Of a stretch of DNA of 64,000 bases, positions 1 to 64,000 are shown piece by piece. Below the pieces are notes generated by a model. That model saw nothing but the letters and a program-made list of their open reading frames with translations, was not told the origin of the DNA and ran no database searches. The position numbers were made by a program, and so were the translations under genes. Origin of the DNA: Leptolyngbya subtilissima AS-A7 (GTDB taxonomy: Bacteria; Cyanobacteriota; Cyanobacteriia; Phormidesmidales; Phormidesmidaceae). The stretch is taken from positions 310,001 through 374,000 of the forward strand of contig NZ_JAMPKY010000006.1 of the NCBI RefSeq assembly GCF_039962255.1, read 5' to 3'. Every line of letters begins with the position of its first letter. Within the stretch, counting starts at the first letter, position 1.

Positions 1-2693
1 GTGAGTCTTTCGCCCTATGCACACCTACTGGATCAGGTAAGACAGCAGTTGCTGAGTTGGCTATTTTACAAAGCTTATTTATTTCTTCTGGGGAGCAGGG
101 TTCTCCTTCTAATATTTCGAATCCTCTAGCAATTTATTTGGTTCCATCACGAGCTCTAGCTACTGAAGTAGAATCCACATTGGCTCGAGCTTTGCATTTT
201 TCAAGTAATGAGCAAATTAAGGTAACAGGTCTATATGGAGGAACGGATTGGGGACCTACTGATGCATGGTTAACGGCCAGTGAGCGAGTAGTGCTAATTT
301 GTACTTATGAGAAAGCAGAAGCACTTTTCAGATTCTTAGGTGTCCTTTTCATTCATAGGGTTAGATTGGTTGTAATTGATGAAGCACATGCTGTTCAGTT
401 TGATGGCAACAACGATAGTCTCCGATCTTCAGAGAATCGCTCATTACGTTTAGAATCTCTTGGCACAAGATTGTTGACTTATCTCAATCAAGATTATTGT
501 CGAATGGTTGCTTTATCAGCAGTTGCAGCAGGTGCAGAAAGTCAAATGGCAAGGTGGATTTCAAGACAGCCAGACGCTACACCTGCTAAAACCTTTTACC
601 GAAGCACTCGTCAGCTCATTGGTAGATTAGAGTGCTTTGAGAATAGAAAATTCAGAATTTACTATGATCTACTAGATGGAGCCGATTTGGGGTTTCGGGA
701 GACAGATCAACCTCCAGATAGGCCTTATATTCTAGATGCATTCGAGCCATTCCCAAGGCCAGTCGGTTCGTGGAATGGCGTTGAAAAAAGTCTCCGCCCG
801 TATCTATTTTGGGCTGCAATTAATTTAGCGAAAGTTGATAGTGAAGGTAAAAGAAAAACTGTTCTAATTGCAGTTCCTCAACAGCCGGGTGGCTATGCTG
901 ATGATTTCTTAAACCTCCTCGAAAGAAGCTGGAATCAAGTTCCAAGACCTGATTTTTTTGAAGAACCTAGTGATCCCATAAAGCTTCGGCTCTGGCAGAG
1001 GTGTCTCCGTTCATGTGAAGACTATTTCGGAAGAGGCTCTCGAGAATTTAGACTATTAGAACAAGGAATAGTTGTTCATCATGGACAAATGCCAGGATTA
1101 ATGGCACGTCTACTGCTTGAGCTAATTCAAGAAAAGGTTGTACAAATCGTTTTGGCAACATCAACTCTTTCTGAAGGCGTTAATCTTCCCTTTGAATTGA
1201 TACTTATTCCCAGCCTTTTTAGAGGACAACATCGCATCTCAACTCGTGAATTTCGAAACTTGGTTGGACGTGCTGGGCGTCCTGGCTCCGGCACCGAAGG
1301 TCGAAGTTTAATGGTACTTTCACCTGAACAGTTGCCGATGCCTAGAAGAAGAAGAAATAGACAAAATGTCGCTTATGACGACTTAATATCTGAGATTAGA
1401 GGGCAAAATATCCCTGATGACAGCAATTCTGATGCTAAAAGTCCTTTGTCAGAACTTTTATACCTCTTACGAGATCAATGGAGAAATATATCAGAGTCAA
1501 CCTCAGCAGATGCTTTTTTAGATTGGTTAGAGCATACTAGGCCTATAGATTTTTCTACCCTTTCTGGGGCATCAATTCCGTTAGCGGTTGAAACCCTTGA
1601 CTCATTAGATAGTGTACTGATATCTGCCATTGTAGAGTTAGAGCAGCTATCACATGAAGAATTATCTATAGATGCTTTGGAAGCAAGAATTCGAGAAATT
1701 TGGCAACATAGCTATGCTTTCTATGCAAATCGGCAACAAGCAGAACTGGAAACATTCTTTACCCACAGAGGTAAAGCATTAAAGACTAGAATTTATCCAG
1801 AATCAACACAGCGTCGTCGTTTATATAAAACAAGCTTGCCACCTCGATCAGGAAATCAGTTATTGTCTGTTTATGATGAAATAAAACAACACCTTCAGAC
1901 AGGAGATAGTTACTATGCCTGGGAAACTAATCAACGCATTAATTTTATACAAAATTTAGTTACCCTTTTAAGTCTCATACAGAGTTTCAGACCCAAAGCA
2001 GATAGTTTAGATTGGCAGCAGGTGTTGCATTGGTGGCTTGATCCTTCAAGTGCTGAAGTTTCTCCAAATGCCAAACAGATTTCAAAATGGCATCGATATG
2101 TTAGCCACAATTTCACCTACCGCATTAACTGGGGCTTAGGAAGTGTCCTTTCTTTAGTCATTGATGAGACTTTCCATGGTGAGCTGATAGAGATTTCGTT
2201 AGAAGATTGGCATCGCACGGGTTTACCTTGGATCGTTTTCTGGTTAAAGGAATTGATAGTGTGGGGCACTCTTAATCCTGTAGCTGCATATTTGCTTGCA
2301 AAAGGTTTTGCGACAACTCGTGCTGAAGCCTCACGATTATCAGAAACTTATTATCTTCGTTATGAAGACCTTGGCCCTAATGAAGTTTTGAATGCTTCGA
2401 TCATTAGAGAATGGTCAGATGCAGCTTTTGCAGATCCTACACGTTCTCTACCTATAAATAGGCCTGCAAGTCGCAATGAGGTAGAACTACTTAGAGACTT
2501 CCCGGAAGAAGCCAGTCAACAATGGAAGGTCATTCCAGTAGAAGTTAGCGAGGAATTATATTGGTATGATCCTGCAGGTTTTCAGTTAGCTAAGTGTCAA
2601 AAACCAGCGACTTGGGAAACATCTTTTTTGAACGAATATGATTTCATACTAGACTCAGCGAACCGAGTAGTTCTATCTGAAATCTACGTTTGA
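1..2693 (+). CDS. SF2 Ski2-like DEAD/DEAH-box helicase, 5' end outside the window
   Basis: The reading frame is already open at base 3 and has no convincing start, so the N-terminus lies upstream of the window. About 896 residues are visible. Motif I (TPTGSGKT) is read near bases 21-44, motif II is DEAH at 378-389, a serine-rich motif III-like stretch lies near 510-530, motif V (ATSTLSEGVNLP) near 1157-1192 and motif VI (NLVGRAGRPG) near 1258-1287. The GRAGRPG form is typical of Ski2/Hel308-type ATP-dependent nucleic-acid helicases. The remaining ~470 residues are a helical C-terminal part without a motif I recognise. Codons are AT-rich (many TTA, AGA) and no GCGATCGC occurs, unlike the DNA after 4.5 kb, which suggests transfer. 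Helicases of this build occur in defence systems such as Hachiman (HamB), but the partner gene would be off the left edge. The helicase call is firm; a defence role is only inferred. Confidence 0.85.
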   Translation, partial: ESFALCTPTGSGKTAVAELAILQSLFISSGEQGSPSNISNPLAIYLVPSRALATEVESTLARALHFSSNEQIKVTGLYGGTDWGPTDAWLTASERVVLICTYEKAEALFRFLGVLFIHRVRLVVIDEAHAVQFDGNNDSLRSSENRSLRLESLGTRLLTYLNQDYCRMVALSAVAAGAESQMARWISRQPDATPAKTFYRSTRQLIGRLECFENRKFRIYYDLLDGADLGFRETDQPPDRPYILDAFEPFPRPVGSWNGVEKSLRPYLFWAAINLAKVDSEGKRKTVLIAVPQQPGGYADDFLNLLERSWNQVPRPDFFEEPSDPIKLRLWQRCLRSCEDYFGRGSREFRLLEQGIVVHHGQMPGLMARLLLELIQEKVVQIVLATSTLSEGVNLPFELILIPSLFRGQHRISTREFRNLVGRAGRPGSGTEGRSLMVLSPEQLPMPRRRRNRQNVAYDDLISEIRGQNIPDDSNSDAKSPLSELLYLLRDQWRNISESTSADAFLDWLEHTRPIDFSTLSGASIPLAVETLDSLDSVLISAIVELEQLSHEELSIDALEARIREIWQHSYAFYANRQQAELETFFTHRGKALKTRIYPESTQRRRLYKTSLPPRSGNQLLSVYDEIKQHLQTGDSYYAWETNQRINFIQNLVTLLSLIQSFRPKADSLDWQQVLHWWLDPSSAEVSPNAKQISKWHRYVSHNFTYRINWGLGSVLSLVIDETFHGELIEISLEDWHRTGLPWIVFWLKELIVWGTLNPVAAYLLAKGFATTRAEASRLSETYYLRYEDLGPNEVLNASIIREWSDAAFADPTRSLPINRPASRNEVELLRDFPEEASQQWKVIPVEVSEELYWYDPAGFQLAKCQKPATWETSFLNEYDFILDSANRVVLSEIYV

Positions 2694-2877
2694 GTTTAGA
2701 GATGTTTTTGCTGTTGTAATCAGCAAATGGTCTTCAGAAGCCTCTGAAGTAAAGTTTTGGCTTCAAAGGAAACCTTGAGGCTTGCTGATACTTACGGGGG
2801 TCTGAATCAACACTCCTCAACAAGTAGGAGAAGGCGACTCAGACAGTGTTGCAACAGGCTGAAACTTTGTGCAAGGA

Positions 2878-3282
2878 CTAAGCGCCTTGATCGGATTGTG
2901 ATTCAGTTCGCGGCATTACCACGGTGCTGTCGGTTGAGTACTGCTGCTGGCGTTCGATCGCCTCTCTAGCTAGTTCAAGCAATCCTCGAGCCAGTTCTTC
3001 TTGATTAGTGGAAACAAGGTATGAGTAGGAATTTGAAGTCAAAGACTTGAATTCGGGATGTGCAGCGAGCGCTTCGAGCGTTAAAAAGCGGAGCTCATAC
3101 TTCCAGTCGGACCATTTACTTGGATCAAGAACTTTAAAGTAGGTGTCGCCATCAAAGATACATGCGATAAGCCAGCCCACAAAGAAGTGGCTATAGGCCT
3201 TTTCCCAAGTGTGCTTTAATCGCAGGTCACCGAATAAATGGCGAACCTCCGGTTCGAAGTTTTCTGGCTGAACATGTGCCAT
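2878..3282 (-). CDS. hypothetical protein, AT-rich island
   Basis: Unrecognised protein of about 134 residues. I chose the ATG at 3282, giving an N-terminus MAHVQPENFEPEVRH; the frame remains open upstream to 3384 but that extension looks non-coding. The middle part is rich in aromatic residues (HTWEKAYSHFFVGWL), the C-terminal third is an acidic, glutamate-rich helix, and no membrane segment or catalytic motif is evident. It is convergent with the helicase and separated from it by about 180 bases. Base composition matches the helicase side, so it probably belongs to the same acquired segment. Function unknown. Confidence 0.55.
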   Translation of the reverse strand: MAHVQPENFEPEVRHLFGDLRLKHTWEKAYSHFFVGWLIACIFDGDTYFKVLDPSKWSDWKYELRFLTLEALAAHPEFKSLTSNSYSYLVSTNQEELARGLLELAREAIERQQQYSTDSTVVMPRTESQSDQGA

Positions 3283-3448
3283 GTTTGACCTGTGTATCCA
3301 GCACCAAACGTGGAACACTTCGGCTTTCAGCTTTTGAATGCTGATTAAACCTTGAGTTAGTGGTTTAGCGCGCAGCCTTTGCATACATAAAATGTGAGTC
3401 CATGAGGTAGAGCTGTCTAACTACATGTCGCCTGAACTCTACGAACCT

Positions 3449-3775
3449 TTAGCTCAAAACTTGTGAGATTTGAGCACCCAAATGCTCTAGAGTCTTTTGG
3501 CGAGCCTGGTCAGCTGCAGCTCTAGCGGACTCGGCCAGTATCGTATCTGTATTGGGGGTAAGTTTTAGCGCCCCGCCGAGGTAGCCCAGAGATTTGCAGT
3601 AGAAATCACTTAGGTTCTCTAGGGATAGACGCTTTACCGTCTGGTAGTCGCCCTGCTGAAACGAGTAGAGTGCTTGACGGTGGAGATCAGTCTTGGGCTC
3701 TCCTAGAACCTCTAAGATGATGGCGATGGCTGCGTTGACCTTCTCGGTCGTTAATTCTGCCGCTGAAGCGCTCAT
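3449..3775 (-). CDS. hypothetical small helical protein
   Basis: A 108-residue protein starting MSASAAELTTEK and predicted by eye to be almost all helix, with alanine- and leucine-rich heptad-like stretches in its C-terminal third (LAESARAAADQARQKTLEHL). It has no signal peptide or membrane segment. It lies on the same strand as, and 165 bases upstream of, the other small gene at 2878-3282, so the two could be co-transcribed. It is the last gene before the repeat cluster and tRNA-Ala. I do not recognise the family. Its composition is slightly more GC-rich than the helicase, so it could be the old chromosome side of the junction. Confidence 0.5.
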   Translation of the reverse strand: MSASAAELTTEKVNAAIAIILEVLGEPKTDLHRQALYSFQQGDYQTVKRLSLENLSDFYCKSLGYLGGALKLTPNTDTILAESARAAADQARQKTLEHLGAQISQVLS

Positions 3776-3875
3776 GGGGTTTAACCCTCAACTATCACTG
3801 TGAGCATAGTACAGCTTGACGCATAATAGTACTAACGCATTGTTTTTGGCGAATTCCCAACACGGTATTGGAACC

Positions 3876-3976
3876 ATATCCTTACCAAATTAGAGCTATA
3901 TCCTTGCCAAAACGTGGGAAGCATAAGCGTACCAGGCAGCTTTGGAAGCATAAGCGTACCTGTTTGGTACGCTTAT
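3876..3976. repeat. cluster of short direct repeats ending in a perfect hairpin
   Basis: Four related 11-mers (ATATCCTTACC at 3876-3886, ATATCCTTGCC at 3898-3908, ATAAGCGTACC at 3923-3933 and 3950-3960) follow one another at 22, 25 and 27 bases. The last two are part of a perfect 17-base direct repeat (3917-3933 and 3944-3960). The fourth copy is followed after 5 bases by its exact reverse complement (3966-3976), giving an 11-bp hairpin. The cluster lies 45 bases from tRNA-Ala, between AT-rich accessory DNA and the GC-richer chromosome. Repeated protein-binding sites of this kind are found at transposon ends and at operators; which applies is not shown. Confidence 0.7.
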
Positions 3977-4019
3977 CGGTAAACGCACAACTATAGCCTC
4001 TGTGGAGGCGTATTCTTTA

Positions 4020-4092
4020 TGGAGCTAAGCGGATTCGAACCGCTGACCCCTTGCATGCCATGCAAGTGCTCTACCAACTGAGCTATAGCCCC
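4020..4092 (-). tRNA. tRNA-Ala(GGC)
   Basis: Read on the minus strand the gene starts GGGGCTA and ends TAGCTCC plus discriminator A, giving a seven-pair acceptor stem with one G-U. The D arm (AGCTCAGTTGGTAGAGC) and T arm (GGTTCGAATCC) are canonical. The anticodon stem CTTGC/GCAAG encloses loop ATGGCAT, so the anticodon is GGC, reading the alanine codons GCC and GCU. CCA is not encoded. It stands alone at the boundary between the AT-rich left segment and the chromosome, a common integration context. Confidence 0.96.
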
Positions 4093-4240
4093 TCATGCGC
4101 CAACTTTTTCGCTGAGCGCATCAACAATAGTGACCTAAGGGGGGTACCGTCGTCAACCCCAAATTTTCCCTGAGTTTTATTCAACGGTAGCGGTGAAGGG
4201 CAGCCATCCGCGATAGAGTCAGGAAGATTGTAGTGTTCAC

Positions 4241-5329
4241 GTGGCAATGGCAATGGTTTATCCTGGTTCTTCGTCTCCCCCCGATGCCGATGCGGTGCAG
4301 GATGTGCTGCTGCGGTTGCGGCGTAAAGAAGGCACTTGGGTCAACTGGGCCCAGGGCTGCCAGGCTCTGCAAAAGGCGCGGTTCACTCCCCAGCAAATTT
4401 TTGAAGAAACCGGCTTTGAGCCCATCCACCAAAACCAGATTATGGTGGCGGAGCAGGTCTACCAATCTATTCTCAAGGCGGGGGTGACCGAGGCGACCCA
4501 GGCTCACTTTACCGAGCGGGGCAGCGATGCCCTCTACGAGCTGCGGGTGCTCTCCCAGGGCGATCGCGCTGCCACCGCTGATTTTATCTTCCAGCACGGC
4601 ATCGACTCTGAGGAGGTGCGCGATCTGGTCAAGCCGATCAAAGAATATGCCTACCGCAAAGACAAACCCGAGGGCTTTGCTGATGGGCCAGGGGATGCGA
4701 TCGCCTACCAGTTCTGGAAGCTAGCCCGTCAAAAAGACGATCTGCAAGACCGATCGCGCCTGATTGCCCAGGGCCTGCGCTTTGCCCAAAGCCCCACTGC
4801 TCGCCAGCACATCGAAAAGCTGTTGACCGACTTTACGGTTGTCAAAGACCGCCCCGCCCCTCGGCTGCCCCTCTACCGGCTCGAAACTGAAAGCGAGCTG
4901 CCGCGCATGATCCCCGTAGTGGGGCAGATGCCGCTGACGGTGGACGATTTGAAGGCGGTGCCCGTAGTGGTGGCGGAAGAACCCTTCAGCATGGTCAGCG
5001 CTAACGGCGCCAGCGCCTGGATTGCGGTGCCCGGCTGGCAAGTGATCTTTCGGGCCGAAGACCCAGTGGGAATTCTCACCCAGTCCCGGCTGTTGCCCAA
5101 CTACCCTAGCGATGGTGCCGATGAGACGGTGCTGGTGGTCGTCGATCGCAGCGATCGCACCTGGGACGACGACGGCTACTTTCTCACCACTAACGGCGAT
5201 CAGCTCGCCTTGTCGTGGTCACCGAGCCCGATAGAGACCCCCATCTTGGGCAAAATGATTCTCATTCTGCGGCCGAAGCGCATTTTGGATGAGAACTACA
5301 ACCGCGAACTCTGGCAGCTAGACGAATAG
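4241..5329 (+). CDS. raf1: Rubisco accumulation factor 1 (Rubisco assembly chaperone)
   Basis: A 362-residue protein matching the cyanobacterial Raf1 family in length and layout. The helical alpha domain contains RRKEGTWVNWAQGCQ and FTPQQIFEETGFEPI, a linker follows, and the beta domain begins after about residue 200 and ends ILRPKRILDENYNRELWQLDE. Raf1 dimers bracket RbcL dimers and promote assembly of the form I Rubisco octamer core in the cytoplasm. The start is uncertain: GTG at 4241 and ATG at 4247 or 4253 are in frame and none has a strong ribosome-binding site. The next small gene begins 9 bases after the stop, so the two probably form an operon. No rbcLXS genes lie in the window. Confidence 0.93.
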   Translation: MAMAMVYPGSSSPPDADAVQDVLLRLRRKEGTWVNWAQGCQALQKARFTPQQIFEETGFEPIHQNQIMVAEQVYQSILKAGVTEATQAHFTERGSDALYELRVLSQGDRAATADFIFQHGIDSEEVRDLVKPIKEYAYRKDKPEGFADGPGDAIAYQFWKLARQKDDLQDRSRLIAQGLRFAQSPTARQHIEKLLTDFTVVKDRPAPRLPLYRLETESELPRMIPVVGQMPLTVDDLKAVPVVVAEEPFSMVSANGASAWIAVPGWQVIFRAEDPVGILTQSRLLPNYPSDGADETVLVVVDRSDRTWDDDGYFLTTNGDQLALSWSPSPIETPILGKMILILRPKRILDENYNRELWQLDE

Positions 5330-5338
5330 GAGACAACC

Positions 5339-5551
5339 ATGGGCCTCGAACGACGCTTATCTCGCACCATGTTCTTAAATACCGAGATTGTGGAGCTGCG
5401 GCAAATGTGCTTCACCCCCGGTCGCGTGTTTGAACCGGGCAAATATATCGCGGGCGACCTGCCCGACACGGCCTTTGAGATGGGATTAGTAGACAAGCTG
5501 CCGCCGGTACGGGGAAAGAGCGAGGAGATTGGGGATCCGCCGGAAGCGTGA
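5339..5551 (+). CDS. small conserved-looking protein downstream of raf1
   Basis: A 70-residue protein with start ATG at 5339 preceded by AGGAGA at a good distance, beginning only 9 bases after raf1. The sequence has the flavour of a short cyanobacterial conserved protein: a basic N-terminus (MGLERRLSRTMF), then TPGRVFEPGKYIAGDLP and a short acidic tail. It has no signal peptide or membrane segment. Tight coupling to raf1 suggests co-expression with carbon-fixation functions, but I do not recognise the family and no function can be assigned. Confidence 0.75.
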   Translation: MGLERRLSRTMFLNTEIVELRQMCFTPGRVFEPGKYIAGDLPDTAFEMGLVDKLPPVRGKSEEIGDPPEA

Positions 5552-5574
5552 GTGAGCGGGTGAGGAGGGTGAAA

Positions 5575-5617
5575 AATTCAAAGTTCAAAATTTTGAATTC
5601 TCAATTTTGAATTTTGC
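5575..5617. repeat. AT-rich palindromic repeat tract
   Basis: A run built from TTCAAA/TTTGAA units, including the perfect 14-base palindrome at 5584-5597, directly after a G-rich stretch (5548-5571). Such short TTGAATTTTG-type tracts are common intergenic filler in filamentous cyanobacteria. It lies just after the raf1 operon and may fold as a weak hairpin at its 3' end. Confidence 0.6.
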
Positions 5618-5726
5618 ATTCATTCCCCTATCTCATCCTCACCGTCCAAACTTTTAAGACAACGTGCCCCAGACTACAGCGGCTACCGCCTCCAACCTCG
5701 ACAACAGATCGTAGTATCTGTGGTTG

Positions 5727-7472
5727 ATGGCCATGGTCGTGACATCCTTAACGCCTCAGGAATTGCCACCGCTGCCACGGTCCCAGATTATTGTCTGCGG
5801 TCTGGGGCGCACGGGGTTGCGGATTTTTAGGCTGCTGCGGCAGCAGGGGGCGCAGGTGGTGGGCATTAGTTACCATCCCCTGCCAGAGGTGGTGGGCGAG
5901 ATTGTGGTGGGGGAACTGCGATCGCCTACGACCCTCACCCAAGCCGGCATTCACCAGGCCCACACCCTGGTGCTGGCCACCTCCGACGACGCCCTGAATT
6001 TGGCAATTCTGACCCAGGCGCGTATTCTTAACCCCAGCATTCACATCATCAACCGGCTGTTCAACATCAGCCTGGGGGAGCGGCTCGACCACACCCTGCC
6101 CCACCACATCAGTTTCAGTTCGGCGGCGCTGGCGGCACCGCTATTTGCCTTTGCGGCACGGGGCAACCGGGCGATCGGGCAGCTGCGCCTGTTTGACCTT
6201 ACCTGGCCAATGTACGAGGAGGTGATCGACGCCACTCACCCCTGGCACGGCAAGCCGCTAAAAACCCTCTGGGACAATCGATCTCAGCTCTTGATTCACT
6301 ACCACTCGGCCCACCACCCGATCGAGCTGGTGACAGCGGTAGTGACGGGGGAGGTGTTGCAAGTGGGCGATCGCATCGTGGTGGCCACCCAGCCCCAGCA
6401 GCCTATCCTCAAGGCTCGCCACATACCTCAGTTTTGGCAGCGACTGCTGGTCACCCTCGACCACGGCCGCCGCCGCGCCCGCGCCACGCTGCTAGTAATC
6501 TTGGCCCTGCTGATTACCATTGGTCTGGCTACGTTCACCTATCTTTGGCACGACCTTAACACCAGCTGGGTCGACGCCCTGTACTTCTCGGTAGGCATGA
6601 TTACCGGAGCCGGGGGCCAAGAACAGGTGGCAGAAAACTCCTCGGCCAGCATCAAAGTTTTCACCGCTGCGATGATGTTGGTGGGGGCGGGGGTGATCGG
6701 CATCTGTTACGCCCTGCTCAACGACTTTATTTTGGGCTCACACTTTCAAAGCCTGTGGAGCGTTGCCCGTATGCCCCGGCAGCACCACTACATCATTTGC
6801 GGTCTAGGGGGCGTAGGCTATCGCACGGCCCTTCACCTGCACAAAGCCGGCTATCGGGTAGCCGTAATCGAGCAAGATGCCCACAACCGCTTTTTGTTCT
6901 CGGTTAAGGCGCTCAAAATTCCGGTCATCATCGCTGATGCCAACCTGACCTCCACTCTAGAAACCGTGAACTTGGCCTCGGCCCAGGCCTTGCTAGTCGT
7001 GACCAGCGACGACACAGTGAATTTAGAAATTGCCCTGACGGCCCGCAGCATTAGCCCCCAGGTACCCAGCGTCGTGCGCATCTTCGATGCCGAGTTTGCC
7101 CAGCAGGTGCAGCAGGTGTTTGAGTTTGACCAGGTACTTAGCCCGATGGATTTGGCTGCACCCACTTTTGCTGCTGCGGCCCTTGGGGGTAGAATTCTCG
7201 GCAACGGCATGTCTGGGGATCTGCTGTGGGTGGCGATCGCAACGCTGATCACCCCTCACCATCCCTTCTACAACCAATCCATCCAGACCATAGCGCAGAC
7301 AGCGCAGCTGGTGCCCCTATATATCGAGTCAGCCCATCGCACGCTCCACGGCTACAGCTTACTCAACGTGACCTTGACCGACGGCGATGTGCTCTACCTA
7401 ACCATGCCTGCCAATCGACTAGACTGCCTGCAATACACCCCAGTAGCTGTCACAGAAGAGCTGCGAGGGTGA
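5727..7472 (+). CDS. ion channel protein with two TrkA-N/RCK NAD-binding domains
   Basis: About 581 residues with the order RCK - channel - RCK. The first Rossmann domain has IIVCGLGRTGLR near residue 21. A membrane section near 255-340 has two hydrophobic helices around a re-entrant pore loop. A second Rossmann domain begins IICGLGGVGYRTA near residue 355, followed by a TrkA-C-like end. Such proteins are inner-membrane cation (usually K+) channels gated by ligand binding to the RCK domains. The pore loop reads GMITGAGGQE, where K+ channels normally have a TVGYG-like filter, so ion selectivity is uncertain. Start candidates are TTG 5724, ATG 5727 and ATG 5733; I use 5727. The upstream spacer and lack of overlap suggest a single-gene unit. 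Confidence 0.85.
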   Translation: MAMVVTSLTPQELPPLPRSQIIVCGLGRTGLRIFRLLRQQGAQVVGISYHPLPEVVGEIVVGELRSPTTLTQAGIHQAHTLVLATSDDALNLAILTQARILNPSIHIINRLFNISLGERLDHTLPHHISFSSAALAAPLFAFAARGNRAIGQLRLFDLTWPMYEEVIDATHPWHGKPLKTLWDNRSQLLIHYHSAHHPIELVTAVVTGEVLQVGDRIVVATQPQQPILKARHIPQFWQRLLVTLDHGRRRARATLLVILALLITIGLATFTYLWHDLNTSWVDALYFSVGMITGAGGQEQVAENSSASIKVFTAAMMLVGAGVIGICYALLNDFILGSHFQSLWSVARMPRQHHYIICGLGGVGYRTALHLHKAGYRVAVIEQDAHNRFLFSVKALKIPVIIADANLTSTLETVNLASAQALLVVTSDDTVNLEIALTARSISPQVPSVVRIFDAEFAQQVQQVFEFDQVLSPMDLAAPTFAAAALGGRILGNGMSGDLLWVAIATLITPHHPFYNQSIQTIAQTAQLVPLYIESAHRTLHGYSLLNVTLTDGDVLYLTMPANRLDCLQYTPVAVTEELRG

Positions 7473-7515
7473 GAGGGTGTAGATCGATGGGGCGCGATTG
7501 CCTATCCCTCGGATC

Positions 7516-8085
7516 TCAAAGATGGTTGATCTGAAGCCAGCTAAACAGCTGCTCCGGGGCCAGCGTTAACGGCACCCCTAGTAAAACTGGCAGCTCAGCA
7601 TCTTCAGCCCATTCCTCAGGCAAGCGCTCGGGGCAATAGACCAGCACCACCCGTTCTTCAGGATCAATCAGCCAGCCCATCTGCCCCCCATGGCGCAGGC
7701 TGTGCAAAATTTTGCGAGTCACCTTCATCTGGCTCTGCTGGGGGGAAAGAATCTCAATAATCCAATTTGGGGCAACGTTAATGCCAGTGCTCAGGATCTC
7801 GCCATTCTCGTCAACGGGAATCTGGCTTTGTTCCAGCACAACAATATCTGGCACTATGGAGCGCCCACCAACGGTACAGCGCAGTTCGGTGAAAGCTTCA
7901 TAGGGCGAATCAGCGGCGTTGTTAATGACGCTAACCAACCGCGACTGAATTCGACTGTGTTTTCCACCGGGCATCGGTTTTTGGCTGACCTCTCCCTGCA
8001 CAAATTCCCAAGCCGGTGACTCTTCAATGTAGGGCAGCGTCAAAAACTGCTCTAGGGTCAACCGTTGGGGTAAGGCAACAGTCAT
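7516..8085 (-). CDS. Uma2-family (DUF820) PD-(D/E)XK endonuclease-like protein
   Basis: A 189-residue protein with the usual Uma2 length and features: N-terminal LTLEQFLTLPYIEESPAWEF, the central PDIVVLE acidic motif and PNWIIEILSP, then a C-terminal LEQLFSW-like end. The family has a restriction-endonuclease-like fold and is hugely expanded in cyanobacteria; its biological role is not settled. The gene is convergent with the RCK channel (43-base gap) and divergent from the XPB-like helicase, with about 100 bases between the two starts. Composition is like its neighbours, so no sign of recent transfer. Confidence 0.9.
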   Translation of the reverse strand: MTVALPQRLTLEQFLTLPYIEESPAWEFVQGEVSQKPMPGGKHSRIQSRLVSVINNAADSPYEAFTELRCTVGGRSIVPDIVVLEQSQIPVDENGEILSTGINVAPNWIIEILSPQQSQMKVTRKILHSLRHGGQMGWLIDPEERVVLVYCPERLPEEWAEDAELPVLLGVPLTLAPEQLFSWLQINHL

Positions 8086-8185
8086 GACGATGGCCCTCGC
8101 TAGCCGTCAACTGCCTGAATTGTAGCTTTCTGAAACCCTCACGTTTAGCTGCCCGCTACAATATCCCCAGTAACTATGAACCACC

Positions 8186-9679
8186 ATGGGGCGCACACCC
8201 ACCCTCACCTACGATCGCGGCACCCTGATCCTGCATCCACCGCCGCGAGGCAAAAGCTGGGTAGACTTTGCCCATTGGGACGATCGCATTGAGAAATTCC
8301 GCGTTCCCGCTCAGCAGTACCGCGCCCTAGTCGAAACTCTGCGAGCCGAGCAAGTGCCCTTCAACGATCAGGCCCAAACCTTCAAGCCACTGGAGCTTGA
8401 TCCCCGGCTGAGCCTGGAACCCTATCCCCATCAAACAGAAGCCCTACAGGCCTGGATCGACCAGCGCTGGCGTGGTGTGGTGGTGCTCCCCACCGCTAGC
8501 GGCAAAACCTTCCTGGCCCAAATGGCTATGCAGGCCACACCTCGGCCCACACTGATTACCGTGCCGACGCTGGACTTGATGCATCAATGGTATGCCCATC
8601 TAGAGGCAGCCTTTCCCGATGTAGAAGTAGGGCTTTTAGGCGGGGGATCAAAGGATCGCACGCCGATTTTAGTGGCTACCTACGACAGTGCCGCCATCCA
8701 CGCCGAAAGCCTGGGGAACCAGTACGCCTTGCTGATCTGCGACGAATGTCACCACTTACCCAGCGACTTCAACCGGGTGATTGCTGAATACTCCATCGCG
8801 CCCTACCGGCTGGGGCTGACCGCCACTCCCGATCGCGCCGACGGTCGGCATGAGGATTTGACCCATCTGCTGGGGCCAGTGGTTTACGCCAAGTCAGCGG
8901 CAGATCTGTCGGGGGATGCCTTGGCCCCGTTTCAGATTGTGCCGATTAGGGTGAAGCTGTCGAACCAGGAGCGATCGCGCTACGACCAGCTGATTGCCCA
9001 GCGCAACCGTTTTTTGCAGGAGGCCAATATCTGGCTCAGTTCGGCCCAGGGGTGGCAGCGATTCGTTCGAGCTAGTGCCCAATCCCCAGGAGGGCGGCGG
9101 GCGATGCTGGCCCACCGAGAGGCGCGGGCGATCGCCCTGGGTACTGAGGGCAAACTGCGAGTGCTTGCCGACTTGCTCGCTCAGCACCACCCCGATCGCA
9201 CGATCATATTTACGAACGACAATGCCACGGTTTACCACATCTCCGAGACCTTTTTGATCCCCGCTATTACCCACCAAACGCCGGTCAAAGAGCGCCATGC
9301 CATCCTCCAGGATTTTCGCCATGGCCAGTACCCTACCCTGGTGGTCAGCCACGTACTCAACGAAGGAGTGGATGTGCCCGAGGCGCGGGTGGCCATTTTG
9401 CTCTCCGGCAGCGGCTCCACTCGCGAGTATGTGCAGCGGCTGGGGCGTATCTTGCGCAAGGGCAGCGGCAACAAACAGGCCATGCTTTACGAAGTTGTGG
9501 CCGAAGAAACCACCGAAGAATCTATTTCCAGTCGTCGCCGCCAGGGAGTGCAACCGTCGCCGGCTAGCCCTCGCCAGCTAGAACTAGTACCGGTAAAACC
9601 GGTCTATAGTGCTGATCCCCTACCGGCTGTGCCGCGAGCAGCAGAGGCACCATCCTTACCTCTTTCTGACCCAGAGTGA
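8186..9679 (+). CDS. XPB/Rad25-like SF2 DNA helicase
   Basis: A 497-residue protein with a short N-terminal domain, then helicase motifs: PTASGKTFLAQ (Walker A, near residue 101), DECHH (motif II), LGLTATPDR (motif III), then after a ~100-residue helical insert TIIFTNDN, VLNEGVDVP (motif V) and QRLGRILRKG (motif VI). This pattern fits archaeal/bacterial XPB-type translocases involved in DNA repair. The C-terminal 50 residues are a disordered proline-rich tail. Archaeal XPB usually works with the nuclease Bax1 (DUF790 family in bacteria); no such gene lies next to it here, and the nearest nuclease is the divergent Uma2 gene. Start ATG 8186 has no strong Shine-Dalgarno sequence. Confidence 0.9.
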   Translation: MGRTPTLTYDRGTLILHPPPRGKSWVDFAHWDDRIEKFRVPAQQYRALVETLRAEQVPFNDQAQTFKPLELDPRLSLEPYPHQTEALQAWIDQRWRGVVVLPTASGKTFLAQMAMQATPRPTLITVPTLDLMHQWYAHLEAAFPDVEVGLLGGGSKDRTPILVATYDSAAIHAESLGNQYALLICDECHHLPSDFNRVIAEYSIAPYRLGLTATPDRADGRHEDLTHLLGPVVYAKSAADLSGDALAPFQIVPIRVKLSNQERSRYDQLIAQRNRFLQEANIWLSSAQGWQRFVRASAQSPGGRRAMLAHREARAIALGTEGKLRVLADLLAQHHPDRTIIFTNDNATVYHISETFLIPAITHQTPVKERHAILQDFRHGQYPTLVVSHVLNEGVDVPEARVAILLSGSGSTREYVQRLGRILRKGSGNKQAMLYEVVAEETTEESISSRRRQGVQPSPASPRQLELVPVKPVYSADPLPAVPRAAEAPSLPLSDPE

Positions 9680-10141
9680 GCACTCACCCGTGCCACAAAA
9701 ATAATCCCAAAGATAGTGGACACAGGTGTGCTCAGAAAGCTCCTCAAACGCTATCTTAGTAGTAAGCTAAAGTCTTGCTAGAAGAGGGTTACCGGCGATC
9801 GCGCCCGAGCCTTACATCGGAGCTTTGCCCACGGCTTAATGCCGCGTTTATTGATCTAGGCTTTCCCCCACAGCCCTACGTGTCGGGTTTTGCCCTAGTT
9901 GACGAGAGTTAAGTAACGAGCTAGGTAAGCCTGGTGGTCTAGTTCTTTGGCCTGCTGTAGTTGTAGAGCTGGCCAGCGACCCGCCTTTTACTGCCAGATT
10001 TGAGCCTTAACTTCCATTAACTTGGGAACCAGTTCGCTTGGGTTCTCGGACTCTTGCGAGCGCGGGTGCCTCTGTCTCATAGCTTTGGCGATTGCCCCAG
10101 CGCCAAGCATTCCTGCTTTCCCAATCCCCACCTATCCTTCG
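9680..10141. other. 462-base spacer without recognised gene
   Basis: No open frame with coding character and no tRNA or known riboswitch core was found. One HIP1 octamer lies near 9797. The stretch is GC-balanced like its surroundings and presumably holds the promoter of the following exported-protein gene, although no confident -35/-10 pair could be picked. Confidence 0.5.
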
Positions 10142-10882
10142 ATGAGTCACCTGTTTGCTACGGCTTTGCTTCTTACCCTTGGTGTTGGTTCAGCGGGACT
10201 GTTGACAGTTTCTGCCCAGCCGACTCAGGCCCAGTCTTTCAACCCCCTCAGCCCCTTGCAGGCGGGGCTAATGGGCACTAGCTCTGCAGTGCCCGCTCTC
10301 GACAACTACCTAGCTCAAGTAGAAATGCCCCTGGCACCAGAAGCAGGGATCGCAGAAGCTGGGACATCCTCTGCCGGGGAGCAAGACGAGTCTTTAGATG
10401 CGATCGCCGCCACGATTTGTGCTCACCTACCGGAGTGGGAGCGCCCGTCGGCGATCGCTCAAACTAAGCAGCTAGAAGCCATGCCCTATTACGGTGAAGT
10501 ACTCGATACCGATCCCATGGCTGAGCTGGCCAAAGCTTGGTGGAGTCACGAAGTTTTTGTATTCACTACCTACGGCCTCAGCGCCCGCACCGATCCCCTT
10601 TATCTCTCTGGGGTGTGGACAGCAATGGATGACCTCTGGGACTGCTACAGCGGCGATCAGCCCGAGCAGATCAATCAGGGGGAGCTGGCAGAAATGTGGC
10701 TGCTGCATCACCGCTTGGTCAACCTAGAATGGCAAGACAATCAGTACCTAGTCACTGTTGAGCCCGTGGACGCTGGCCTGCAACTGGTGCAGTTTCCCCG
10801 CCGCGAGAATGGTCAAACTTTACCCCTAAGCATTGTCTCCACTACAGGGCAAGCCCTGGCGGTGATGTCTGGCGATTGGTGA
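10142..10882 (+). CDS. hypothetical exported protein
   Basis: About 246 residues from the ATG at 10142. This start places a clear Sec signal peptide at the N-terminus (hydrophobic LLLTLGVGSAGLL core, then AQPTQAQS as likely cleavage region). The frame is open upstream to 10022, but that part is proline-rich without signal character. The mature part is acidic, with a helical segment (ICAHLPEWERPSAI) and a C-terminal segment of beta-type alternation. No family is recognised. It probably acts in the periplasm. A strong terminator follows 18 bases after the stop. Confidence 0.7.
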   Translation: MSHLFATALLLTLGVGSAGLLTVSAQPTQAQSFNPLSPLQAGLMGTSSAVPALDNYLAQVEMPLAPEAGIAEAGTSSAGEQDESLDAIAATICAHLPEWERPSAIAQTKQLEAMPYYGEVLDTDPMAELAKAWWSHEVFVFTTYGLSARTDPLYLSGVWTAMDDLWDCYSGDQPEQINQGELAEMWLLHHRLVNLEWQDNQYLVTVEPVDAGLQLVQFPRRENGQTLPLSIVSTTGQALAVMSGDW

Positions 10883-10900
10883 TCCCCACGAACACAATTC

Positions 10901-10948
10901 AATAAGAGAAAGCCTCCGACTCGTTTGAATCGGAGGCTTTCTCTTATT
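10901..10948. terminator. strong (bidirectional) hairpin terminator
   Basis: A perfect 19-bp inverted repeat (10901-10919 with 10930-10948) around a 10-base loop. The GC-rich core is flanked by AATAAGAGAAA/TTTCTCTTATT arms. It sits between the exported-protein gene and the oppositely oriented secG, so it can stop transcription from both sides. Confidence 0.9.
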
Positions 10949-11108
10949 CTTTTCAAACTCTAGTTCCTTGCCAGCTCTAGCCAAATTCGTTAGTTTTCAG
11001 ACCCTTTGTTCAAATAGGGCAAACGGTATTGACTCCTACAAGCCAGACCGTTTTTGAATCAAGGATGTTGAATCGAGGATAGTTCTTAGAGCCAAAAATT
11101 CAAAGGTT

Positions 11109-11363
11109 TTAGAGGGCAGGAGGAGTGGCGGCGACATCGAGCCAGCCTGCACTCAGCACTACCGTCAGGCCCATAAACAGCACGGTTAAGGTCCAAGTAA
11201 CGCGGTTGAGAGTGGTTTCAGCGCTTTTGGTGCTGGTAAATAGCTGGGCCTGACCACCTAGGCCGCCCAAACCATCGCCCTTAGGGCTGTGCAGCAGCAC
11301 CAGGGCCGTTAGACCCACAGCAGCAACCATCCAGATAACTTTCAAAATTGTGATAACTATCAT
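11109..11363 (-). CDS. secG: preprotein translocase subunit SecG
   Basis: An 84-residue protein with the SecG layout: N-terminal membrane helix (VIWMVAAVGLTALVLL), the conserved cytoplasmic loop HSPKGDGLGGLGG and the family's F-x-S-x-K-x-A/T-E-T-x-L-x-R pattern (FTSTKSAETTLNR), then a second membrane helix. SecG is the small accessory subunit of the SecYEG channel in the plasma or thylakoid membrane. It lies 90 bases downstream of gpmI on the same strand, a gene order often seen in cyanobacteria, and is probably co-transcribed with it. Confidence 0.95.
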   Translation of the reverse strand: MIVITILKVIWMVAAVGLTALVLLHSPKGDGLGGLGGQAQLFTSTKSAETTLNRVTWTLTVLFMGLTVVLSAGWLDVAATPPAL

Positions 11364-11453
11364 CGCGTTTTTAAACTAACCTGCTCAAAATAATGGCCCA
11401 ATCTTCACTATACCCCAAGCCTTCCAGCCATTCCAGCATCGCCTCAGGTAGGA

Positions 11454-13052
11454 CTAGAGGGAGAGTTTAACCGGGGTACGGTTGTTGCGAATTTCTACAT
11501 CGGCGGGGAGAAACATTGAGCGCCCGGTCATTTCTTGGGGCTGAGGCAGACCCAAAATTTGCAGAATGGTCGGGGCAATATCAGACAGCCGCCCGTCTTC
11601 GCGAAGATTAACGTCGCCACCGTAGGCAGGCACCTTGAGCTTCTCACCTTCAACCAGAATAAAGGGCACCGGGTTGGTGGTGTGGGCTGTCCAGGGCTTG
11701 TGGTTTTCGTCCCACATCAGCTCGGCGTTGCCGTGGTCAGCAATGATAATGGCGGTGCCCCCAGCTTTGCCAATACCGTCAATTAAGCGGCCTAGCTCGT
11801 GGTCAACGGCTTGAAGAGCCGTGATCGTGGACTCCATCTTGCCGGTGTGACCCACCATGTCGGGGTTGGCGTAGTTGATCACCACCAGCGAATAAATCCC
11901 TTTTTTGATGGCAGCTAGGGCGGTGTTGGTCACCGCCGCCGCCGACATGGCCGGAGCCTTATCGTAGGTCGCGACCATCGGGCTAGATACCAGCTCTCGG
12001 TCTTCGCCCTTTAGGGGTTCTTCCAGACCACCGTTAAAGAAGTAGGTGACATGGGCGTACTTTTCGGTTTCGGCGGTGCGAAACTGCTTAAGCCCATGGT
12101 TGGCTACTACTTCGCCCAAAATGTTGCTCAGGTTTTGAGGCTGAAAGGCCACCTTGACCGGCATCTCCGGGTCGTACTGGGTCATAGTGACAAAGCTTAG
12201 GGGTGCCACTAAATTCCGCTCAAAGCCCTTAAAGTTGGGATCAACTAGAGCCTGAGTTAGCTGGCGAGCGCGATCGGGGCGGAAGTTGAAGAAGATTACG
12301 CCGTCCTCTGGGGCGATCGCACCGGGAGCCAGCCGCACTGGCTCTACAAATTCATCGTTGATCTCCTGGTCATAGGATTCCAGCAGCGCTTCCATGGCGG
12401 TTTTGCCGCTGCCCTCGCCGGGGTCGGTCATCACTCGGTAGGCCTTCTCGACGCGATCCCAACGGTTGTCGCGATCCATGGCGTAGTAGCGGCCGCTGAG
12501 AGTGACCAAGCGGCCCAGGCCTAGCCGGTCAACGTAGTCCTGAATTTTTTGAACCGACACCCTACCTTCGGTGGGCTTTGTGTCGCGGCCATCGGTAATG
12601 ACGTGAATGCAAACTTCATCAACGTCTTGGGCTTTGGCCATCTCTAGCAGGCCAAACAGGTGAGAGAGGTGAGAGTGCACGCCCCCCTCAGAGCACAGCC
12701 CCACTAGATGCAGCTTACTATTGCGGTAGCGCACCGCCTGACACACTTCTAGAAAAGCCTCGTTCTCTTGCAGGGTGCCGTCTTCTACGGCGTCAGAAAT
12801 ACGCACCAATTCTTGGGGCACAATGCGCCCTGCACCAATGTTGAGGTGACCAACTTCGGAATTGCCCATCTGACCGTCGGGCAGCCCCACATCCTTGCCT
12901 GATGTACGAATTAAAGTGCGGGGATAAGCGGCCCACAGACTATCCATAACCGGAGTCTTTGCGGCGGCGACAGCGTTACCGTCGGTATTTTCCCGATATC
13001 CCCAGCCGTCAAGAATGATTAAAACCATCGGCGGGACTGACGCTTGACTCAT
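11454..13052 (-). CDS. gpmI: 2,3-bisphosphoglycerate-independent phosphoglycerate mutase
   Basis: 532 residues, the normal iPGM length. The alkaline-phosphatase-fold metal and catalytic motifs are all present: LIILDGWGYRE at the N-terminus, the phosphoserine site MGNSEVGHLNIGAGR, ITDGRDTKP, FFNFRPDRARQL, and the C-terminal NYANPDMVGHTG and IIADHGNAE with metal-binding Asp/His. It interconverts 3- and 2-phosphoglycerate in the cytoplasm using two Mn2+ and no bisphosphoglycerate cofactor. In cyanobacteria this enzyme controls carbon flow out of the Calvin cycle toward lower glycolysis and is inhibited by the small protein PirC; no pirC gene is evident here. secG follows on the same strand. Confidence 0.97.
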   Translation of the reverse strand: MSQASVPPMVLIILDGWGYRENTDGNAVAAAKTPVMDSLWAAYPRTLIRTSGKDVGLPDGQMGNSEVGHLNIGAGRIVPQELVRISDAVEDGTLQENEAFLEVCQAVRYRNSKLHLVGLCSEGGVHSHLSHLFGLLEMAKAQDVDEVCIHVITDGRDTKPTEGRVSVQKIQDYVDRLGLGRLVTLSGRYYAMDRDNRWDRVEKAYRVMTDPGEGSGKTAMEALLESYDQEINDEFVEPVRLAPGAIAPEDGVIFFNFRPDRARQLTQALVDPNFKGFERNLVAPLSFVTMTQYDPEMPVKVAFQPQNLSNILGEVVANHGLKQFRTAETEKYAHVTYFFNGGLEEPLKGEDRELVSSPMVATYDKAPAMSAAAVTNTALAAIKKGIYSLVVINYANPDMVGHTGKMESTITALQAVDHELGRLIDGIGKAGGTAIIIADHGNAELMWDENHKPWTAHTTNPVPFILVEGEKLKVPAYGGDVNLREDGRLSDIAPTILQILGLPQPQEMTGRSMFLPADVEIRNNRTPVKLSL

Positions 13053-13340
13053 AGGTAAGAATCCTTGGGAGTTGGACTAACGTCTCAGCAATCATACTAT
13101 CCAGAAATTTGGCCCCAATCTGAGCTGGGACGGAGCTGGAATAGCCGTTTAAAGACTCACTTACACGCGATCGCGCCAGGCAGATACATTTAGTTCGCTG
13201 CTGTGAGTGCGTAACCCACAGCACGAAAAGCTAGCAACTGTACTCTGAACCCAGCCTAAACGCGCTATACAGGCATGTGACCAGGTTAAAGCGCAATTTA
13301 AGAGAAATTTTTATAAACTGCATATTACTCTACATCGGCG

Positions 13341-15050
<1,710 letters not shown>

Positions 15051-15180
15051 GGGCGGCTCCAAAGGCGGGGAGTAAACGAATCTTTACCAAAGGTAACGAA
15101 AAATGGGGGCAGGTTGTTGACTCTTGCGCTATCTGGCTAATTCATCTCTGGGAGAAAAATCGATCCGCCGCTGCGCCCAC

Positions 15181-15208
15181 AAAAAAGGACGCAGCTAGGC
15201 TACGTCCT
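15181..15208 (-). terminator. Rho-independent terminator, minus strand
   Basis: On the minus strand a 10-bp stem (one T-G pair) with loop CTA is followed by six T residues (15186-15181). It lies 53 bases downstream of the stop of the 140-residue gene at 15261-15683. Confidence 0.88.
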
Positions 15209-15260
15209 CGTTAATTCACTAGTAAAACTTTAGCCTCAGGCATAACCTGAGAACTACTGA

Positions 15261-15683
15261 CTACTTCTTCATGTCCTTAGCCATTTTGCGGAACATGTCG
15301 AGGCTGGTATCGACCTTGCGACGCTCGGAGCTAGCATCCTTCTTGACAGCAGGTTGAATAGAGATTTCAGACGGGGCAATCTTTTCCACAGACAGGCCCT
15401 GCTGCTCTTGCAGACGTTTAGCCTCTAGAGCAGAAATTTGCCGAACGCTTTCTTTTTCTACGGTTTCGCCGCGCTTTTTGGCAAAGGTGCGCCGCACGGT
15501 CTTAGACGAGCGCATGTACTCAATGTTGCCATAGCTCTTAGCGTCGTCCTCATTCAGAAAATAAGCCCCCCCGACCTGTTTGATGGTGGGTTGCTGGGGG
15601 GCGGGCTGCCGCCGCACGGGACGGTCTGACTCGCCGGGATTCTTAGCTTTGCCGCCAAACAACCCGCGAATAAATCCAGTCAT
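15261..15683 (-). CDS. conserved-type basic hypothetical protein
   Basis: A 140-residue, strongly basic protein (MTGFIRGLFGGKAKNPG at the N-terminus). The central block FLNEDDAKSYGNIEYMRSSKTVRRTFAKK looks like the conserved part; the rest is charged and likely disordered, ending in a lysine-rich helix (MFRKMAKDMKK). There is no signal peptide or membrane span. It is flanked by its own terminator downstream and a 279-base spacer upstream, so it is probably a single-gene unit. I have seen similar short proteins in cyanobacterial genomes but cannot name a function. Confidence 0.8.
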   Translation of the reverse strand: MTGFIRGLFGGKAKNPGESDRPVRRQPAPQQPTIKQVGGAYFLNEDDAKSYGNIEYMRSSKTVRRTFAKKRGETVEKESVRQISALEAKRLQEQQGLSVEKIAPSEISIQPAVKKDASSERRKVDTSLDMFRKMAKDMKK

Positions 15684-15962
15684 GAAGCTCTCCTGCGTCT
15701 GTAAATAGTAGGGTCGAATGAACCAAGCCCGCAGGCAAAGCGCCCCTAATCAGGGCAGATGGCCAGACTAGACTTAGCTGAAGGTTTGTTAACTCCTATG
15801 TTAACTTTTGTTGGCAGCAAAGTTGGCAGCAAATTGGCCTAATCCTCGTTTTGTATCAGGTTGGGCGTTTATGAGAGCAGTTCATGGAGCAAGCCGCAGC
15901 GGCCAGCGATTTCTAGAGCATAGGAGCAGGGCCAAGGCGAAGAAATACTAGAGTGGGTAAGG

Positions 15963-16631
15963 ATGTTTTACCCCCTTGCTATGGTCACTTCTCCGTCTTC
16001 GCCCTTTGCCGCCGCTGTGCCCGTCGATCGCATTCGCTACAACGACCAGGGGCTGGTGCCTGCCATTGTGCAAGACCACCTCGACGGCACCGTGCTGATG
16101 ATGGCCTGGATGAACGCCGAATCGCTCCAGCGCACTCTAGATAGTGGCGAAACCTGGTTCTGGAGTCGATCGCGCCAAGAGTTTTGGCACAAGGGCGCAA
16201 CCTCGGGCCATGTGCAAAAGGTGCAGGCCATCCGCTACGACTGCGACAGCGATGCCCTGCTGGTCACGGTAGAACAGTTAGGCGACATTGCCTGCCACAC
16301 GGGCGAGCGTAGCTGCTTTCATCAAGTAGACGACCACAAAGTTGCCCCGCCCGCCGATACGCTGTCTCAGGTGTTTGAGGTAATCTGCGATCGCCGCGAC
16401 CACCCCAACCCCGACTCCTACACCTGCAAGCTGCTGGCCGGAGGCGACAACAAAATTCTCAAAAAAATTGGCGAAGAAGCCGCTGAGGTCGTGATGGCCT
16501 GCAAGGATGATGACGCCGATGCGATCGCCGGGGAAGCCGCCGACCTGATGTACCACACCCTAGTTGCCCTAGCCCACCACGGGGTTGATATTAAGGACGT
16601 GTACCGCAAGCTCCAAGAGCGGAGACGGTAA
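15963..16631 (+). CDS. hisIE: bifunctional phosphoribosyl-AMP cyclohydrolase / phosphoribosyl-ATP pyrophosphatase
   Basis: About 222 residues. The HisI half (residues ~25-125) has [28 protein letters not shown], the zinc/magnesium site YDCDSD and [10 protein letters not shown]. The HisE half (~135-222) has the MazG-like acidic helices [13 protein letters not shown] and GEAADLMYH. It catalyses steps 2 and 3 of histidine synthesis (PR-ATP to PR-AMP to ProFAR) in the cytoplasm. Two starts are in frame, ATG 15963 and ATG 15981; the second removes an unconserved MFYPLA leader and may be the true one. No other his gene is in the window. Confidence 0.95.
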
Positions 16632-16642
16632 TGTGAGTGGAT

Positions 16643-16722
16643 GAGTGGATGGGTAGGGAGACAGATAAAGATACTGTTTCAATCCCTCACCCATCCACCC
16701 CCCACTCCCTACCCATCCACTC
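16643..16722. terminator. 18-bp inverted repeat between convergent hisIE and rsmG
   Basis: A perfect 18-base inverted repeat (16643-16660 with 16705-16722), built of GAGTGGATGGGTAGGG-like sequence and enclosing 44 bases, lies directly between the stops of two convergent genes. It could act as a bidirectional terminator, although it has no T-run. Similar GGGTAGG/GGAGTGG strings recur in other spacers of this window. Confidence 0.6.
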
Positions 16723-16723
16723 C

Positions 16724-17458
16724 CTACACCAACGGCGTCTTCGACGGGATCCCCGGCAGGCGCGGAAACTTGTCTGGCGTGCGCTCTACTTTAGTGAGCA
16801 CGACGTTGTGGCGCACGCCCTGGGTGATGGGCGTGATCTGCGATCGCACCTCCAATAGCTTGCCGCCCAGACGCGGCAGGATAGCTGTCAAGCCAGCTTC
16901 CTCTTCTGCCGACCACTGGCCTCGGTAAAGAATGGCTTGGCCGCCCAGGTTTAACAGAGGCAGGGCATACTCAGCGCAGGTGTTGACCGGGCCAACCGCC
17001 CGCAGCAGAGCCAGGTCATAGGATTCGCGGTGAATGGGCTGGTGGGCCACCTGCTCGGCTCGCTGGGGCAAAAAGCTGACGTTAGCGATCCCCAAAGTTT
17101 CGCAGACGGTTTCGAGGGCGACGAGCTTTTTGCGGGTGGCGTCGAGCAGGGCGATCGCCCAGTGGGGAAACACCAGCGCCACCGGCAGGCCGGGGAAGCC
17201 GCCCCCGGTGCCAACATCAACCACCTTGAGCGCGTCGGCACTGGCTCCCTCGCTCAGCCACGGGGCCACACCCTGAAGCGAATCCCACAGGTGCTTTTCC
17301 CAAAAATCCTCAGGGGTGGTGATGCGGGTTAGATTGACCTGCTGGTTGGCTGCCAAAATGGCGTCGTAGAGCAGCTGAAAACTCTGCTGCTGGCGATCGC
17401 TAGGCTGCCAGTGCAAAGTACTCTGCCAGCGATCGCCGTAGGAAGGTAGCATGTCCAT
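16724..17458 (-). CDS. rsmG: 16S rRNA (guanine-527-N7)-methyltransferase RsmG
   Basis: 244 residues, typical for RsmG/GidB. The SAM-binding Rossmann motif is VVDVGTGGGFPGLPVAL, preceded by the family's NLTRITTPEDFWEKHLWDSL block, with LLRAVGP downstream. It methylates G527 of 16S rRNA in the 530 loop. It lies 15 bases downstream of the ABC ATPase gene on the same strand, so both are probably one transcript. The stop lies right at the edge of the inverted repeat shared with hisIE. Confidence 0.95.
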   Translation of the reverse strand: MDMLPSYGDRWQSTLHWQPSDRQQQSFQLLYDAILAANQQVNLTRITTPEDFWEKHLWDSLQGVAPWLSEGASADALKVVDVGTGGGFPGLPVALVFPHWAIALLDATRKKLVALETVCETLGIANVSFLPQRAEQVAHQPIHRESYDLALLRAVGPVNTCAEYALPLLNLGGQAILYRGQWSAEEEAGLTAILPRLGGKLLEVRSQITPITQGVRHNVVLTKVERTPDKFPRLPGIPSKTPLV

Positions 17459-17473
17459 AAAATTCTAAAGTGC

Positions 17474-18130
17474 CTATCCGGCGGTGGTCGAAAGGGTTGT
17501 TGTCGGCACCGGAGCCAGACGGCCATGATCGAGATGCCAGCAGCGATCGGCCAGCTGAGCCAGTTCGTCGGCATCGTGAGACACCACCAGCAGTGTCCAA
17601 TTCTGCTTGAGCTGCTTGAGCAGCGCAATGATCTGCTGACGCATCGACCAGTCTAATCCGGCGGTGGGTTCATCCAGCAGCAGTAGGTAGGGCTTGCGAA
17701 TGAGTTGTACCGCTAGAGCCAGGCGCCGCTGCTGCCCGCCGCTGAGGGCGTGGGGCGCCGCCTTGAGGGAGAGCTGCTCTAGCCCTACCGCCCGCAGCGC
17801 TTGCTCAATCTGGTCACGGGCCATTTCTGGATGGCCCAGACGCAGTTCTTCCAGCAGGCTGTGCCCGCAAAAGTGGCGTTCAGGAAACTGAAACACCAGC
17901 CCCGCCAGCTGCCGCAGCGACTCAGGGTCGAGGTCTTGCTGCCGCCACTGAATCGTGCCCTGGGTGGGTTGAGCAAACCCTGCCATCAGCTCTAGCAGCG
18001 TACTCTTGCCCGACCCGCTCGGTCCGTAGATCAACCCTAGCTGCTGGGGCGCTAGCTCGAGGGAAATATCCTGCAAGATGGCCTTAGGGCTGGCCGGGGG
18101 ATGATAGGTCAGTTGGCGAAGATAGAGCAT
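17474..18130 (-). CDS. ECF/CbiO-type ABC transporter ATP-binding protein
   Basis: About 218 residues with start ATG 18130 (MLYLRQLTYHPPA); the frame extends to 18148. A single ABC domain shows GPSGSGKST (Walker A), VFQFPERHFCG (Q-loop with the FPE signature common in EcfA/CbiO proteins), LSGGQQRR (signature), LLLLDEPTAGLD (Walker B) and SHDADE (H-loop). It powers an ECF-type vitamin/metal importer or a related transporter; no T-component or S-component gene adjoins it, so the substrate is unknown. The downstream partner is rsmG, separated by 15 bases. Confidence 0.88.
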   Translation of the reverse strand: MLYLRQLTYHPPASPKAILQDISLELAPQQLGLIYGPSGSGKSTLLELMAGFAQPTQGTIQWRQQDLDPESLRQLAGLVFQFPERHFCGHSLLEELRLGHPEMARDQIEQALRAVGLEQLSLKAAPHALSGGQQRRLALAVQLIRKPYLLLLDEPTAGLDWSMRQQIIALLKQLKQNWTLLVVSHDADELAQLADRCWHLDHGRLAPVPTTTLSTTAG

Positions 18131-18431
18131 TCCACCCGCACAATACAACAGAAGACAACACGACTAAATTCTGCGAAAACCAGTACAGCCACCATGACCG
18201 ACAGCCGATACCTTTTCCAGTGTGCCCTACTAGGTTGCCATTGGTAGAGAGCCGAGGCCGATTTGACGAGAGCTAGGCCAGTGTAGCTTCTGTAACATTA
18301 CCGCTGCAAACTCCTAGGTAATTCGCCACAATTGGGCCATCAGGTATCACGATGGCTGATTGAGCAGGCATCTCTCCCTCCAAGTCATACTGTTCCGTTT
18401 TGATGTTCAGGTCGTAAGGGGTAATTTATTC

Positions 18432-19367
18432 ATGGTTTTTCACGTTCGCCTGGCTCCACCTCGATTGAGTTCGCGCCTCAAAGCACTGTCTGCTGGTGCT
18501 CTCACCACAGCCTTTTTAGCGCTTACTCCCCTGTCGGCCCATGCTGGAGATCCGTTCCGCCCCAACGATCCTCACGAAATTGGCGACAAGACTGAGGCCG
18601 TTTTTAACGCGCTCTTCTACGAAGGCAACTACACCGCAGCCCAGTCACTAGTTGGGCAGGCGATCGCAGCTGAGCCCGACGAGCCTATGAACTACGCCGT
18701 TGCGGCAGCGCTTGGCTACCTCAACAAAGATTTAGACAAGCTGGCCGAACAGGCCCGCCTCACCCAGCAAACTGCCACTGCTCTCAAAGAAACAGACCCC
18801 CTGCGTGGCCACCTCTACACCGCTGTGGGCATTTTCATGGAAGGTGCCCATGTTCTGCAAACCCAGGGGATCGCTCGAGGCACTCCCTCGACCCTGCGCC
18901 TGCTGCAGCGGGTCTTTAGCGAGCTGGCAGCCGCGGAGCGCATCGACGCCAACGACCCAGAACTCAGCCTGCTCAAAGGCTTTATGGATTTGCTGCTAGC
19001 GGTCAATCTGCCCTTTGCCAACCCTGATCAGGCGATCGCCCGGCTACAAAACGGCAGCCCTGCCTATCTGGCCCACCGGGGTGTTGCCATTGGCATGCGT
19101 GACCTAGGGCGCTATGACGAAGCCCTAGCCGAGGTCGACAAGGCGCTAACGGCCGCCCCCAACAATCCTGATTTGATTTATCTCAAAGCACAGATTCTAT
19201 TTCTGCAGCAGAAGTATGACGCCAGTCTGCCCCTATACCAATCAGCGCTGACCTACGCTGACCAGCTGCCAGCCTCGACGGTGCAGCAAATTACTCTTGA
19301 GGCCTGCCAGGCTGAGGGAATCGCTGGGGAGGTCTGCGTCGAGCGATCGCGCAATCTCGAACCCTAG
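18432..19367 (+). CDS. Sll0314/Alr1548-type exported TPR protein
   Basis: About 311 residues from the ATG at 18432, which places a signal peptide at the start (ALSAGALTTAFLALTPLSAHA before GDPF). The mature start GDPFRPNDPHEIGDKTEAVFNALFYEGNY is characteristic of a cyanobacterial TPR family typified by Sll0314 and Alr1548. TPR-like helical repeats run to the end (RYDEALAEVDKALTAAPNNPDL is the clearest unit). It is likely periplasmic or lumenal, and its precise role is unknown. The next gene, DUF3531, starts 59 bases downstream on the same strand. Confidence 0.82.
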   Translation: MVFHVRLAPPRLSSRLKALSAGALTTAFLALTPLSAHAGDPFRPNDPHEIGDKTEAVFNALFYEGNYTAAQSLVGQAIAAEPDEPMNYAVAAALGYLNKDLDKLAEQARLTQQTATALKETDPLRGHLYTAVGIFMEGAHVLQTQGIARGTPSTLRLLQRVFSELAAAERIDANDPELSLLKGFMDLLLAVNLPFANPDQAIARLQNGSPAYLAHRGVAIGMRDLGRYDEALAEVDKALTAAPNNPDLIYLKAQILFLQQKYDASLPLYQSALTYADQLPASTVQQITLEACQAEGIAGEVCVERSRNLEP

Positions 19368-19426
19368 CCTCCACAAGTTCAGGTAAGTTAAGCCCTATGC
19401 TGAGTAATGCAGTATGGGGCTTAACT

Positions 19427-19879
19427 ATGCAGGTTGAATTTCGCGAGTGCGACTTCTTTAACCTTTGGATCTGGCTCAAATTTGAAACCGTGCCCTCCTC
19501 CATGGAGCAGCAGTACATCGACGAAGTCTTTTCGTCGTGGTTTTTTTTGGGGAAGCTGGGGGGCTTTAATGCCGAAAACCTTCAAGTGCAGGATACGGGC
19601 CTCGATATCAGCTATCTTCCCTACAATGAAGAGCAGCTGAGCAACAGCATGCTCTCGGTGATGCACAACATGGGTGAAGTCGAGTACGAAGGGCTTTGGG
19701 CCCGCTGCTGGCTCGATCTGGGCACCAGCGATGCCCTGGCCATCGACGTTTTAATCAACACCCTAGAGCAGTTTAGCCGTGAGTATGTGGTCATTGAGAC
19801 CTGCTACATCGGGGGCGAAAACGCCGACTGGCCAATTCCAGGCAGTGGGCAGCCCGAGTTTGTTGACGAAGACGCCTAG
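19427..19879 (+). CDS. DUF3531 family protein
   Basis: About 150 residues from ATG 19427 (MQVEFRECDFFNLWIWLKFE); the frame is open to 19397 but the downstream Met fits the family's usual start. The conserved block FFLGKLGGFNAENLQVQ and acidic C-terminus match DUF3531, a family confined to cyanobacteria and plastid-bearing eukaryotes with no assigned function. It is soluble with no signal peptide. It follows the TPR gene and is closed by a strong terminator 37 bases after the stop. Confidence 0.88.
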   Translation: MQVEFRECDFFNLWIWLKFETVPSSMEQQYIDEVFSSWFFLGKLGGFNAENLQVQDTGLDISYLPYNEEQLSNSMLSVMHNMGEVEYEGLWARCWLDLGTSDALAIDVLINTLEQFSREYVVIETCYIGGENADWPIPGSGQPEFVDEDA

Positions 19880-19916
19880 CCTGTCCCGCTGACATTAGCA
19901 GCACCTAAGAAAACAT

Positions 19917-19948
19917 AAAGAGGGGATGCCTGATGGCATCCCCTCTTT
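19917..19948. terminator. strong hairpin terminator
   Basis: A perfect 14-bp stem AAAGAGGGGATGCC (19917-19930) with its complement at 19935-19948, around loop TGAT. It lies between the DUF3531 gene and the convergent prs gene; A-rich and T-rich arm ends allow termination in both directions. Confidence 0.9.
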
Positions 19949-20053
19949 GTGTAAGACTACAGCTGCGATTCGCGCAGGGTAAAGCCTATGGCATCCCAGA
20001 AACGGGAACCGACTCGGAACGAGTATCCGTTCCGGAATCGCTTAGTCTAGCGG

Positions 20054-21067
20054 CTAGCGAAACATGCTGCTGACAGAGCTTTCTTCGTGAATGCGCCAGA
20101 TAGCTTCACCCAGCAGATTTGCCATCGACAGCACTGTCAACTGCGGAAACTGCCGCGCGGCCGTCATCGGGATCGTATTAGTGACAATCACTTCTTCAAA
20201 TAGACCCGCTGATAGGCGCTCCACCGCCGGGGGAGAAAACACCGCGTGGGTGGCGCAGGCATAAACCTGGCGAGCCCCTTCCTGTTTGAGTAGGCGAGCT
20301 CCCTCACAGATCGTGCCAGCGGTGTCGATCATGTCATCGACCAGCACGGCAGTTTTGCCCCGCACGTCGCCCACCACGTTCATCACTTCTGCCACGTTGT
20401 GGGCCTGGCGACGCTTGTCAATGATGGCTAGAGGGGCATCGTTAAGCTTTTTGGCAAAGGCGCGAGCGCGGGCTACCCCGCCCACGTCGGGGGAGACCAC
20501 CACCAGGTCTTCCAGCTTTTTGCTGGAAATATAGTCAATCAATACCGGGGTGCCGTAGACATGGTCGCAGGGAATGTCGAAGTAGCCCTGAATTTGGGCG
20601 GAGTGTAGATCGATCGCCAAGATGCGACTGGCTCCGGCCTTGGTCATCAGGTTGGCCACAAGTTTGGCGGTGATTGACTCGCGCCCAGCTGTTTTGCGAT
20701 CGGCACGGGCATAGCCATAGTAAGGAATCACCGCGGTGATCTGCCGCGCCGAAGCCCGTCGACAGGCGTCGATCATGATCAGCAGCTCCATCAGGTGATC
20801 GTTCACCGGATAGCAGGTGGGCTGAATCAGGTATACGTCACAGCCGCGAATCGACTCTTGAATTTGAATGTAAACCTCACCATCGGCAAAGCGCTTACGC
20901 ACCATAGGGCCGAGGTCTAGCCCTAGGTAGCGAGCCACTTCGCGCGCTAGGTCAACGTTGGCCGAGCCGGAAAAAAGTTTGAGGCGGTTGTTATCTCCGA
21001 AGTGCGACAGCGACGGAGTTTGCATCGGCAAAGTGGCGGAACGGATCACATCAGGCCCTCTGAGCAT
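20054..21067 (-). CDS. prs: ribose-phosphate pyrophosphokinase (PRPP synthetase)
   Basis: About 337 residues from ATG 21067, which has AGG 5 bases upstream; a GTG at 21073 is also in frame. Class I PRPP synthetase motifs are present: FSGSANVDLAREVARYLG, FADGEVYIQI, PYYGYARADRK, VVSPDVGGVARARAFAK, IDKRRQ and the PRPP loop VLVDDMIDTAGTI. It makes PRPP from ribose-5-phosphate and ATP for nucleotide, His and Trp synthesis. The N-terminus is about 20 residues longer than in E. coli, as usual in cyanobacteria. Confidence 0.97.
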   Translation of the reverse strand: MLRGPDVIRSATLPMQTPSLSHFGDNNRLKLFSGSANVDLAREVARYLGLDLGPMVRKRFADGEVYIQIQESIRGCDVYLIQPTCYPVNDHLMELLIMIDACRRASARQITAVIPYYGYARADRKTAGRESITAKLVANLMTKAGASRILAIDLHSAQIQGYFDIPCDHVYGTPVLIDYISSKKLEDLVVVSPDVGGVARARAFAKKLNDAPLAIIDKRRQAHNVAEVMNVVGDVRGKTAVLVDDMIDTAGTICEGARLLKQEGARQVYACATHAVFSPPAVERLSAGLFEEVIVTNTIPMTAARQFPQLTVLSMANLLGEAIWRIHEESSVSSMFR

Positions 21068-21229
21068 GTTCACCTAGGAAATCGTAGCATTCCAGTCTAA
21101 AAAGCTTCTGAGCAATTATCCTTAAAATGCTGTTGTGCCATGCCGCTTGGGCATGCCCTGAGGCCAGCGTTCCCCCGTAGGGCAAACCGCTATCCTGAAG
21201 CGCATGGCACTCAAATATCTTAATGAGTG

Positions 21230-21619
21230 ATGGCATTTTGTCAGGGGATTCACCACATTGCGATCATCTGTAGCAATTACGCTCAGTCTAAGCAGTTTTA
21301 CACCCAGGTGCTGGGCTGCGCTGTGGTACAAGAGACCTATCGAGCCGAGCGCCAGTCCTACAAGCTTGATCTGCGCCTAGCCGATGGAATTCAGATTGAG
21401 CTATTTTCTTTTCCCCACCCACCGCCTCGTCCATCACAGCCAGAAGCCCGAGGCCTAAGGCATTTAGCTTTAGTTGTTGAGGATCTGGAGGCGGCTATTC
21501 AGCACCTTCACGCTTGTCAGGTGACGACAGAAGAGATTCGGCTAGATGAATTAACGGGCAAACGCTTTGTCTTTTTTCAAGACCCTGACCAACTGCCCAT
21601 CGAGTTGTACGAGCGCTAG
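21230..21619 (+). CDS. VOC (glyoxalase/dioxygenase) family protein
   Basis: About 129 residues, a single vicinal-oxygen-chelate domain with two beta-alpha-beta-beta-beta modules: HHIAIICSNYAQSKQFYTQVLG in the first and GLRHLALVVEDLEAAIQHL in the second, ending FFQDPDQLPIELYER. Candidate metal ligands are the first-module His, the Glu of QIELF, the second-module His and the final Glu. This resembles the YaeR/GloA2 group with unknown substrate. Start ATG 21230 follows an in-frame GTG 21227. Its stop abuts the stop of the convergent DUF3067 gene with no gap. Confidence 0.87.
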   Translation: MAFCQGIHHIAIICSNYAQSKQFYTQVLGCAVVQETYRAERQSYKLDLRLADGIQIELFSFPHPPPRPSQPEARGLRHLALVVEDLEAAIQHLHACQVTTEEIRLDELTGKRFVFFQDPDQLPIELYER

Positions 21620-21937
21620 TTAAAACTCATCGGTTAGCCACTCGGAGGCGCGTTCTCCTAAGGGTAGGGGAATGCTGACAGCTTTGCCTAGCCGGGGGCG
21701 ATCGCGGGTTTCAGCGATCTGCTGCTGCACGTATTCCACCTGTCCCCACTCGTATAGATAGAGCATGACCTGATTGAGGTGGGCCAAGTACTCCTCTTCA
21801 CTGAGAGGAAACGATACCTGCTCTAGGTATCGCCACATCACCTGGAGAAATATTTTGCCCTGGGTACGCCGAAACTGAATGTCAAAGGAGTAACCCCATT
21901 TGTCTATTAACAGCGCTTGTAAATCTGCCCCTGTCAC
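21620..21937 (-). CDS. DUF3067 family protein
   Basis: 105 residues starting MTGADLQALLIDKWGYSFDIQ, with the family blocks QGKIFLQVMWRYLEQ and PLSEEEYLAHLNQV and a C-terminus ending in GKAVSIPLPLGERASEWL. DUF3067 is found in cyanobacteria and plastids, and its role is not established. The protein is soluble. The gene converges on the VOC gene with stops adjoining, so the two transcripts must overlap. Confidence 0.88.
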   Translation of the reverse strand: MTGADLQALLIDKWGYSFDIQFRRTQGKIFLQVMWRYLEQVSFPLSEEEYLAHLNQVMLYLYEWGQVEYVQQQIAETRDRPRLGKAVSIPLPLGERASEWLTDEF

Positions 21938-22398
21938 GCCCCTACCTCTGCTCTAGCTATCGTTGCCGTATATACATTTCTTTACGATACGCCCTAGTGG
22001 TCAACCTCCCTTGCGCCGAAGCTTCACTTGCCAAAAATGGGCGATTGATGGAAATAAACAGGATTTTTCAAATTTTGAAGCTCTTTTTGACTTCCAAGGG
22101 TGTCTTTCTCTCCCTTTCTCTCGTCTATACCCGCTTTTTCTGGGATTTTGGGATTATGACTATGCGATCGCTCCCATCCTTTTACTTTCGGCAGGGATTT
22201 TCTGAGAACAGCAAGGTGCAATAATACGATTGGTAAAGCTAAAGGCGTGGTCAGCGACATCGGGACTGCTCCACATTGGTGCCCCGTAAAGGGTTTGCCG
22301 GGCTAGCGTAACGGGTCATGCATCCGCTTGCTGATCCCCGCTCAGCTACCGCCGTTGATAGCTGTTATTCATTTGAAACAGGTATACCAGTCTGGATT
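21938..22398. other. 461-base spacer, leader region of petC-petA
   Basis: Frames of up to 80 codons occur (for example 21963-22205) but have no coding character, so I treat this as the promoter and leader of petCA and the 5' region of DUF3067. A TAATAC hexamer near 22222 is a possible -10 element, but I could not pair it confidently with a -35. Confidence 0.45.
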
Positions 22399-22941
22399 AT
22401 GACTCAAGTTTCTGGAACCTCCGATGTCCCTGATTTGGGGCGCCGCCAATTTATGAACCTGCTGCTGCTGGGGGCCGCCTCTGGGTCCGTCGGGGGCATG
22501 CTCTATCCCGTTATTAAATACTTCATTCCCCCCTCTAGTGGTGGCGGCGGTGGTGGGGTAACCGCCAAAAACGAGCTAGGCAACGACGTGATTGCTAGCC
22601 AGTTTGTAGCGAGCCACAACCCCGGCGATCGCGTCCTGGTGCAGGGCCTCAAGGGCGATCCCACCTACCTAGTGATTCAGGAAAGTGGTTCCCTAGAGAG
22701 CTACGGCATCAGCTCTATCTGCACCCACCTGGGCTGTGTAGTACCCTGGAACGCCAGCGAAAACAAGTTCATGTGTCCGTGCCACGGCTCTCAGTACGAT
22801 GCCACAGGCAAGGTCGTACGAGGCCCAGCACCGCTGTCTTTGGCTTTGGCTCACGCCGACGTCACTGACGACGACAAAGTTACCCTCAGCAATTGGACTG
22901 AAACCGACTTTCGCACTGGTGACTCGCCCTGGTGGGCCTAG
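22399..22941 (+). CDS. petC: cytochrome b6f complex Rieske iron-sulfur protein
   Basis: 180 residues from ATG 22399, the standard length; the frame is open to 22318 but the downstream Met gives the family N-terminus ([19 protein letters not shown], a Tat-like twin-Arg membrane anchor). A glycine-rich hinge (SSGGGGGGV) precedes the soluble domain. The 2Fe-2S ligands are in CTHLGC and CPCHGS. The protein carries electrons from plastoquinol to cytochrome f in the thylakoid membrane. petA follows 74 bases downstream on the same strand, the normal cyanobacterial petCA operon. Two short GTTGACAT repeats lie in the petC-petA spacer (22980 and 22995). Confidence 0.98.
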
Positions 22942-23015
22942 ACGAGCCTGTGCTTTGGCCAACTGCAGCGCCATACCCCGTTGACATCACCCCAGTTGAC
23001 ATAACTTTTGAACGC

Positions 23016-23981
23016 ATGAATAGACTCACTTCGTTAATCAACGGCCTGCGCCCCCTCGCCATTACCTGCGCCGCCGTTCTGACGGTGTTTGCAGGCTGGC
23101 TGGCGGCTCCTCAGACCGCCGAGGCGTATCCCTTCTGGGCCCAAGAAAACTACGCTGTCCCCCGCGAGGCCACCGGCCGGATTGTGTGCGCCAACTGCCA
23201 CCTGGCGGCCAAGCCCACCAAGGTAGAAGTGCCCCAGGCCGTTCTGCCCGATTCCGTATTTAAGCTCAAGGTTGAAATTCCCTACGACCTCAGCACTCAG
23301 CAGGTATTGGGCGACGGTAGCCGCGGCGGCCTCAACGTCGGTGCTGTGGTGGTTCTCCCTGAGGGCTTCAAAATTGCTCCCGCCGATCGCATCTCTGAGG
23401 AGCTCAAGGAAGAAGTCGGCAATACCTACTTCCTGCCTTATAGCGACACCCAGGAAAACATTGTTCTGGTCGGCCCGCTACCCGGCGAACAGTACCAGGA
23501 AATTGTATTTCCCGTGCTGGCCCCCGACCCCGGTCAAGACAAGTCGGTTGCCTTTGGCAAGTATCAAATTCACGTCGGCGGCAACCGCGGTCGTGGCCAG
23601 GTCTACCCCACCGGTCAGGCCAGCAATAACACCGTTTATAACGCTACCTTGACCGGCACCGTCACAGACGTTGAGCCCCAGGCTGCTGGTGGCTACCAAG
23701 TCACTATTGAGGCAGACGCAGGCAACACCGTGACCGAGACCATTCCCGCTGGTCCTGAGCTACTCGTGGCTGAGGGTGACGTAGTGGAAGCCGGCAAGCC
23801 CCTGACCACCAACCCCAACGTGGGCGGCTTTGGCCAGATGGATGCCGAGATTGTGCTGCAAAGCCCCAACCGCATCAAAGGTCTAGTGGCCTTCTTGGCG
23901 GCGGTTATGCTCACCCAGATCATGCTGGTGCTGAAGAAGAAGCAGGTCGAGAAGGTTCAGGCTGCTGGCATGACCATGTAG
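23016..23981 (+). CDS. petA: cytochrome f apoprotein
   Basis: About 321 residues from ATG 23016. A signal peptide ends at AEA before YPFWAQENY, so the mature Tyr1 alpha-amino group can act as axial heme ligand. The heme-binding CANCH follows ([17 protein letters not shown]). A large beta-sheet lumenal domain and a C-terminal membrane helix ([23 protein letters not shown]) complete the protein. It receives electrons from the Rieske protein and passes them to plastocyanin or cytochrome c6. The gene is co-transcribed with petC and followed by a terminator 50 bases after the stop. Confidence 0.98.
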
Positions 23982-24031
23982 GCCATTTACAGCCTGGTTG
24001 GCAAACTTCATCGAATTTCTCGACGATAGGG

Positions 24032-24061
24032 AAAAGGGACGTCAGTTGGCGTCCCTTTTTT
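24032..24061 (+). terminator. Rho-independent terminator after petCA
   Basis: A stem AAAAGGGACG/CGTCCCTTTT around an 8-base loop runs directly into a T-run (TTTTTT to 24061), placed 50 bases after the petA stop. Confidence 0.88.
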
Positions 24062-24222
24062 ACGGCCTGAATTTAGATGGGTAGCTGTCGTCAGGAGTCT
24101 GTTGGATGAGCTACAATTGTTAAGTATTTTTTCATATTCGAAACTTGTCTTGAGCTTCCTTACGTTTGGCGCTCTGGGGTAGTTTCGTCGCCCGCTTATT
24201 GTCGCCAAGGTTTTACACAGTT

Positions 24223-26013
24223 ATGACGCTTCCCATTCGCAACGTTGCAATTATTGCCCACGTTGACCACGGCAAAACCACTCTGGTAGATGCCCTGCTA
24301 AGGCAGTCTGGCATTTTTCGTGAAGGGGAAGCCGTACCTGACTGCGTGATGGACTCCAACGACCTAGAGCGCGAGCGGGGCATTACCATTCTCTCCAAGA
24401 ATACCGCCGTTCACTACGGTGAGACGTTGATCAACATCATCGACACCCCTGGCCACGCCGACTTTGGTGGCGAGGTGGAGCGGGTGCTGGGCATGGTTGA
24501 CGGCTGCATTCTGATCGTGGATGCCAACGAAGGCCCCATGCCCCAGACTCGGTTTGTGCTGAAGAAAGCACTTGAGAAAGGACTGCGCCCCATTGTTGTA
24601 GTCAATAAGATTGACCGACCCCAGGCCGATCCCCACGGTTCGGTTGATAAGGTGCTGGATCTATTTATTGAGCTAGGGGCCGACGACGATCAGTGTGAGT
24701 TTCCCTACCTGTTTGCCTCAGGGATATCGGGCTACGCCAAGACCAAGATTGAAGACGAAGGCATCGACATGAAGCCGATGTTTGAGGCCATTCTCGACCA
24801 TGTGCCGCCTCCGATTGGCGATCCTGAAAAGCCCCTGCAAATTCAGGTAACGACCCTCGACTACTCCGAGTACCTGGGCCGCATTGTGATTGGCAAAATC
24901 CACAATGGGGTGATCAACGCGGGTCAGCAAGCTGCCCTAGTCAAGGAAGACGGCAGCATGGTGAAGTCTAAAATCTCTAAGCTGCTAGGTTTTGATGGCC
25001 TACGGCGCATTGAGATCGAAACCGCCTCAGCGGGCCACATTGTGGCGGTAGCGGGCTTTGCCGATGCCAATATCGGCGAGACCATTACCTGCCCCACCAA
25101 CCCCCAGGCACTGCCGCTGATCAAGGTAGACGAGCCGACCCTACAGATGACCTTTGTGGTCAACGACTCACCCTTTGCGGGTCAGGAGGGCACCTTTGTC
25201 ACCTCCCGACAGCTGCGCGATCGCCTCATGCGTGAGCTTGAGACTAACGTGGCGCTGCGAGTCGAGCCAACCGACTCTCCCGATCGCTTTTCAGTATCGG
25301 GCCGGGGTGAGCTGCACTTGGGCATTTTGATTGAGACCATGCGCCGCGAGGGGTATGAGTTTCAGGTGACCCAGCCTCAGGTAATCTACCGCGAAGTCAA
25401 CGGTCAGCCCTGCGAACCCTACGAACTCCTGGTGCTCGATGTGCCAGAAGAGGGTGTAGGCGGCTGCATGGAGCGCATTGGCCAGCGTCGGGGTGAGCTG
25501 CAAGATATGCGGGTGATGGGCGATGGCCGTGCCACGCTGGAGTTTGTGATTCCAGCGCGGGGCCTAATTGGCTTCCGCGGTGAGTTCATGCGTCTGACTC
25601 GCGGTGCAGGTATTATGAACCACAGCTTCTCAGACTATCGCCCTCTCTGTGGTGAGATCGAGGCGCGCCGCAACGGGGTGCTGATTGCCTTTGAAGAAGG
25701 GGTAGCCACCTTCTATGCTCTCAAGAATGCTGAGGACCGCGGGATATTCTTTATCACCCCTGGTACCAAGGTTTACAAGGGTATGATTGTCGGCGAACAC
25801 AACCGCAACCAGGATCTCGACCTCAACATCTGCAAGAGCAAGCAGCTCACCAACCACCGAGCCGCTGGCGGCGACGAACTAGTACAGCTGCAAACCCCTG
25901 TAGATATGAGCCTGGAGCGTGCTCTTGAGTACATTGGCCCAGACGAACTGGTGGAAATCACGCCTGAGTCTATCCGGCTGCGCAAGCTGTCTAAGAAGCT
26001 GGCCAAGCGCTAA
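24223..26013 (+). CDS. typA: translational GTPase TypA/BipA
   Basis: About 596 residues from ATG 24223; the open frame to 24166 adds an unconserved leader. G motifs: [10 protein letters not shown] (G1), [11 protein letters not shown] (G2), [11 protein letters not shown] (G3), NKIDRP (G4). EF-G-like domains II, III and V follow, and the C-terminal domain specific to BipA ends with [10 protein letters not shown]. It is a ribosome-binding GTPase needed for growth under stress and for ribosome assembly. A long inverted repeat follows about 90 bases after the stop. Confidence 0.96.
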
Positions 26014-26104
26014 GTCGATGGTATGACAGCTCGCCATAGAGCTGCTCAAAAGCTAAGAGGTCTGGACGAATACCTCAGCCCAGCTGAAGTATTTGCTTAG
26101 CCTT

Positions 26105-26168
26105 ACCAAAAGCGTCTACATCTCGCCTGCCCTTTTTAGCAGAGCGCTAGGATGTAGACGCTTTTGGT
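26105..26168. terminator. 18-bp inverted repeat after typA
   Basis: ACCAAAAGCGTCTACATC at 26105-26122 is repeated exactly inverted at 26151-26168, with a 28-base loop containing CCCTTTTT. The 3' arm ends GCTTTTGGTTT. It is likely the typA terminator. Confidence 0.75.
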
Positions 26169-26246
26169 TTGTAAAAACGCTGGGCTGTCGAAGTGGCTGG
26201 GTACGCTGAAACGTAACGACAGCGGCACGCTATAGGGGAAACAGGT

Positions 26247-27461
26247 TTGAAACGGTTTACGCAGTGGCTAGAGCATCGCTGGGTCAACCCAGCCTATGTA
26301 GGTTGGATATTGCTGGGGCTGGCGCTGTTCTTTTTTGCGGCGGCCACTAATACCTTGGCGGGCTGGCTATATGTGATTAGTGGAGTGATGCTGGCGCTGC
26401 TGCTGATCGCGGCAGTGCTACCACCTCGGAACTTGCAAGGACTTGTGGTGACGCGATCGCCCATTGCCCCCGTCACCGCTGGGGCACCGTTGGATATTGA
26501 GCTGAGGGTTCGCAATACTCAGCGCCAGAGTAAAGGGCTGTTTCAAATTATCGACCCTGTGCCCTCGCGGCTGGGGGCCGTGGCGACACATGCCGTGGGC
26601 GCGCTGCCCCCAGGGCAAAGCCACACCTGGCGGTATGCAGTGCCAACCACGCGGCGAGGCGTCTACCGCTGGTCAACGATAGATCTGCGCACAGCGGCCC
26701 CCCTGGGTTTGTTCTGGTGTCGGCGCACAATGCCCGCTCCTGCCACAGCCGTGGTCTATCCCCAGGTGTTGCCCCTGAAGCGCTGCCCTCTACTGGATAC
26801 TGTCGGCCAGCGCCAGGGTCAGCACTGGCGCTACAGCCCGCTAGCCAAGGCTGACACCCAGGGAGTAACGCGATCGCTGCGCCCCTACCGCTGGGGCGAT
26901 CCAACCCGGCTGATCCACTGGCGCACCAGCGCTCGCTACGGCGAACTGCGGGTGCGCGAGCTAGAAAGCATCACCACCAGTCGAGAAGTTTTGATTGCCC
27001 TCAACACCACCGCACGCTGGAATGAGGAGAGCTTTGAGCAAGCGGTAGTAGCGGCAGCATCGCTCTATAACTACGCCTTAAAGCAGGGGTTTGCCGCAGC
27101 CCTGTGGGTTCCCCAAGTAAACACCCTGCGCGACTCAGCCCGAGTGATGCACGCTCTGGCTGAAGTGAACCCTGATCCAGGCCACGAGCTGCGAAGCGTA
27201 AAGTCTAGGGCATCCCAGAAGCGGGAGTCGACCTGGGACGAGGATTCAGGCCAAAATCGCGCTATTACTCTGCCTCAAGTAACAACAATTTGGCTCACCG
27301 CTGCTGGAGCCCAAACCGTTAGCCTCGCTGCTGGCAGTCGACAATTGATTTGGGGCAACGGCGATCGCAACGCTACTTCGGCAGATATGCTAAGCACGCT
27401 TCAAATGGATCCAAGTCTTCCTCTGGAACCGCAGCTACAGGCTAATTTAGCGGCTAGATAA
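26247..27461 (+). CDS. DUF58 domain protein
   Basis: 404 residues. Two N-terminal membrane helices (WILLGLALFFFAAATNTLAGWLYVISGVMLALLLIAAVL) precede a beta-rich region and the DUF58 signature DPTRLIHWRTSARYGELRVRELE near residues 218-242. DUF58 proteins usually accompany MoxR ATPases and vWA proteins, but no moxR gene is adjacent here. The start is TTG 26247 with GGGGAAACAGG upstream; no good ATG lies nearby. About residues 305-350 look less conserved and may be an insert. The function is not established. Confidence 0.88.
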   Translation: MKRFTQWLEHRWVNPAYVGWILLGLALFFFAAATNTLAGWLYVISGVMLALLLIAAVLPPRNLQGLVVTRSPIAPVTAGAPLDIELRVRNTQRQSKGLFQIIDPVPSRLGAVATHAVGALPPGQSHTWRYAVPTTRRGVYRWSTIDLRTAAPLGLFWCRRTMPAPATAVVYPQVLPLKRCPLLDTVGQRQGQHWRYSPLAKADTQGVTRSLRPYRWGDPTRLIHWRTSARYGELRVRELESITTSREVLIALNTTARWNEESFEQAVVAAASLYNYALKQGFAAALWVPQVNTLRDSARVMHALAEVNPDPGHELRSVKSRASQKRESTWDEDSGQNRAITLPQVTTIWLTAAGAQTVSLAAGSRQLIWGNGDRNATSADMLSTLQMDPSLPLEPQLQANLAAR

Positions 27462-27500
27462 ATGTGGAGTGGCTGTGGCGGCATTGCGCAAAAAATTGGC

Positions 27501-27529
27501 AAAAAAAAGGAGAGCTCAAACGGCTCTCC
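27501..27529 (-). terminator. Rho-independent terminator of gatB, minus strand
   Basis: On the minus strand the stem GGAGAGC/GCTCTCC with a 7-base loop is followed by eight T residues (27508-27501). It lies 94 bases past the gatB stop and 40 bases from the convergent DUF58 gene. Confidence 0.88.
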
Positions 27530-27622
27530 CTACCATCAGGGTGCATCTAGTATCATGTTAGCCCAAAAATTGCATGGGGGGTAAGACCCCTTATTGAATT
27601 TTTTCAATATTTCTAGGGCATA

Positions 27623-29125
27623 TCATTGATTGAGTTTTTGGCTAAGCAGCTGATTGCTCAACTTTGGATCTACTCTGCCGCCGCTACGCTTCATTAGCTG
27701 ACCCACAAAGAAGCCTTGAAGCTTTTTCTTACCGCCGCGATAGGCCTCTAGCTCTTCGGGATGGGCTGCCAACACTTCGTCGATCATGGCCTCGATCTGC
27801 GCAGGGTCAGAAATCTGGCTGAGGCCTCGCGCTTCCACTAGGGCTTTAGGAGAGCCGCCCTGGGTCAGCAGCTCAGGTAGCAAGTCTTTGCCGATTTTGT
27901 TGCTGATAGTGCCCGCCGCGATCAGCTGCACTAGCTCGGCTAGGGCAACAGGGGTTAGGGGCAGCGCATCAATGGATACTCGCTCGGTGTTGAGATAGGC
28001 GGCAATGTCTTGGGTAATCCAGTTGGCGGTGAGTTTGGGGTCAGCACCAGCCGCCATCGCCGCTTCGAAGTATTCCGTGATGGCGCGCTCGTCGCTCAGC
28101 ACGCGGGCATCGTAGGGAGAGAGGCCAAACTCAGACTCGTAGCGATCGCGCTTTTGAGCCGGTAACTCGGGCAGTTCCGCCAGCCAGCCCTCTTTTTGCT
28201 CTGCTGACACCACGATGGGCGGCAGGTCAGGTTCAGGGAAATAGCGGTAGTCACTAGAGCCTTCCTTAGAGCGCATGCTCTTGGTGCGCTGGCTGCTTTC
28301 GTCCCACAGGCGAGTTTCTTGAATGATTTTCTCGCCGGTTTGGTTAGCTTTGATTTGCCGATCGATTTCGTACTCGATCGCTTTTTGAATGGCGCTAAAG
28401 GAGTTCATATTTTTGATCTCCACCTTGGTGCCAAACTCCTCTTGGCCCACTGGCCGCACGGAGATATTGACATCACAACGCAGAGAACCCTCCTGCATGT
28501 TGCCGTCGCTAATGCCCAGGTAGCGCACAATGCGGCGTAGCTCTTGGGCGTATTCGGCAGCTTCTTGGCCGGTGCGAATATCGGGCTCGGAGACAATTTC
28601 GATCAGGGGAACGCCGGCTCGGTTGTAATCAACCAGGGAGTAGGTGGAGCCAGCTAGGCGATCGCTGCCTGCGTGCACCAGTTTGCCCGCATCCTCTTCC
28701 ATGTGCAGGCGGGTGATGCCGATACGCTTGCGGGTGGCTTCTTTAGTCTTTTTGTCGATCAGCTCGATCTCAAGCCAGCCGTGCTCAGCAATGGGCAGGT
28801 CGTACTGAGAAATTTGGTAGTTCTTAGGCAGGTCGGGGTAGAAATACTGCTTGCGATCGAACTTAGAGTAGGGTGCGATCTGGCAATTTAGGGCTAACCC
28901 AGCCTTGACGGCATACTCCAGCACACGTTGATTGAGCACCGGCAGCACCCCCGGCATGCCCACCACGATAGGGTCGATGTAGGTGTTAGGGTCGGCCCCA
29001 AAGGCTGTAGAGGCTGGGGAAAAGATTTTGGTTTCGGTACACAACTGACAGTGGGTTTCGAGGCCAATGATGGCTTCGTACTGAGTTTTAGCGGGCTGAG
29101 TTTTGGCGGGGGCCGCAGTGGTCAT
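27623..29125 (-). CDS. gatB: Asp-tRNA(Asn)/Glu-tRNA(Gln) amidotransferase subunit B
   Basis: About 500 residues from ATG 29125, which has GGAG 6 bases upstream; a TTG at 29137 is in frame. Motifs: IIGLETHCQL, the RKQYFYPDLPKNYQISQYD kinase/transamidase segment, HMEEDAGKLVH, DYNRAGVPLIEIVSEPD, and the helical YqeY-like tail that binds tRNA. GatB activates misacylated Glu-tRNA(Gln) (and Asp-tRNA(Asn)) for amidation by the GatCAB complex. No gatA or gatC lies nearby, as is common in cyanobacteria. Confidence 0.97.
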   Translation of the reverse strand: MTTAAPAKTQPAKTQYEAIIGLETHCQLCTETKIFSPASTAFGADPNTYIDPIVVGMPGVLPVLNQRVLEYAVKAGLALNCQIAPYSKFDRKQYFYPDLPKNYQISQYDLPIAEHGWLEIELIDKKTKEATRKRIGITRLHMEEDAGKLVHAGSDRLAGSTYSLVDYNRAGVPLIEIVSEPDIRTGQEAAEYAQELRRIVRYLGISDGNMQEGSLRCDVNISVRPVGQEEFGTKVEIKNMNSFSAIQKAIEYEIDRQIKANQTGEKIIQETRLWDESSQRTKSMRSKEGSSDYRYFPEPDLPPIVVSAEQKEGWLAELPELPAQKRDRYESEFGLSPYDARVLSDERAITEYFEAAMAAGADPKLTANWITQDIAAYLNTERVSIDALPLTPVALAELVQLIAAGTISNKIGKDLLPELLTQGGSPKALVEARGLSQISDPAQIEAMIDEVLAAHPEELEAYRGGKKKLQGFFVGQLMKRSGGRVDPKLSNQLLSQKLNQ

Positions 29126-29173
29126 AAACCGCTCCAACGGGGAATTGCATTCTTAGAGTAACTATTGTAGCCC

Positions 29174-29241
29174 TGACGGGGTAGGTGGAGGGGTGGGGGA
29201 GTAGGGGGTAAGGGAGTGGAAGGGTGAGGGGTGGGGAGTGG
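29174..29241. other. G-run-rich spacer (plus strand), quadruplex-like
   Basis: Between gatB and the prenyltransferase gene the plus strand carries about ten runs of three to five G in 68 bases (GGGG, GGGGTGGGGG, GGGGG, GGG, GGGG repeatedly), with GT/A-rich linkers. Related GGAGTGG and GGGTAGG strings appear at 5548-5571 and 16640-16722. Since both neighbours are read from the minus strand, the RNA would be C-rich; any quadruplex would form on the non-template strand for that direction. Confidence 0.55.
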
Positions 29242-30147
29242 TCATAGCAGATAACCTAGGATCATACCGATGAGAAGGACGAAGCCGAGTTGGACGTTCT
29301 GCCGAAAAATCTGCCCGTAGAGGTTGAGCGGTGGCTTGTAGCGGCTGAGCAGGTAAGACTGGCGCGACCACACGATTAGCGCAGCGGCCAGCCCCAGCCA
29401 GTAGGGAAACGCGAGGAACAGCAGCAGGCCTAGCCAAATTAAAAGCAGCCATGCGCCGAAGAAGCAGAAGCCAATGAACTGGGGGGTGTAGTCGCCAAAG
29501 AATAGGGCAGCGGAGTTGACACCCAAGCGGCGATCGTCGTCGCGATCGGGGATGGCGTAGACGGTATCGAAGCTTAGAGTCCATAGCACCACGGCCAGCC
29601 AGAGAATCCACACCGGTAGATCTAAGTTATTAGTGACCGCTGCCCAGGGAATCAGCACCGCAAACCCCCAGGCGAGAGACAGCACCAGCTGCGGCACCGG
29701 AAACACGCGCTTTGCCAGGGGATAGAGCAAGATAAACGGCACGGCCAGCACGCACAGCCAAAAGCTGAGGGCATTGAGGTAGAGAGACAGGCCGTAGGCG
29801 CAGAGGAGGGACACCAACAGGACTCCGATCCCCACTTGCACGGACAAGTCGCGGGCGGCAAGAGGGCGGGTGCGGGTGCGCGCGACATGGGGATCAATGT
29901 TGCGATCCCATAGGTCGTTGACGACGCAGCCAGCGGCACTAGTAGCCAAGGTGCCTAGAATAATGACGCCAACCAAAGGTAGGGGAGGGCTACCTTCGGC
30001 AGCCAGCACCACCGACCACAGAGCCGGAATCATCAAAATCAATCGCCCGGTAGGCTTATCCCAACGCAGCAGACGAATGATGGCATCTAGGGTAGAGGGT
30101 TCGGGACGGGTAGAAGGACTCGCCATAGTCGCCAACGATGAGTGCAT
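29242..30147 (-). CDS. 4-hydroxybenzoate polyprenyltransferase (plastoquinone synthesis)
   Basis: 301 residues, the UbiA fold with about eight to nine membrane helices. Both prenyl-diphosphate/Mg2+ motifs are intact: NDLWDRNID near residue 96 and YAIPDRDDD near residue 205, with TRPLA after the first. In cyanobacteria this enzyme prenylates 4-hydroxybenzoate with solanesyl diphosphate as the first committed step to plastoquinone-9. An alternative start lies at M8 (MASPSTRPE). It is followed on the same strand by gatB across the G-rich spacer, so co-transcription is possible. plqA/ubiA would be a suitable symbol. Confidence 0.93.
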   Translation of the reverse strand: MHSSLATMASPSTRPEPSTLDAIIRLLRWDKPTGRLILMIPALWSVVLAAEGSPPLPLVGVIILGTLATSAAGCVVNDLWDRNIDPHVARTRTRPLAARDLSVQVGIGVLLVSLLCAYGLSLYLNALSFWLCVLAVPFILLYPLAKRVFPVPQLVLSLAWGFAVLIPWAAVTNNLDLPVWILWLAVVLWTLSFDTVYAIPDRDDDRRLGVNSAALFFGDYTPQFIGFCFFGAWLLLIWLGLLLFLAFPYWLGLAAALIVWSRQSYLLSRYKPPLNLYGQIFRQNVQLGFVLLIGMILGYLL

Positions 30148-30213
30148 AGGTACATCTTCAGCATAGCGGCCCTTGAGCTTGGCCCAAAGCGTTGGCAGCA
30201 GGGCACAGCAGGG

Positions 30214-31179
30214 TTAAGGCGATCGCTCTACGCTATAGATTTGCATGCCCTTAGCAGTTAGAAAGTCTAAATTGACAGGCTCTGTTGAGGTCGCGCTATT
30301 GCGCAGCAGTGAAGTGAAGCCACCTGCCCCTAGCCTAGATTGGGGCCACAGGCGATAGCAGGGAAAGGCGGACAGAGGTGAGGCATTGTCGGCCAAAACG
30401 GGGACGTCTACTGCCTCAAACTGGGGAAACTTTTTGAGCAGCCACTCCACGACCTGCTCGTTCTCTTCGGGAGAGAAGGTGCAGGTCATGTAGGCTAGAT
30501 AGCCGCCGCCTGCCACCGTTTGCGCGGCACTGGCCAAAATTCGCTTTTGGCGACTGGCGTTTTTCTTGATGTTGACGGGGTGAAAACAGCCTAGGGCCTG
30601 ATCGCCTTTGGCCAGGAGTGACTGGCCGCTGCATGGAGCATCGACCACCACTACTGAGGCGGTGTGGGAGAGTTGTTCGGCAAAGGTTTGAGGATCGAGG
30701 TTAAACACCAGCGAGTCTGTCAACCCGCAGCGTTTGAGGTTAGAAATCAAGATTCTGACCCGCTTGCGAACGACCTCGTTGCACCAAAGATGATCGGGCA
30801 TCAGGGCTTTCCAGGCCAGCAGACTTTTGCCCCCTGGGGCGGCGCAGAGATCGAGCACTGACTCTGTTGGGGTTGCGATCGCGCTAAACACCGCCGCCGA
30901 GAATACCGAAGCCATATCCAGGCAGTAGTAGGCGCCAGCTTGGTGAAGAGGGTGTTGACCAGGGCGCTGATCACCGCTGAGGCGATCGACCCAGGCGGGC
31001 TGCCAGGGTAGGGGTGGTGCGATCGCAAAGGGCACCACCTCTGGCCGAGGCTGCATCCACACAATGGCGGTGGGAAACGGCTGAGGGTTGACCAGAGCCT
31101 CTACAAAGGCATCGCGATCGCGCTCCTCAGCAAATAGCCGACGGCTCAGTTTTAGCAGCAGGTTAGACGGTTCGCCCAT
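30214..31179 (-). CDS. RsmB/NOP-family RNA (cytosine-5) methyltransferase
   Basis: 321 residues with the class I SAM fold: CAAPGGKS (motif I), NEVVRKRVRILISNLKRCG, the catalytic DAPCSGQ (motif IV) and MTCTFSPEENE (motif VI), with both cysteines of the m5C-methyltransferase mechanism present. It lacks the N-terminal NusB-like domain of E. coli RsmB, being closer in size to stand-alone NOP2/Sun-type enzymes. The target (rRNA or tRNA) cannot be said. The plastoquinone prenyltransferase gene starts 66 bases downstream on the same strand. Confidence 0.9.
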   Translation of the reverse strand: MGEPSNLLLKLSRRLFAEERDRDAFVEALVNPQPFPTAIVWMQPRPEVVPFAIAPPLPWQPAWVDRLSGDQRPGQHPLHQAGAYYCLDMASVFSAAVFSAIATPTESVLDLCAAPGGKSLLAWKALMPDHLWCNEVVRKRVRILISNLKRCGLTDSLVFNLDPQTFAEQLSHTASVVVVDAPCSGQSLLAKGDQALGCFHPVNIKKNASRQKRILASAAQTVAGGGYLAYMTCTFSPEENEQVVEWLLKKFPQFEAVDVPVLADNASPLSAFPCYRLWPQSRLGAGGFTSLLRNSATSTEPVNLDFLTAKGMQIYSVERSP

Positions 31180-31660
31180 AGGGCAGGATTATGCCACAGC
31201 CTGCGGGTCAACCCTAGATATATGGGCAATGAACCGGGAATATTGCTCCTCAAGCTTTGACCTTAAGTTAATTAATCGTTAACTCAATTCGTATTTAAAG
31301 AACGATGGAGTTTTAAGAGGATAATATTCAACCCAACTAAATAGTAGTTATGGTCACATTAGCAACTAAGTTTTCAAACATAGATCTAGTGAGCTCACTA
31401 TCTTCTCCGTTAGTCAACAGGGATATTACCCCTGTTTGAACTGATCCCTAGCAAGTTTACGTTCGTTAAAGTTTTAAGAAACGTTCATTCACATAATTGT
31501 GACTGTGCTCAACACAAACATGAAGACAATATAAAGGGCGTTTAGCAATTGCAGAAGCTATATCCTTGTAAGCGTCAGAGGTTTGGGCCTTACGGTAGAT
31601 GATCCCCATTTTTTCAAGAGTGAAAATGTAGAGGTTAAACACAGCTTTTAGGAAGCCACT
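31180..31660. other. 481-base AT-rich spacer
   Basis: From about 31250 to 31600 the sequence is clearly AT-richer than its surroundings, with no coding frame, no tRNA and no HIP1 octamer. It includes AACGTTCATT/AACGTTC-like words and GTTAATTAATCGTTAAC-type AT palindromes near 31265. It separates divergent genes and may serve as a regulatory region for the small Cys-rich protein gene; I identify no specific site. Confidence 0.5.
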
Positions 31661-31978
31661 ATGAAATCAGCGCAGTGCCAGGTGTCATCTTGTAGCCGCT
31701 GCCGTTTTTATTCTCCGGAGGGACGGCGGGGAGGACAGTGCAGTCAGCTCGGCGTACCTGTAGAAAGCCGGTGGTCACCGTGTTCCTTAGCTGTACCCGT
31801 GTTTACATCGCCGCTGGTGACGATGAAACCCCTGGACTTTTTGCCTCAACCCTTAGATTTAGGCTTTGCCGAAGTTTCCCGAGAGGCGGCGCGACTAGAG
31901 GCATCATTAGAGGCCCCTGCTGTGGAGAGGTATTCAGAAGACGCTCTTCGACCTGCCCCTGCCCGAGTTCGGCGCTAG
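31661..31978 (+). CDS. small cysteine-rich conserved-type protein
   Basis: 105 residues. The N-terminus carries five Cys in a possible metal-binding arrangement (C6, CSRC at 11-14, C27, C41) with the block CRFYSPEGRRGGQCSQLGVPVESRW, which I regard as a recurrent cyanobacterial motif. The second half is proline- and glutamate-rich and likely disordered, ending in a basic tail. It has no signal peptide. It is isolated between the AT-rich spacer and the AraC-MGMT gene. The function is unknown; a zinc-binding or redox role is only a guess from the Cys pattern. Confidence 0.75.
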   Translation: MKSAQCQVSSCSRCRFYSPEGRRGGQCSQLGVPVESRWSPCSLAVPVFTSPLVTMKPLDFLPQPLDLGFAEVSREAARLEASLEAPAVERYSEDALRPAPARVRR

Positions 31979-32192
31979 ATCGACTGTAGTTAGCTCCCAA
32001 AATTTCTGAGAAATTATCCCACCCTTTTGCACGGACAACTGAAGTACCTAGGCAGCTATGTCTCATAGGGCGCTAAAGCTCTCACTTTTCGGTGGGTAGG
32101 TGAGGGGCAAAGGCTGGGGTAGCATCTGAGGCCGCAAGAAACGGGTGGTCTGGACTGGGGGCGATCGGTAGATTGGGAATTGTAGTTGACCT

Positions 32193-33080
32193 ATGGCTGC
32201 GAAACCCATGAATCCTGTGGTGAAATCTGCAACCTACGACGATGAAACCTACAGGCAGATAGCTGATGCGATCGCATTTCTGCGCCAGCACTATCTCGAC
32301 CAGCCCGATCTGGCCGCCGTAGCCCGCCATGTGCACCTCAGCGAATACCACTTTCAGCGCCTGTTTACTCGATGGGCGGGCATTAGCCCGAAGCGGTTTT
32401 TGCAAAACCTGACGGTGGACTATGCCAAGGCCAAGATTGCCGAAACCAAAAGCCTGTTGGATCTGACTGGGGATGTGGGTCTGTCAAGTCCAAGCCGTTT
32501 GCACGATCTGTTTGTCAGCCTAGAGGCCGTGTCGCCGGGTGAGTTTAAGTCCGGAGGGGCGGGCCTGGAGATTCGTTACGGCATTCACGCTACTCCGTTT
32601 GGGCTGTGTTTGCTGGCCAAGACCGCACGGGGCATCTGCAATCTGCACTTTTTAGAGACACCAGATCAGGCGACGGCGGAGCATCTATTGCAGGCGGAGT
32701 GGCCTAAGGCAACCTTGGTAGACGACCAGCCTGGAACGGCGGAAGAGTGTCATCGTATCTTCACCCCAGACCCCAATCACCCCTTGGCGCTGGCAGTCAA
32801 AGGCACCAACTTTCAGATTCAGGTGTGGCGGGCGCTTTTGCAGATTCCTCCGGGTGGGCTAACGACATACCAGGGCTTAGCAGAGGCGATCGGCCGGCCT
32901 ACAGCGGCGCGAGCAGTGGGCAATGCCATTGGACAGAACCCGGTAGGGTATCTCATTCCCTGTCACCGGGTAATTCGAGCCTCGGGTGAGTGGGGTGGCT
33001 ACCGCTGGGGGCCAGCGCGCAAGACGCTGCTGTTAGGCTGGGAAGCGGGACAGACCCAAGCCCTCCCCCAGGAGGTGTAA
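32193..33080 (+). CDS. AraC-type HTH fused to methylated-DNA-protein-cysteine methyltransferase
   Basis: 295 residues. An AraC-type double HTH (about residues 25-120; LAAVARHVHLSEYHFQRLFTRWAGISPKRFLQ) is followed by an MGMT domain ending with the active-site IPCHRV (Cys about residue 257). The zinc-binding phosphotriester-repair domain (AdaA) of E. coli Ada is absent, so this is the shorter AdaB-AraC form. It repairs O6-alkylguanine and may regulate transcription when alkylated. The stop shares one base with the start of the downstream exporter gene (TAATG), a sign of translational coupling. ATG 32208 is a second possible start. Confidence 0.9.
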   Translation: MAAKPMNPVVKSATYDDETYRQIADAIAFLRQHYLDQPDLAAVARHVHLSEYHFQRLFTRWAGISPKRFLQNLTVDYAKAKIAETKSLLDLTGDVGLSSPSRLHDLFVSLEAVSPGEFKSGGAGLEIRYGIHATPFGLCLLAKTARGICNLHFLETPDQATAEHLLQAEWPKATLVDDQPGTAEECHRIFTPDPNHPLALAVKGTNFQIQVWRALLQIPPGGLTTYQGLAEAIGRPTAARAVGNAIGQNPVGYLIPCHRVIRASGEWGGYRWGPARKTLLLGWEAGQTQALPQEV

Positions 33081-33979
33081 TGCGAAAAATCGATATTGCC
33101 GAGCTTTTGCTGCTGGCGGCACTGTGGGGCGGCTCGTTTCTGTTTATGCGGGTGGCGGCTCCGGTACTGGGTCCCCTATGGCTAATTGAGATTCGCGTGG
33201 TGCTAGCTGGTTGTGCTCTGCTGCCGATGGTCGCACACCTCAATCTGTGGTCAGAACTGCGCCAACACTGGCGAGCCCTTCTAGTGGTAGGCAGTATTAA
33301 TTCTGCGATCCCCTTTGTGCTGCTGGCCTTTGCTTCCCTGTCGCTACCGGCTGGGTTGACCTCTATTTTGAATAGCACAGCGCCGTTGTTTGGCACGGTT
33401 GTGGCCGCGGTCTGGCTCCAAGAAACCCTTACCCTCACCCGGTGGATTGGCTTTGGGCTGGGCTTTGTGGGTGTCGTGATTTTGGTAGGTTGGCAACCGA
33501 TTATGGCGACACCAGGGTTTGGATGGGCGGTGGCGGCAGGGCTAGTTGCTGCTTTTATGTATGCGATCGCAGCTCCCTACATTCGGCAAAATTTGGCTGG
33601 AGTCTCGCCCTGGACCATCACCGCTGGTAGTCTATGGGGGGCTGCCCTGACTTTGCTACCGGCCCTACCCTTCACCGTGCCGCACCAAATGCCTACGCCC
33701 ACCGTTGTCGCTGCAGTGGTGGCTCTGGCGCTGCTCTCTACAGCCTGCGCCTACCTACTCTACTTTCGGCTGATTCAAAACGTCGGCCCGACCAAGGCAC
33801 TGACGGTAGGGTATCTAATTCCCATGTTTGCCGTGCTTTGGGGTGCTGTGCTGCTGGCAGAGCCCGTCACCTGGTCGATGGCAGTAGGAGGCAGCTTGAT
33901 TTTGCTGGGCACCGCGATCGCCAACGACCTATTCAACCCCAGACAAAAAAGAGCCCAGACTCCTTCAAGAGAAGTCTAG
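33080..33979 (+). CDS. EamA/DMT-superfamily transporter
   Basis: About 299 residues with ten predicted membrane helices in two EamA repeats (first starting LLLLAALWGGSFLFMRVA, second FGWAVAAGLVAAFMYAI). The start ATG overlaps the preceding stop and has a perfect AGGAGGTG site inside the end of the upstream gene. DMT proteins export metabolites or amino acids; the substrate is unknown. Pairing with an alkylation-repair regulator suggests export of a toxic or alkylating metabolite, but this is inference. The last 30 bases double as the terminator of the convergent thf1. Confidence 0.9.
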   Translation: MRKIDIAELLLLAALWGGSFLFMRVAAPVLGPLWLIEIRVVLAGCALLPMVAHLNLWSELRQHWRALLVVGSINSAIPFVLLAFASLSLPAGLTSILNSTAPLFGTVVAAVWLQETLTLTRWIGFGLGFVGVVILVGWQPIMATPGFGWAVAAGLVAAFMYAIAAPYIRQNLAGVSPWTITAGSLWGAALTLLPALPFTVPHQMPTPTVVAAVVALALLSTACAYLLYFRLIQNVGPTKALTVGYLIPMFAVLWGAVLLAEPVTWSMAVGGSLILLGTAIANDLFNPRQKRAQTPSREV

Positions 33980-33982
33980 GCT
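33945..33982 (-). terminator. Rho-independent terminator of thf1, inside the 3' end of the EamA gene
   Basis: On the minus strand a 10-bp stem (33982-33973 with 33961-33952, including one T-G pair) and an 11-base loop is followed by CTTTTTT. It lies 35 bases past the thf1 stop and within the final codons of the opposite-strand transporter gene. Confidence 0.82.
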
Positions 33983-34016
33983 TGGGGTTCTAGGCTAAGT
34001 TTTCCAACATGGTGGC

Positions 34017-34766
34017 CTACTCCGCCGAGCCAGATTCTCCTGCATCGGGGACAGTGGCTACGGGCTCAACGATACCTGCGGCCTCGGCTTCGGCAGCTTT
34101 TTTGCGGTCTTCGCGCTTTTTGCGATCGGCGGCCAGCATGTCTTTCATTACTTCCTGGGCCTGGGCAAATTTCTCCATGTTGCTGCGGTAGAGTTCGACA
34201 TCTTTTAGCAGCTTATCGTTGGAGATATTGAGCTTGCCCGCCAGGTCTTTGAATAGGGCCTCGACAACTGCTTTATCTTTGAGGTCTTCGGCAGGGGTCA
34301 CAGCTTCTACCAGAGTGTAGAGCCCGATGCCAAAGGGGCGGCTGTACTTGAATTTTTCTCGGTTGGCGACCGAGGCCAGCGTGCCGCGCAGGCCATCGCC
34401 GCCGTCGCCGAGATGCTCAAACTGCCCCTTCAGATCGTCTAAGGACATGCCGTTGACGGAAGACCTTACGGCCTCAGCATCACCGCGATAGTGCTCGGGG
34501 GTGCTGTTGATGGAACGGCACAGGGCGTTGAAAATGGTAGTTTTGTCGCTCTCGGGCTCGTAACCGACCATGAAGCGATCGAAGGTGGTAACAATGCCCA
34601 GGGCGTAGATGGGGTCGTAGGCAAAGTCGACATTGACGGAGAGCAGGTGCATCTCTACCATCAGCTCGTCTACCACGCGCCGGTAGATGGAGTTGATGGG
34701 GCGAGTGTGGTGGGTGTAAAAGTCGCGCTTGGCGTCAGATACCGTGCGTACGGGTGCGTTGTTCAC
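34017..34766 (-). CDS. thf1: photosystem II biogenesis protein Psb29/Thf1
   Basis: 249 residues with the helical Psb29 sequence throughout: TVSDAKRDFYTHHTRPINSIYRRVVDELMVEMHLL at the start, FAYDPIYALGIVTTFDRFM, and a C-terminal coiled coil (ADRKKREDRKKAAEAEA) before a disordered acidic tail. In cyanobacteria and plastids it binds FtsH protease complexes and supports PSII repair. An ftsH gene lies 13 kb away in this window, but no operon link is visible. Start ATG 34766 is clear. Confidence 0.95.
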   Translation of the reverse strand: MNNAPVRTVSDAKRDFYTHHTRPINSIYRRVVDELMVEMHLLSVNVDFAYDPIYALGIVTTFDRFMVGYEPESDKTTIFNALCRSINSTPEHYRGDAEAVRSSVNGMSLDDLKGQFEHLGDGGDGLRGTLASVANREKFKYSRPFGIGLYTLVEAVTPAEDLKDKAVVEALFKDLAGKLNISNDKLLKDVELYRSNMEKFAQAQEVMKDMLAADRKKREDRKKAAEAEAAGIVEPVATVPDAGESGSAE

Positions 34767-34853
34767 AGCCTAGGGTTCAAAATATTACAGTTCTTATATT
34801 CTATTGTCTCGCGGGACTGTGCCTTTGCCAACCTACCCAGTCAAAGCTGGGGA

Positions 34854-35852
34854 TCAACGGCCTTTGAGCTTTTTGCGAACTTTGGCGGTAGTGCGTTGCA
34901 GCCAAAGGCGGGCCAAGCGAGGTTTGGTGAGGTCGGGAATATTCCCAGGATGCTTGGCCCGATAGTCGAAGAAGTGGTTGATTTCAGCCAGAATGACCTC
35001 TAGCCGGGGCAGCAGAGCTGGGGCACGGTAGGGTTCTAAATCTGTGGTGGACATCGCTAGGGGAGTAGGCGTTTGCAGGGCGGTGAGGATGCGATCGCAG
35101 TCATACCCCGTCGAATGCACCCCAATCTTGTAGCAGTTAAACCCCGGATCTAAGTAATCGGCCAGCGCTCCGTTGACGCTAGTGAACACCTGACAACCAC
35201 AGGCCATCGCCTCCATGGGGGGCAGGCCAAACCCCTCGCTCACCCGGCTCAGCGCCCAGTATTCTGCCGAGTCGTAGAGAAAGATTTTGCTGCGGTTAAA
35301 CAGAATCGAGAGATCGTCGACAAACCCAGTCAGCGTCACCAGATTGCAGCGAGACTCCAAGGCTGGAACCAGCTGGTTGAGCAGATAATCTGACGACTTG
35401 CGCACCTGCACCAACACGTCAATATCCCTAAACTGCTGTTGGTTGGTGAACTCGGGCGAGATGTGGTTGGGCAGGTAGAAAACTAGCCCGTTGGGCCGCT
35501 TTTGCCCCCAGTAGCCCATGGAATTGCGGCTGACGGTAATGATGGGAATGTCCCTTGGGAGGGTGAACCCGTAGCCACTGCTGTGGGCGTGGTAGACCAC
35601 CGGGTAGCCTCGCAGCCGCTTCACCAAGCGAGGAATATGAAAGCCCCAGCTAATTACAAAAATACTGTTGCCGGGGCTGGGCCGCTGGAGCAGGTCATCC
35701 AAAAACAGCGTGTCATCCTCGCGCTGGTCGTAGGTGACCACCTCGGCGGAGCAGACCTGCTGGGCTAGCTTGAGGGTCTTGAGCTCAGCAAACAGCCCGC
35801 CGCAGTGGAAGCGCTTGCCGGTGCCGGGGACCAGAAAGTATAGGTGACGCAT
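34854..35852 (-). CDS. GT4-type glycosyltransferase
   Basis: 332 residues. The C-terminal half has the retaining GT4 donor-site signature SEGFGLPPMEAMACGC (the EX7E motif, near residues 208-223) and a Rossmann-like N-terminal half with VVYHAHSSGYGF. It has no signal peptide; the C-terminus is strongly basic (RTTAKVRKKLKGR), which may help membrane association. It is not part of a visible polysaccharide cluster; thf1 lies downstream on the same strand after 87 bases. Donor and acceptor are unknown. Confidence 0.86.
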   Translation of the reverse strand: MRHLYFLVPGTGKRFHCGGLFAELKTLKLAQQVCSAEVVTYDQREDDTLFLDDLLQRPSPGNSIFVISWGFHIPRLVKRLRGYPVVYHAHSSGYGFTLPRDIPIITVSRNSMGYWGQKRPNGLVFYLPNHISPEFTNQQQFRDIDVLVQVRKSSDYLLNQLVPALESRCNLVTLTGFVDDLSILFNRSKIFLYDSAEYWALSRVSEGFGLPPMEAMACGCQVFTSVNGALADYLDPGFNCYKIGVHSTGYDCDRILTALQTPTPLAMSTTDLEPYRAPALLPRLEVILAEINHFFDYRAKHPGNIPDLTKPRLARLWLQRTTAKVRKKLKGR

Positions 35853-36020
35853 GGATGTTTTGCGAATTGACTAGCCATTCTACAAGTGGACTAGTCACTT
35901 TAATCGGGTTTCAGCCAACTCAGCCGCGTTTAAGATGGAGACATTTTTTAGCTGTTGCCTCAGCTCTAATCGCCCTCAATCATCAAACGTCCCAGAGTTT
36001 AGGGACAGGTAGGTGATGAA

Positions 36021-36049
36021 AAAACTGGCCCATTGGCTGGGGCAGTTTT
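36021..36049. promoter_or_regulatory. hairpin in the leader of the SDR gene
   Basis: AAAACTG (36021-36027) pairs with CAGTTTT (36043-36049), extended by three inner C-G pairs after one mismatch. It lies 68 bases before the SDR start in sense orientation. It might be a leader attenuator or an upstream terminator; the sequence alone does not decide. Confidence 0.45.
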
Positions 36050-36116
36050 GCCCTAGGAAAGAGTTTGCCATCGGCTCGCACCACCTACAGTGAAAGCCAC
36101 ACTGGAGGGTGGAAAC

Positions 36117-37196
36117 ATGTCGATTAACCATTTGGGATTGCTGGGCTTGGTCGCGATCGCCCTGCTAACGATCGTTCTCTGGCTAGGTCGCCGGTGGCGC
36201 GAACAGCAGTATGACCTGCGCGGCAAGACCATTTTGATCACTGGGGGCTCCCGGGGGCTGGGTCTGGTCATGGCCCGCCAGCTGGTAGCGGCCGGGGCTC
36301 GACTGGCGATTTGTGCGCGGGATGAGGCCGAATTGGAGCGGGCAAAAACCGAACTGGTGCAGCAAGGCGGGGAGATTTTGGCCCTGATCTGTGATGTCAC
36401 CCACCAGACCCAGGTCGAGCAGATGGTGCAGCAGGTCAGCGAGCAATTTGGGGCGATCGACATTCTGATCAACAACGCTGGCACTGACATCGTGGGGCCG
36501 TTAGAGAACCTGACCATGCAGGACTACGACGACCTGATGCAGCTCCATTTCTGGGCACCGCTCTATGCTACCCAAGCGGTGCTGCCGGGGATGCGCGATC
36601 GCAAAGCTGGTCGCATCGTCAATATTTCGTCTGTGGGGGGCAAAGTGGCGTCGCCGCACATGGTGGCCTACTGCGCCAGCAAGTTTGCCCTGACGGGGTT
36701 GTCGGCCGGATTGCACATTGAACTGGCCCAGGCCGGCATTGTCGTCACCACGGTCTGTCCCGGTTTGATCTATACGGGCGTTAACGATCACGCCCTGTTT
36801 AAAGGACAGCGCAGCAAAGAATATACCTGGTTCAGCATTAGCGAGTCGCTGCCGATCATCTCTGCCAGCCCAGAGAAGGTAGCTCGAACCGCCATTGCCG
36901 GCATGCGTCGGGGGGCGGCCGAGGTGGTAGTGCCGCTGCCAATTCTGCTCATGGCCCGGTTCTACGGCCTGTTTCCGGGGCTCATGACTAGTTTGCTGAG
37001 CTGGGGAAGCAGGCTGCTGCCGGGACCCGTTGCAGGTGGTGAAAAGCGGGCCTTTGGCCGAGACAGCCACTCGCTTTGGGCACCATCCTGGTTGACCTAT
37101 CTGAGCGATCGCGCCGCGCGGCGCAACAATGAACTGCCCGTCCAGGAGCCGAAGTCGGCCTCCGAGGCCGAACCAGTGGGTAGCAGGGAGCAATAG
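36117..37196 (+). CDS. membrane-anchored short-chain dehydrogenase/reductase
   Basis: About 359 residues from ATG 36117, which has GGAGGG 7 bases upstream. An N-terminal membrane helix (LGLLGLVAIALLTIVLWLG) is followed by a classical SDR domain: ITGGSRGLG cofactor loop, NNAG, catalytic Ser in VNISSVGG and YCASK (Tyr/Lys). The Arg after the cofactor loop (CARDE) suggests NADP(H). The substrate is unknown; related membrane-tethered SDRs often act on lipids or sterol-like compounds. A LysR regulator gene converges on it 21 bases downstream of its stop. Confidence 0.9.
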   Translation: MSINHLGLLGLVAIALLTIVLWLGRRWREQQYDLRGKTILITGGSRGLGLVMARQLVAAGARLAICARDEAELERAKTELVQQGGEILALICDVTHQTQVEQMVQQVSEQFGAIDILINNAGTDIVGPLENLTMQDYDDLMQLHFWAPLYATQAVLPGMRDRKAGRIVNISSVGGKVASPHMVAYCASKFALTGLSAGLHIELAQAGIVVTTVCPGLIYTGVNDHALFKGQRSKEYTWFSISESLPIISASPEKVARTAIAGMRRGAAEVVVPLPILLMARFYGLFPGLMTSLLSWGSRLLPGPVAGGEKRAFGRDSHSLWAPSWLTYLSDRAARRNNELPVQEPKSASEAEPVGSREQ

Positions 37197-37217
37197 CCCA
37201 ATGGCCAAGCCGTGACG

Positions 37218-38123
37218 CTAAACAGCTTTGATGCGGCTAAATTCGCCCACTTCCCGCAGGGCGTCTAAAAAGGCATAGAGCGCGGGGGTGTGCAGGGCGT
37301 CCTTCAAAATGGTGGCCCCAATCGGCCGAGAAATTGGGAAGGGCATAGAGACAATCTGCACATCAGGGGGCACCGGCTCGGCGGCGAGGCGCGGCAAAAT
37401 GGCGATGCCCAAGCCCTGCTGCACCATGGCCACCATCGACGAGTCGTGGCGAATGCAGTAGGCAATTTCTAGAGGATGCTCTTGGGCACCCAGCACGGTG
37501 CGAATGCGCAGGCCACAGCTGCTGTGGCTAGAGCCAATAATCGGCATTTGGCGCATGTCATCGACGGTAAGCTTTCCGGTTTTGGGGCAATAGCCGGGGG
37601 GCAGCAGGGCCACGTAGTCGTCGTCAAAGATGTGCAGGGTTTCAACATCGTCGTCAACGATGGTTTCAGCAACGCAGATATCAACTTCGCCCTTAAACAG
37701 CGCCTGCTTCAGTTGGTGCACTTCATCCATTTCGTGGACGCTGATGGCGATGGTGGGGTAGCGGCGGTGCAGCCGAGCGATCGCCCCGGGCAGCACATGG
37801 GTCGCAACGCTGCGAAAAGAGGCAATGCGCAAATTGCCCCCCTGTACGCCCCGGGCCTGGTTGGCCTCGCTGCCAATGGTGTCGAGCAGGCTCAGCACAT
37901 CGCGGGCGTGGGCGGTGATGCGATCGCCCACGCTCGTCAGTCGTGCCCCATGGCGGCCCCGCTTCAGAAGGGTAACGCCCAGCTCGTCTTCTAGGGTGGC
38001 AATGGCGTGGCTGATGGTGGACTGGGTGACATCGAGCTTGAGGGCCGCTTCGCTGAAGTTGCCGCACTCGGCGATCGTCACCAGTGCCCGCAGTTGTGAC
38101 AGCTTGATTTTGTTGAGGTTCAT
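37218..38123 (-). CDS. LysR-family transcriptional regulator
   Basis: 301 residues with an N-terminal winged HTH (KLSQLRALVTIAECGNFSEAALKLDVTQSTISHAIATLEDELGVTLLKRGRHGARLT) and a type 2 periplasmic-binding-like effector domain. In cyanobacteria several LysR proteins (NdhR/CcmR, CmpR, RbcR) control carbon uptake, but this one cannot be assigned to any of them from sequence alone. LysR proteins often regulate a divergent neighbour, which here is the small gene at 38433; the SDR gene is convergent. Confidence 0.93.
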   Translation of the reverse strand: MNLNKIKLSQLRALVTIAECGNFSEAALKLDVTQSTISHAIATLEDELGVTLLKRGRHGARLTSVGDRITAHARDVLSLLDTIGSEANQARGVQGGNLRIASFRSVATHVLPGAIARLHRRYPTIAISVHEMDEVHQLKQALFKGEVDICVAETIVDDDVETLHIFDDDYVALLPPGYCPKTGKLTVDDMRQMPIIGSSHSSCGLRIRTVLGAQEHPLEIAYCIRHDSSMVAMVQQGLGIAILPRLAAEPVPPDVQIVSMPFPISRPIGATILKDALHTPALYAFLDALREVGEFSRIKAV

Positions 38124-38432
38124 GGCGGCTCCAAGCCCCTAAACGCCTATTCCAAGGCTAAGGGCAGAGGCTTGAGCTGGCCTATCGATTTTTTGCATAG
38201 CACCCATTCACGTCATGCTTTGTTACAAACTGATGCCCCGAATACATTGGATACATCAGCAGCGGTAGCGCTTGGGGCGAGATGCCTCTACTCCTAGGAG
38301 TGGAACCCTAACCGTTAACCTCAGCCTTTGCATTCTGACCCTTTGCATTTGTGCTCAGCCCCTCTAGGGCTGACAGAGGCTTTTGGTTAGACGTGCAACT
38401 GCCCGCTGTAATTCCTTTAGTCAGAAAATGCC
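38124..38432. other. 309-base divergent spacer (LysR / small protein gene)
   Basis: Only candidate regulatory DNA is visible. A partial palindrome around 38224-38260 (ACAAACTGATGC.. ATTGGATACATC) contains T-N11-A-like half sites of the type used by LysR proteins, but none is convincing. No gene or RNA was recognised. Confidence 0.4.
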
Positions 38433-38720
38433 ATGAACACCACTACTCGTAACTCTAATTCCGAGCTCAACCGGCAGCGGCAGCGCCTTGAAACCCTAGT
38501 ACAGCCAGCCCAACGGACCCTAGGTGTAGGCCAGGCTCTCAGTACTCTGGGCGATCGCCTGCTCAACTTCTTCACCGGCACCCAAGAGCTGCGCATTTGG
38601 CAGAGCACCCGCAACGGTCATCAAGTCTGGTTTGCTCACGATCCAGTCACCAATCGCACTCGCTCGTTTTATTCTGAGCAGGATGTGCGGTACTGGCTCG
38701 ACAATCGCTACTACGAATAG
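38433..38720 (+). CDS. small conserved-type protein divergent from LysR
   Basis: 95 residues: a polar, glutamine- and arginine-rich N-terminus (NRQRQRLETLVQPAQRTLG), then ELRIWQSTRNGHQVWFAHDPVTNRTRSFYSEQDVRYWLDNRYYE, a beta-hairpin-like aromatic domain. It has no signal peptide or membrane span. I have no family name. The C-terminal aromatic block looks conserved in style and similar short proteins occur in cyanobacteria. It may be controlled by the adjacent LysR gene, which it faces back to back. Confidence 0.75.
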   Translation: MNTTTRNSNSELNRQRQRLETLVQPAQRTLGVGQALSTLGDRLLNFFTGTQELRIWQSTRNGHQVWFAHDPVTNRTRSFYSEQDVRYWLDNRYYE

Positions 38721-38849
38721 TCGGCGCTATTGCCATCGAGAACCATGATGGAATACCCCGACGCAGAAGGTGAGGCGCACTGTAGCCCTCCAACCTCCAG
38801 GGCAGCAAATCCGAGCTTAGGCCGGCTTGCTGCCCTGTTTGGTATAGGC

Positions 38850-41800
38850 TCACCAACCGCCTTCCCCGTTGTCTCGGTTGCGTAAATATTGACTGAATTG
38901 ACTGACGCTCAGCGGGCGGGCAAAGAAGAACCCCTGACCAAATTTGCAGCCCAATTGAGTGAGCGACTCCAGCTGGGGGAACTGCTCAATCCCTTCAGCA
39001 ATGACTTGAATATTCAGGTGGGCCGCGAGGTGAATGATGGTTTCGACGATGCCGTACTGCTGTGAGCTGTGATGAATGTTGGCGATGAAGCTGCGATCGA
39101 TTTTGAGAATATCTACCGGCAACTGTTGCAGGTAGCCAAGGGAAGAGTAGCCAGTGCCAAAGTCGTCAATACTGAGGCGAATGCCGCGATCGCGCAGGGT
39201 TTTAATGATCGGTACCACTTGCTCAGGATTTTGAATCACGACGGTCTCGGTGATCTCGAGTTTAAGGTTATCCGCGGGCAGGCCGCTGTCGGCGAGGACG
39301 CTGTCAACCTGGGCCAAAAAATCGGGCTGAGCAAACTGAAGCGCTGACAGATTGACGCTAACGACAGCATCGGCGTTGATCAGGCTACGCCGTCGCCAGC
39401 GCTGCATTTGGGTACAGGCTTCTCGAAGCACCCAGGCCCCGATCGCCGCCATCATGCCCGTGTTTTCGGCAATAGCAATGAAGTCGTCGGGGAACAGCAG
39501 CCCCCGGTCGGGGTGCAGCCAGCGCAGCAGGGCTTCGCACCCCATCAGCTGCTGGGTATCGAGGTTCAGGATCGGCTGGTAGTGGAGCTGAAATTCTTGC
39601 CGCTCTAGGGCCAGCCTGAGGGCAGTCTCAATCTGGAGCGAGCGACGCACGTCGAGGTGCATGCCCGGCTCAAATAGGGCATAGCCCTGGTTGTTGATTT
39701 TGGCCTGGTACATAGCAGTGTCGGCATCGCGCAGCAGCTCGTCGGGGTGCTGGTAGTCGGGGCCGCCTATGACAATGCCAATGCTGGTGTTAGTGAATAG
39801 CTGGTGCTCTTGGATGTGCAGCGCTTCGGTAAACCGCTGGCGAATGCGCTGGGCCACGGCGATCGCATCCCCCGCCTGGTCAAGGGTCGTCAGCAGAATA
39901 GTGAACTCGTCGCCGCCAAACCGGGCTACTACGTCGGTGGGGCGCACGCACTCCTGCACAATGGTGGCCACCCGCTTCAGCAGTTCATCCCCCACCCAGT
40001 GGCCAAAGGAGTCGTTGATCAACTTGAAGCGATCGCAGTCAAGAAACAGCACCGCGTACAGCCCCGGCTCGGGTAGGCCAAATTGCTCGCCCAGGTGGCT
40101 CAAAAACTGACGACGGTTGGGTAGCCCGGTGAGCGGGTCGTGCAGCGCCTCGTAAGCCAGCTGATGCTGGGCCAGCTGGCGCTCGGCAATCTGCTCGTGG
40201 AGCGATCGATTGAGCTGCTCTAGCTGCCGCGTACGCACTTCCACCTGGCTTTCTAGGCTATCGTTGAGCCGCCGCAGCTCGGTTTCCATCTGCTGGCGGT
40301 AGGTGATGTCCTCAAACAGTACAATGGCTCCCTGTGGCCAATCGGCGGGGGGGCTGGCACCGACAGCCAGCGATTCTAGCCGCAGCTCGTACCAGCGATC
40401 GCCCCGCTGGCGCAGCTGATGCGTTACCGCTTGACCGCGACAGACCCGCTCCCACAGCTGCTCCCAAGCGTCGCCCTCAAACCAGTCGGGCGGCAGGGCC
40501 AAGCCCAAGCGATCGCCCGCCGCTAAATCCAACCATTCGGTGGCTAAGGGGTTGGCAAACCACACGGTGCCATCCGCCGCCGCCGCCACTAACCCTAGGG
40601 GCAGGCTGCGGGCAATGGCCGCCTGAATTGCCTGCGATCGCCCCAGCTGCTGAGTCAACTCGACTAGCTGGGTTAAATCCGAGGCGCGATCGCCCTGGGG
40701 CACTAAGCCAGTCTGATCGAGAGCAGCGGCGGAAGTTGGGGGCTTGGGCAGCAGCACCTCGGGTGAGTGACGATGCTGTAATGCCGTTGTCATCTGCCGC
40801 AGCCAGCGGGTCTGTCGCAGCCAGTGCTGACCCAGGGTCAGGCCGCCAACGGTACTTAGCAGCAGCCCCGGACCCACCACCGGCAACCACAGGTTAGCGC
40901 CCATGAGCACTAGGGCAGTTCCCCACCAGCCTGCGACCAGGCCGCCGACCAGCGCCCCCTGCTGCCAAAACGTTCCCTGTCGCCGCTGTAGCTTCAAGCT
41001 CAGGGCTAGGGCCAGGGCGATCGCCCCGGCCCAGCCACCAGCCACCGGTCTTAACCAGCGCTGGAGCAGCAGGTTATCGATCAGGGCTCCGTGCAGATAG
41101 ATGCCACTAGCAGGCGGATCAACATTGAAGGGGGTCGCCCAATCGTCGAGCCCCAGGGCCGTGGCCCCAATTAGCACAACCTTGCCCTCAAACGTTTGGA
41201 AGGGCACCCGACCCTCCAGCACATCCACAAAAGAGTAGGTGGGCAGCGCCTTGGTCGGACCGGGCCAGTCAACCCAGAGCGGGCGATCTAGAGGGGGTAG
41301 GGAGACGGCCTGCTGGGTAAGGCTGAGGGCTTCTGCGGTGGCAATAGCTAGGGCGGGCCGGTGGCCCACCATCGGCTCAACGCTGTGGATGTAGCCACCC
41401 TGGTGGCGCTGCAAAATATGGCCAGTGGCCAAAGCCGCCTCAGTTAGCGTCGGGTTTAGCCCTAGGGGACGCCCGTCGCGATCCCAGGCGGAGGCTAGGA
41501 TGACAGCAGAATGAGTGGCGATCGCCTCGGCAAACACCGCATCATCGGGGCTGGGGTCGCTAAACAGCAGGTCGAACACCACCACCTGGGGGCGGCCTCT
41601 TTGCAAACCTTGCATCAGCTCAGCGTAGCGGCGACGCGGCCAGGGGAACGCTCCCAACGCGTCTAAACTGGGTTCGTCAATGGCAATCAGCACCACCTGG
41701 TCAGCCCAGGGTCGCTCACCCCACAGTCGGAAGCGTAGCCCATACTCGGCCTGCACCAGGGGCGTGAGCAGGCCCAGCTCGCTCAAACTCACAACCAACA

Positions 41801-41870
41801 GGCTGGCAGCAGTCAACGTCAGCAGCGATTCTAACCCTCGCCGAAACCGGCTAGAGAAGATAGATCTCAT
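38850..41870 (-). CDS. CHASE2-PAS-GGDEF-EAL signalling protein (locus A)
   Basis: About 1006 residues from ATG 41870 (AGGA just upstream); the frame extends to TTG 41888. Order: an N-terminal membrane helix, an extracytoplasmic CHASE2 domain (to about residue 280), further membrane helices near 285-370, a PAS domain (~430-530), a coiled coil, GGDEF with an intact RFGGDEF site, and EAL with CEALLRW, DDFGTGYSSLGYL and ITETVV. Both catalytic signatures appear intact, so it may make and degrade c-di-GMP in response to an envelope signal. Its start overlaps the end of the FecR gene by 20 bases, so the two are translated as a unit. Confidence 0.93.
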   Translation of the reverse strand: MRSIFSSRFRRGLESLLTLTAASLLVVSLSELGLLTPLVQAEYGLRFRLWGERPWADQVVLIAIDEPSLDALGAFPWPRRRYAELMQGLQRGRPQVVVFDLLFSDPSPDDAVFAEAIATHSAVILASAWDRDGRPLGLNPTLTEAALATGHILQRHQGGYIHSVEPMVGHRPALAIATAEALSLTQQAVSLPPLDRPLWVDWPGPTKALPTYSFVDVLEGRVPFQTFEGKVVLIGATALGLDDWATPFNVDPPASGIYLHGALIDNLLLQRWLRPVAGGWAGAIALALALSLKLQRRQGTFWQQGALVGGLVAGWWGTALVLMGANLWLPVVGPGLLLSTVGGLTLGQHWLRQTRWLRQMTTALQHRHSPEVLLPKPPTSAAALDQTGLVPQGDRASDLTQLVELTQQLGRSQAIQAAIARSLPLGLVAAAADGTVWFANPLATEWLDLAAGDRLGLALPPDWFEGDAWEQLWERVCRGQAVTHQLRQRGDRWYELRLESLAVGASPPADWPQGAIVLFEDITYRQQMETELRRLNDSLESQVEVRTRQLEQLNRSLHEQIAERQLAQHQLAYEALHDPLTGLPNRRQFLSHLGEQFGLPEPGLYAVLFLDCDRFKLINDSFGHWVGDELLKRVATIVQECVRPTDVVARFGGDEFTILLTTLDQAGDAIAVAQRIRQRFTEALHIQEHQLFTNTSIGIVIGGPDYQHPDELLRDADTAMYQAKINNQGYALFEPGMHLDVRRSLQIETALRLALERQEFQLHYQPILNLDTQQLMGCEALLRWLHPDRGLLFPDDFIAIAENTGMMAAIGAWVLREACTQMQRWRRRSLINADAVVSVNLSALQFAQPDFLAQVDSVLADSGLPADNLKLEITETVVIQNPEQVVPIIKTLRDRGIRLSIDDFGTGYSSLGYLQQLPVDILKIDRSFIANIHHSSQQYGIVETIIHLAAHLNIQVIAEGIEQFPQLESLTQLGCKFGQGFFFARPLSVSQFSQYLRNRDNGEGGW

Positions 41871-42735
41871 GGACTTCCTGGCGGCCAAGGGGAGTAATCA
41901 CTACAACCTCAACTCGCAGTCGGGCTGTTGCCACCCGGGTCAGGCGAAATTCACCTTGGCGATCGACAAGTTGGGGGGCACCATCGACAAATACGGTGTT
42001 GACGGGGTCGACTCGACCCGTGAGCGTGACAACGCGAGTGTTCCCCTGAAACGATACGGTGCGCTCGTACTCTAGACCCGAATCATCCCGCAGGGGTACT
42101 GGCTGGGTGGGAGGTTCGCCGGGCAAGATTAAGTTTTGGTAGCCCCCAGGCACCGGCACCGACGCCCCAACGGCGCTGGTTTCTACCGCTCCGGAGAGGG
42201 TGGCGATGCCAGTCTTGCCGTCGTCCTGCACGCTGACGCCAAACTCCGTCCCCCGTACGCCGCTAATGCCGGCGGGGGTTTCGATCTCAAACTCAGAGCC
42301 TTGGTTGGTAAAGCGACGCAGCTGAGTACGCACCTGCCCCCGCGACACATTAAGGTGGGTAATGCGCCCACCATCGGCGGCCGTCTCGAGGGTGCGAATG
42401 CGCAGCTCGGTACGCTCTGAAACCTGCAAAGAGCCGAGGTCAGTATCTACGTCTAAAACCGCGGTCGATCGCGACCCCGTCCGCAACCCGTCACCGACCT
42501 GACCGAGGCGATCGCCCGCCCGAGCAGGGCTAGTGCTGTTGGAACGCAGCAGCGTCACCTCTCCCTGTAGCTGTCTCAGCGACATCCCTCTCTCCACTCG
42601 AACAGGTATAGCTTGAGTAGCAAAGGATACAGATACAACCGCAATAATACTGATTCCAACTAGGGCCAGCTTTCGCCACCACGAGGAACGCGTCTTTGAA
42701 GCGGAGGCAATTGGCCGTAGTAGATGATTGATCAT
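41851..42735 (-). CDS. FecR-domain protein coupled to the CHASE2-GGDEF-EAL gene
   Basis: 294 residues. An N-terminal membrane segment (LALVGISIIAVVSVSF) precedes the FecR domain (GDRLGQVGDGLRTGSRSTAVLDVD to ETPAGISGVRGTEFGV). The C-terminal ~90 residues form a separate beta-rich part with a GRVDPVNTVFVDGAPQLVDRQG sequence. FecR domains in cyanobacteria are commonly found on exported proteins linked to CHASE2 sensors. The 20-base overlap with the next gene implies coupling; the likely role is sensing or scaffolding in the periplasm for the sensor protein. Confidence 0.88.
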   Translation of the reverse strand: MINHLLRPIASASKTRSSWWRKLALVGISIIAVVSVSFATQAIPVRVERGMSLRQLQGEVTLLRSNSTSPARAGDRLGQVGDGLRTGSRSTAVLDVDTDLGSLQVSERTELRIRTLETAADGGRITHLNVSRGQVRTQLRRFTNQGSEFEIETPAGISGVRGTEFGVSVQDDGKTGIATLSGAVETSAVGASVPVPGGYQNLILPGEPPTQPVPLRDDSGLEYERTVSFQGNTRVVTLTGRVDPVNTVFVDGAPQLVDRQGEFRLTRVATARLRVEVVVITPLGRQEVHEIYLL

Positions 42736-42964
42736 GTGTACTTTTTACCATGATCTCTCTTTACATACGTTAGCCGACGTAGTAATTCTTGAGGCTCTCT
42801 ACCCGCTTACGCCGATATCAGCTTTGGTTCTAGGCTGCTAAAAGACTTAACCTTTACAGTTTCACTACCGCTTATCGGCCTATCAACTAGCTATACAGGT
42901 CGTCAAAAAGCTGTGTAGCAATTGTTGCACCTCTTTCTTCTTCGCAAGGCTCAACCGACGCAAG

Positions 42965-43702
42965 TTAAATTGGGCTGCTTTGCTGAAGTAATGACCTTGT
43001 TTGGGCCGAAGTCACTACCTGGTCATACCAGGCGTTGGCTAGCTTCTCGGTGAACTGGGCCGACTGAACCCAATGCAGCACCAGCTGCTCCCGCAATTGC
43101 TCAAACAGGTTGGGATAGTTAGCCTCAATCCATTCAGTATTTGAGGCTATCCAGTCCATCACTATTTGCGGGGTGACTTCGGGGTGAAACTGTAGGCCAT
43201 AGATATTGCTGCCGATGCGAAAAGCCTGATTTTTGCAGGCACTGTTAGTGAGCAGCAGTTTCGCCCCGACTGGCAGATCAAAGGTATCAAAGTGCCACTG
43301 CATCATCGGCATCCCCGGTGGGTAATCTTGCAGCCAGGGTTCCTCAGGGGCAGCGGTTGGGAATAGGGGCGTAAAGCCAAGTTCTGGAACCTCGTTTTGA
43401 TAAACTCGGCTGCCAAAGGCACGGGCAATGAGCTGAGCCCCTAGGCAAATGCCCAACACTGGCTTGCCCTGACTATGAAATTCGCGAATTAGCTCTGCAA
43501 CTCGCGCTAGGTGAGGAAAGTTGTCGTCTTCGCAGGCGTTCATTTGGCCGCCGAGCACAATTAGAGCGTCGTAATAGCCATAGGGCGGAGTCGGTCTCTG
43601 GGGTACTAACCAGGTGTGCAGCCAGGCTCCTTTGACCTCTAAATATCGGCCTAAAATGCCCACAGGGTCGGCTTCGACATGTTGAACGACCAAAATATCC
43701 AT
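42965..43702 (-). CDS. class I glutamine amidotransferase (GMP synthase-like)
   Basis: About 245 residues from ATG 43702 (MDILVVQHVEADPVGIL); the frame is open to 43807 but that extension lacks family character. The triad is present: Cys in GICLGAQLIA, His and Glu in QFHPE. The stand-alone layout resembles the GuaA-amidotransferase-like group that acts on amino acids or small metabolites. It carries no synthetase domain. Neighbours are a glycine-zipper stress-type gene and the glutamine synthetase-like gene further downstream, so a nitrogen link is possible but not shown. Confidence 0.88.
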   Translation of the reverse strand: MDILVVQHVEADPVGILGRYLEVKGAWLHTWLVPQRPTPPYGYYDALIVLGGQMNACEDDNFPHLARVAELIREFHSQGKPVLGICLGAQLIARAFGSRVYQNEVPELGFTPLFPTAAPEEPWLQDYPPGMPMMQWHFDTFDLPVGAKLLLTNSACKNQAFRIGSNIYGLQFHPEVTPQIVMDWIASNTEWIEANYPNLFEQLREQLVLHWVQSAQFTEKLANAWYDQVVTSAQTRSLLQQSSPI

Positions 43703-43983
43703 AGATGAACCCGGCCTTTGATAGACGCTTGGGGTGAAATCTTGTGCAGCAAGAGTAGCTAAGCTTAACTCAAATGCCCCCGGGGGGCATACCATCAAGC
43801 TTGTCATATCAAGTTATCCCAGAATTCTTCGAGGTTGGCAAACAACTCGCTGGCGTTTGTGACTTTGTTCTAGGTAGTAGTTTTTGGGGAAAGCAAAGGT
43901 GCCCTACGATCGCCAACCGCCGAGTCAGAGTTACTGCTCAGCGGTTGGCGAGAAACTATTTCAGGTAGCCTGCCCCTAGGGGG

Positions 43984-44553
43984 TTACAGCATGCCGGTGG
44001 TGCCATCGGTCCGGTGGGTGTCGTTAACACTGCGGCGATCGTCAACCTGCTGATCTGAGTCACGGCTGACGGTAGACTCTAGCCGGTGCCAGGCATCTTG
44101 GCTAGCGTGCTTGGCCTTCTCCCAGCCAAGGCGGCCGTTGTGGCTTTCATAGTCTTTCCGCAGATGGGGTTCAGCCTGGGTAAAGGTCATACCTTGACCA
44201 GAGTAGGTGTTGTAGCCCTCATAGCCAGTGCGATAGGCAGGGCTATAGTCGTCGTAGCTGTGGTCAGCCTCCACATATGGCCGATTTTTGTAATTGGTGC
44301 GCCAGTAGTCGTCCTCCACGGTGGGATCAACTTTTTCTGCAACGCCTTTACCCGCTAACCCACCAGCTACAGCGCCAACGGCTGCACCAACTACGGCTCC
44401 CACAGGGCCACCCACCGCACCACCGACCGCAGTGGCGATCGCGCCTACTCCGGCCGCGCCTACTCCAGTGCCAACGGGGTGTGCTCCAGGCTGCCCAGTG
44501 ATGGGATCGGGGTTAGTGTCAGGATTGCGATCCAGGTTCTTATCGCTTGCCAT
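43984..44553 (-). CDS. glycine-zipper protein, hydrophilic tail
   Basis: About 189 residues from ATG 44553, with GGAAG 9 bases upstream; an upstream ATG 44589 also exists. A glycine-zipper membrane-like segment (VGAAGVGAIATAVGGAVGGPVGAVVGAAVGAVAGG is split by alanines over residues ~28-65) is followed by a hydrophilic Tyr/Asp-rich tail with repeated YxxDY-type motifs and a Ser/Asp-rich C-terminus. This build resembles small stress or desiccation proteins in cyanobacteria. Its gene is isolated between the amidotransferase and the glutamine synthetase-like gene. Confidence 0.7.
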   Translation of the reverse strand: MASDKNLDRNPDTNPDPITGQPGAHPVGTGVGAAGVGAIATAVGGAVGGPVGAVVGAAVGAVAGGLAGKGVAEKVDPTVEDDYWRTNYKNRPYVEADHSYDDYSPAYRTGYEGYNTYSGQGMTFTQAEPHLRKDYESHNGRLGWEKAKHASQDAWHRLESTVSRDSDQQVDDRRSVNDTHRTDGTTGML

Positions 44554-44853
44554 GGTGTTAACTTCCGTACTAACAACAATGCCTTGCATGGGCCATCGTT
44601 AAATAGCCTCACGCTCTGCATTTAGAACTGTTCACAGATTAGAAATTTCTCAGCTGAAATGCGCCGGCAGGATGGCAGAGATTTGTCTATGCAACTGGGG
44701 AGAGTTAGCGCCGTTCTGCCAGCCCACACCGGTGCTGTTCTCGGCTGAAGCTGCCCGCGTGAAAAGAACACCACCGACCTCAACCCGTATCTACAATGAC
44801 AAAAGCGACTTCGTCAGCCTGTTTTACTAAGCTGAAACGTCTGGAGTCGTTCT

Positions 44854-46179
44854 ATGGTCGGCATGCTAACCCAAGCACAGAGCCTAGTAGAAAGGGCCAA
44901 GGCCCTCGGCATCAAGTTTTTTCTAGTTTCCTACACCGATTTGTTAGGGGGCACTCGAGCCAAGCTGGTGCCCGCCACTCAAATGGCTGCAGTAGAAAAA
45001 GACGGCGCGTTTTTCTGCTCTTTTGCCTCCAACCTGGGCCTGGGGCCGGAGGCCGCAGAAATCGCCGCGGTGCCTGACCCCGACTCGCTAATTCAGCTGC
45101 CCTGGGAGCCTACGGTGGGCTGGGTAGCCAGCGATGTGTACTTTGAGGGCGAACCCTTTCCGGCTGCCCCGCGAATGATACTCAATCGAGTGATCGATCA
45201 GGCAGCAGCGCTGGGCTACACCCACAAAACAGGGGTAGAGGCAGAATTCTTTTTGCTGCGGCAGACAGAGAAGGGCTATGAAATTGCTGACCCTAAGGAC
45301 ACTGCCGATCGCCCCTGCTATGACCAGCTCAACCTGATGCGGCAGTTTGACCTAATCTCAACTTTGGTCACCTATATGGAGGACCTGGGCTGGCAGCCCT
45401 ACCAGTGCGACCACGAAGATGCCAACGGTCAGTTTGAGCTGAACTGGACCTACAGCGATGCGCGGACTACCTGCGATCGCCACGTGTTCTTCAAATACAT
45501 GGTCAAAACCCTCGCCGAGCAGCGCGGGTTCACCGCCACCTTTATGCCCAAGCCCTTTAGCCACATCACTGGCAACGGCGGCCATGTCCACAACAGCCTG
45601 TGGCAGGGCGACACCAACGTCTTTGCCGAAGGTGCCGACAACGGCGGCCTTTCGCCCATCGGCTACAACTTTTTGGGCGGTGTCTTGGCCCACGGCAAAG
45701 GGCTGGCTGCTCTCTGTGCTCCCACGGTCAACTCCTACCGTCGACTGGGGGCCAGTACCACAGCCTCTGGCAGCACCTGGAGCCCCCGCTACATTTCCTA
45801 CGGCGGCAACAACCGATCGCACCTGATCCGCATTCCTGACAAAGGTCGGTTCGAGTGCCGCATGATCGACGGTGCCGTTAACCTCTACCTAGCCACCGCC
45901 GGCCTTCTAGCCGCCGGTCTAGAGGGCATCAAACAGCAGATTGACCCCGGCCAGCGCATTGACGAAAACCTGTTCGCCCGAGGCGACGAGTTCACCAACC
46001 TGCAAACCCTGCCTCACAATCTCTACGAGGCCATGGCCGCCCTCAAGCAAGACGCTCTGCTGATGGACATGATGGGAGAACTCGGTGCCAAGACCTTTCT
46101 AGAAATGAAAGCGAAGGAATGGAACGCCTTCAACGCCCAAATCACCACCTGGGAAATGGATCAGTACGTGAATATCTAA
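44854..46179 (+). CDS. type III-like glutamine synthetase family enzyme
   Basis: 441 residues with GS-type motifs: GVEAEFFLL (metal-binding Glu), HEDANGQFELNW, FMPKPFSHITGNGGHVHNSLW (the conserved His-containing GNGxH loop) and SPRYISYGGNNRSHLIRIP for ATP/Glu binding. The length and sequence fit the GlnT / gamma-glutamylmethylamide-type group rather than the ~470-residue GlnA. It could make glutamine or a gamma-glutamyl amide from methylated amines. Start ATG 44854 has GGAG 7 bases upstream. No NtcA site (GTA-N8-TAC) was found by eye in the 300 bases upstream. Confidence 0.87.
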   Translation: MVGMLTQAQSLVERAKALGIKFFLVSYTDLLGGTRAKLVPATQMAAVEKDGAFFCSFASNLGLGPEAAEIAAVPDPDSLIQLPWEPTVGWVASDVYFEGEPFPAAPRMILNRVIDQAAALGYTHKTGVEAEFFLLRQTEKGYEIADPKDTADRPCYDQLNLMRQFDLISTLVTYMEDLGWQPYQCDHEDANGQFELNWTYSDARTTCDRHVFFKYMVKTLAEQRGFTATFMPKPFSHITGNGGHVHNSLWQGDTNVFAEGADNGGLSPIGYNFLGGVLAHGKGLAALCAPTVNSYRRLGASTTASGSTWSPRYISYGGNNRSHLIRIPDKGRFECRMIDGAVNLYLATAGLLAAGLEGIKQQIDPGQRIDENLFARGDEFTNLQTLPHNLYEAMAALKQDALLMDMMGELGAKTFLEMKAKEWNAFNAQITTWEMDQYVNI

Positions 46180-46223
46180 AGGGCACGAACAAACAACCGT
46201 CTGCCCCTGGCATAGAGGTAGCT

Positions 46224-46240
46224 GGTGGGCAGTGCCCACC
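46224..46240. repeat. short palindromic repeat, GGTGGGCAGTGCCCACC
   Basis: A 17-base near-palindrome followed by CTACG, downstream of the glutamine synthetase-like gene. It resembles the CCCTACG-ended hairpins at 47047-47073, 62378-62401 and 63814-63838, all GC-rich stems next to an AC/TACG edge. Confidence 0.6.
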
Positions 46241-46292
46241 CTACGGTTGCCCAAATCAATTGCAGAGAAAAATAAGACGCTTGGCAAGGCAG

Positions 46293-46387
46293 AGGTTTAA
46301 ACCGATGATCCGTCAATCCTTTCCGTGAGGTGAAGGACGACGGAACGTCCTTCTCGTAGGGGTCTGGGGGGACCGAAATCCCCCCAG
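46293..46387. repeat. structured two-hairpin repeat, copy 1
   Basis: A block shared with 63907-64000. It starts with the palindrome GGTTTAAACC, contains the hairpin GAAGGACG/CGTCCTTC around ACGGAA (46332-46353) and ends in a second hairpin CTGGGGGGA/TCCCCCCAG (46364-46387). The first 64 bases align without gap to the second copy, with the central 40 bases identical. The second stem differs in sequence between copies yet pairs in both. It lies in the 536-base gap between the glutamine synthetase-like gene and the DUF1232 gene. Beyond it (46390-46715) I see no gene. Confidence 0.7.
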
Positions 46388-46715
46388 CGGCAAGCTTGGC
46401 TTTTCTCCCCAAAACTCTCTCAACGAGCAGTTAGTTAAGTCGTCACTTAGTCCCACTGCATCGCCACACAAACGCACCCCACGGCCCCTAATTTCACAGG
46501 AAAAAACCTTTAGCTTGGCGCGCGGCTGGCACTCGCAAGGCAGTCAATAGCAGGGGTATAGGGTGCAAGGTATGAGGGCTATTGCTGCACCCTATACCTC
46601 AGGTATTAATTCCCTCATCAGTTCGGTCGTCGCCTAGCTGGCGGGCGGCTATCCGCCACAGAGAGAACCAAGGGTTCCATGGCACCATAAAGCCATCGCA
46701 CTCAACCTTGGACCC

Positions 46716-47003
46716 ATGAACCCCTCTCCCCAAGCTTTCTACGACTGGTATAAGCGCACCCTTGATAATCCTAAGTATCGCTGGCTTCTGGCCGGTGCCA
46801 CGCTGTTATACCTGCTTAGCCCCATTGACATTTCTCCCGACTTCATCCCCATCATCGGCTGGATTGACGATGCTGCGGTAGCCTCTTTGTTCATTGCTGC
46901 CATGTCGCAGATTGCACTTTCAGGGTTGAATAACAAACGCTCTGGGCTCCAGGCCGACGCCCCCGAGACCGCTCACACCACCGTAGATGTCAACTATGAC
47001 TAA
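46716..47003 (+). CDS. YkvA/DUF1232 membrane protein
   Basis: 95 residues with the DUF1232 core: YKRTLDNPKYRWLLAGATLLYLLSPIDISPDFIPIIGWIDDAAVASLFIAAM, i.e. a first membrane helix, the family's SPIDLIPD-like motif (here SPIDISPDFIPIIG) and a second helix. A hydrophilic tail follows. DUF1232 proteins are small membrane proteins found widely in bacteria, and the function is unknown. The gene stands alone between repeats. Confidence 0.9.
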   Translation: MNPSPQAFYDWYKRTLDNPKYRWLLAGATLLYLLSPIDISPDFIPIIGWIDDAAVASLFIAAMSQIALSGLNNKRSGLQADAPETAHTTVDVNYD

Positions 47004-47046
47004 CGGGCGACTGGGCAAAGCTCAATCCGCTGACGAACATCCCTAT

Positions 47047-47073
47047 TAGGGGCATTACAATGCAATGCCCCTA
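47047..47073. repeat. hairpin repeat TAGGGGCATT...AATGCCCCTA
   Basis: A perfect 10-bp stem with a 7-base loop followed by CG, in the spacer before ftsH. It shares its stem and edges with the hairpin at 62378-62401 (GTAGGGGCA/TGCCCCTAC), pointing to a dispersed palindrome family. Confidence 0.65.
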
Positions 47074-47203
47074 CGCCAACTATGGAAATAGCCTTTAACG
47101 ACGTCTTCAAACCGTTAAAAGCCTGAGGGATGAGATAGTCGTCCATCCCAACAGTCAAAACCGACAACCATTTGATTGGCTCACTACAAAATTTAAAGTT
47201 GCT

Positions 47204-49072
<1,869 letters not shown>

Positions 49073-49089
49073 GAGCTATTGAATAGTTG

Positions 49090-49130
49090 ACAATTGCCCC
49101 AACCTGGCTTGCACAGGCTGGGGCAATTGT
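49090..49130 (+). terminator. hairpin terminator after ftsH
   Basis: ACAATTGCCCCA (49090-49101) pairs with TGGGGCAATTGT (49119-49130), extended by a further ACCTG/CAGG pair, with TGTAAAA following. Its position 18 bases after the ftsH stop suits termination. Confidence 0.8.
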
Positions 49131-49243
49131 TGTAAAAGCGCAGCTGCGAGACGTGCTCCGAACTGGCCCAAGCTAGACCTTCGCCACTACCAAGCCTCTG
49201 CTACAGTATTAATCGCCTCAATCCCTAACTTTCCAAAAAACCT

Positions 49244-50296
49244 GTGGTTGCCGTTAACGACATCTACCTGCTGCGCAACATCTGGTACCATGCCATGCCC
49301 AGCCACGAGCTGAAGGCGGGTAAGATGGTGGCCAAAACCCTGCTTAACGAGCCAATTCTGTTTGGTCGCACCAACCAGGGCAAAGCCTTTGCCATCCGCG
49401 ATATTTGCCCTCACCGGGCCGTGCCCCTCAGCTGTGGCCGTTTCGACGGCACCGAGGTTGAGTGCTGCTACCACGGCTGGCGCTTTAACGAAAACGGCCA
49501 GTGCACCGAGATTCCATCATTGATGCCGGAACAGCAGATGGATCTGAGCCGCTTTGACGTGAATTCCTACGAGGTCAAAGAGGTGCAGGGCAACCTGTGG
49601 GTTTATGTGAGCGATCGCGACAACCCCCAACCTCCGCGCTTCGAAGTGCCCCGGGTGCCCGGTTTTAGCGACGACGTTCGCCCAAGCGTTACCTACACCA
49701 TGCGGTTTCCCTGCTACATCGACCATGCCGTGGTGGGGCTAATGGATCCGGCCCACTCCCCCTTTGTGCATCGCTCCTGGTGGTGGCGCGGGGCTACCCT
49801 CAACGATGAGATCAAGTGGTTTGACCCTTCGCCCTACGGGTTTACCATGCGCAAGCACCGCATGGGCGAGAACATGGGCTACGGCTACTGGTTAATTGGC
49901 GGTGTGCCCGACAACGAAATCATCTTTTACCTGCCCGGCGTCCGCACTGAAGAGACCACCACCTCAAAACACCGGGTGGTGAACTTGACCACCGTCACCC
50001 CCCTCACCGACGACCAAACCGACGTCACCTTTGAGCTGTACTGGGATCTCCCCTGGGGCAACCTGCTCAAGCCGATTCTGCCCCTGATGATTCGCTCCTT
50101 TTTAGGCCAAGACCGCGACGTCGTCATTAAGCAGCAGGAGGGGCTCAAGCATGAGACCGTATTGCGGCTGATCAAAGACTCTGACACCCTCGCTCGGTGG
50201 TATTACCAGCTCAAAAAAGAGTACCAGCGCTCCCAAACGGAAGACCGCGAGTTTGCCACCCCCGTCAAAACGCAGCTGCTCAAATGGCGAGCCTAA
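49244..50296 (+). CDS. Rieske-type ring-hydroxylating oxygenase alpha subunit-like
   Basis: 350 residues. The N-terminal Rieske domain has CPHRAVPLSC and CCYHGWRF (C-x-H ... C-x2-H 2Fe-2S site). The catalytic domain has DHAVVGLMDPAHSPFVH with the facial-triad His/Asp residues for non-heme iron. Single-chain family members in cyanobacteria and plants include chlorophyll-related oxygenases (PaO, Tic55 type). Start is GTG 49244, giving MVAVNDIYLLRN; no Shine-Dalgarno sequence is evident. The oxygenase class is safe; the substrate is not known. Confidence 0.88.
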   Translation: MVAVNDIYLLRNIWYHAMPSHELKAGKMVAKTLLNEPILFGRTNQGKAFAIRDICPHRAVPLSCGRFDGTEVECCYHGWRFNENGQCTEIPSLMPEQQMDLSRFDVNSYEVKEVQGNLWVYVSDRDNPQPPRFEVPRVPGFSDDVRPSVTYTMRFPCYIDHAVVGLMDPAHSPFVHRSWWWRGATLNDEIKWFDPSPYGFTMRKHRMGENMGYGYWLIGGVPDNEIIFYLPGVRTEETTTSKHRVVNLTTVTPLTDDQTDVTFELYWDLPWGNLLKPILPLMIRSFLGQDRDVVIKQQEGLKHETVLRLIKDSDTLARWYYQLKKEYQRSQTEDREFATPVKTQLLKWRA

Positions 50297-50351
50297 AGTA
50301 CGTTTGGCTCCACGTCGTCGGAACCCCCATCTCTGTCAATCCGCCCACACT

Positions 50352-51422
50352 CTAGGGTAGGGTAGCTACCACATCAGATCGCCATGCCTGGGGAACTCCC
50401 GGCGCTAGAATTGTCGCCTGATAGGGAATCAACCCCACGCGATCGCTCCCCAGACACCGGGCAGCAGCATAGGACAGATCGAGAGAGCGATCGCCGATAT
50501 ATGGACCGCGATCGTTGATACGTACAACCACGCTCTTACCGTTAAGCTGGTTGCGCACCTTGAGAAAGGTGCCGAAGGGCAAGGTCTTGTGGGCCGCTGT
50601 CAGGTCGTTCTGGTTGAAGGTTTCACCGGTAGCCGTCTGCCGTCCATGGAAGTAAGGCCCATACCAAGACGCTGTGCCGTTAAACGTCTTGCGGGTTTCA
50701 CCCAGGCCGTGGGCCACCATTTGCACCTGGCTGGGCTCTAGAGGAGACCCCCCAAAGGCCAGACGCAGATTGTTGACCCAGGCGGTCGCTTGCAAGGCAG
50801 TCTGGCTAGGGTTGGATGCACTGACTGAACTAGCCTGAGCTGACATTGCGCCAGGCAACACAAACACGGTTTTGCCATCGACCTGCGCGGCGGCCAGAGC
50901 CTGGCTTAATTTAGGGGTTAGCCCGTTGGGGTTGGCCTCTAGTTGAGGCACCGCTTGGCGAATCTGACGGGCAACCTGGTCCGCCGCCGGACGCGACGGC
51001 ACCTGCCCAATCGCTACATTCTTGACCCGAATAGTAAATCCTTTTGCTGGAGCGCTAGCGTTTGCCGCAGCTAATTTGCCACAGGCAACGGGAGTCGGGG
51101 CAATCTGAGTTACCCCGCTGCTAACGTGGGCGTTTGTTCCCTGGCCGACTACGGCCACAGCGGCGGTAGCTCTCCAGAGGCGCCAATCCACAGCCGCCGT
51201 CTGCGGCCAACCCAGCTGGGGAAACAACTGAAGGGGCTTGTGAATAGCGGATTGTAGATGCAGGGGAGAGTAGGGAGAAGCTCTTAAATCTACCGCAGGC
51301 TGACGCTGCCCATGAGCCACTGCGTTGGCGTTAGCCGTTTGCAGTACTAGAGGGGCAGGTGGGTTGAAAGGATTGAGATAATGCGGTAGAAACGCAGCCC
51401 AGAAAAGTCCAAATAACGTCAT
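50352..51422 (-). CDS. RlpA-like double-psi beta-barrel protein
   Basis: 356 residues. The C-terminal third is a DPBB domain with the RlpA signature GTASWYGPYFHGRQTATGETFNQNDLTAAHKTLPFG and RINDRGPY, where the conserved Asp sits in DRGPY. The long N-terminal part is Ala/Gln/Pro-rich and begins with a possible signal/membrane segment (LFGLFWAAFLP). RlpA proteins are exported glycan-binding or lytic transglycosylases acting on peptidoglycan at septa. This one is cyanobacterial in build, with no SPOR domain. A long spacer follows upstream. Confidence 0.87.
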   Translation of the reverse strand: MTLFGLFWAAFLPHYLNPFNPPAPLVLQTANANAVAHGQRQPAVDLRASPYSPLHLQSAIHKPLQLFPQLGWPQTAAVDWRLWRATAAVAVVGQGTNAHVSSGVTQIAPTPVACGKLAAANASAPAKGFTIRVKNVAIGQVPSRPAADQVARQIRQAVPQLEANPNGLTPKLSQALAAAQVDGKTVFVLPGAMSAQASSVSASNPSQTALQATAWVNNLRLAFGGSPLEPSQVQMVAHGLGETRKTFNGTASWYGPYFHGRQTATGETFNQNDLTAAHKTLPFGTFLKVRNQLNGKSVVVRINDRGPYIGDRSLDLSYAAARCLGSDRVGLIPYQATILAPGVPQAWRSDVVATLP

Positions 51423-52313
51423 TTATGCGTGTGCAGAAAGCGACGCCCCGGCTCCGCTAATTTCATCCAGGGATGAAGTCAGCCACAAGCTTGAGCCACG
51501 GGCAAGACAAAAAGCCACCTTAGGTGTTGCGCTTGCTCAGCAACTAAGGCAAAAACTGGGTTTTTAAGGCATAAAAGGCATAAAACGTCTATTCGCAAGG
51601 TTGCGACTAGTTTTTTTAGCCTATCACTTAAAATTTGTATCTGCAATCACACACTAATAACGTTCTTTAGAGTAAAGAAAAATCTCGCTACCGATAGAGA
51701 AGCATTTCCTCCTATAGATGGAGGAGAGCGATCGCGCTCAAGCATAAACACAAAGAACAAACCTGCGATCGCAGCAGAGTATAGACAATTCACTTAATGC
51801 AGCTGAAAAATGCGTTCAAGGTGCGATTCCGGAACAGATTGCTTAGCAACTCGCACCCCAGGCCTCACCTAATAGGGTTTATAGGGTTTCTGCCATCAGC
51901 CCAGTAGCTTTCCGAAGTGGCTTCCCAAAGTAGCAGCCCCATCAAAGTGACGCCAACGAAGGGAGTCAGACGGGGCTGGAGACGCAGTTAGGAGGTATCT
52001 TGCGTTCAGCATATCTGTGGAATGGTTGAGTAGGGCCTTCCCTTAACAAGTTTTTAAGGCTCAGCGGTGAGCGATCGCCAAGCACAACGAGCAACCAGAC
52101 CCTCATCTCGGTTTGAAGACTAGGTTAGCTCCAGGCTGACTTAGCTTTACCCCTCCATAAAGCTTCAGTGAAAGCTCGGCCAGTAAAGTATCGAATATAA
52201 CTTAGCGAGTGAAGAATCACACTATGCCCCTCGCAGCGTAGAACGTTCGTTGAAACGAGCTTTCGCCAGCGGGAGAGCAGGGGTTCCATCACTATTCAGG
52301 TTCAATTCCAGCT
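51423..52313. other. 891-base spacer without recognised gene
   Basis: No coding frame of weight, tRNA or known riboswitch core was found. Visible features are a tandem 9-base repeat (GGCATAAAA at 51568-51576 and 51577-51585), a small hairpin TCCTCC/GGAGGA (51707-51725), and HIP1 octamers near 51730 and 51767 and near 52070. Its length and position between the RlpA-like gene and the second CHASE2 locus leave room for an unannotated small RNA or a long leader. Confidence 0.45.
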
Positions 52314-52520
52314 ATGAAGGCAACACTGATTCGAGTCTTTATTTGGCCCAGTGGTACCGCGTTATTGGTGGGGTTGAGCGTGTTAAGTTTGCTACTTCTT
52401 CACTGGCCCAGCCTGGAGGCTGAGCAGCAGGCCAGCGGCAACCGAGACGAGTTTCCAGGCCAGCGGCGGGGGGGCGGCACCCACTGGGTTAACAACCAAC
52501 ACAATGACACTATGGCTTAA
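52314..52520 (+). CDS. short membrane peptide with DUF928-like motif, possibly truncated
   Basis: 68 residues: a membrane segment (ALLVGLSVLSLLLLHWP) followed by DEFPGQRRGGGTHWVNN. The stretch PGQRRGGGT resembles the N-terminal motif of cyanobacterial DUF928 proteins (P-x-RR-x-GGGT), which commonly sit beside CHASE2 and FecR genes. The rest of a DUF928 protein (about 200 residues) is missing, and the frame ends at 52520. It could be a decayed copy or a genuine small protein. It precedes the CHASE2 gene by about 160 bases on the same strand. The DUF928 relation is inferred from motif similarity only. Confidence 0.45.
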   Translation: MKATLIRVFIWPSGTALLVGLSVLSLLLLHWPSLEAEQQASGNRDEFPGQRRGGGTHWVNNQHNDTMA

Positions 52521-52678
52521 AGGCTGTGGCTTAGCAGGCTGACGATGCCACGGGACACAGGGACCGATTCGGTGGGAGCGATTTCCGGATAGCGCCCTTA
52601 TTTCCTGTATATCTCTGTATTCAGGGAATTACGAGTCAATGCCTGCCATTGCCACTCCTACCGTTGTCGGTTCAATCC

Positions 52679-55237
52679 ATGGTGCATTTCCGGGTCTGGC
52701 CGTTTAGGCAGCAGCTCCAACAGTGGGCCTCCCGTTTTTCTAAACCTATTAATTTTGGCAGTCGAGCCGTGCTGGTTTCTAGCCTGCTCGCCCTCACACT
52801 GGTGTCTGCGGGCAAGCGGCTACAGCTGTTTGAATCCTTAGAAACCTCTAGTTTTGACTTGCTGACCCGGCTATTGATTCAGCAGACCTCAGACCCGCGG
52901 CTGCTAATTGTAGAGGTGACCGAGGCTGATCTAGAGGCCTACGGTTGGCCCCTGTCTGACCAGGTGGTGGCCGATATTATTGCCGAGGTGCAGCGCCATG
53001 AGCCAGCGGTAGTGGGGCTCGATCTGTACCGCAACACCCCCCAGGACATGCCAGGTCAGACGGCCCTTGCCCAAGCCTTTGCCGATTCCTCAAAGGTGAT
53101 TGGCATCTTCAACGTGGGCAAGCAGGGCACTAGCATTGAGGTGCCCGCTCCCGCTACCTGGCCCGCCGACCAGGTGGGATTTAACGACTTAGCCATTGAC
53201 CCGGATGGGGTGCTGCGCCGCAACCTGCTGTACGTATCCACACCCAACAATCCTGCCTACTCGTTTCCGCTGCGGGTGGTGCTGGCCTATCACGCCGATT
53301 TAGAATTTCAAGTCGATCGAGGCAACGATCTGCTGCGCATTGGGGAGGCTGAATTTCCAGCCCTGCTGGCTAGGAATGGCGGCTATGCCAATATTGATGA
53401 CCGGGGCTATCAGGTGCTGATGAAGTACCGCACTCCCTACGAACCAGCCCCAACTTTAACCATTACCCAGGTGCTTGCCGGAGCGGTGCCCCCCGACTGG
53501 GTGCGCGGCAAAATTGTGCTGATTGGTTCTACCGCTTCTAGCCTTAAGGATGAGTTTTATACGCCCTTTAGCCACGAGCATTCAGCTCGGTTTGTGATGG
53601 CTGGGGTGGAGGTGCATGCCCAGAGCATTAGCCAGCTACTCGATGCGATCGCAGGTGAACCCACCCTCTACCGTTTTTTGCCCCAGTGGGGCGAATTTTT
53701 CTGGCTGCTGGGCTGCACCCTAGCGGCTGGGGTAATAGGCTGGCAGGTGCGCCGGCCACCCATGCTGCTGTTGCTCAGCGGCAGTATGGTTTTGGGCATT
53801 TGGAGCCTGAGCGGCCTAGCCCTGGCCAACATGCTATGGGTACCTACGGTAGAACCCGTGGCAGCTTTTTTGCTGGCCCTGGGGCTGGTGTTGACTCAAA
53901 AGGTGCTGTACCGCAGCAGCTACGACCAGCTCACCCTGCTACCGGGGCGAGACATGTTTGTGCTGCAAGTGCAGCGGGCTCTCTGCCAAAAACCCGCCAG
54001 TGCAGTGACGGTGGTGTTCTTAGACATCGATCGCTTCAAGCTGATCAACCAGTCCTTTGGGCACGTTGTGGGCGATCGCGTACTGCAAACCCTGGGTCAG
54101 CGGCTGCGACAGTTTTTGCCCCCGTCGGCGCAGCTATCGCGGGTGGGTGGTGATGAATTTGCCTTTTTGCTGCCGGTGCACGAGCAGCCCACCGTAGACC
54201 AGTGGCTCAATCGTTTGCAAACCGAACTGTCAGAGCCCTTTTCGATCGCACGGCGGCGGCTCTCGGTAACCAGCTCTATGGGGGTTGCCATGGCCCATGG
54301 CGAACATTCCCCCAGCCCCCAAGACCTGCTGCGTGACGCCCATACCGCCATGTATCGGGCCAAGGCCCTGAACGAGTACCGCTACGAAGTGTTTGCCAGC
54401 ACTATGCACGAAGAGGCGGTGCGTCGTTTAGAACTCGAAAGCCACCTGCTCAGCGCCTTTGAAAACAACGAGTTTTTGCTCCACTACCAACCGATTGTGT
54501 GTCTGCAGAGCGGTTGCATTACGGGCTTTGAGGCCCTGGTGCGGTGGTACCGTCCTGAGGAGGGCTTTGTGTCGCCAGGGCAGTTTATTCAGGTGACCGA
54601 GGAAACCGGGCTGATTGTGCACCTAGGCCAGTGGATCTTTCGGGCTGCCTGCGCCCAGCTCAAGGCCTGGCAGCAGCAGTTTCCCGACCATCCCTTGACC
54701 ATGAGCATTAACTTATCGCGGCGGCAGCTGCACCAAGTTGACCTGGTGGATCAGTTTGGGGCCTGTCTGCATGAGCTCAATCTAGCGGGCAAGCAGGTGC
54801 AGCTCGAAATTACCGAAAGCATGATCATGCGGGACGTCGATGGGGCGACAGAGCTGATGCATCGGCTGAAGCAGCTAGGGTTAAAGCTGGCGATCGACGA
54901 TTTTGGCACCGGCTATTCGTCGCTTAGCTATCTGCATCGTTTCCCCACAGATACGCTCAAAATCGACCAGTCTTTTGTTGGCCGCATGGATCAAAGCGGC
55001 GACGATCGCGAGATCGTGCACACCATTATTGCCCTAGGCCAAAAGCTGAATATGGATCTGGTAGCCGAAGGTATTGAAACCGAAACCCAGCTCAACCGAC
55101 TGCGGGCCATGGGCTGCCGACGTGGGCAGGGCTACCTGTTTTCTCAGCCCCTGGGCCGTGAGGCGGCTACGGCACTATTGACTAACCCCTGGCCCTGGAT
55201 CACCGTTGGCACCCCTGACGAAGCCCAAAAGGCTTGA
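52679..55237 (+). CDS. CHASE2-GGDEF-EAL signalling protein (locus B)
   Basis: About 852 residues from ATG 52679; the frame extends to a TTG at 52649. Order: N-terminal membrane helix (VLVSSLLALTLVSAGK), CHASE2 domain with DLLTRLLIQQ...LLIVEVTEADLEAYGWP, three closely spaced membrane helices near residues 340-420, then GGDEF (VGGDEFAFLL) and EAL (GFEALVRW, DDFGTGYSSLSYL, intact) with no PAS domain between. Both enzymatic motifs are intact, as in locus A. It probably senses envelope signals and sets c-di-GMP. It ends in the disordered GTPDEAQKA tail. Confidence 0.92.
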   Translation: MVHFRVWPFRQQLQQWASRFSKPINFGSRAVLVSSLLALTLVSAGKRLQLFESLETSSFDLLTRLLIQQTSDPRLLIVEVTEADLEAYGWPLSDQVVADIIAEVQRHEPAVVGLDLYRNTPQDMPGQTALAQAFADSSKVIGIFNVGKQGTSIEVPAPATWPADQVGFNDLAIDPDGVLRRNLLYVSTPNNPAYSFPLRVVLAYHADLEFQVDRGNDLLRIGEAEFPALLARNGGYANIDDRGYQVLMKYRTPYEPAPTLTITQVLAGAVPPDWVRGKIVLIGSTASSLKDEFYTPFSHEHSARFVMAGVEVHAQSISQLLDAIAGEPTLYRFLPQWGEFFWLLGCTLAAGVIGWQVRRPPMLLLLSGSMVLGIWSLSGLALANMLWVPTVEPVAAFLLALGLVLTQKVLYRSSYDQLTLLPGRDMFVLQVQRALCQKPASAVTVVFLDIDRFKLINQSFGHVVGDRVLQTLGQRLRQFLPPSAQLSRVGGDEFAFLLPVHEQPTVDQWLNRLQTELSEPFSIARRRLSVTSSMGVAMAHGEHSPSPQDLLRDAHTAMYRAKALNEYRYEVFASTMHEEAVRRLELESHLLSAFENNEFLLHYQPIVCLQSGCITGFEALVRWYRPEEGFVSPGQFIQVTEETGLIVHLGQWIFRAACAQLKAWQQQFPDHPLTMSINLSRRQLHQVDLVDQFGACLHELNLAGKQVQLEITESMIMRDVDGATELMHRLKQLGLKLAIDDFGTGYSSLSYLHRFPTDTLKIDQSFVGRMDQSGDDREIVHTIIALGQKLNMDLVAEGIETETQLNRLRAMGCRRGQGYLFSQPLGREAATALLTNPWPWITVGTPDEAQKA

Positions 55238-55438
55238 AAACAGGCGGTGTTTGGTCATCGTTACATAACACTATGTTTTGTGCAGAAGTAATAGGATGGT
55301 GGAGTAGGCTTTTGTGCTTCAGGGCACAGTTATAGAGAGCCTTAGTTTTAGAGGTTGGCGGTCAAGCTACGCTCGTTTTGAGAGCTGATACAGTCCACAT
55401 GCCAACTAGTCTGGGTTGTCGAGATTTAGACCCAGCTG

Positions 55439-55504
55439 GGCTACCCGCGATTCTGACGAATTGCTGCGCTGATCGCGGTGGTGACGCCGCGATCAGCGGT
55501 AGCC
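55439..55504. promoter_or_regulatory. two-tier stem-loop upstream of the 2-oxoglutarate bypass genes
   Basis: An inner perfect 11-bp stem GCTGATCGCGG/CCGCGATCAGC (55468-55478 with 55487-55497, loop TGGTGACG) is enclosed by an outer 7-bp stem GGCTACC/GGTAGCC (55439-55445 with 55498-55504). It ends 62 bases before the dehydrogenase start in the 329-base gap after locus B, too far from the locus B stop (about 200 bases) to be an obvious terminator; there is no T-run. It could be a leader RNA structure or a protein site. Confidence 0.55.
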
Positions 55505-55566
55505 GTGGTGATAGAAACGACCGAGAGCCCTACCGCCGACCTCAGTGACCAACAGGAGGTCAAACC

Positions 55567-56958
55567 ATGCCCATTGCCAGTATTAACCCCGCCACCGGAG
55601 CGGTGCTCAAGCGTTTTGAACCGTTGAGCGAGGCCGAAATTGAGCACAAGCTCGCCTTGGCCGCCCAGACCTTTGCTACCTACCGTCAGACATCCTTTGA
55701 GCAGCGCGCCGGGTGGCTGCACCAGGCCGCCCAGGTGCTCGATGACAACAAGGCTGCCTACGCCAAAATCATGGCCTTGGAGATGGGCAAGCCCCTAGTG
55801 GGGGCGATCGCCGAAGTCGAAAAAAGCGCTCTGGTCTGCCGCTACTATGCCGACCACGGAGCCGAGTTTTTAGCCGACGAGCCCGCTACCACCGACGCTA
55901 GCCGCAGCTTTGTGCGCTACCAGCCCATTGGCCCGGTGCTGGCGGTGATGCCCTGGAACTTCCCGTTTTGGCAGGTGTTTCGCTTTGCCGCCCCAGCGCT
56001 GATGGCGGGCAACGTGGGGCTGCTCAAGCACGCTTCGAATGTGCCCCAGTGCGCCCTGGCGATCGAGGAAGTTTTTCAGAAGGCTGGCCTGCCCGAGGGG
56101 GCGTTTCAGACGCTGCTGATTGGGGGCGATCGCATTGCTAAGCTGGTCACCGACGATCGCATCAAAGCCGCCACCCTCACCGGCAGCGAACCCGCTGGGG
56201 CCAGCCTGGCCGCCGCCTGCGGTCAGCAGATCAAAAAGACGGTGCTGGAGCTAGGCGGCAGCGACCCGTTTATCGTCATGCCCAGTGCCGATCTGGAGGC
56301 GGCGATCGCCACCGCTGCCACCGCCCGCATGCTCAACACCGGCCAGTCTTGCATTGCCGCCAAGCGGTTTATCGTCCATGAGGCGATCGCCGAGCGCTTT
56401 GAGCAGGGGATGACCGAAAAATTCGCGGCGCTCAACGTGGGCAACCCCCTCGACGAAGGAGTGACCGTTGGCCCCCTGGCCACCCCCGACATAGCCGCCG
56501 AGCTAGAGCAGCAGGTCAACGCCTGCCTGGCCCAGGGCGGCACCGCGCTGATTGGCGGCGATGTTGCAGCGCTGAAGTCCCAGCTGCCCGCCGATCTGCA
56601 AAACGGCAACTGGTTTCCGCCCACCATTCTCGCCGCTCTGCCGCCCGGCACCCCCGCCGACCAGGAGGAGTTCTTTGGTCCAGTGGCCCTGGTGTTTCGT
56701 GTGGGTAGTTTGGATGAGGCGATCGCGCGGGCCAACGACATTCCCTTTGGCCTGGGGGCCAGCGCCTGGAGCCAGGACCTCGCTGAGCAGGAACGACTGA
56801 TGGCCGAGCTAGAGGCTGGGGCAGTCTTTATTAATGGACTGGTTAAATCTGATCCGCGTCTGCCCTTTGGCGGCATTAAGCGATCGGGCTACGGGCGCGA
56901 GTTAGGCCGCCATGGCATTCACGAGTTCGTCAACATCAAAACCGTCTGGGTCAAATAG
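55567..56958 (+). CDS. succinate-semialdehyde dehydrogenase (NADP-type ALDH)
   Basis: 463 residues, aldehyde dehydrogenase fold: VMPWNFPFWQVFR, the NAD(P)-site LTGSEPAG, LELGGSDPFIV (catalytic Glu), NTGQSCIAAKR (catalytic Cys) and EEFFGPVALVF. Its sequence is of the cyanobacterial SSADH group. A strong AGGAGGTC site precedes ATG 55567. The next gene, 96 bases downstream, is the ThDP enzyme that makes its substrate, so together they convert 2-oxoglutarate to succinate in place of 2-oxoglutarate dehydrogenase and succinyl-CoA synthetase. In Synechococcus PCC 7002 the equivalent gene is ssaD. Confidence 0.88.
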   Translation: MPIASINPATGAVLKRFEPLSEAEIEHKLALAAQTFATYRQTSFEQRAGWLHQAAQVLDDNKAAYAKIMALEMGKPLVGAIAEVEKSALVCRYYADHGAEFLADEPATTDASRSFVRYQPIGPVLAVMPWNFPFWQVFRFAAPALMAGNVGLLKHASNVPQCALAIEEVFQKAGLPEGAFQTLLIGGDRIAKLVTDDRIKAATLTGSEPAGASLAAACGQQIKKTVLELGGSDPFIVMPSADLEAAIATAATARMLNTGQSCIAAKRFIVHEAIAERFEQGMTEKFAALNVGNPLDEGVTVGPLATPDIAAELEQQVNACLAQGGTALIGGDVAALKSQLPADLQNGNWFPPTILAALPPGTPADQEEFFGPVALVFRVGSLDEAIARANDIPFGLGASAWSQDLAEQERLMAELEAGAVFINGLVKSDPRLPFGGIKRSGYGRELGRHGIHEFVNIKTVWVK

Positions 56959-57054
56959 CCACCCCTACCCTTCGGGAAGTCGCTATCGCGTCTACACCCC
57001 ATCACTCTCCCACCTTCCCCACCGTCACATTTCCTCTAACCCCCGACACGATCT

Positions 57055-58692
57055 ATGAACACCGCCGAATTGCTTGTCCAGTGCCTTGAGAACGAAGGCG
57101 TCGAATACATTTTTGGCCTGCCAGGGGAGGAAAACCTCCAGCTGCTCCAGGCCCTAAAGCGATCCTCGATTCAGTTCATCACCACCCGTCACGAGCAGGG
57201 GGCGGCTTTTATGGCCGATGTCTACGGGCGGCTAACGGGCAAGGCGGGGGTGTGCCTTTCGACCCTGGGGCCGGGGGCGACCAACTTAATGACTGGGGTA
57301 GCCGACGCAACGTTGGACCGCGCCCCGCTAGTGGCAATCACGGGGCAGGTGGGCACCGATCGCATGCACATTGAGTCGCACCAGTACCTTGACCTAGTGG
57401 CCATGTTCGCCCCGGTCACCAAGTGGAATGCTCAGATCGTGCGACCCAGCATTACTCCCGAAATCGTGCGTAAGGCCTTTAAACTGGCCCAGGCCGAAAA
57501 GCCCGGCGCGGTGCACATTGATCTGCCCGAAAACATTGCCGAAATGGAGGTGGTCGGGGCCGCCCTGCGCAAAGACAGCCAGGAGAAAACCTACGCCTCA
57601 TTGCAGAGCATTCAGCAGGCGGCGGTGGCGCTCTCCCAAGCCACTAACCCCATGATTTTGGTGGGCAACGGTGCCATTCGCGCCAGTGCTAGCGAAGCCC
57701 TGACCGAGTTTGCTACCCAGCTCAACATTCCGGTGGCCAACACCTTCATGGGCAAGGGCGTAATTCCCTACACCCACCCGCTAGCGCTGTGGGCGATTGG
57801 GTTGCAGCAGCGCGACTACATCACCTGCGCCATGGAGCAGACCGATCTGATCATTGCCGTGGGCTATGACCTGATCGAGTATTCGCCTAAAAAGTGGAAC
57901 CCTGACGGCAAGCTGCCCATTCTGCACATCAACCTCACCCACGCTGAGGTTGACAGCAGCTACATTCCTAAGGTCGAAGTGATTGGCGACATCTCAGACT
58001 CGCTAGAAGAAATTCTCAAGCGGGTGAAGCGCCAGGGTCGCCCCGAACCCCACAGTCTCAAAATTCGCGACGAAATTCGCGCTGACTACGAGCAGTATGC
58101 CGACGACTACGGCTTCCCAATCAAGCCCCAGAAGCTAATCTACGACCTGCGCCAGGTGCTCGACGCCGAAGACATTGTGATTTCTGACGTGGGGGCCCAC
58201 AAAATGTGGATGGCCCGCAACTACCACTGCCTGCGCCCCAACACCTGTCTGATTTCAAACGGCTTTGCGGCCATGGGCATTGCCCTACCGGGAGCGCTGG
58301 CGGCCAAGCTGGTGCACCCCAACCGCAAAGTGGTGGCGGTAACCGGCGATGGCGGCTTCATGATGAACTGCCAGGAGCTAGAAACAGCCCTGCGGGTGGG
58401 CACCCCCTTTGTCACCATCATCTTTAATGACGGTGGCTATGGGCTGATTGAGTGGAAGCAGATGAATTACTACGGCGAGTCAACCTACATTCACTTCACC
58501 AACCCCGACTTTGTGAAACTGGCGGAGGCTATGGGCCTCAAGGGCTACCGGATTGAGTCGGCGGAGGACTTTATTCCGACGTTGAAGCAGGCATTGGAAG
58601 ACGATGTGCCGGCGGTAATTGACTGCCCAGTGGACTACCGCGAAAACCTGCTGTTTAGCCAGAAAGCGGGCGATCTTAACTGTTTGATCTAA
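57055..58692 (+). CDS. 2-oxoglutarate decarboxylase (acetolactate-synthase-like ThDP enzyme)
   Basis: 545 residues, ThDP-enzyme fold: GVEYIFGLPGEENLQLL, the catalytic Glu in TTRHEQGAAFMAD, a central domain with PMILVGNGAIRASA, and the ThDP/Mg2+ motif GDGGFMMNCQELETA...NDGGYGL. Proteins of this size and type are often annotated as acetolactate synthase, but adjacent to an SSADH gene this matches the experimentally described cyanobacterial 2-oxoglutarate decarboxylase (OgdA). It forms succinic semialdehyde from 2-oxoglutarate. Here the dehydrogenase gene comes first and the decarboxylase second. Substrate preference is inferred from context. Confidence 0.85.
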   Translation: MNTAELLVQCLENEGVEYIFGLPGEENLQLLQALKRSSIQFITTRHEQGAAFMADVYGRLTGKAGVCLSTLGPGATNLMTGVADATLDRAPLVAITGQVGTDRMHIESHQYLDLVAMFAPVTKWNAQIVRPSITPEIVRKAFKLAQAEKPGAVHIDLPENIAEMEVVGAALRKDSQEKTYASLQSIQQAAVALSQATNPMILVGNGAIRASASEALTEFATQLNIPVANTFMGKGVIPYTHPLALWAIGLQQRDYITCAMEQTDLIIAVGYDLIEYSPKKWNPDGKLPILHINLTHAEVDSSYIPKVEVIGDISDSLEEILKRVKRQGRPEPHSLKIRDEIRADYEQYADDYGFPIKPQKLIYDLRQVLDAEDIVISDVGAHKMWMARNYHCLRPNTCLISNGFAAMGIALPGALAAKLVHPNRKVVAVTGDGGFMMNCQELETALRVGTPFVTIIFNDGGYGLIEWKQMNYYGESTYIHFTNPDFVKLAEAMGLKGYRIESAEDFIPTLKQALEDDVPAVIDCPVDYRENLLFSQKAGDLNCLI

Positions 58693-58802
58693 AAGGGTTT
58701 TGAGGTTAAAGGGCGGCCTTAAACCCAAAACCTCGCTAAAACCTCCCGGTTGGCGACCCAGTAGCGCTGAAACACTAAGGGTCTACACAGGGCAAGGTTT
58801 CT

Positions 58803-59552
58803 ATGAGGCTCAATCTGGCTAAGTCGCCTTTGGTTTGCAGTATTGGCGGGGTGGGCGCGATCGCCGCCGTCCTCATTGGCATGTCGTACCTGCCGGTGGC
58901 TAGCGGCCCTGCCCCCGAACCCGAGCTGTCCCTCAACAATCTTTCCATTTCGCCCTGGCAGCAGGGCACTGACTTGGGTTGGCAGGCCGCAGTCGCGGCT
59001 CAGACCGCTCAGACCCAGGCCGACTGGCAGCGGGTGAGCGATTTGTGGGATCAGGCGATCGCGGCCCTAGAGACCGTGCCAACCACCGATGCCAACTACG
59101 CCCAAGCACAGGCCAAAGCAGAGGAGTATCGAGGCAATCGGGCGATCGCGGGCGATCGCCTTGCCAAAGCCAGCCCTGACGGTGGTACCGTTGCCAGTGA
59201 TCTACAAAAGGCTCTGACTGCCGCCGAACCATCTTTTAGCTTTTCCTCCGGTCCGGCCAACCGCACGGTCGGCCAGTCTGCCGATGGCCTGGCCACGGTA
59301 GAACTTACCAGCGATCGCGCCACTCTGGTCTTAGCCCGCAGCGAGCAGGGCAGCGCCCTGACCATGGCTCAAGTGGTCTACGCCAACCAGTTTTTAAGCC
59401 TTGCCGCCCCCGAAACCGCTGCGCAGCCCTGGCTATTAGAGGGGCTGCGCGATGTGCAGCGCAATCAGCCTCCAACCTTACCCGCCGATACTCCAGTCAC
59501 CCTCAGTGCCGCACCAGATGCTCTCACCATCACGGTTGTAGCCGAACCCTAA
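58803..59552 (+). CDS. hypothetical membrane-anchored protein
   Basis: 249 residues with one N-terminal membrane segment (GVGAIAAVLIGMSYLPVA) and an extracytoplasmic part. A helical unit, DWQRVSDLWDQAIAALETVPTTDANYAQAQAKAEEYRGN, is of the TPR-like type common in cyanobacterial exported proteins; the rest is beta-type with many Thr/Ser/Ala. It follows ogdA by 110 bases on the same strand, perhaps in the same unit, but I recognise no family. Function unknown. Confidence 0.75.
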   Translation: MRLNLAKSPLVCSIGGVGAIAAVLIGMSYLPVASGPAPEPELSLNNLSISPWQQGTDLGWQAAVAAQTAQTQADWQRVSDLWDQAIAALETVPTTDANYAQAQAKAEEYRGNRAIAGDRLAKASPDGGTVASDLQKALTAAEPSFSFSSGPANRTVGQSADGLATVELTSDRATLVLARSEQGSALTMAQVVYANQFLSLAAPETAAQPWLLEGLRDVQRNQPPTLPADTPVTLSAAPDALTITVVAEP

Positions 59553-59669
59553 CCCTCAGTAATTCCGCGGCTGTTTTGGGGCAACAGGATAAACGTTCCC
59601 CCAAGCGAATAAAATTGAAGTCTATGGAACTCAGCGGTTCCAGTTTCTTCAACTCCAGCCAGGTAATTT

Positions 59670-60482
59670 ATGAGAGCGTATCGGGCCGCCGCCGTACAGA
59701 TGACCAGTGTGCCAGACTTGGCCAAAAATTTGGCCCAGGCCGAAGAGCTAATTGACCTGGCAGTGCGTCAGGGGGCAGAACTGGTCAGCCTTCCCGAAAA
59801 TTTTTCGTTTTTGGGCGACGAAGACGCAAAAATCGCCCAGGCCGACACCATCAGTCAGGCCAGCGAAGCGTTTCTCAAAACCATGGCCCAGCGCTACCAG
59901 GTGACGCTGATTGGCGGCGGATACCCCGTGCCCGCCAAAGAGGGCAAAGTCTTTAACACTGCCCTGCTAGTTTCCCCCGAGGGGCAAGAGCTGATGCGCT
60001 ACGAAAAGGTGCACCTGTTCGACGTCAACCTGCCCGACGGCAACACCTACCGCGAGTCCAACACCGTTATTTCTGGGCACCTGCTGCCCGATGTTTTTCC
60101 ATCTAAGCCCTTTGGTATTTTGGGCCTGTCGGTGTGCTACGACGTGCGCTTTCCGGAGCTGTATCGCCACCTGTCGCAGCAGGGGGCCGAGGTGCTAGTA
60201 GTACCTGCCGCCTTTACCGAGTTTACCGGCAAAGACCATTGGCAAATTTTGCTGCAAGCCCGCGCGATTGAGAACACCTGCTATGTGATTGCTCCGGCCC
60301 AAACCGGCTTCCATAACGCCCGTCGCCAGTCCCACGGGCACGCCATGATTATTGACCCCTGGGGCATGGTGCTGGCCGATGCTGGCGTGGATAAGGGGAT
60401 TGCGATCGCCGAAATCAACCCCGATCGCATTTCCCAGGTGCGTCGCCAAATGCCCGCATTGGCCCACCGCGTCTTTCCCTAA
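59670..60482 (+). CDS. nitrilase-family amidohydrolase (Nit1-like)
   Basis: 270 residues, carbon-nitrogen hydrolase superfamily with the Glu-Lys-Cys triad: Glu in LPENFSFLG, Lys in RYEKVHLFDVNLPDG, Cys in LSVCYDVRFPELYR. The KVHLFDV and CYDVRFPELYR sequence is typical of Nit1, which hydrolyses deaminated glutathione (a repair enzyme), but omega-amidase activity on 2-oxoglutaramate is also possible. That would link it to the 2-oxoglutarate genes just upstream; this is only suggested by position. Start ATG 59670. Confidence 0.88.
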   Translation: MRAYRAAAVQMTSVPDLAKNLAQAEELIDLAVRQGAELVSLPENFSFLGDEDAKIAQADTISQASEAFLKTMAQRYQVTLIGGGYPVPAKEGKVFNTALLVSPEGQELMRYEKVHLFDVNLPDGNTYRESNTVISGHLLPDVFPSKPFGILGLSVCYDVRFPELYRHLSQQGAEVLVVPAAFTEFTGKDHWQILLQARAIENTCYVIAPAQTGFHNARRQSHGHAMIIDPWGMVLADAGVDKGIAIAEINPDRISQVRRQMPALAHRVFP

Positions 60483-60584
60483 GACCTGTTTCCCTCAGCA
60501 AAACAGCCATTGGAACGATCCCGGTTAACTCTTCAGTAGAAGTAATTTCATGTACATTGGACGGGACGAGTTGTAGCGGTCTGC

Positions 60585-62024
60585 ATGGCAAATTGGATGA
60601 GTGGCCTCATCGGCAGCGGCCTGATTAGCAATATTCCCACCGATTTTTTCCAGGTAAAATCTGCGTTCAACCCCTGGCTGGCAGAGCTGTCAGAGGCGGA
60701 GGTAGAGCCCCTAGTGCTCGCCAGTGTATTGCTAAGTCTAGTTGTGGTCTACCTTGCGGCCAAGATTGGCGGTGAGCTGTGTGCCCGAGTTAACCTACCC
60801 GCGGTCCTAGGAGAGCTCATCGGAGGCGTCATCGTCGGCGTCTCGGCTCTGCACCTGATTGTGTTTCCCGAAAGCGGCGGTGAAGTGCAGTCGCTGCTCA
60901 TGAACCTAGTCGGTATGACCACAGGCCAAGCCCCAAGCGAACTGCTGCGGGTCTTTCAGGGGGAGAGTGAGGTGATCTCTGTTCTAGCTGAACTAGGGGT
61001 GATCATTCTACTGTTTGAAATTGGTTTGGAGTCAGACCTCAAAGAACTTATTCGCGTTGGCCCTCAGGCGGCGGTGGTAGCCGTTGTTGGGGTAGTGGCC
61101 CCCTTTGCCGCTGGTACCGCTGGGCTAATTTTGATCTTTGGGATCGATACTATTCCAGCCGTGTTTGCCGGAGCGGCGCTCACCGCTACCAGCATTGGCA
61201 TTACCGCCAAGGTGTTGGCCGAAATGCAGCAACTCAGCTCCAGGGAAGGCCAAATCATCATTGGAGCTGCCGTACTCGACGACGTGCTGGGCATCATTGT
61301 GCTAGCCGTAGTGGCTAGCCTCGCCAAAACCGGCGAAATCGAAATTCTCAACGTGGCTTACCTAATTGCTGGAGCCGCCGCGTTTTTGGTAGGGTCTATT
61401 TTCATTGGCCGCCTGCTCAGCCCCTACTTTGTCATGGTGGTAAATCAGATGCGCACCCGAGGGCAGGTCATTATCAGTGCCCTGATCTTTGCCTTTGTGC
61501 TGTCCTACATTGCTGCGGCCATTCAGCTAGAGGCAATTTTGGGTGCCTTTGCCGCTGGCTTGATCTTGGCTGAAACCTCTAAGCACAAAGAGATTGAGGA
61601 GCAGATCAGCCCCATTGCCGACATGCTGGTGCCGATTTTCTTTATTGTTGTCGGGGCCCGGACCGATATCAGTGTGCTCAATCCTCTCAACCCCGAAAAC
61701 CGGGCTGGGTTAGTGATTGCCTCTTTTCTAGTGGTGGTCGCCATTCTTGGTAAGGTCATTACTGGCGTTGCCGTCTTCGGGCAGCCTGGCATTAACCGCT
61801 TAGCCATTGGGGTCGGCATGATTCCTCGGGGGGAGGTGGGGCTTGTGTTTGCTGGCGTGGGGGCGGCTAGCGGCGTGCTTACCGAGTCACTTGAGGCTGC
61901 CATTATTGTCATGGTTATTTTCACCACGTTCTTGGCACCGCCCCTGCTGCGGGTCGTCTTCAAAGACGACGAAGGCCCAGTCTCCCCCGCTTCCCCCGCC
62001 CCCGAATTGGAAACCGCTGATTAG
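60585..62024 (+). CDS. CPA2-family Na+(K+)/H+ antiporter (NhaS3-like)
   Basis: 479 residues with about twelve membrane helices. Features of cyanobacterial CPA2 antiporters are present: NLPAVLGELIGGVIVG, LLFEIGLESDL, the ALTATSIGITAKVL helix, AVLDDVLGIIVLAVVAS with the ion-binding Asp pair, and GVGMIPRGEVGLVFAGVG. A hydrophilic N-terminus of ~40 residues and an acidic, proline-rich tail flank the membrane part. Similarity in style is closest to NhaS3 of Synechocystis, a thylakoid Na+/H+ antiporter. The precise ion is not known. Confidence 0.88.
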   Translation: MANWMSGLIGSGLISNIPTDFFQVKSAFNPWLAELSEAEVEPLVLASVLLSLVVVYLAAKIGGELCARVNLPAVLGELIGGVIVGVSALHLIVFPESGGEVQSLLMNLVGMTTGQAPSELLRVFQGESEVISVLAELGVIILLFEIGLESDLKELIRVGPQAAVVAVVGVVAPFAAGTAGLILIFGIDTIPAVFAGAALTATSIGITAKVLAEMQQLSSREGQIIIGAAVLDDVLGIIVLAVVASLAKTGEIEILNVAYLIAGAAAFLVGSIFIGRLLSPYFVMVVNQMRTRGQVIISALIFAFVLSYIAAAIQLEAILGAFAAGLILAETSKHKEIEEQISPIADMLVPIFFIVVGARTDISVLNPLNPENRAGLVIASFLVVVAILGKVITGVAVFGQPGINRLAIGVGMIPRGEVGLVFAGVGAASGVLTESLEAAIIVMVIFTTFLAPPLLRVVFKDDEGPVSPASPAPELETAD

Positions 62025-62095
62025 GTGAGGCTGAGCAAGAGGAAGCTTTTCGTTTATAAGCTACCCGGTAACGTTGCTATACTGGGTATGCTTTT

Positions 62096-62168
62096 GCTGG
62101 TGTAGCTCAGTTGGTAGAGCAGCTGATTTGTAATCAGCCGGTCGCAAGTTCGAATCTTGTCACCAGCT
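62096..62168 (+). tRNA. tRNA-Thr(TGT)
   Basis: Acceptor stem GCTGGTG (62096-62102) pairs with CACCAGC (62161-62167), discriminator T at 62168. The D arm AGCTCAGTTGGTAGAGC and T arm AAGTTCGAATCTT are canonical. The anticodon stem GCTGA/TCAGC holds loop TTTGTAA, so the anticodon is TGT, reading threonine codon ACA. CCA is not encoded. It lies downstream of the antiporter gene in the same orientation. Confidence 0.96.
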
Positions 62169-62493
62169 TATTCTTAGAAACCTCTGGGAGCTTTTCCTCT
62201 CAGGAAGATGTTGCGGTAGCAACTCTAATGGCCGGTCCCAGCGCCAGTTTTAGCAGACCGGCACGTGGTGCTAAGTCTAAAGCGGCGTTCTACACAGCTC
62301 AGCAGGGTTAAAAACTACCCAAGGCGAAGGCTAGAAAAATAGAGTCATACCGAATCCTATTTAGTTGCACCCGGTTTGTAGGGGCAGTGCAGTGCCCCTA
62401 CGAGATCTTTATTGTGAACCGGGGTTGCTCAAGGCAGATTTCGTATTAGAGGCTCTCTTTGAGAGATTGCACTAGCCTCCGGGAGGCGACATC
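62169..62493. other. 325-base spacer with a hairpin repeat
   Basis: No gene is recognised (a 66-codon frame from 62111 overlaps the tRNA and looks spurious). A perfect 9-bp hairpin GTAGGGGCA/TGCCCCTAC with a 6-base loop lies at 62378-62401, followed by G, matching the hairpin before ftsH (47047-47073). Confidence 0.55.
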
Positions 62494-62820
62494 CTATAGA
62501 TGCTCTTCGTCGTCGTACTCATCATCCGCTATCCAAGTGCCGACGGGGCGTAGGACGTCAGGAATCGTCGCATCATCCGTAAATTCCAATACCGTCTCTC
62601 GATAGCCCAAATACCCTGACTCTGTGAAGGTCAACAGCATGCGCCCCAGCGCTGGCCACACGACATCGGCAAATTCCCAATCGTGGTTGAACCCGGCGCG
62701 GTCTGCGATCGATCGCAGCGCCCAAAAATAGCTGTTGCGCACCACTGAGCCTGACTTTTTATAGGCTGGCACATCCTTCTGATGAATGTAGAGAATGTCT
62801 TGGTCGATTCGAGCGCGCAC
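62494..62820 (-). CDS. hypothetical small protein
   Basis: 108 residues from a GTG at 62820, with no clear ribosome-binding site, so the start is uncertain. The sequence is rich in aromatic residues (RNSYFWALRSIADRAGFNHDWEFADVVWPALGR) and ends in a strongly acidic tail (DDEYDDEEHL). No motif or membrane segment is recognised. It stands alone between the tRNA-Thr spacer and the ABC ATPase, transcribed away from the latter. Confidence 0.55.
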   Translation of the reverse strand: MRARIDQDILYIHQKDVPAYKKSGSVVRNSYFWALRSIADRAGFNHDWEFADVVWPALGRMLLTFTESGYLGYRETVLEFTDDATIPDVLRPVGTWIADDEYDDEEHL

Positions 62821-62952
62821 AGCTAACCAGAGGTAGATGGGTGATACGGTAAGGCTATTAACAATAAGTTACAGACGGTTCTGGGTTAAAGACTCATAGG
62901 TCAGATTCAGCCCCGATCGCAATGACTTAACTTCTGGAGCTTGTGCCTTGCC

Positions 62953-63804
62953 ATGTCCGCTGCGGTTTGTCTGCAAAACGTCCACAAAGTCTACAACGGC
63001 GTATCCGTCGTTAACGACCTCTCTTTAAATATCGAAGCCGGAGAAGTTTTTGGTCTACTTGGCCCTAACGGCGCGGGCAAGTCAACCACCATTCGCATGG
63101 CCACCACCCTCACCCGCCCCAGCGACGGCCATGTGGTTGTCGCAGGTTATGACGTCAACCGCCAGCAGCTCGATGTGCGCCGCCAAATTGGCGTAGTGCT
63201 GCAACAAACCAGCGTCGATGGCGACCTCACCGTGTGGGAAAACATGGAGCTGCACGGACGCATGCACCACATCCCTGCTGCCCAGCGCCGCGCCGCCATC
63301 GACACCTGGTTGGAGTATGTAGAACTGGGCGATCGCCGCGACGACAAAGTTAAAACCCTTAGCGGCGGCATGAAGCGACGGCTGCAAATTGCCCGCGCCC
63401 TACTCCACAACCCCAAGATTCTCTTTCTCGACGAGCCCACCGTGGGCCTCGACCCTCAAACCCGCCGTCGCTTGTGGGAAATTATTCGCGGCCTCAACCA
63501 GCAGGGCATGACCATGCTGCTCACCACCCACTATATGGAAGAAGTCGAGTACCTGTGCGATCGCATCGGCATTCTCGACCAAGGCAAACTGATCGAGCTG
63601 GGTACCTTAGACGAGTTTCGCCACCGCCACGGCGAAGGCATTGTCATGACCCAGCGAGGCGATCGCTGGGACTACCAGTTCTTCCCCACCCTAGATGCCG
63701 CCAACGCCCACCTCGACCAGCAGCCCGACAAAACGGGCATGATGACCCGCCCCTCCAACCTCGAAGACATCTTTGTAGAGTTAACGGGTCGCAATTTGGA
63801 TTAA
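62953..63804 (+). CDS. ABC-2-type transporter ATPase (DrrA-like)
   Basis: About 283 residues from ATG 62953 (MSAAVCLQNVHK); the frame extends to TTG 62941. Single ABC domain: LLGPNGAGKST, VVLQQTSVDGDLTVWENM (Q-loop), LSGGMKRRLQIARAL, ILFLDEPTVGLDPQTRRR and the H-loop TTHYMEEVEYLCDRIG, with the C-terminal LEDIFVELTGR extension of DrrA/NodI-type exporters. Such ATPases pair with a membrane ABC-2 permease. The ~200 bases left after the stop contain repeats and no permease, so the partner lies elsewhere or beyond the window. Confidence 0.92.
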   Translation: MSAAVCLQNVHKVYNGVSVVNDLSLNIEAGEVFGLLGPNGAGKSTTIRMATTLTRPSDGHVVVAGYDVNRQQLDVRRQIGVVLQQTSVDGDLTVWENMELHGRMHHIPAAQRRAAIDTWLEYVELGDRRDDKVKTLSGGMKRRLQIARALLHNPKILFLDEPTVGLDPQTRRRLWEIIRGLNQQGMTMLLTTHYMEEVEYLCDRIGILDQGKLIELGTLDEFRHRHGEGIVMTQRGDRWDYQFFPTLDAANAHLDQQPDKTGMMTRPSNLEDIFVELTGRNLD

Positions 63805-63813
63805 GTCTAGAAC

Positions 63814-63838
63814 GGTGCATTGCTGGCGCGAATGCACC
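63814..63838 (+). repeat. hairpin GGTGCATT/AATGCACC after the ABC gene
   Basis: An 8-bp stem with a 9-base loop, 10 bases past the stop and followed by CTACG. It may act as a weak terminator; the CCCTACG edge matches the other dispersed hairpins in this window. Confidence 0.6.
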
Positions 63839-63906
63839 CTACGAACTACAGCCTGCTAGATTGCCTAGACAACCTAAAGTTTTTCATCAGTCAATTTGCA
63901 GAACAT

Positions 63907-64000
63907 AGGTTTAAACCGATGATCAGCTAGTCCTTTCCGTGAGGTGAAGGACGACGGAACGTCCTTCTCGACGGGGGTCTGGGGCCAACGAATTGGCCCC
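63907..64000. repeat. structured two-hairpin repeat, copy 2 (cut by the window end)
   Basis: Second copy of the block at 46293-46387, running into the window end. It has the same GGTTTAAACC palindrome, the same hairpin GAAGGACG-ACGGAA-CGTCCTTC (63946-63967), and a second hairpin GGGGCCAA-CGAA-TTGGCCCC (63981-64000) whose stem differs in sequence from copy 1 but pairs perfectly. Read on the minus strand this loop is TTCG in both copies. It lies about 100 bases past the ABC ATPase gene. Confidence 0.7.

Follow-up and report, generated by a model that had tools for sequence, protein, structure and literature searches.

The small dispersed repeats of cyanobacteria (Elhai 2008) are reportedly very small mobile repeats, much shorter than the repeat analyzed here. 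Bacterial MITEs with folding transcripts, such as RUP, NEMIS, ERIC, and Nezha, resemble this repeat in being short, non-coding, and intergenic and in forming stable hairpins, and its relatives share with them inverted ends and target duplications, as far as these elements are described in the available parts of two reports (PMC3733652, PMC10969869). The difference is that here the middle of the element is conserved across genera with covariation and the ends differ, and no such case was found in the same parts of these reports (PMC3733652, PMC10969869). Transcripts of MITEs fold and alter transcript processing or decay, according to the accessible text of two sources (PMC3733652, PMC3049150). 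The pneumococcal BOX elements, some of which are expressed, are likewise interspersed repeats of modular build for which a structured transcript is predicted, whereas their inverted ends pair together within the structure and the core described here folds alone (PMC3049150, in part); the terms covariation, compensatory, and pseudoknot are absent from that paper. The GTAG-tagged REPs of cyanobacteria are palindromic intergenic repeats from the same kind of genome, and they differ in being shorter, in having GTAG at the foot of the hairpin, and in being moved by a Y1 transposase (accessible part of PMC3733652).

The window, a stretch of 64,000 nucleotides from Leptolyngbya subtilissima AS-A7, was previously noted, from its letters alone, to contain a repeated block, and both copies were found where this sequence-only reading had placed them, at 46293-46387 and 63907-64000, with a run of 40 identical bases common to both. 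The unit conserved in the genus is longer than this block, because a conservation profile of 55 copies extends from about 67 nt 5′ of TTTCCGT to about 37 nt 3′ of hairpin 2, which places copy 1 approximately at 46253-46424 on the plus strand. The covariance model matched copy 1 at 46274-46405 (G000:C6:356274-356405, where G000 is the own genome), and copy 2, also on the plus strand, at 63888-64000, where it is cut by the window end, the match extending to 64020 in the genome (G000:C6:373888-374020). A separate palindromic repeat adjoins both copies, at 46224-46244 and 63814-63842, as well as many other copies; on the minus strand it is GTAGGGTGGGCACTGCCCACC-like or GTAGGGTGCATTCGCGC..GCAATGCACC-like, and it looks like a GTAG-tagged REP.

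The conserved core of about 73 nt consists of CCGY, an 8-bp hairpin whose loop pairs with CCGY, a G tract, and a second hairpin, and on the plus strand it has the form CCTTTCCGT-GAGGT-(hairpin 1)-TCGA-GGGG-TCT-(hairpin 2). In copy 1 the 5′ side of the pairing between CCGY and the loop, termed S1, is CCGT at 46323-46326, and its partner ACGG is located at 46340-46343 within the loop of hairpin 1, between the 5′ arm GAAGGACG (46332-46339) and the 3′ arm CGTCCTTC (46346-46353), all on the plus strand. The corresponding plus-strand region of copy 2 (63937-63957) contains CCGT at 63937-63940, the 5′ arm of hairpin 1 at 63946-63953, and ACGG at 63954-63957, and is followed by the 3′ arm CGTCCTTC at 63960-63967. 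Hairpin 1, GAAGGACG/CGTCCTTC, is thus identical in both copies of the window. On the other hand, hairpin 2 was correctly noticed before to differ in sequence with its pairing kept: in copy 1 it is CTGGGGGGA-CCGAAA-TCCCCCCAG (46364-46387, plus strand), while in copy 2 (63979-64000, plus strand, with the final 2 bases of the 3′ arm outside the window) GGGGCCAA pairs with TTGGCCCC. The classical stable tetraloop is cUUCGg, closed by a C-G pair. The minus-strand TTCG pointed out in the sequence-only reading is present in both copies, but its closing pair is not C-G, so it is not this classical tetraloop.

Pairs were counted in an alignment of 46 cores, which were picked to be diverse and were aligned without fitting to a structure. 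Eight of the 54 listed cores (L124, L054:1695, L126, L067, L122, L099, L138, and L134:1044) were omitted because they had long inserts or were partial or odd, and by eye CCGY/RCGG was kept in 7 of these 8 and lost in L054:1695. The data showed three covarying pairings, which were hairpin 1, hairpin 2, and S1, the pairing of the upstream CCGY with RCGG in the hairpin-1 loop. Standard pairs occupied 96.4% of the 920 pair cells, and the stems changed their sequence across genera with the pairing kept; hairpin 1, earlier taken to be invariant, covaries across the family too. Double changes were observed in 10 of the 20 pairs, with 110 double-changed cells versus 29 in shuffles (0/500 shuffles reached 110), and the covariation score was 0.369 versus 0.146 for shuffled alignments (0/500) and at most 0.116 for slid partners, although this shuffle test ignores kinship, and related sequences may exceed shuffles without structure. 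For S1, 98.9% of 184 cells were paired, and C-G was replaced by U-A in 5 of the 46 sequences, from the genera g14 and g18. A stretch after hairpin 1, suggested by some folds as a rival partner for CCGY, was rejected, as it paired in 64.3% of cells, no better than shuffles. S1 may be a pseudoknot or kissing contact, or an alternative state. Single-copy folds were modestly stable (z of −1.6 to −3.5). Long inserts in hairpin 1 break S1 in some copies (the second copy of L054, and L220). Extra hairpins of varying sequence were seen in the hairpin-1 loop in several genera (L015, L054, L220, L373), with RCGG kept in some only, and an optional insert of about 20 nt, GTAGGCCG..GCGCG..AGC, occurs at the same place between the hairpins, also in several genera (L011, L012, L013, L082, L167, L226). 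The variable stretch after GATGATC was considered as a guide that pairs with the upstream flank or with the downstream TGGCT and was set aside, since by eye it fits some copies and not others.

The repeat is not limited to two copies. A blastn search of the own genome (5.66 Mb, 18 contigs) with the block located relatives at 16 places (E ≤ 9e-11) together with one fragment (E of 1.5e-4), and a covariance model built from 48 copies gave 17 places, of which 16 are full-length (E ≤ 8e-20) and one is degenerate (E of 2.3e-5). In the order, this model matched 38 of 63 genomes, spread over 8 of the 14 genera, and a single genome had as many as 40 matches; the 38 comprise 20 of the 26 genomes of the window's genus, the own genome included, and 18 of the 37 genomes of other genera. 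Among 28 genomes, the matches of plain blastn with the block were confined to the window's genus. Core-bearing contigs of Nodosilinea nodulosa PCC 7104, Phormidium tenue FACHB-1052, and Tildeniella torsiva were among the matches listed, and the first of these strains has numerous copies. A pattern scan of genome contigs gave at least 120 stretches, and those from unrelated bacteria among the ones listed were treated as chance. Carriage by phages was rejected, because by eye the second hairpin was absent in both exact pattern matches in viral contigs. No long coding frame is common to the copies, and frames of 80-111 codons overlap some of them. The sequence-only reading had recognized no known element, and Rfam gave no family match: at the gathering threshold only two tRNAs were found in the whole window, and the best relaxed match in 46150-46500 had a chance-like E of 0.2. 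No description of the repeat was found in the titles and abstract openings of the papers listed by literature searches.

The evidence for mobility comes from other genera, where the core is contained in elements bounded by inverted ends and by target duplications of 11-14 bp, a length that presumably recalls the IS4 family. The ends are of at least three kinds, with the sequences TAGGGNTGATTC, AGCCCTGTCAAGGTG, and CTACGGTGTATGCA. In the genome G069 the core was found in 18 of 20 fetched stretches. The element there spans about 310 bp between TAGGGNTGATTC and its inverse (−132 to about +180 around TTCCG), flanked by 11-bp duplications at L161 and L164 and by shorter or less exact ones at L155, L163, L165, and L167; a TA duplication considered for these elements was dropped once the 11-bp duplications were recognized. 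The same TAGGGNTGATTC ends are found in the g19 genomes at −130 and at +156 to +158, with a 12-bp duplication at L138, while L142 of G069 has a third kind of ends. The core elements of G013 are 317, 407, and 514 bp long with AGCCCTGTCAAGGTG-like ends, the 514-bp one being a core unit that adjoins a 270-bp core-less element, and the end motif AGCCCTGTCAAGGTG has 26 sites in this genome versus 0 for the reversed control. Core-less elements of 270 bp share their ends with core-bearing ones in G013 (L399, L402, L405, L401), and one apparent hybrid was seen. The 14-bp duplications of G013 (L367, L402, L405), including GGGTGGGCAGTGCC and GGGTGGGCATTGCC, lie inside REP palindromes, which are the insertion target in this genome; thus repeats of the REP type both adjoin core copies and serve as a target. 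Insertion sequences that target REPs are known (PMC1525189, in part). A strict scan for ends and duplication, with thresholds that miss worn copies, gave scores of at least 19 in 10 of 81 copies outside the genus versus 2 for shuffled-partner controls, and L106 and L292, the latter a Curtobacterium pattern match, are probably in this group by chance. Between elements of different genera the core was 74-86% identical, while the arms were 45-60% identical, as compared to 47-51% for shuffled arms, with pairs that have a hairpin-1 insert set aside (two of these gave 53 and 56% for the core). No transposase was located between the ends at any of 30 DDE_3 or 11 DDE_Tnp_1 loci, and 14 stretches of G013 screened for an autonomous partner contained only end pairs of 270-295 bp.

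We propose, with a probability of about 0.55, that the repeat is a member of a MITE-like family in filamentous cyanobacteria, whose elements are short, non-autonomous, and built around the folded core, and in which the copies moved in trans, the core is selected as a folded strand, likeliest as RNA that alters transcript processing or decay, and the copies in the genus are mostly old insertions. The copies would be moved by transposases of host insertion sequences, with REP palindromes as a frequent target in one genome; the core would be transcribed by read-through from neighboring genes, and as a folded single strand, most likely RNA, it would alter transcript processing or decay, which could make the insertion tolerable. 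The part of this proposal held with the greatest confidence is that the repeat is a structured mobile element, and the choice offered earlier between selection on RNA and a mobile unit seems to be resolved by both, as covarying stems occur together with small mobile elements in relatives. An RNA role for the core is given slightly less than even odds, and altered processing or decay as its mechanism is tentative.

The alternative that best withstands the data, although we consider it unlikely, is that the structure is needed as single-stranded DNA or a cruciform for the mobility of the element, in transposase recognition or a replication-linked step, rather than as RNA. The mobile context in three groups of relatives is consistent with it, and G-T pairs, on which the strand assignment depends, are tolerated in single-stranded DNA as well. 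The non-Watson-Crick cells of the plus strand in S1 and hairpin 1 were 49 G·T, 6 A·C, and 22 others in 69 distinct motif-found cores, but the search motif favors G·T, since it fixes G for one partner in each of two S1 pairs and over most of the 5′ arm, and L142 and L218 were counted in two frames. Of the 49 G·T cells, 31 fall on a single S1 position and share ancestry; a subfamily whose register is shifted by one base accounts for 10 of the 22 others. Hairpins 1 and 2 together had, in the 109 distinct rows of the model alignment, 31 G·T versus 21 A·C, a modest excess, with A·C falling to 14 without the ill-aligned innermost pair. In each of the three stretches that were folded, the minus strand had the lower z. 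Hence the wobble counts lean to the plus strand rather than to the minus strand emphasized in the sequence-only reading, and the plus strand is favored as the selected one, not proved, because the excess is limited by the motif and by one position and the single-copy folds do not favor it.

The orientation of the copies to genes is also relevant to this alternative. Using frames called by a crude script, all 16 full copies of the own genome were found between co-directional frames, 10 in sense and 6 in antisense. Among 66 copies of the genus, orthologues included, 53 had co-directional neighboring frames, 10 had convergent ones, and 3 had divergent ones, as compared to 95, 22, and 49, respectively, of 166 control gaps (Fisher p of 9e-6 for the divergent-gap deficit), which fits removal from promoters. 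In G069 convergent gaps were the commonest (6 of 17 copies counted). Sense orientation to the upstream gene was seen in 41/66 copies (p of 0.06), and 22 of the 53 copies in co-directional gaps were antisense; the absence of a clear bias is the main point against a read-through RNA and agrees with a role in DNA. Against a role in mobility, the core is common to elements with unrelated ends, and the core-less elements of G013 with the same ends also carry target duplications, so that transposition can proceed without the core.

A further reading, also unlikely, is that the core is a previously undescribed structured RNA of a portable kind, which miniature transposons with unrelated ends have captured time and again because the element benefits, for example through protection of the host transcript or control of transposition. 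The multi-copy double-hairpin repeats of many other cyanobacterial families would then be its distant relatives. A shorter core model matched 72 of 388 genomes across the class; 40 of these belong to the order, and the matches in the remaining 32 are weaker (E of 1e-8 to 0.006). Among the stretches L439-L468, 29 of 30 (L447 was not at its match) show a related-looking double hairpin with G-rich 5′ arms, of the form CCCTTC..GGAGGGGG-(hairpin)-CGGGGG-(hairpin). Such repeats are often multi-copy, up to 32 per genome, and, judged by eye, some (L442) may have a pairing like S1 while others lack it. From this resemblance, homology of the core to the wider double-hairpin repeats is possible.

It is improbable that the covariation is mutational, with hairpin-templated correction and conversion between copies keeping the arms matched without selection. 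The orthologous copies at the L005 site in G000, G010, and G056 differ by whole-stem changes, which may be either compensatory change or conversion and are compatible with this explanation, as are the mosaic elements of G013. It does not account for S1, which covaries even though one of its sides is outside hairpin 1 and the other in the hairpin-1 loop, or for the unpaired letters GAGGT, TCGA, and GGGG, which are conserved across genera.

The copies in the window's genus could also be considered as a multi-copy family of small-RNA genes with their own promoter, unrelated to transposition, and we judge this slightly less probable again. No inverted ends with duplication were found in the genus by the strict scan (0 of 110 copies at score 20, with 19 used for the others), and direct repeats flanked 24/111 copies versus 20/111 controls, with no common duplication; for this reason the window copies are called MITE-related rather than MITEs, and the MITE-like part of the earlier description holds for the relatives, which have inverted ends and target duplications. 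In a search of seven genomes with the flanks of six copies, the sites of L002, L004, L005, L008, and L009 were occupied in several of them, some in up to five, which together with a conserved 5′ block, TTTAAACCGATGATC, in the genus would suit small-RNA genes. Empty sites were seen for L005 and L010 in G004 and for L002 in G011, and G011 has only the 3′ part at the L008 site; gain and loss are indistinguishable here because the site boundaries are ragged. Such gains or losses among species, the bounded elements in relatives, and the absence by eye of a T-run terminator after hairpin 2 are evidence against small-RNA genes, and the genus copies look mostly like old insertions that have either persisted or disappeared at shared sites. 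In G012 (L073 2965-4889) an inverted pair of copies, separated by about 1.5 kb, flanks an alcohol-dehydrogenase-like frame next to a glutamine-synthetase-like gene; the counterpart in the window, 46179-46716, has one copy and no such frame, and similar inverted pairs occur in G004, G007, G008, and G009. These pairs were rejected as the ends of a larger transposon, as the G012 pair encloses by eye an iron alcohol dehydrogenase-like frame, with no transposase recognized among the listed frames. Finally, a REP/REPIN moved by a Y1 (RAYT) transposase, in line with the REP-like label given earlier, is very improbable, because, even though there are two hairpins in many intergenic copies and GTAG occurs between the hairpins in some of them (L001 and the G013 copies), GTAG is not at the hairpin foot and is absent there in most aligned cores, the unit of about 180-400 bp is far longer than 20-40 bp, and the relatives have target duplications, which to our knowledge Y1 transposases do not make.

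A repeat family without Rfam coverage thus gains a covariance model and a naming handle. Miniature transposons are usually viewed as ends with arbitrary filling, whereas in this family the filling is conserved across genera and the ends differ. The conserved filling with compensatory change makes the question of whether MITEs contain selected RNA directly testable, and the pattern of pairing hints that the repeat may be a selected RNA or single-stranded DNA structure within otherwise selfish DNA.
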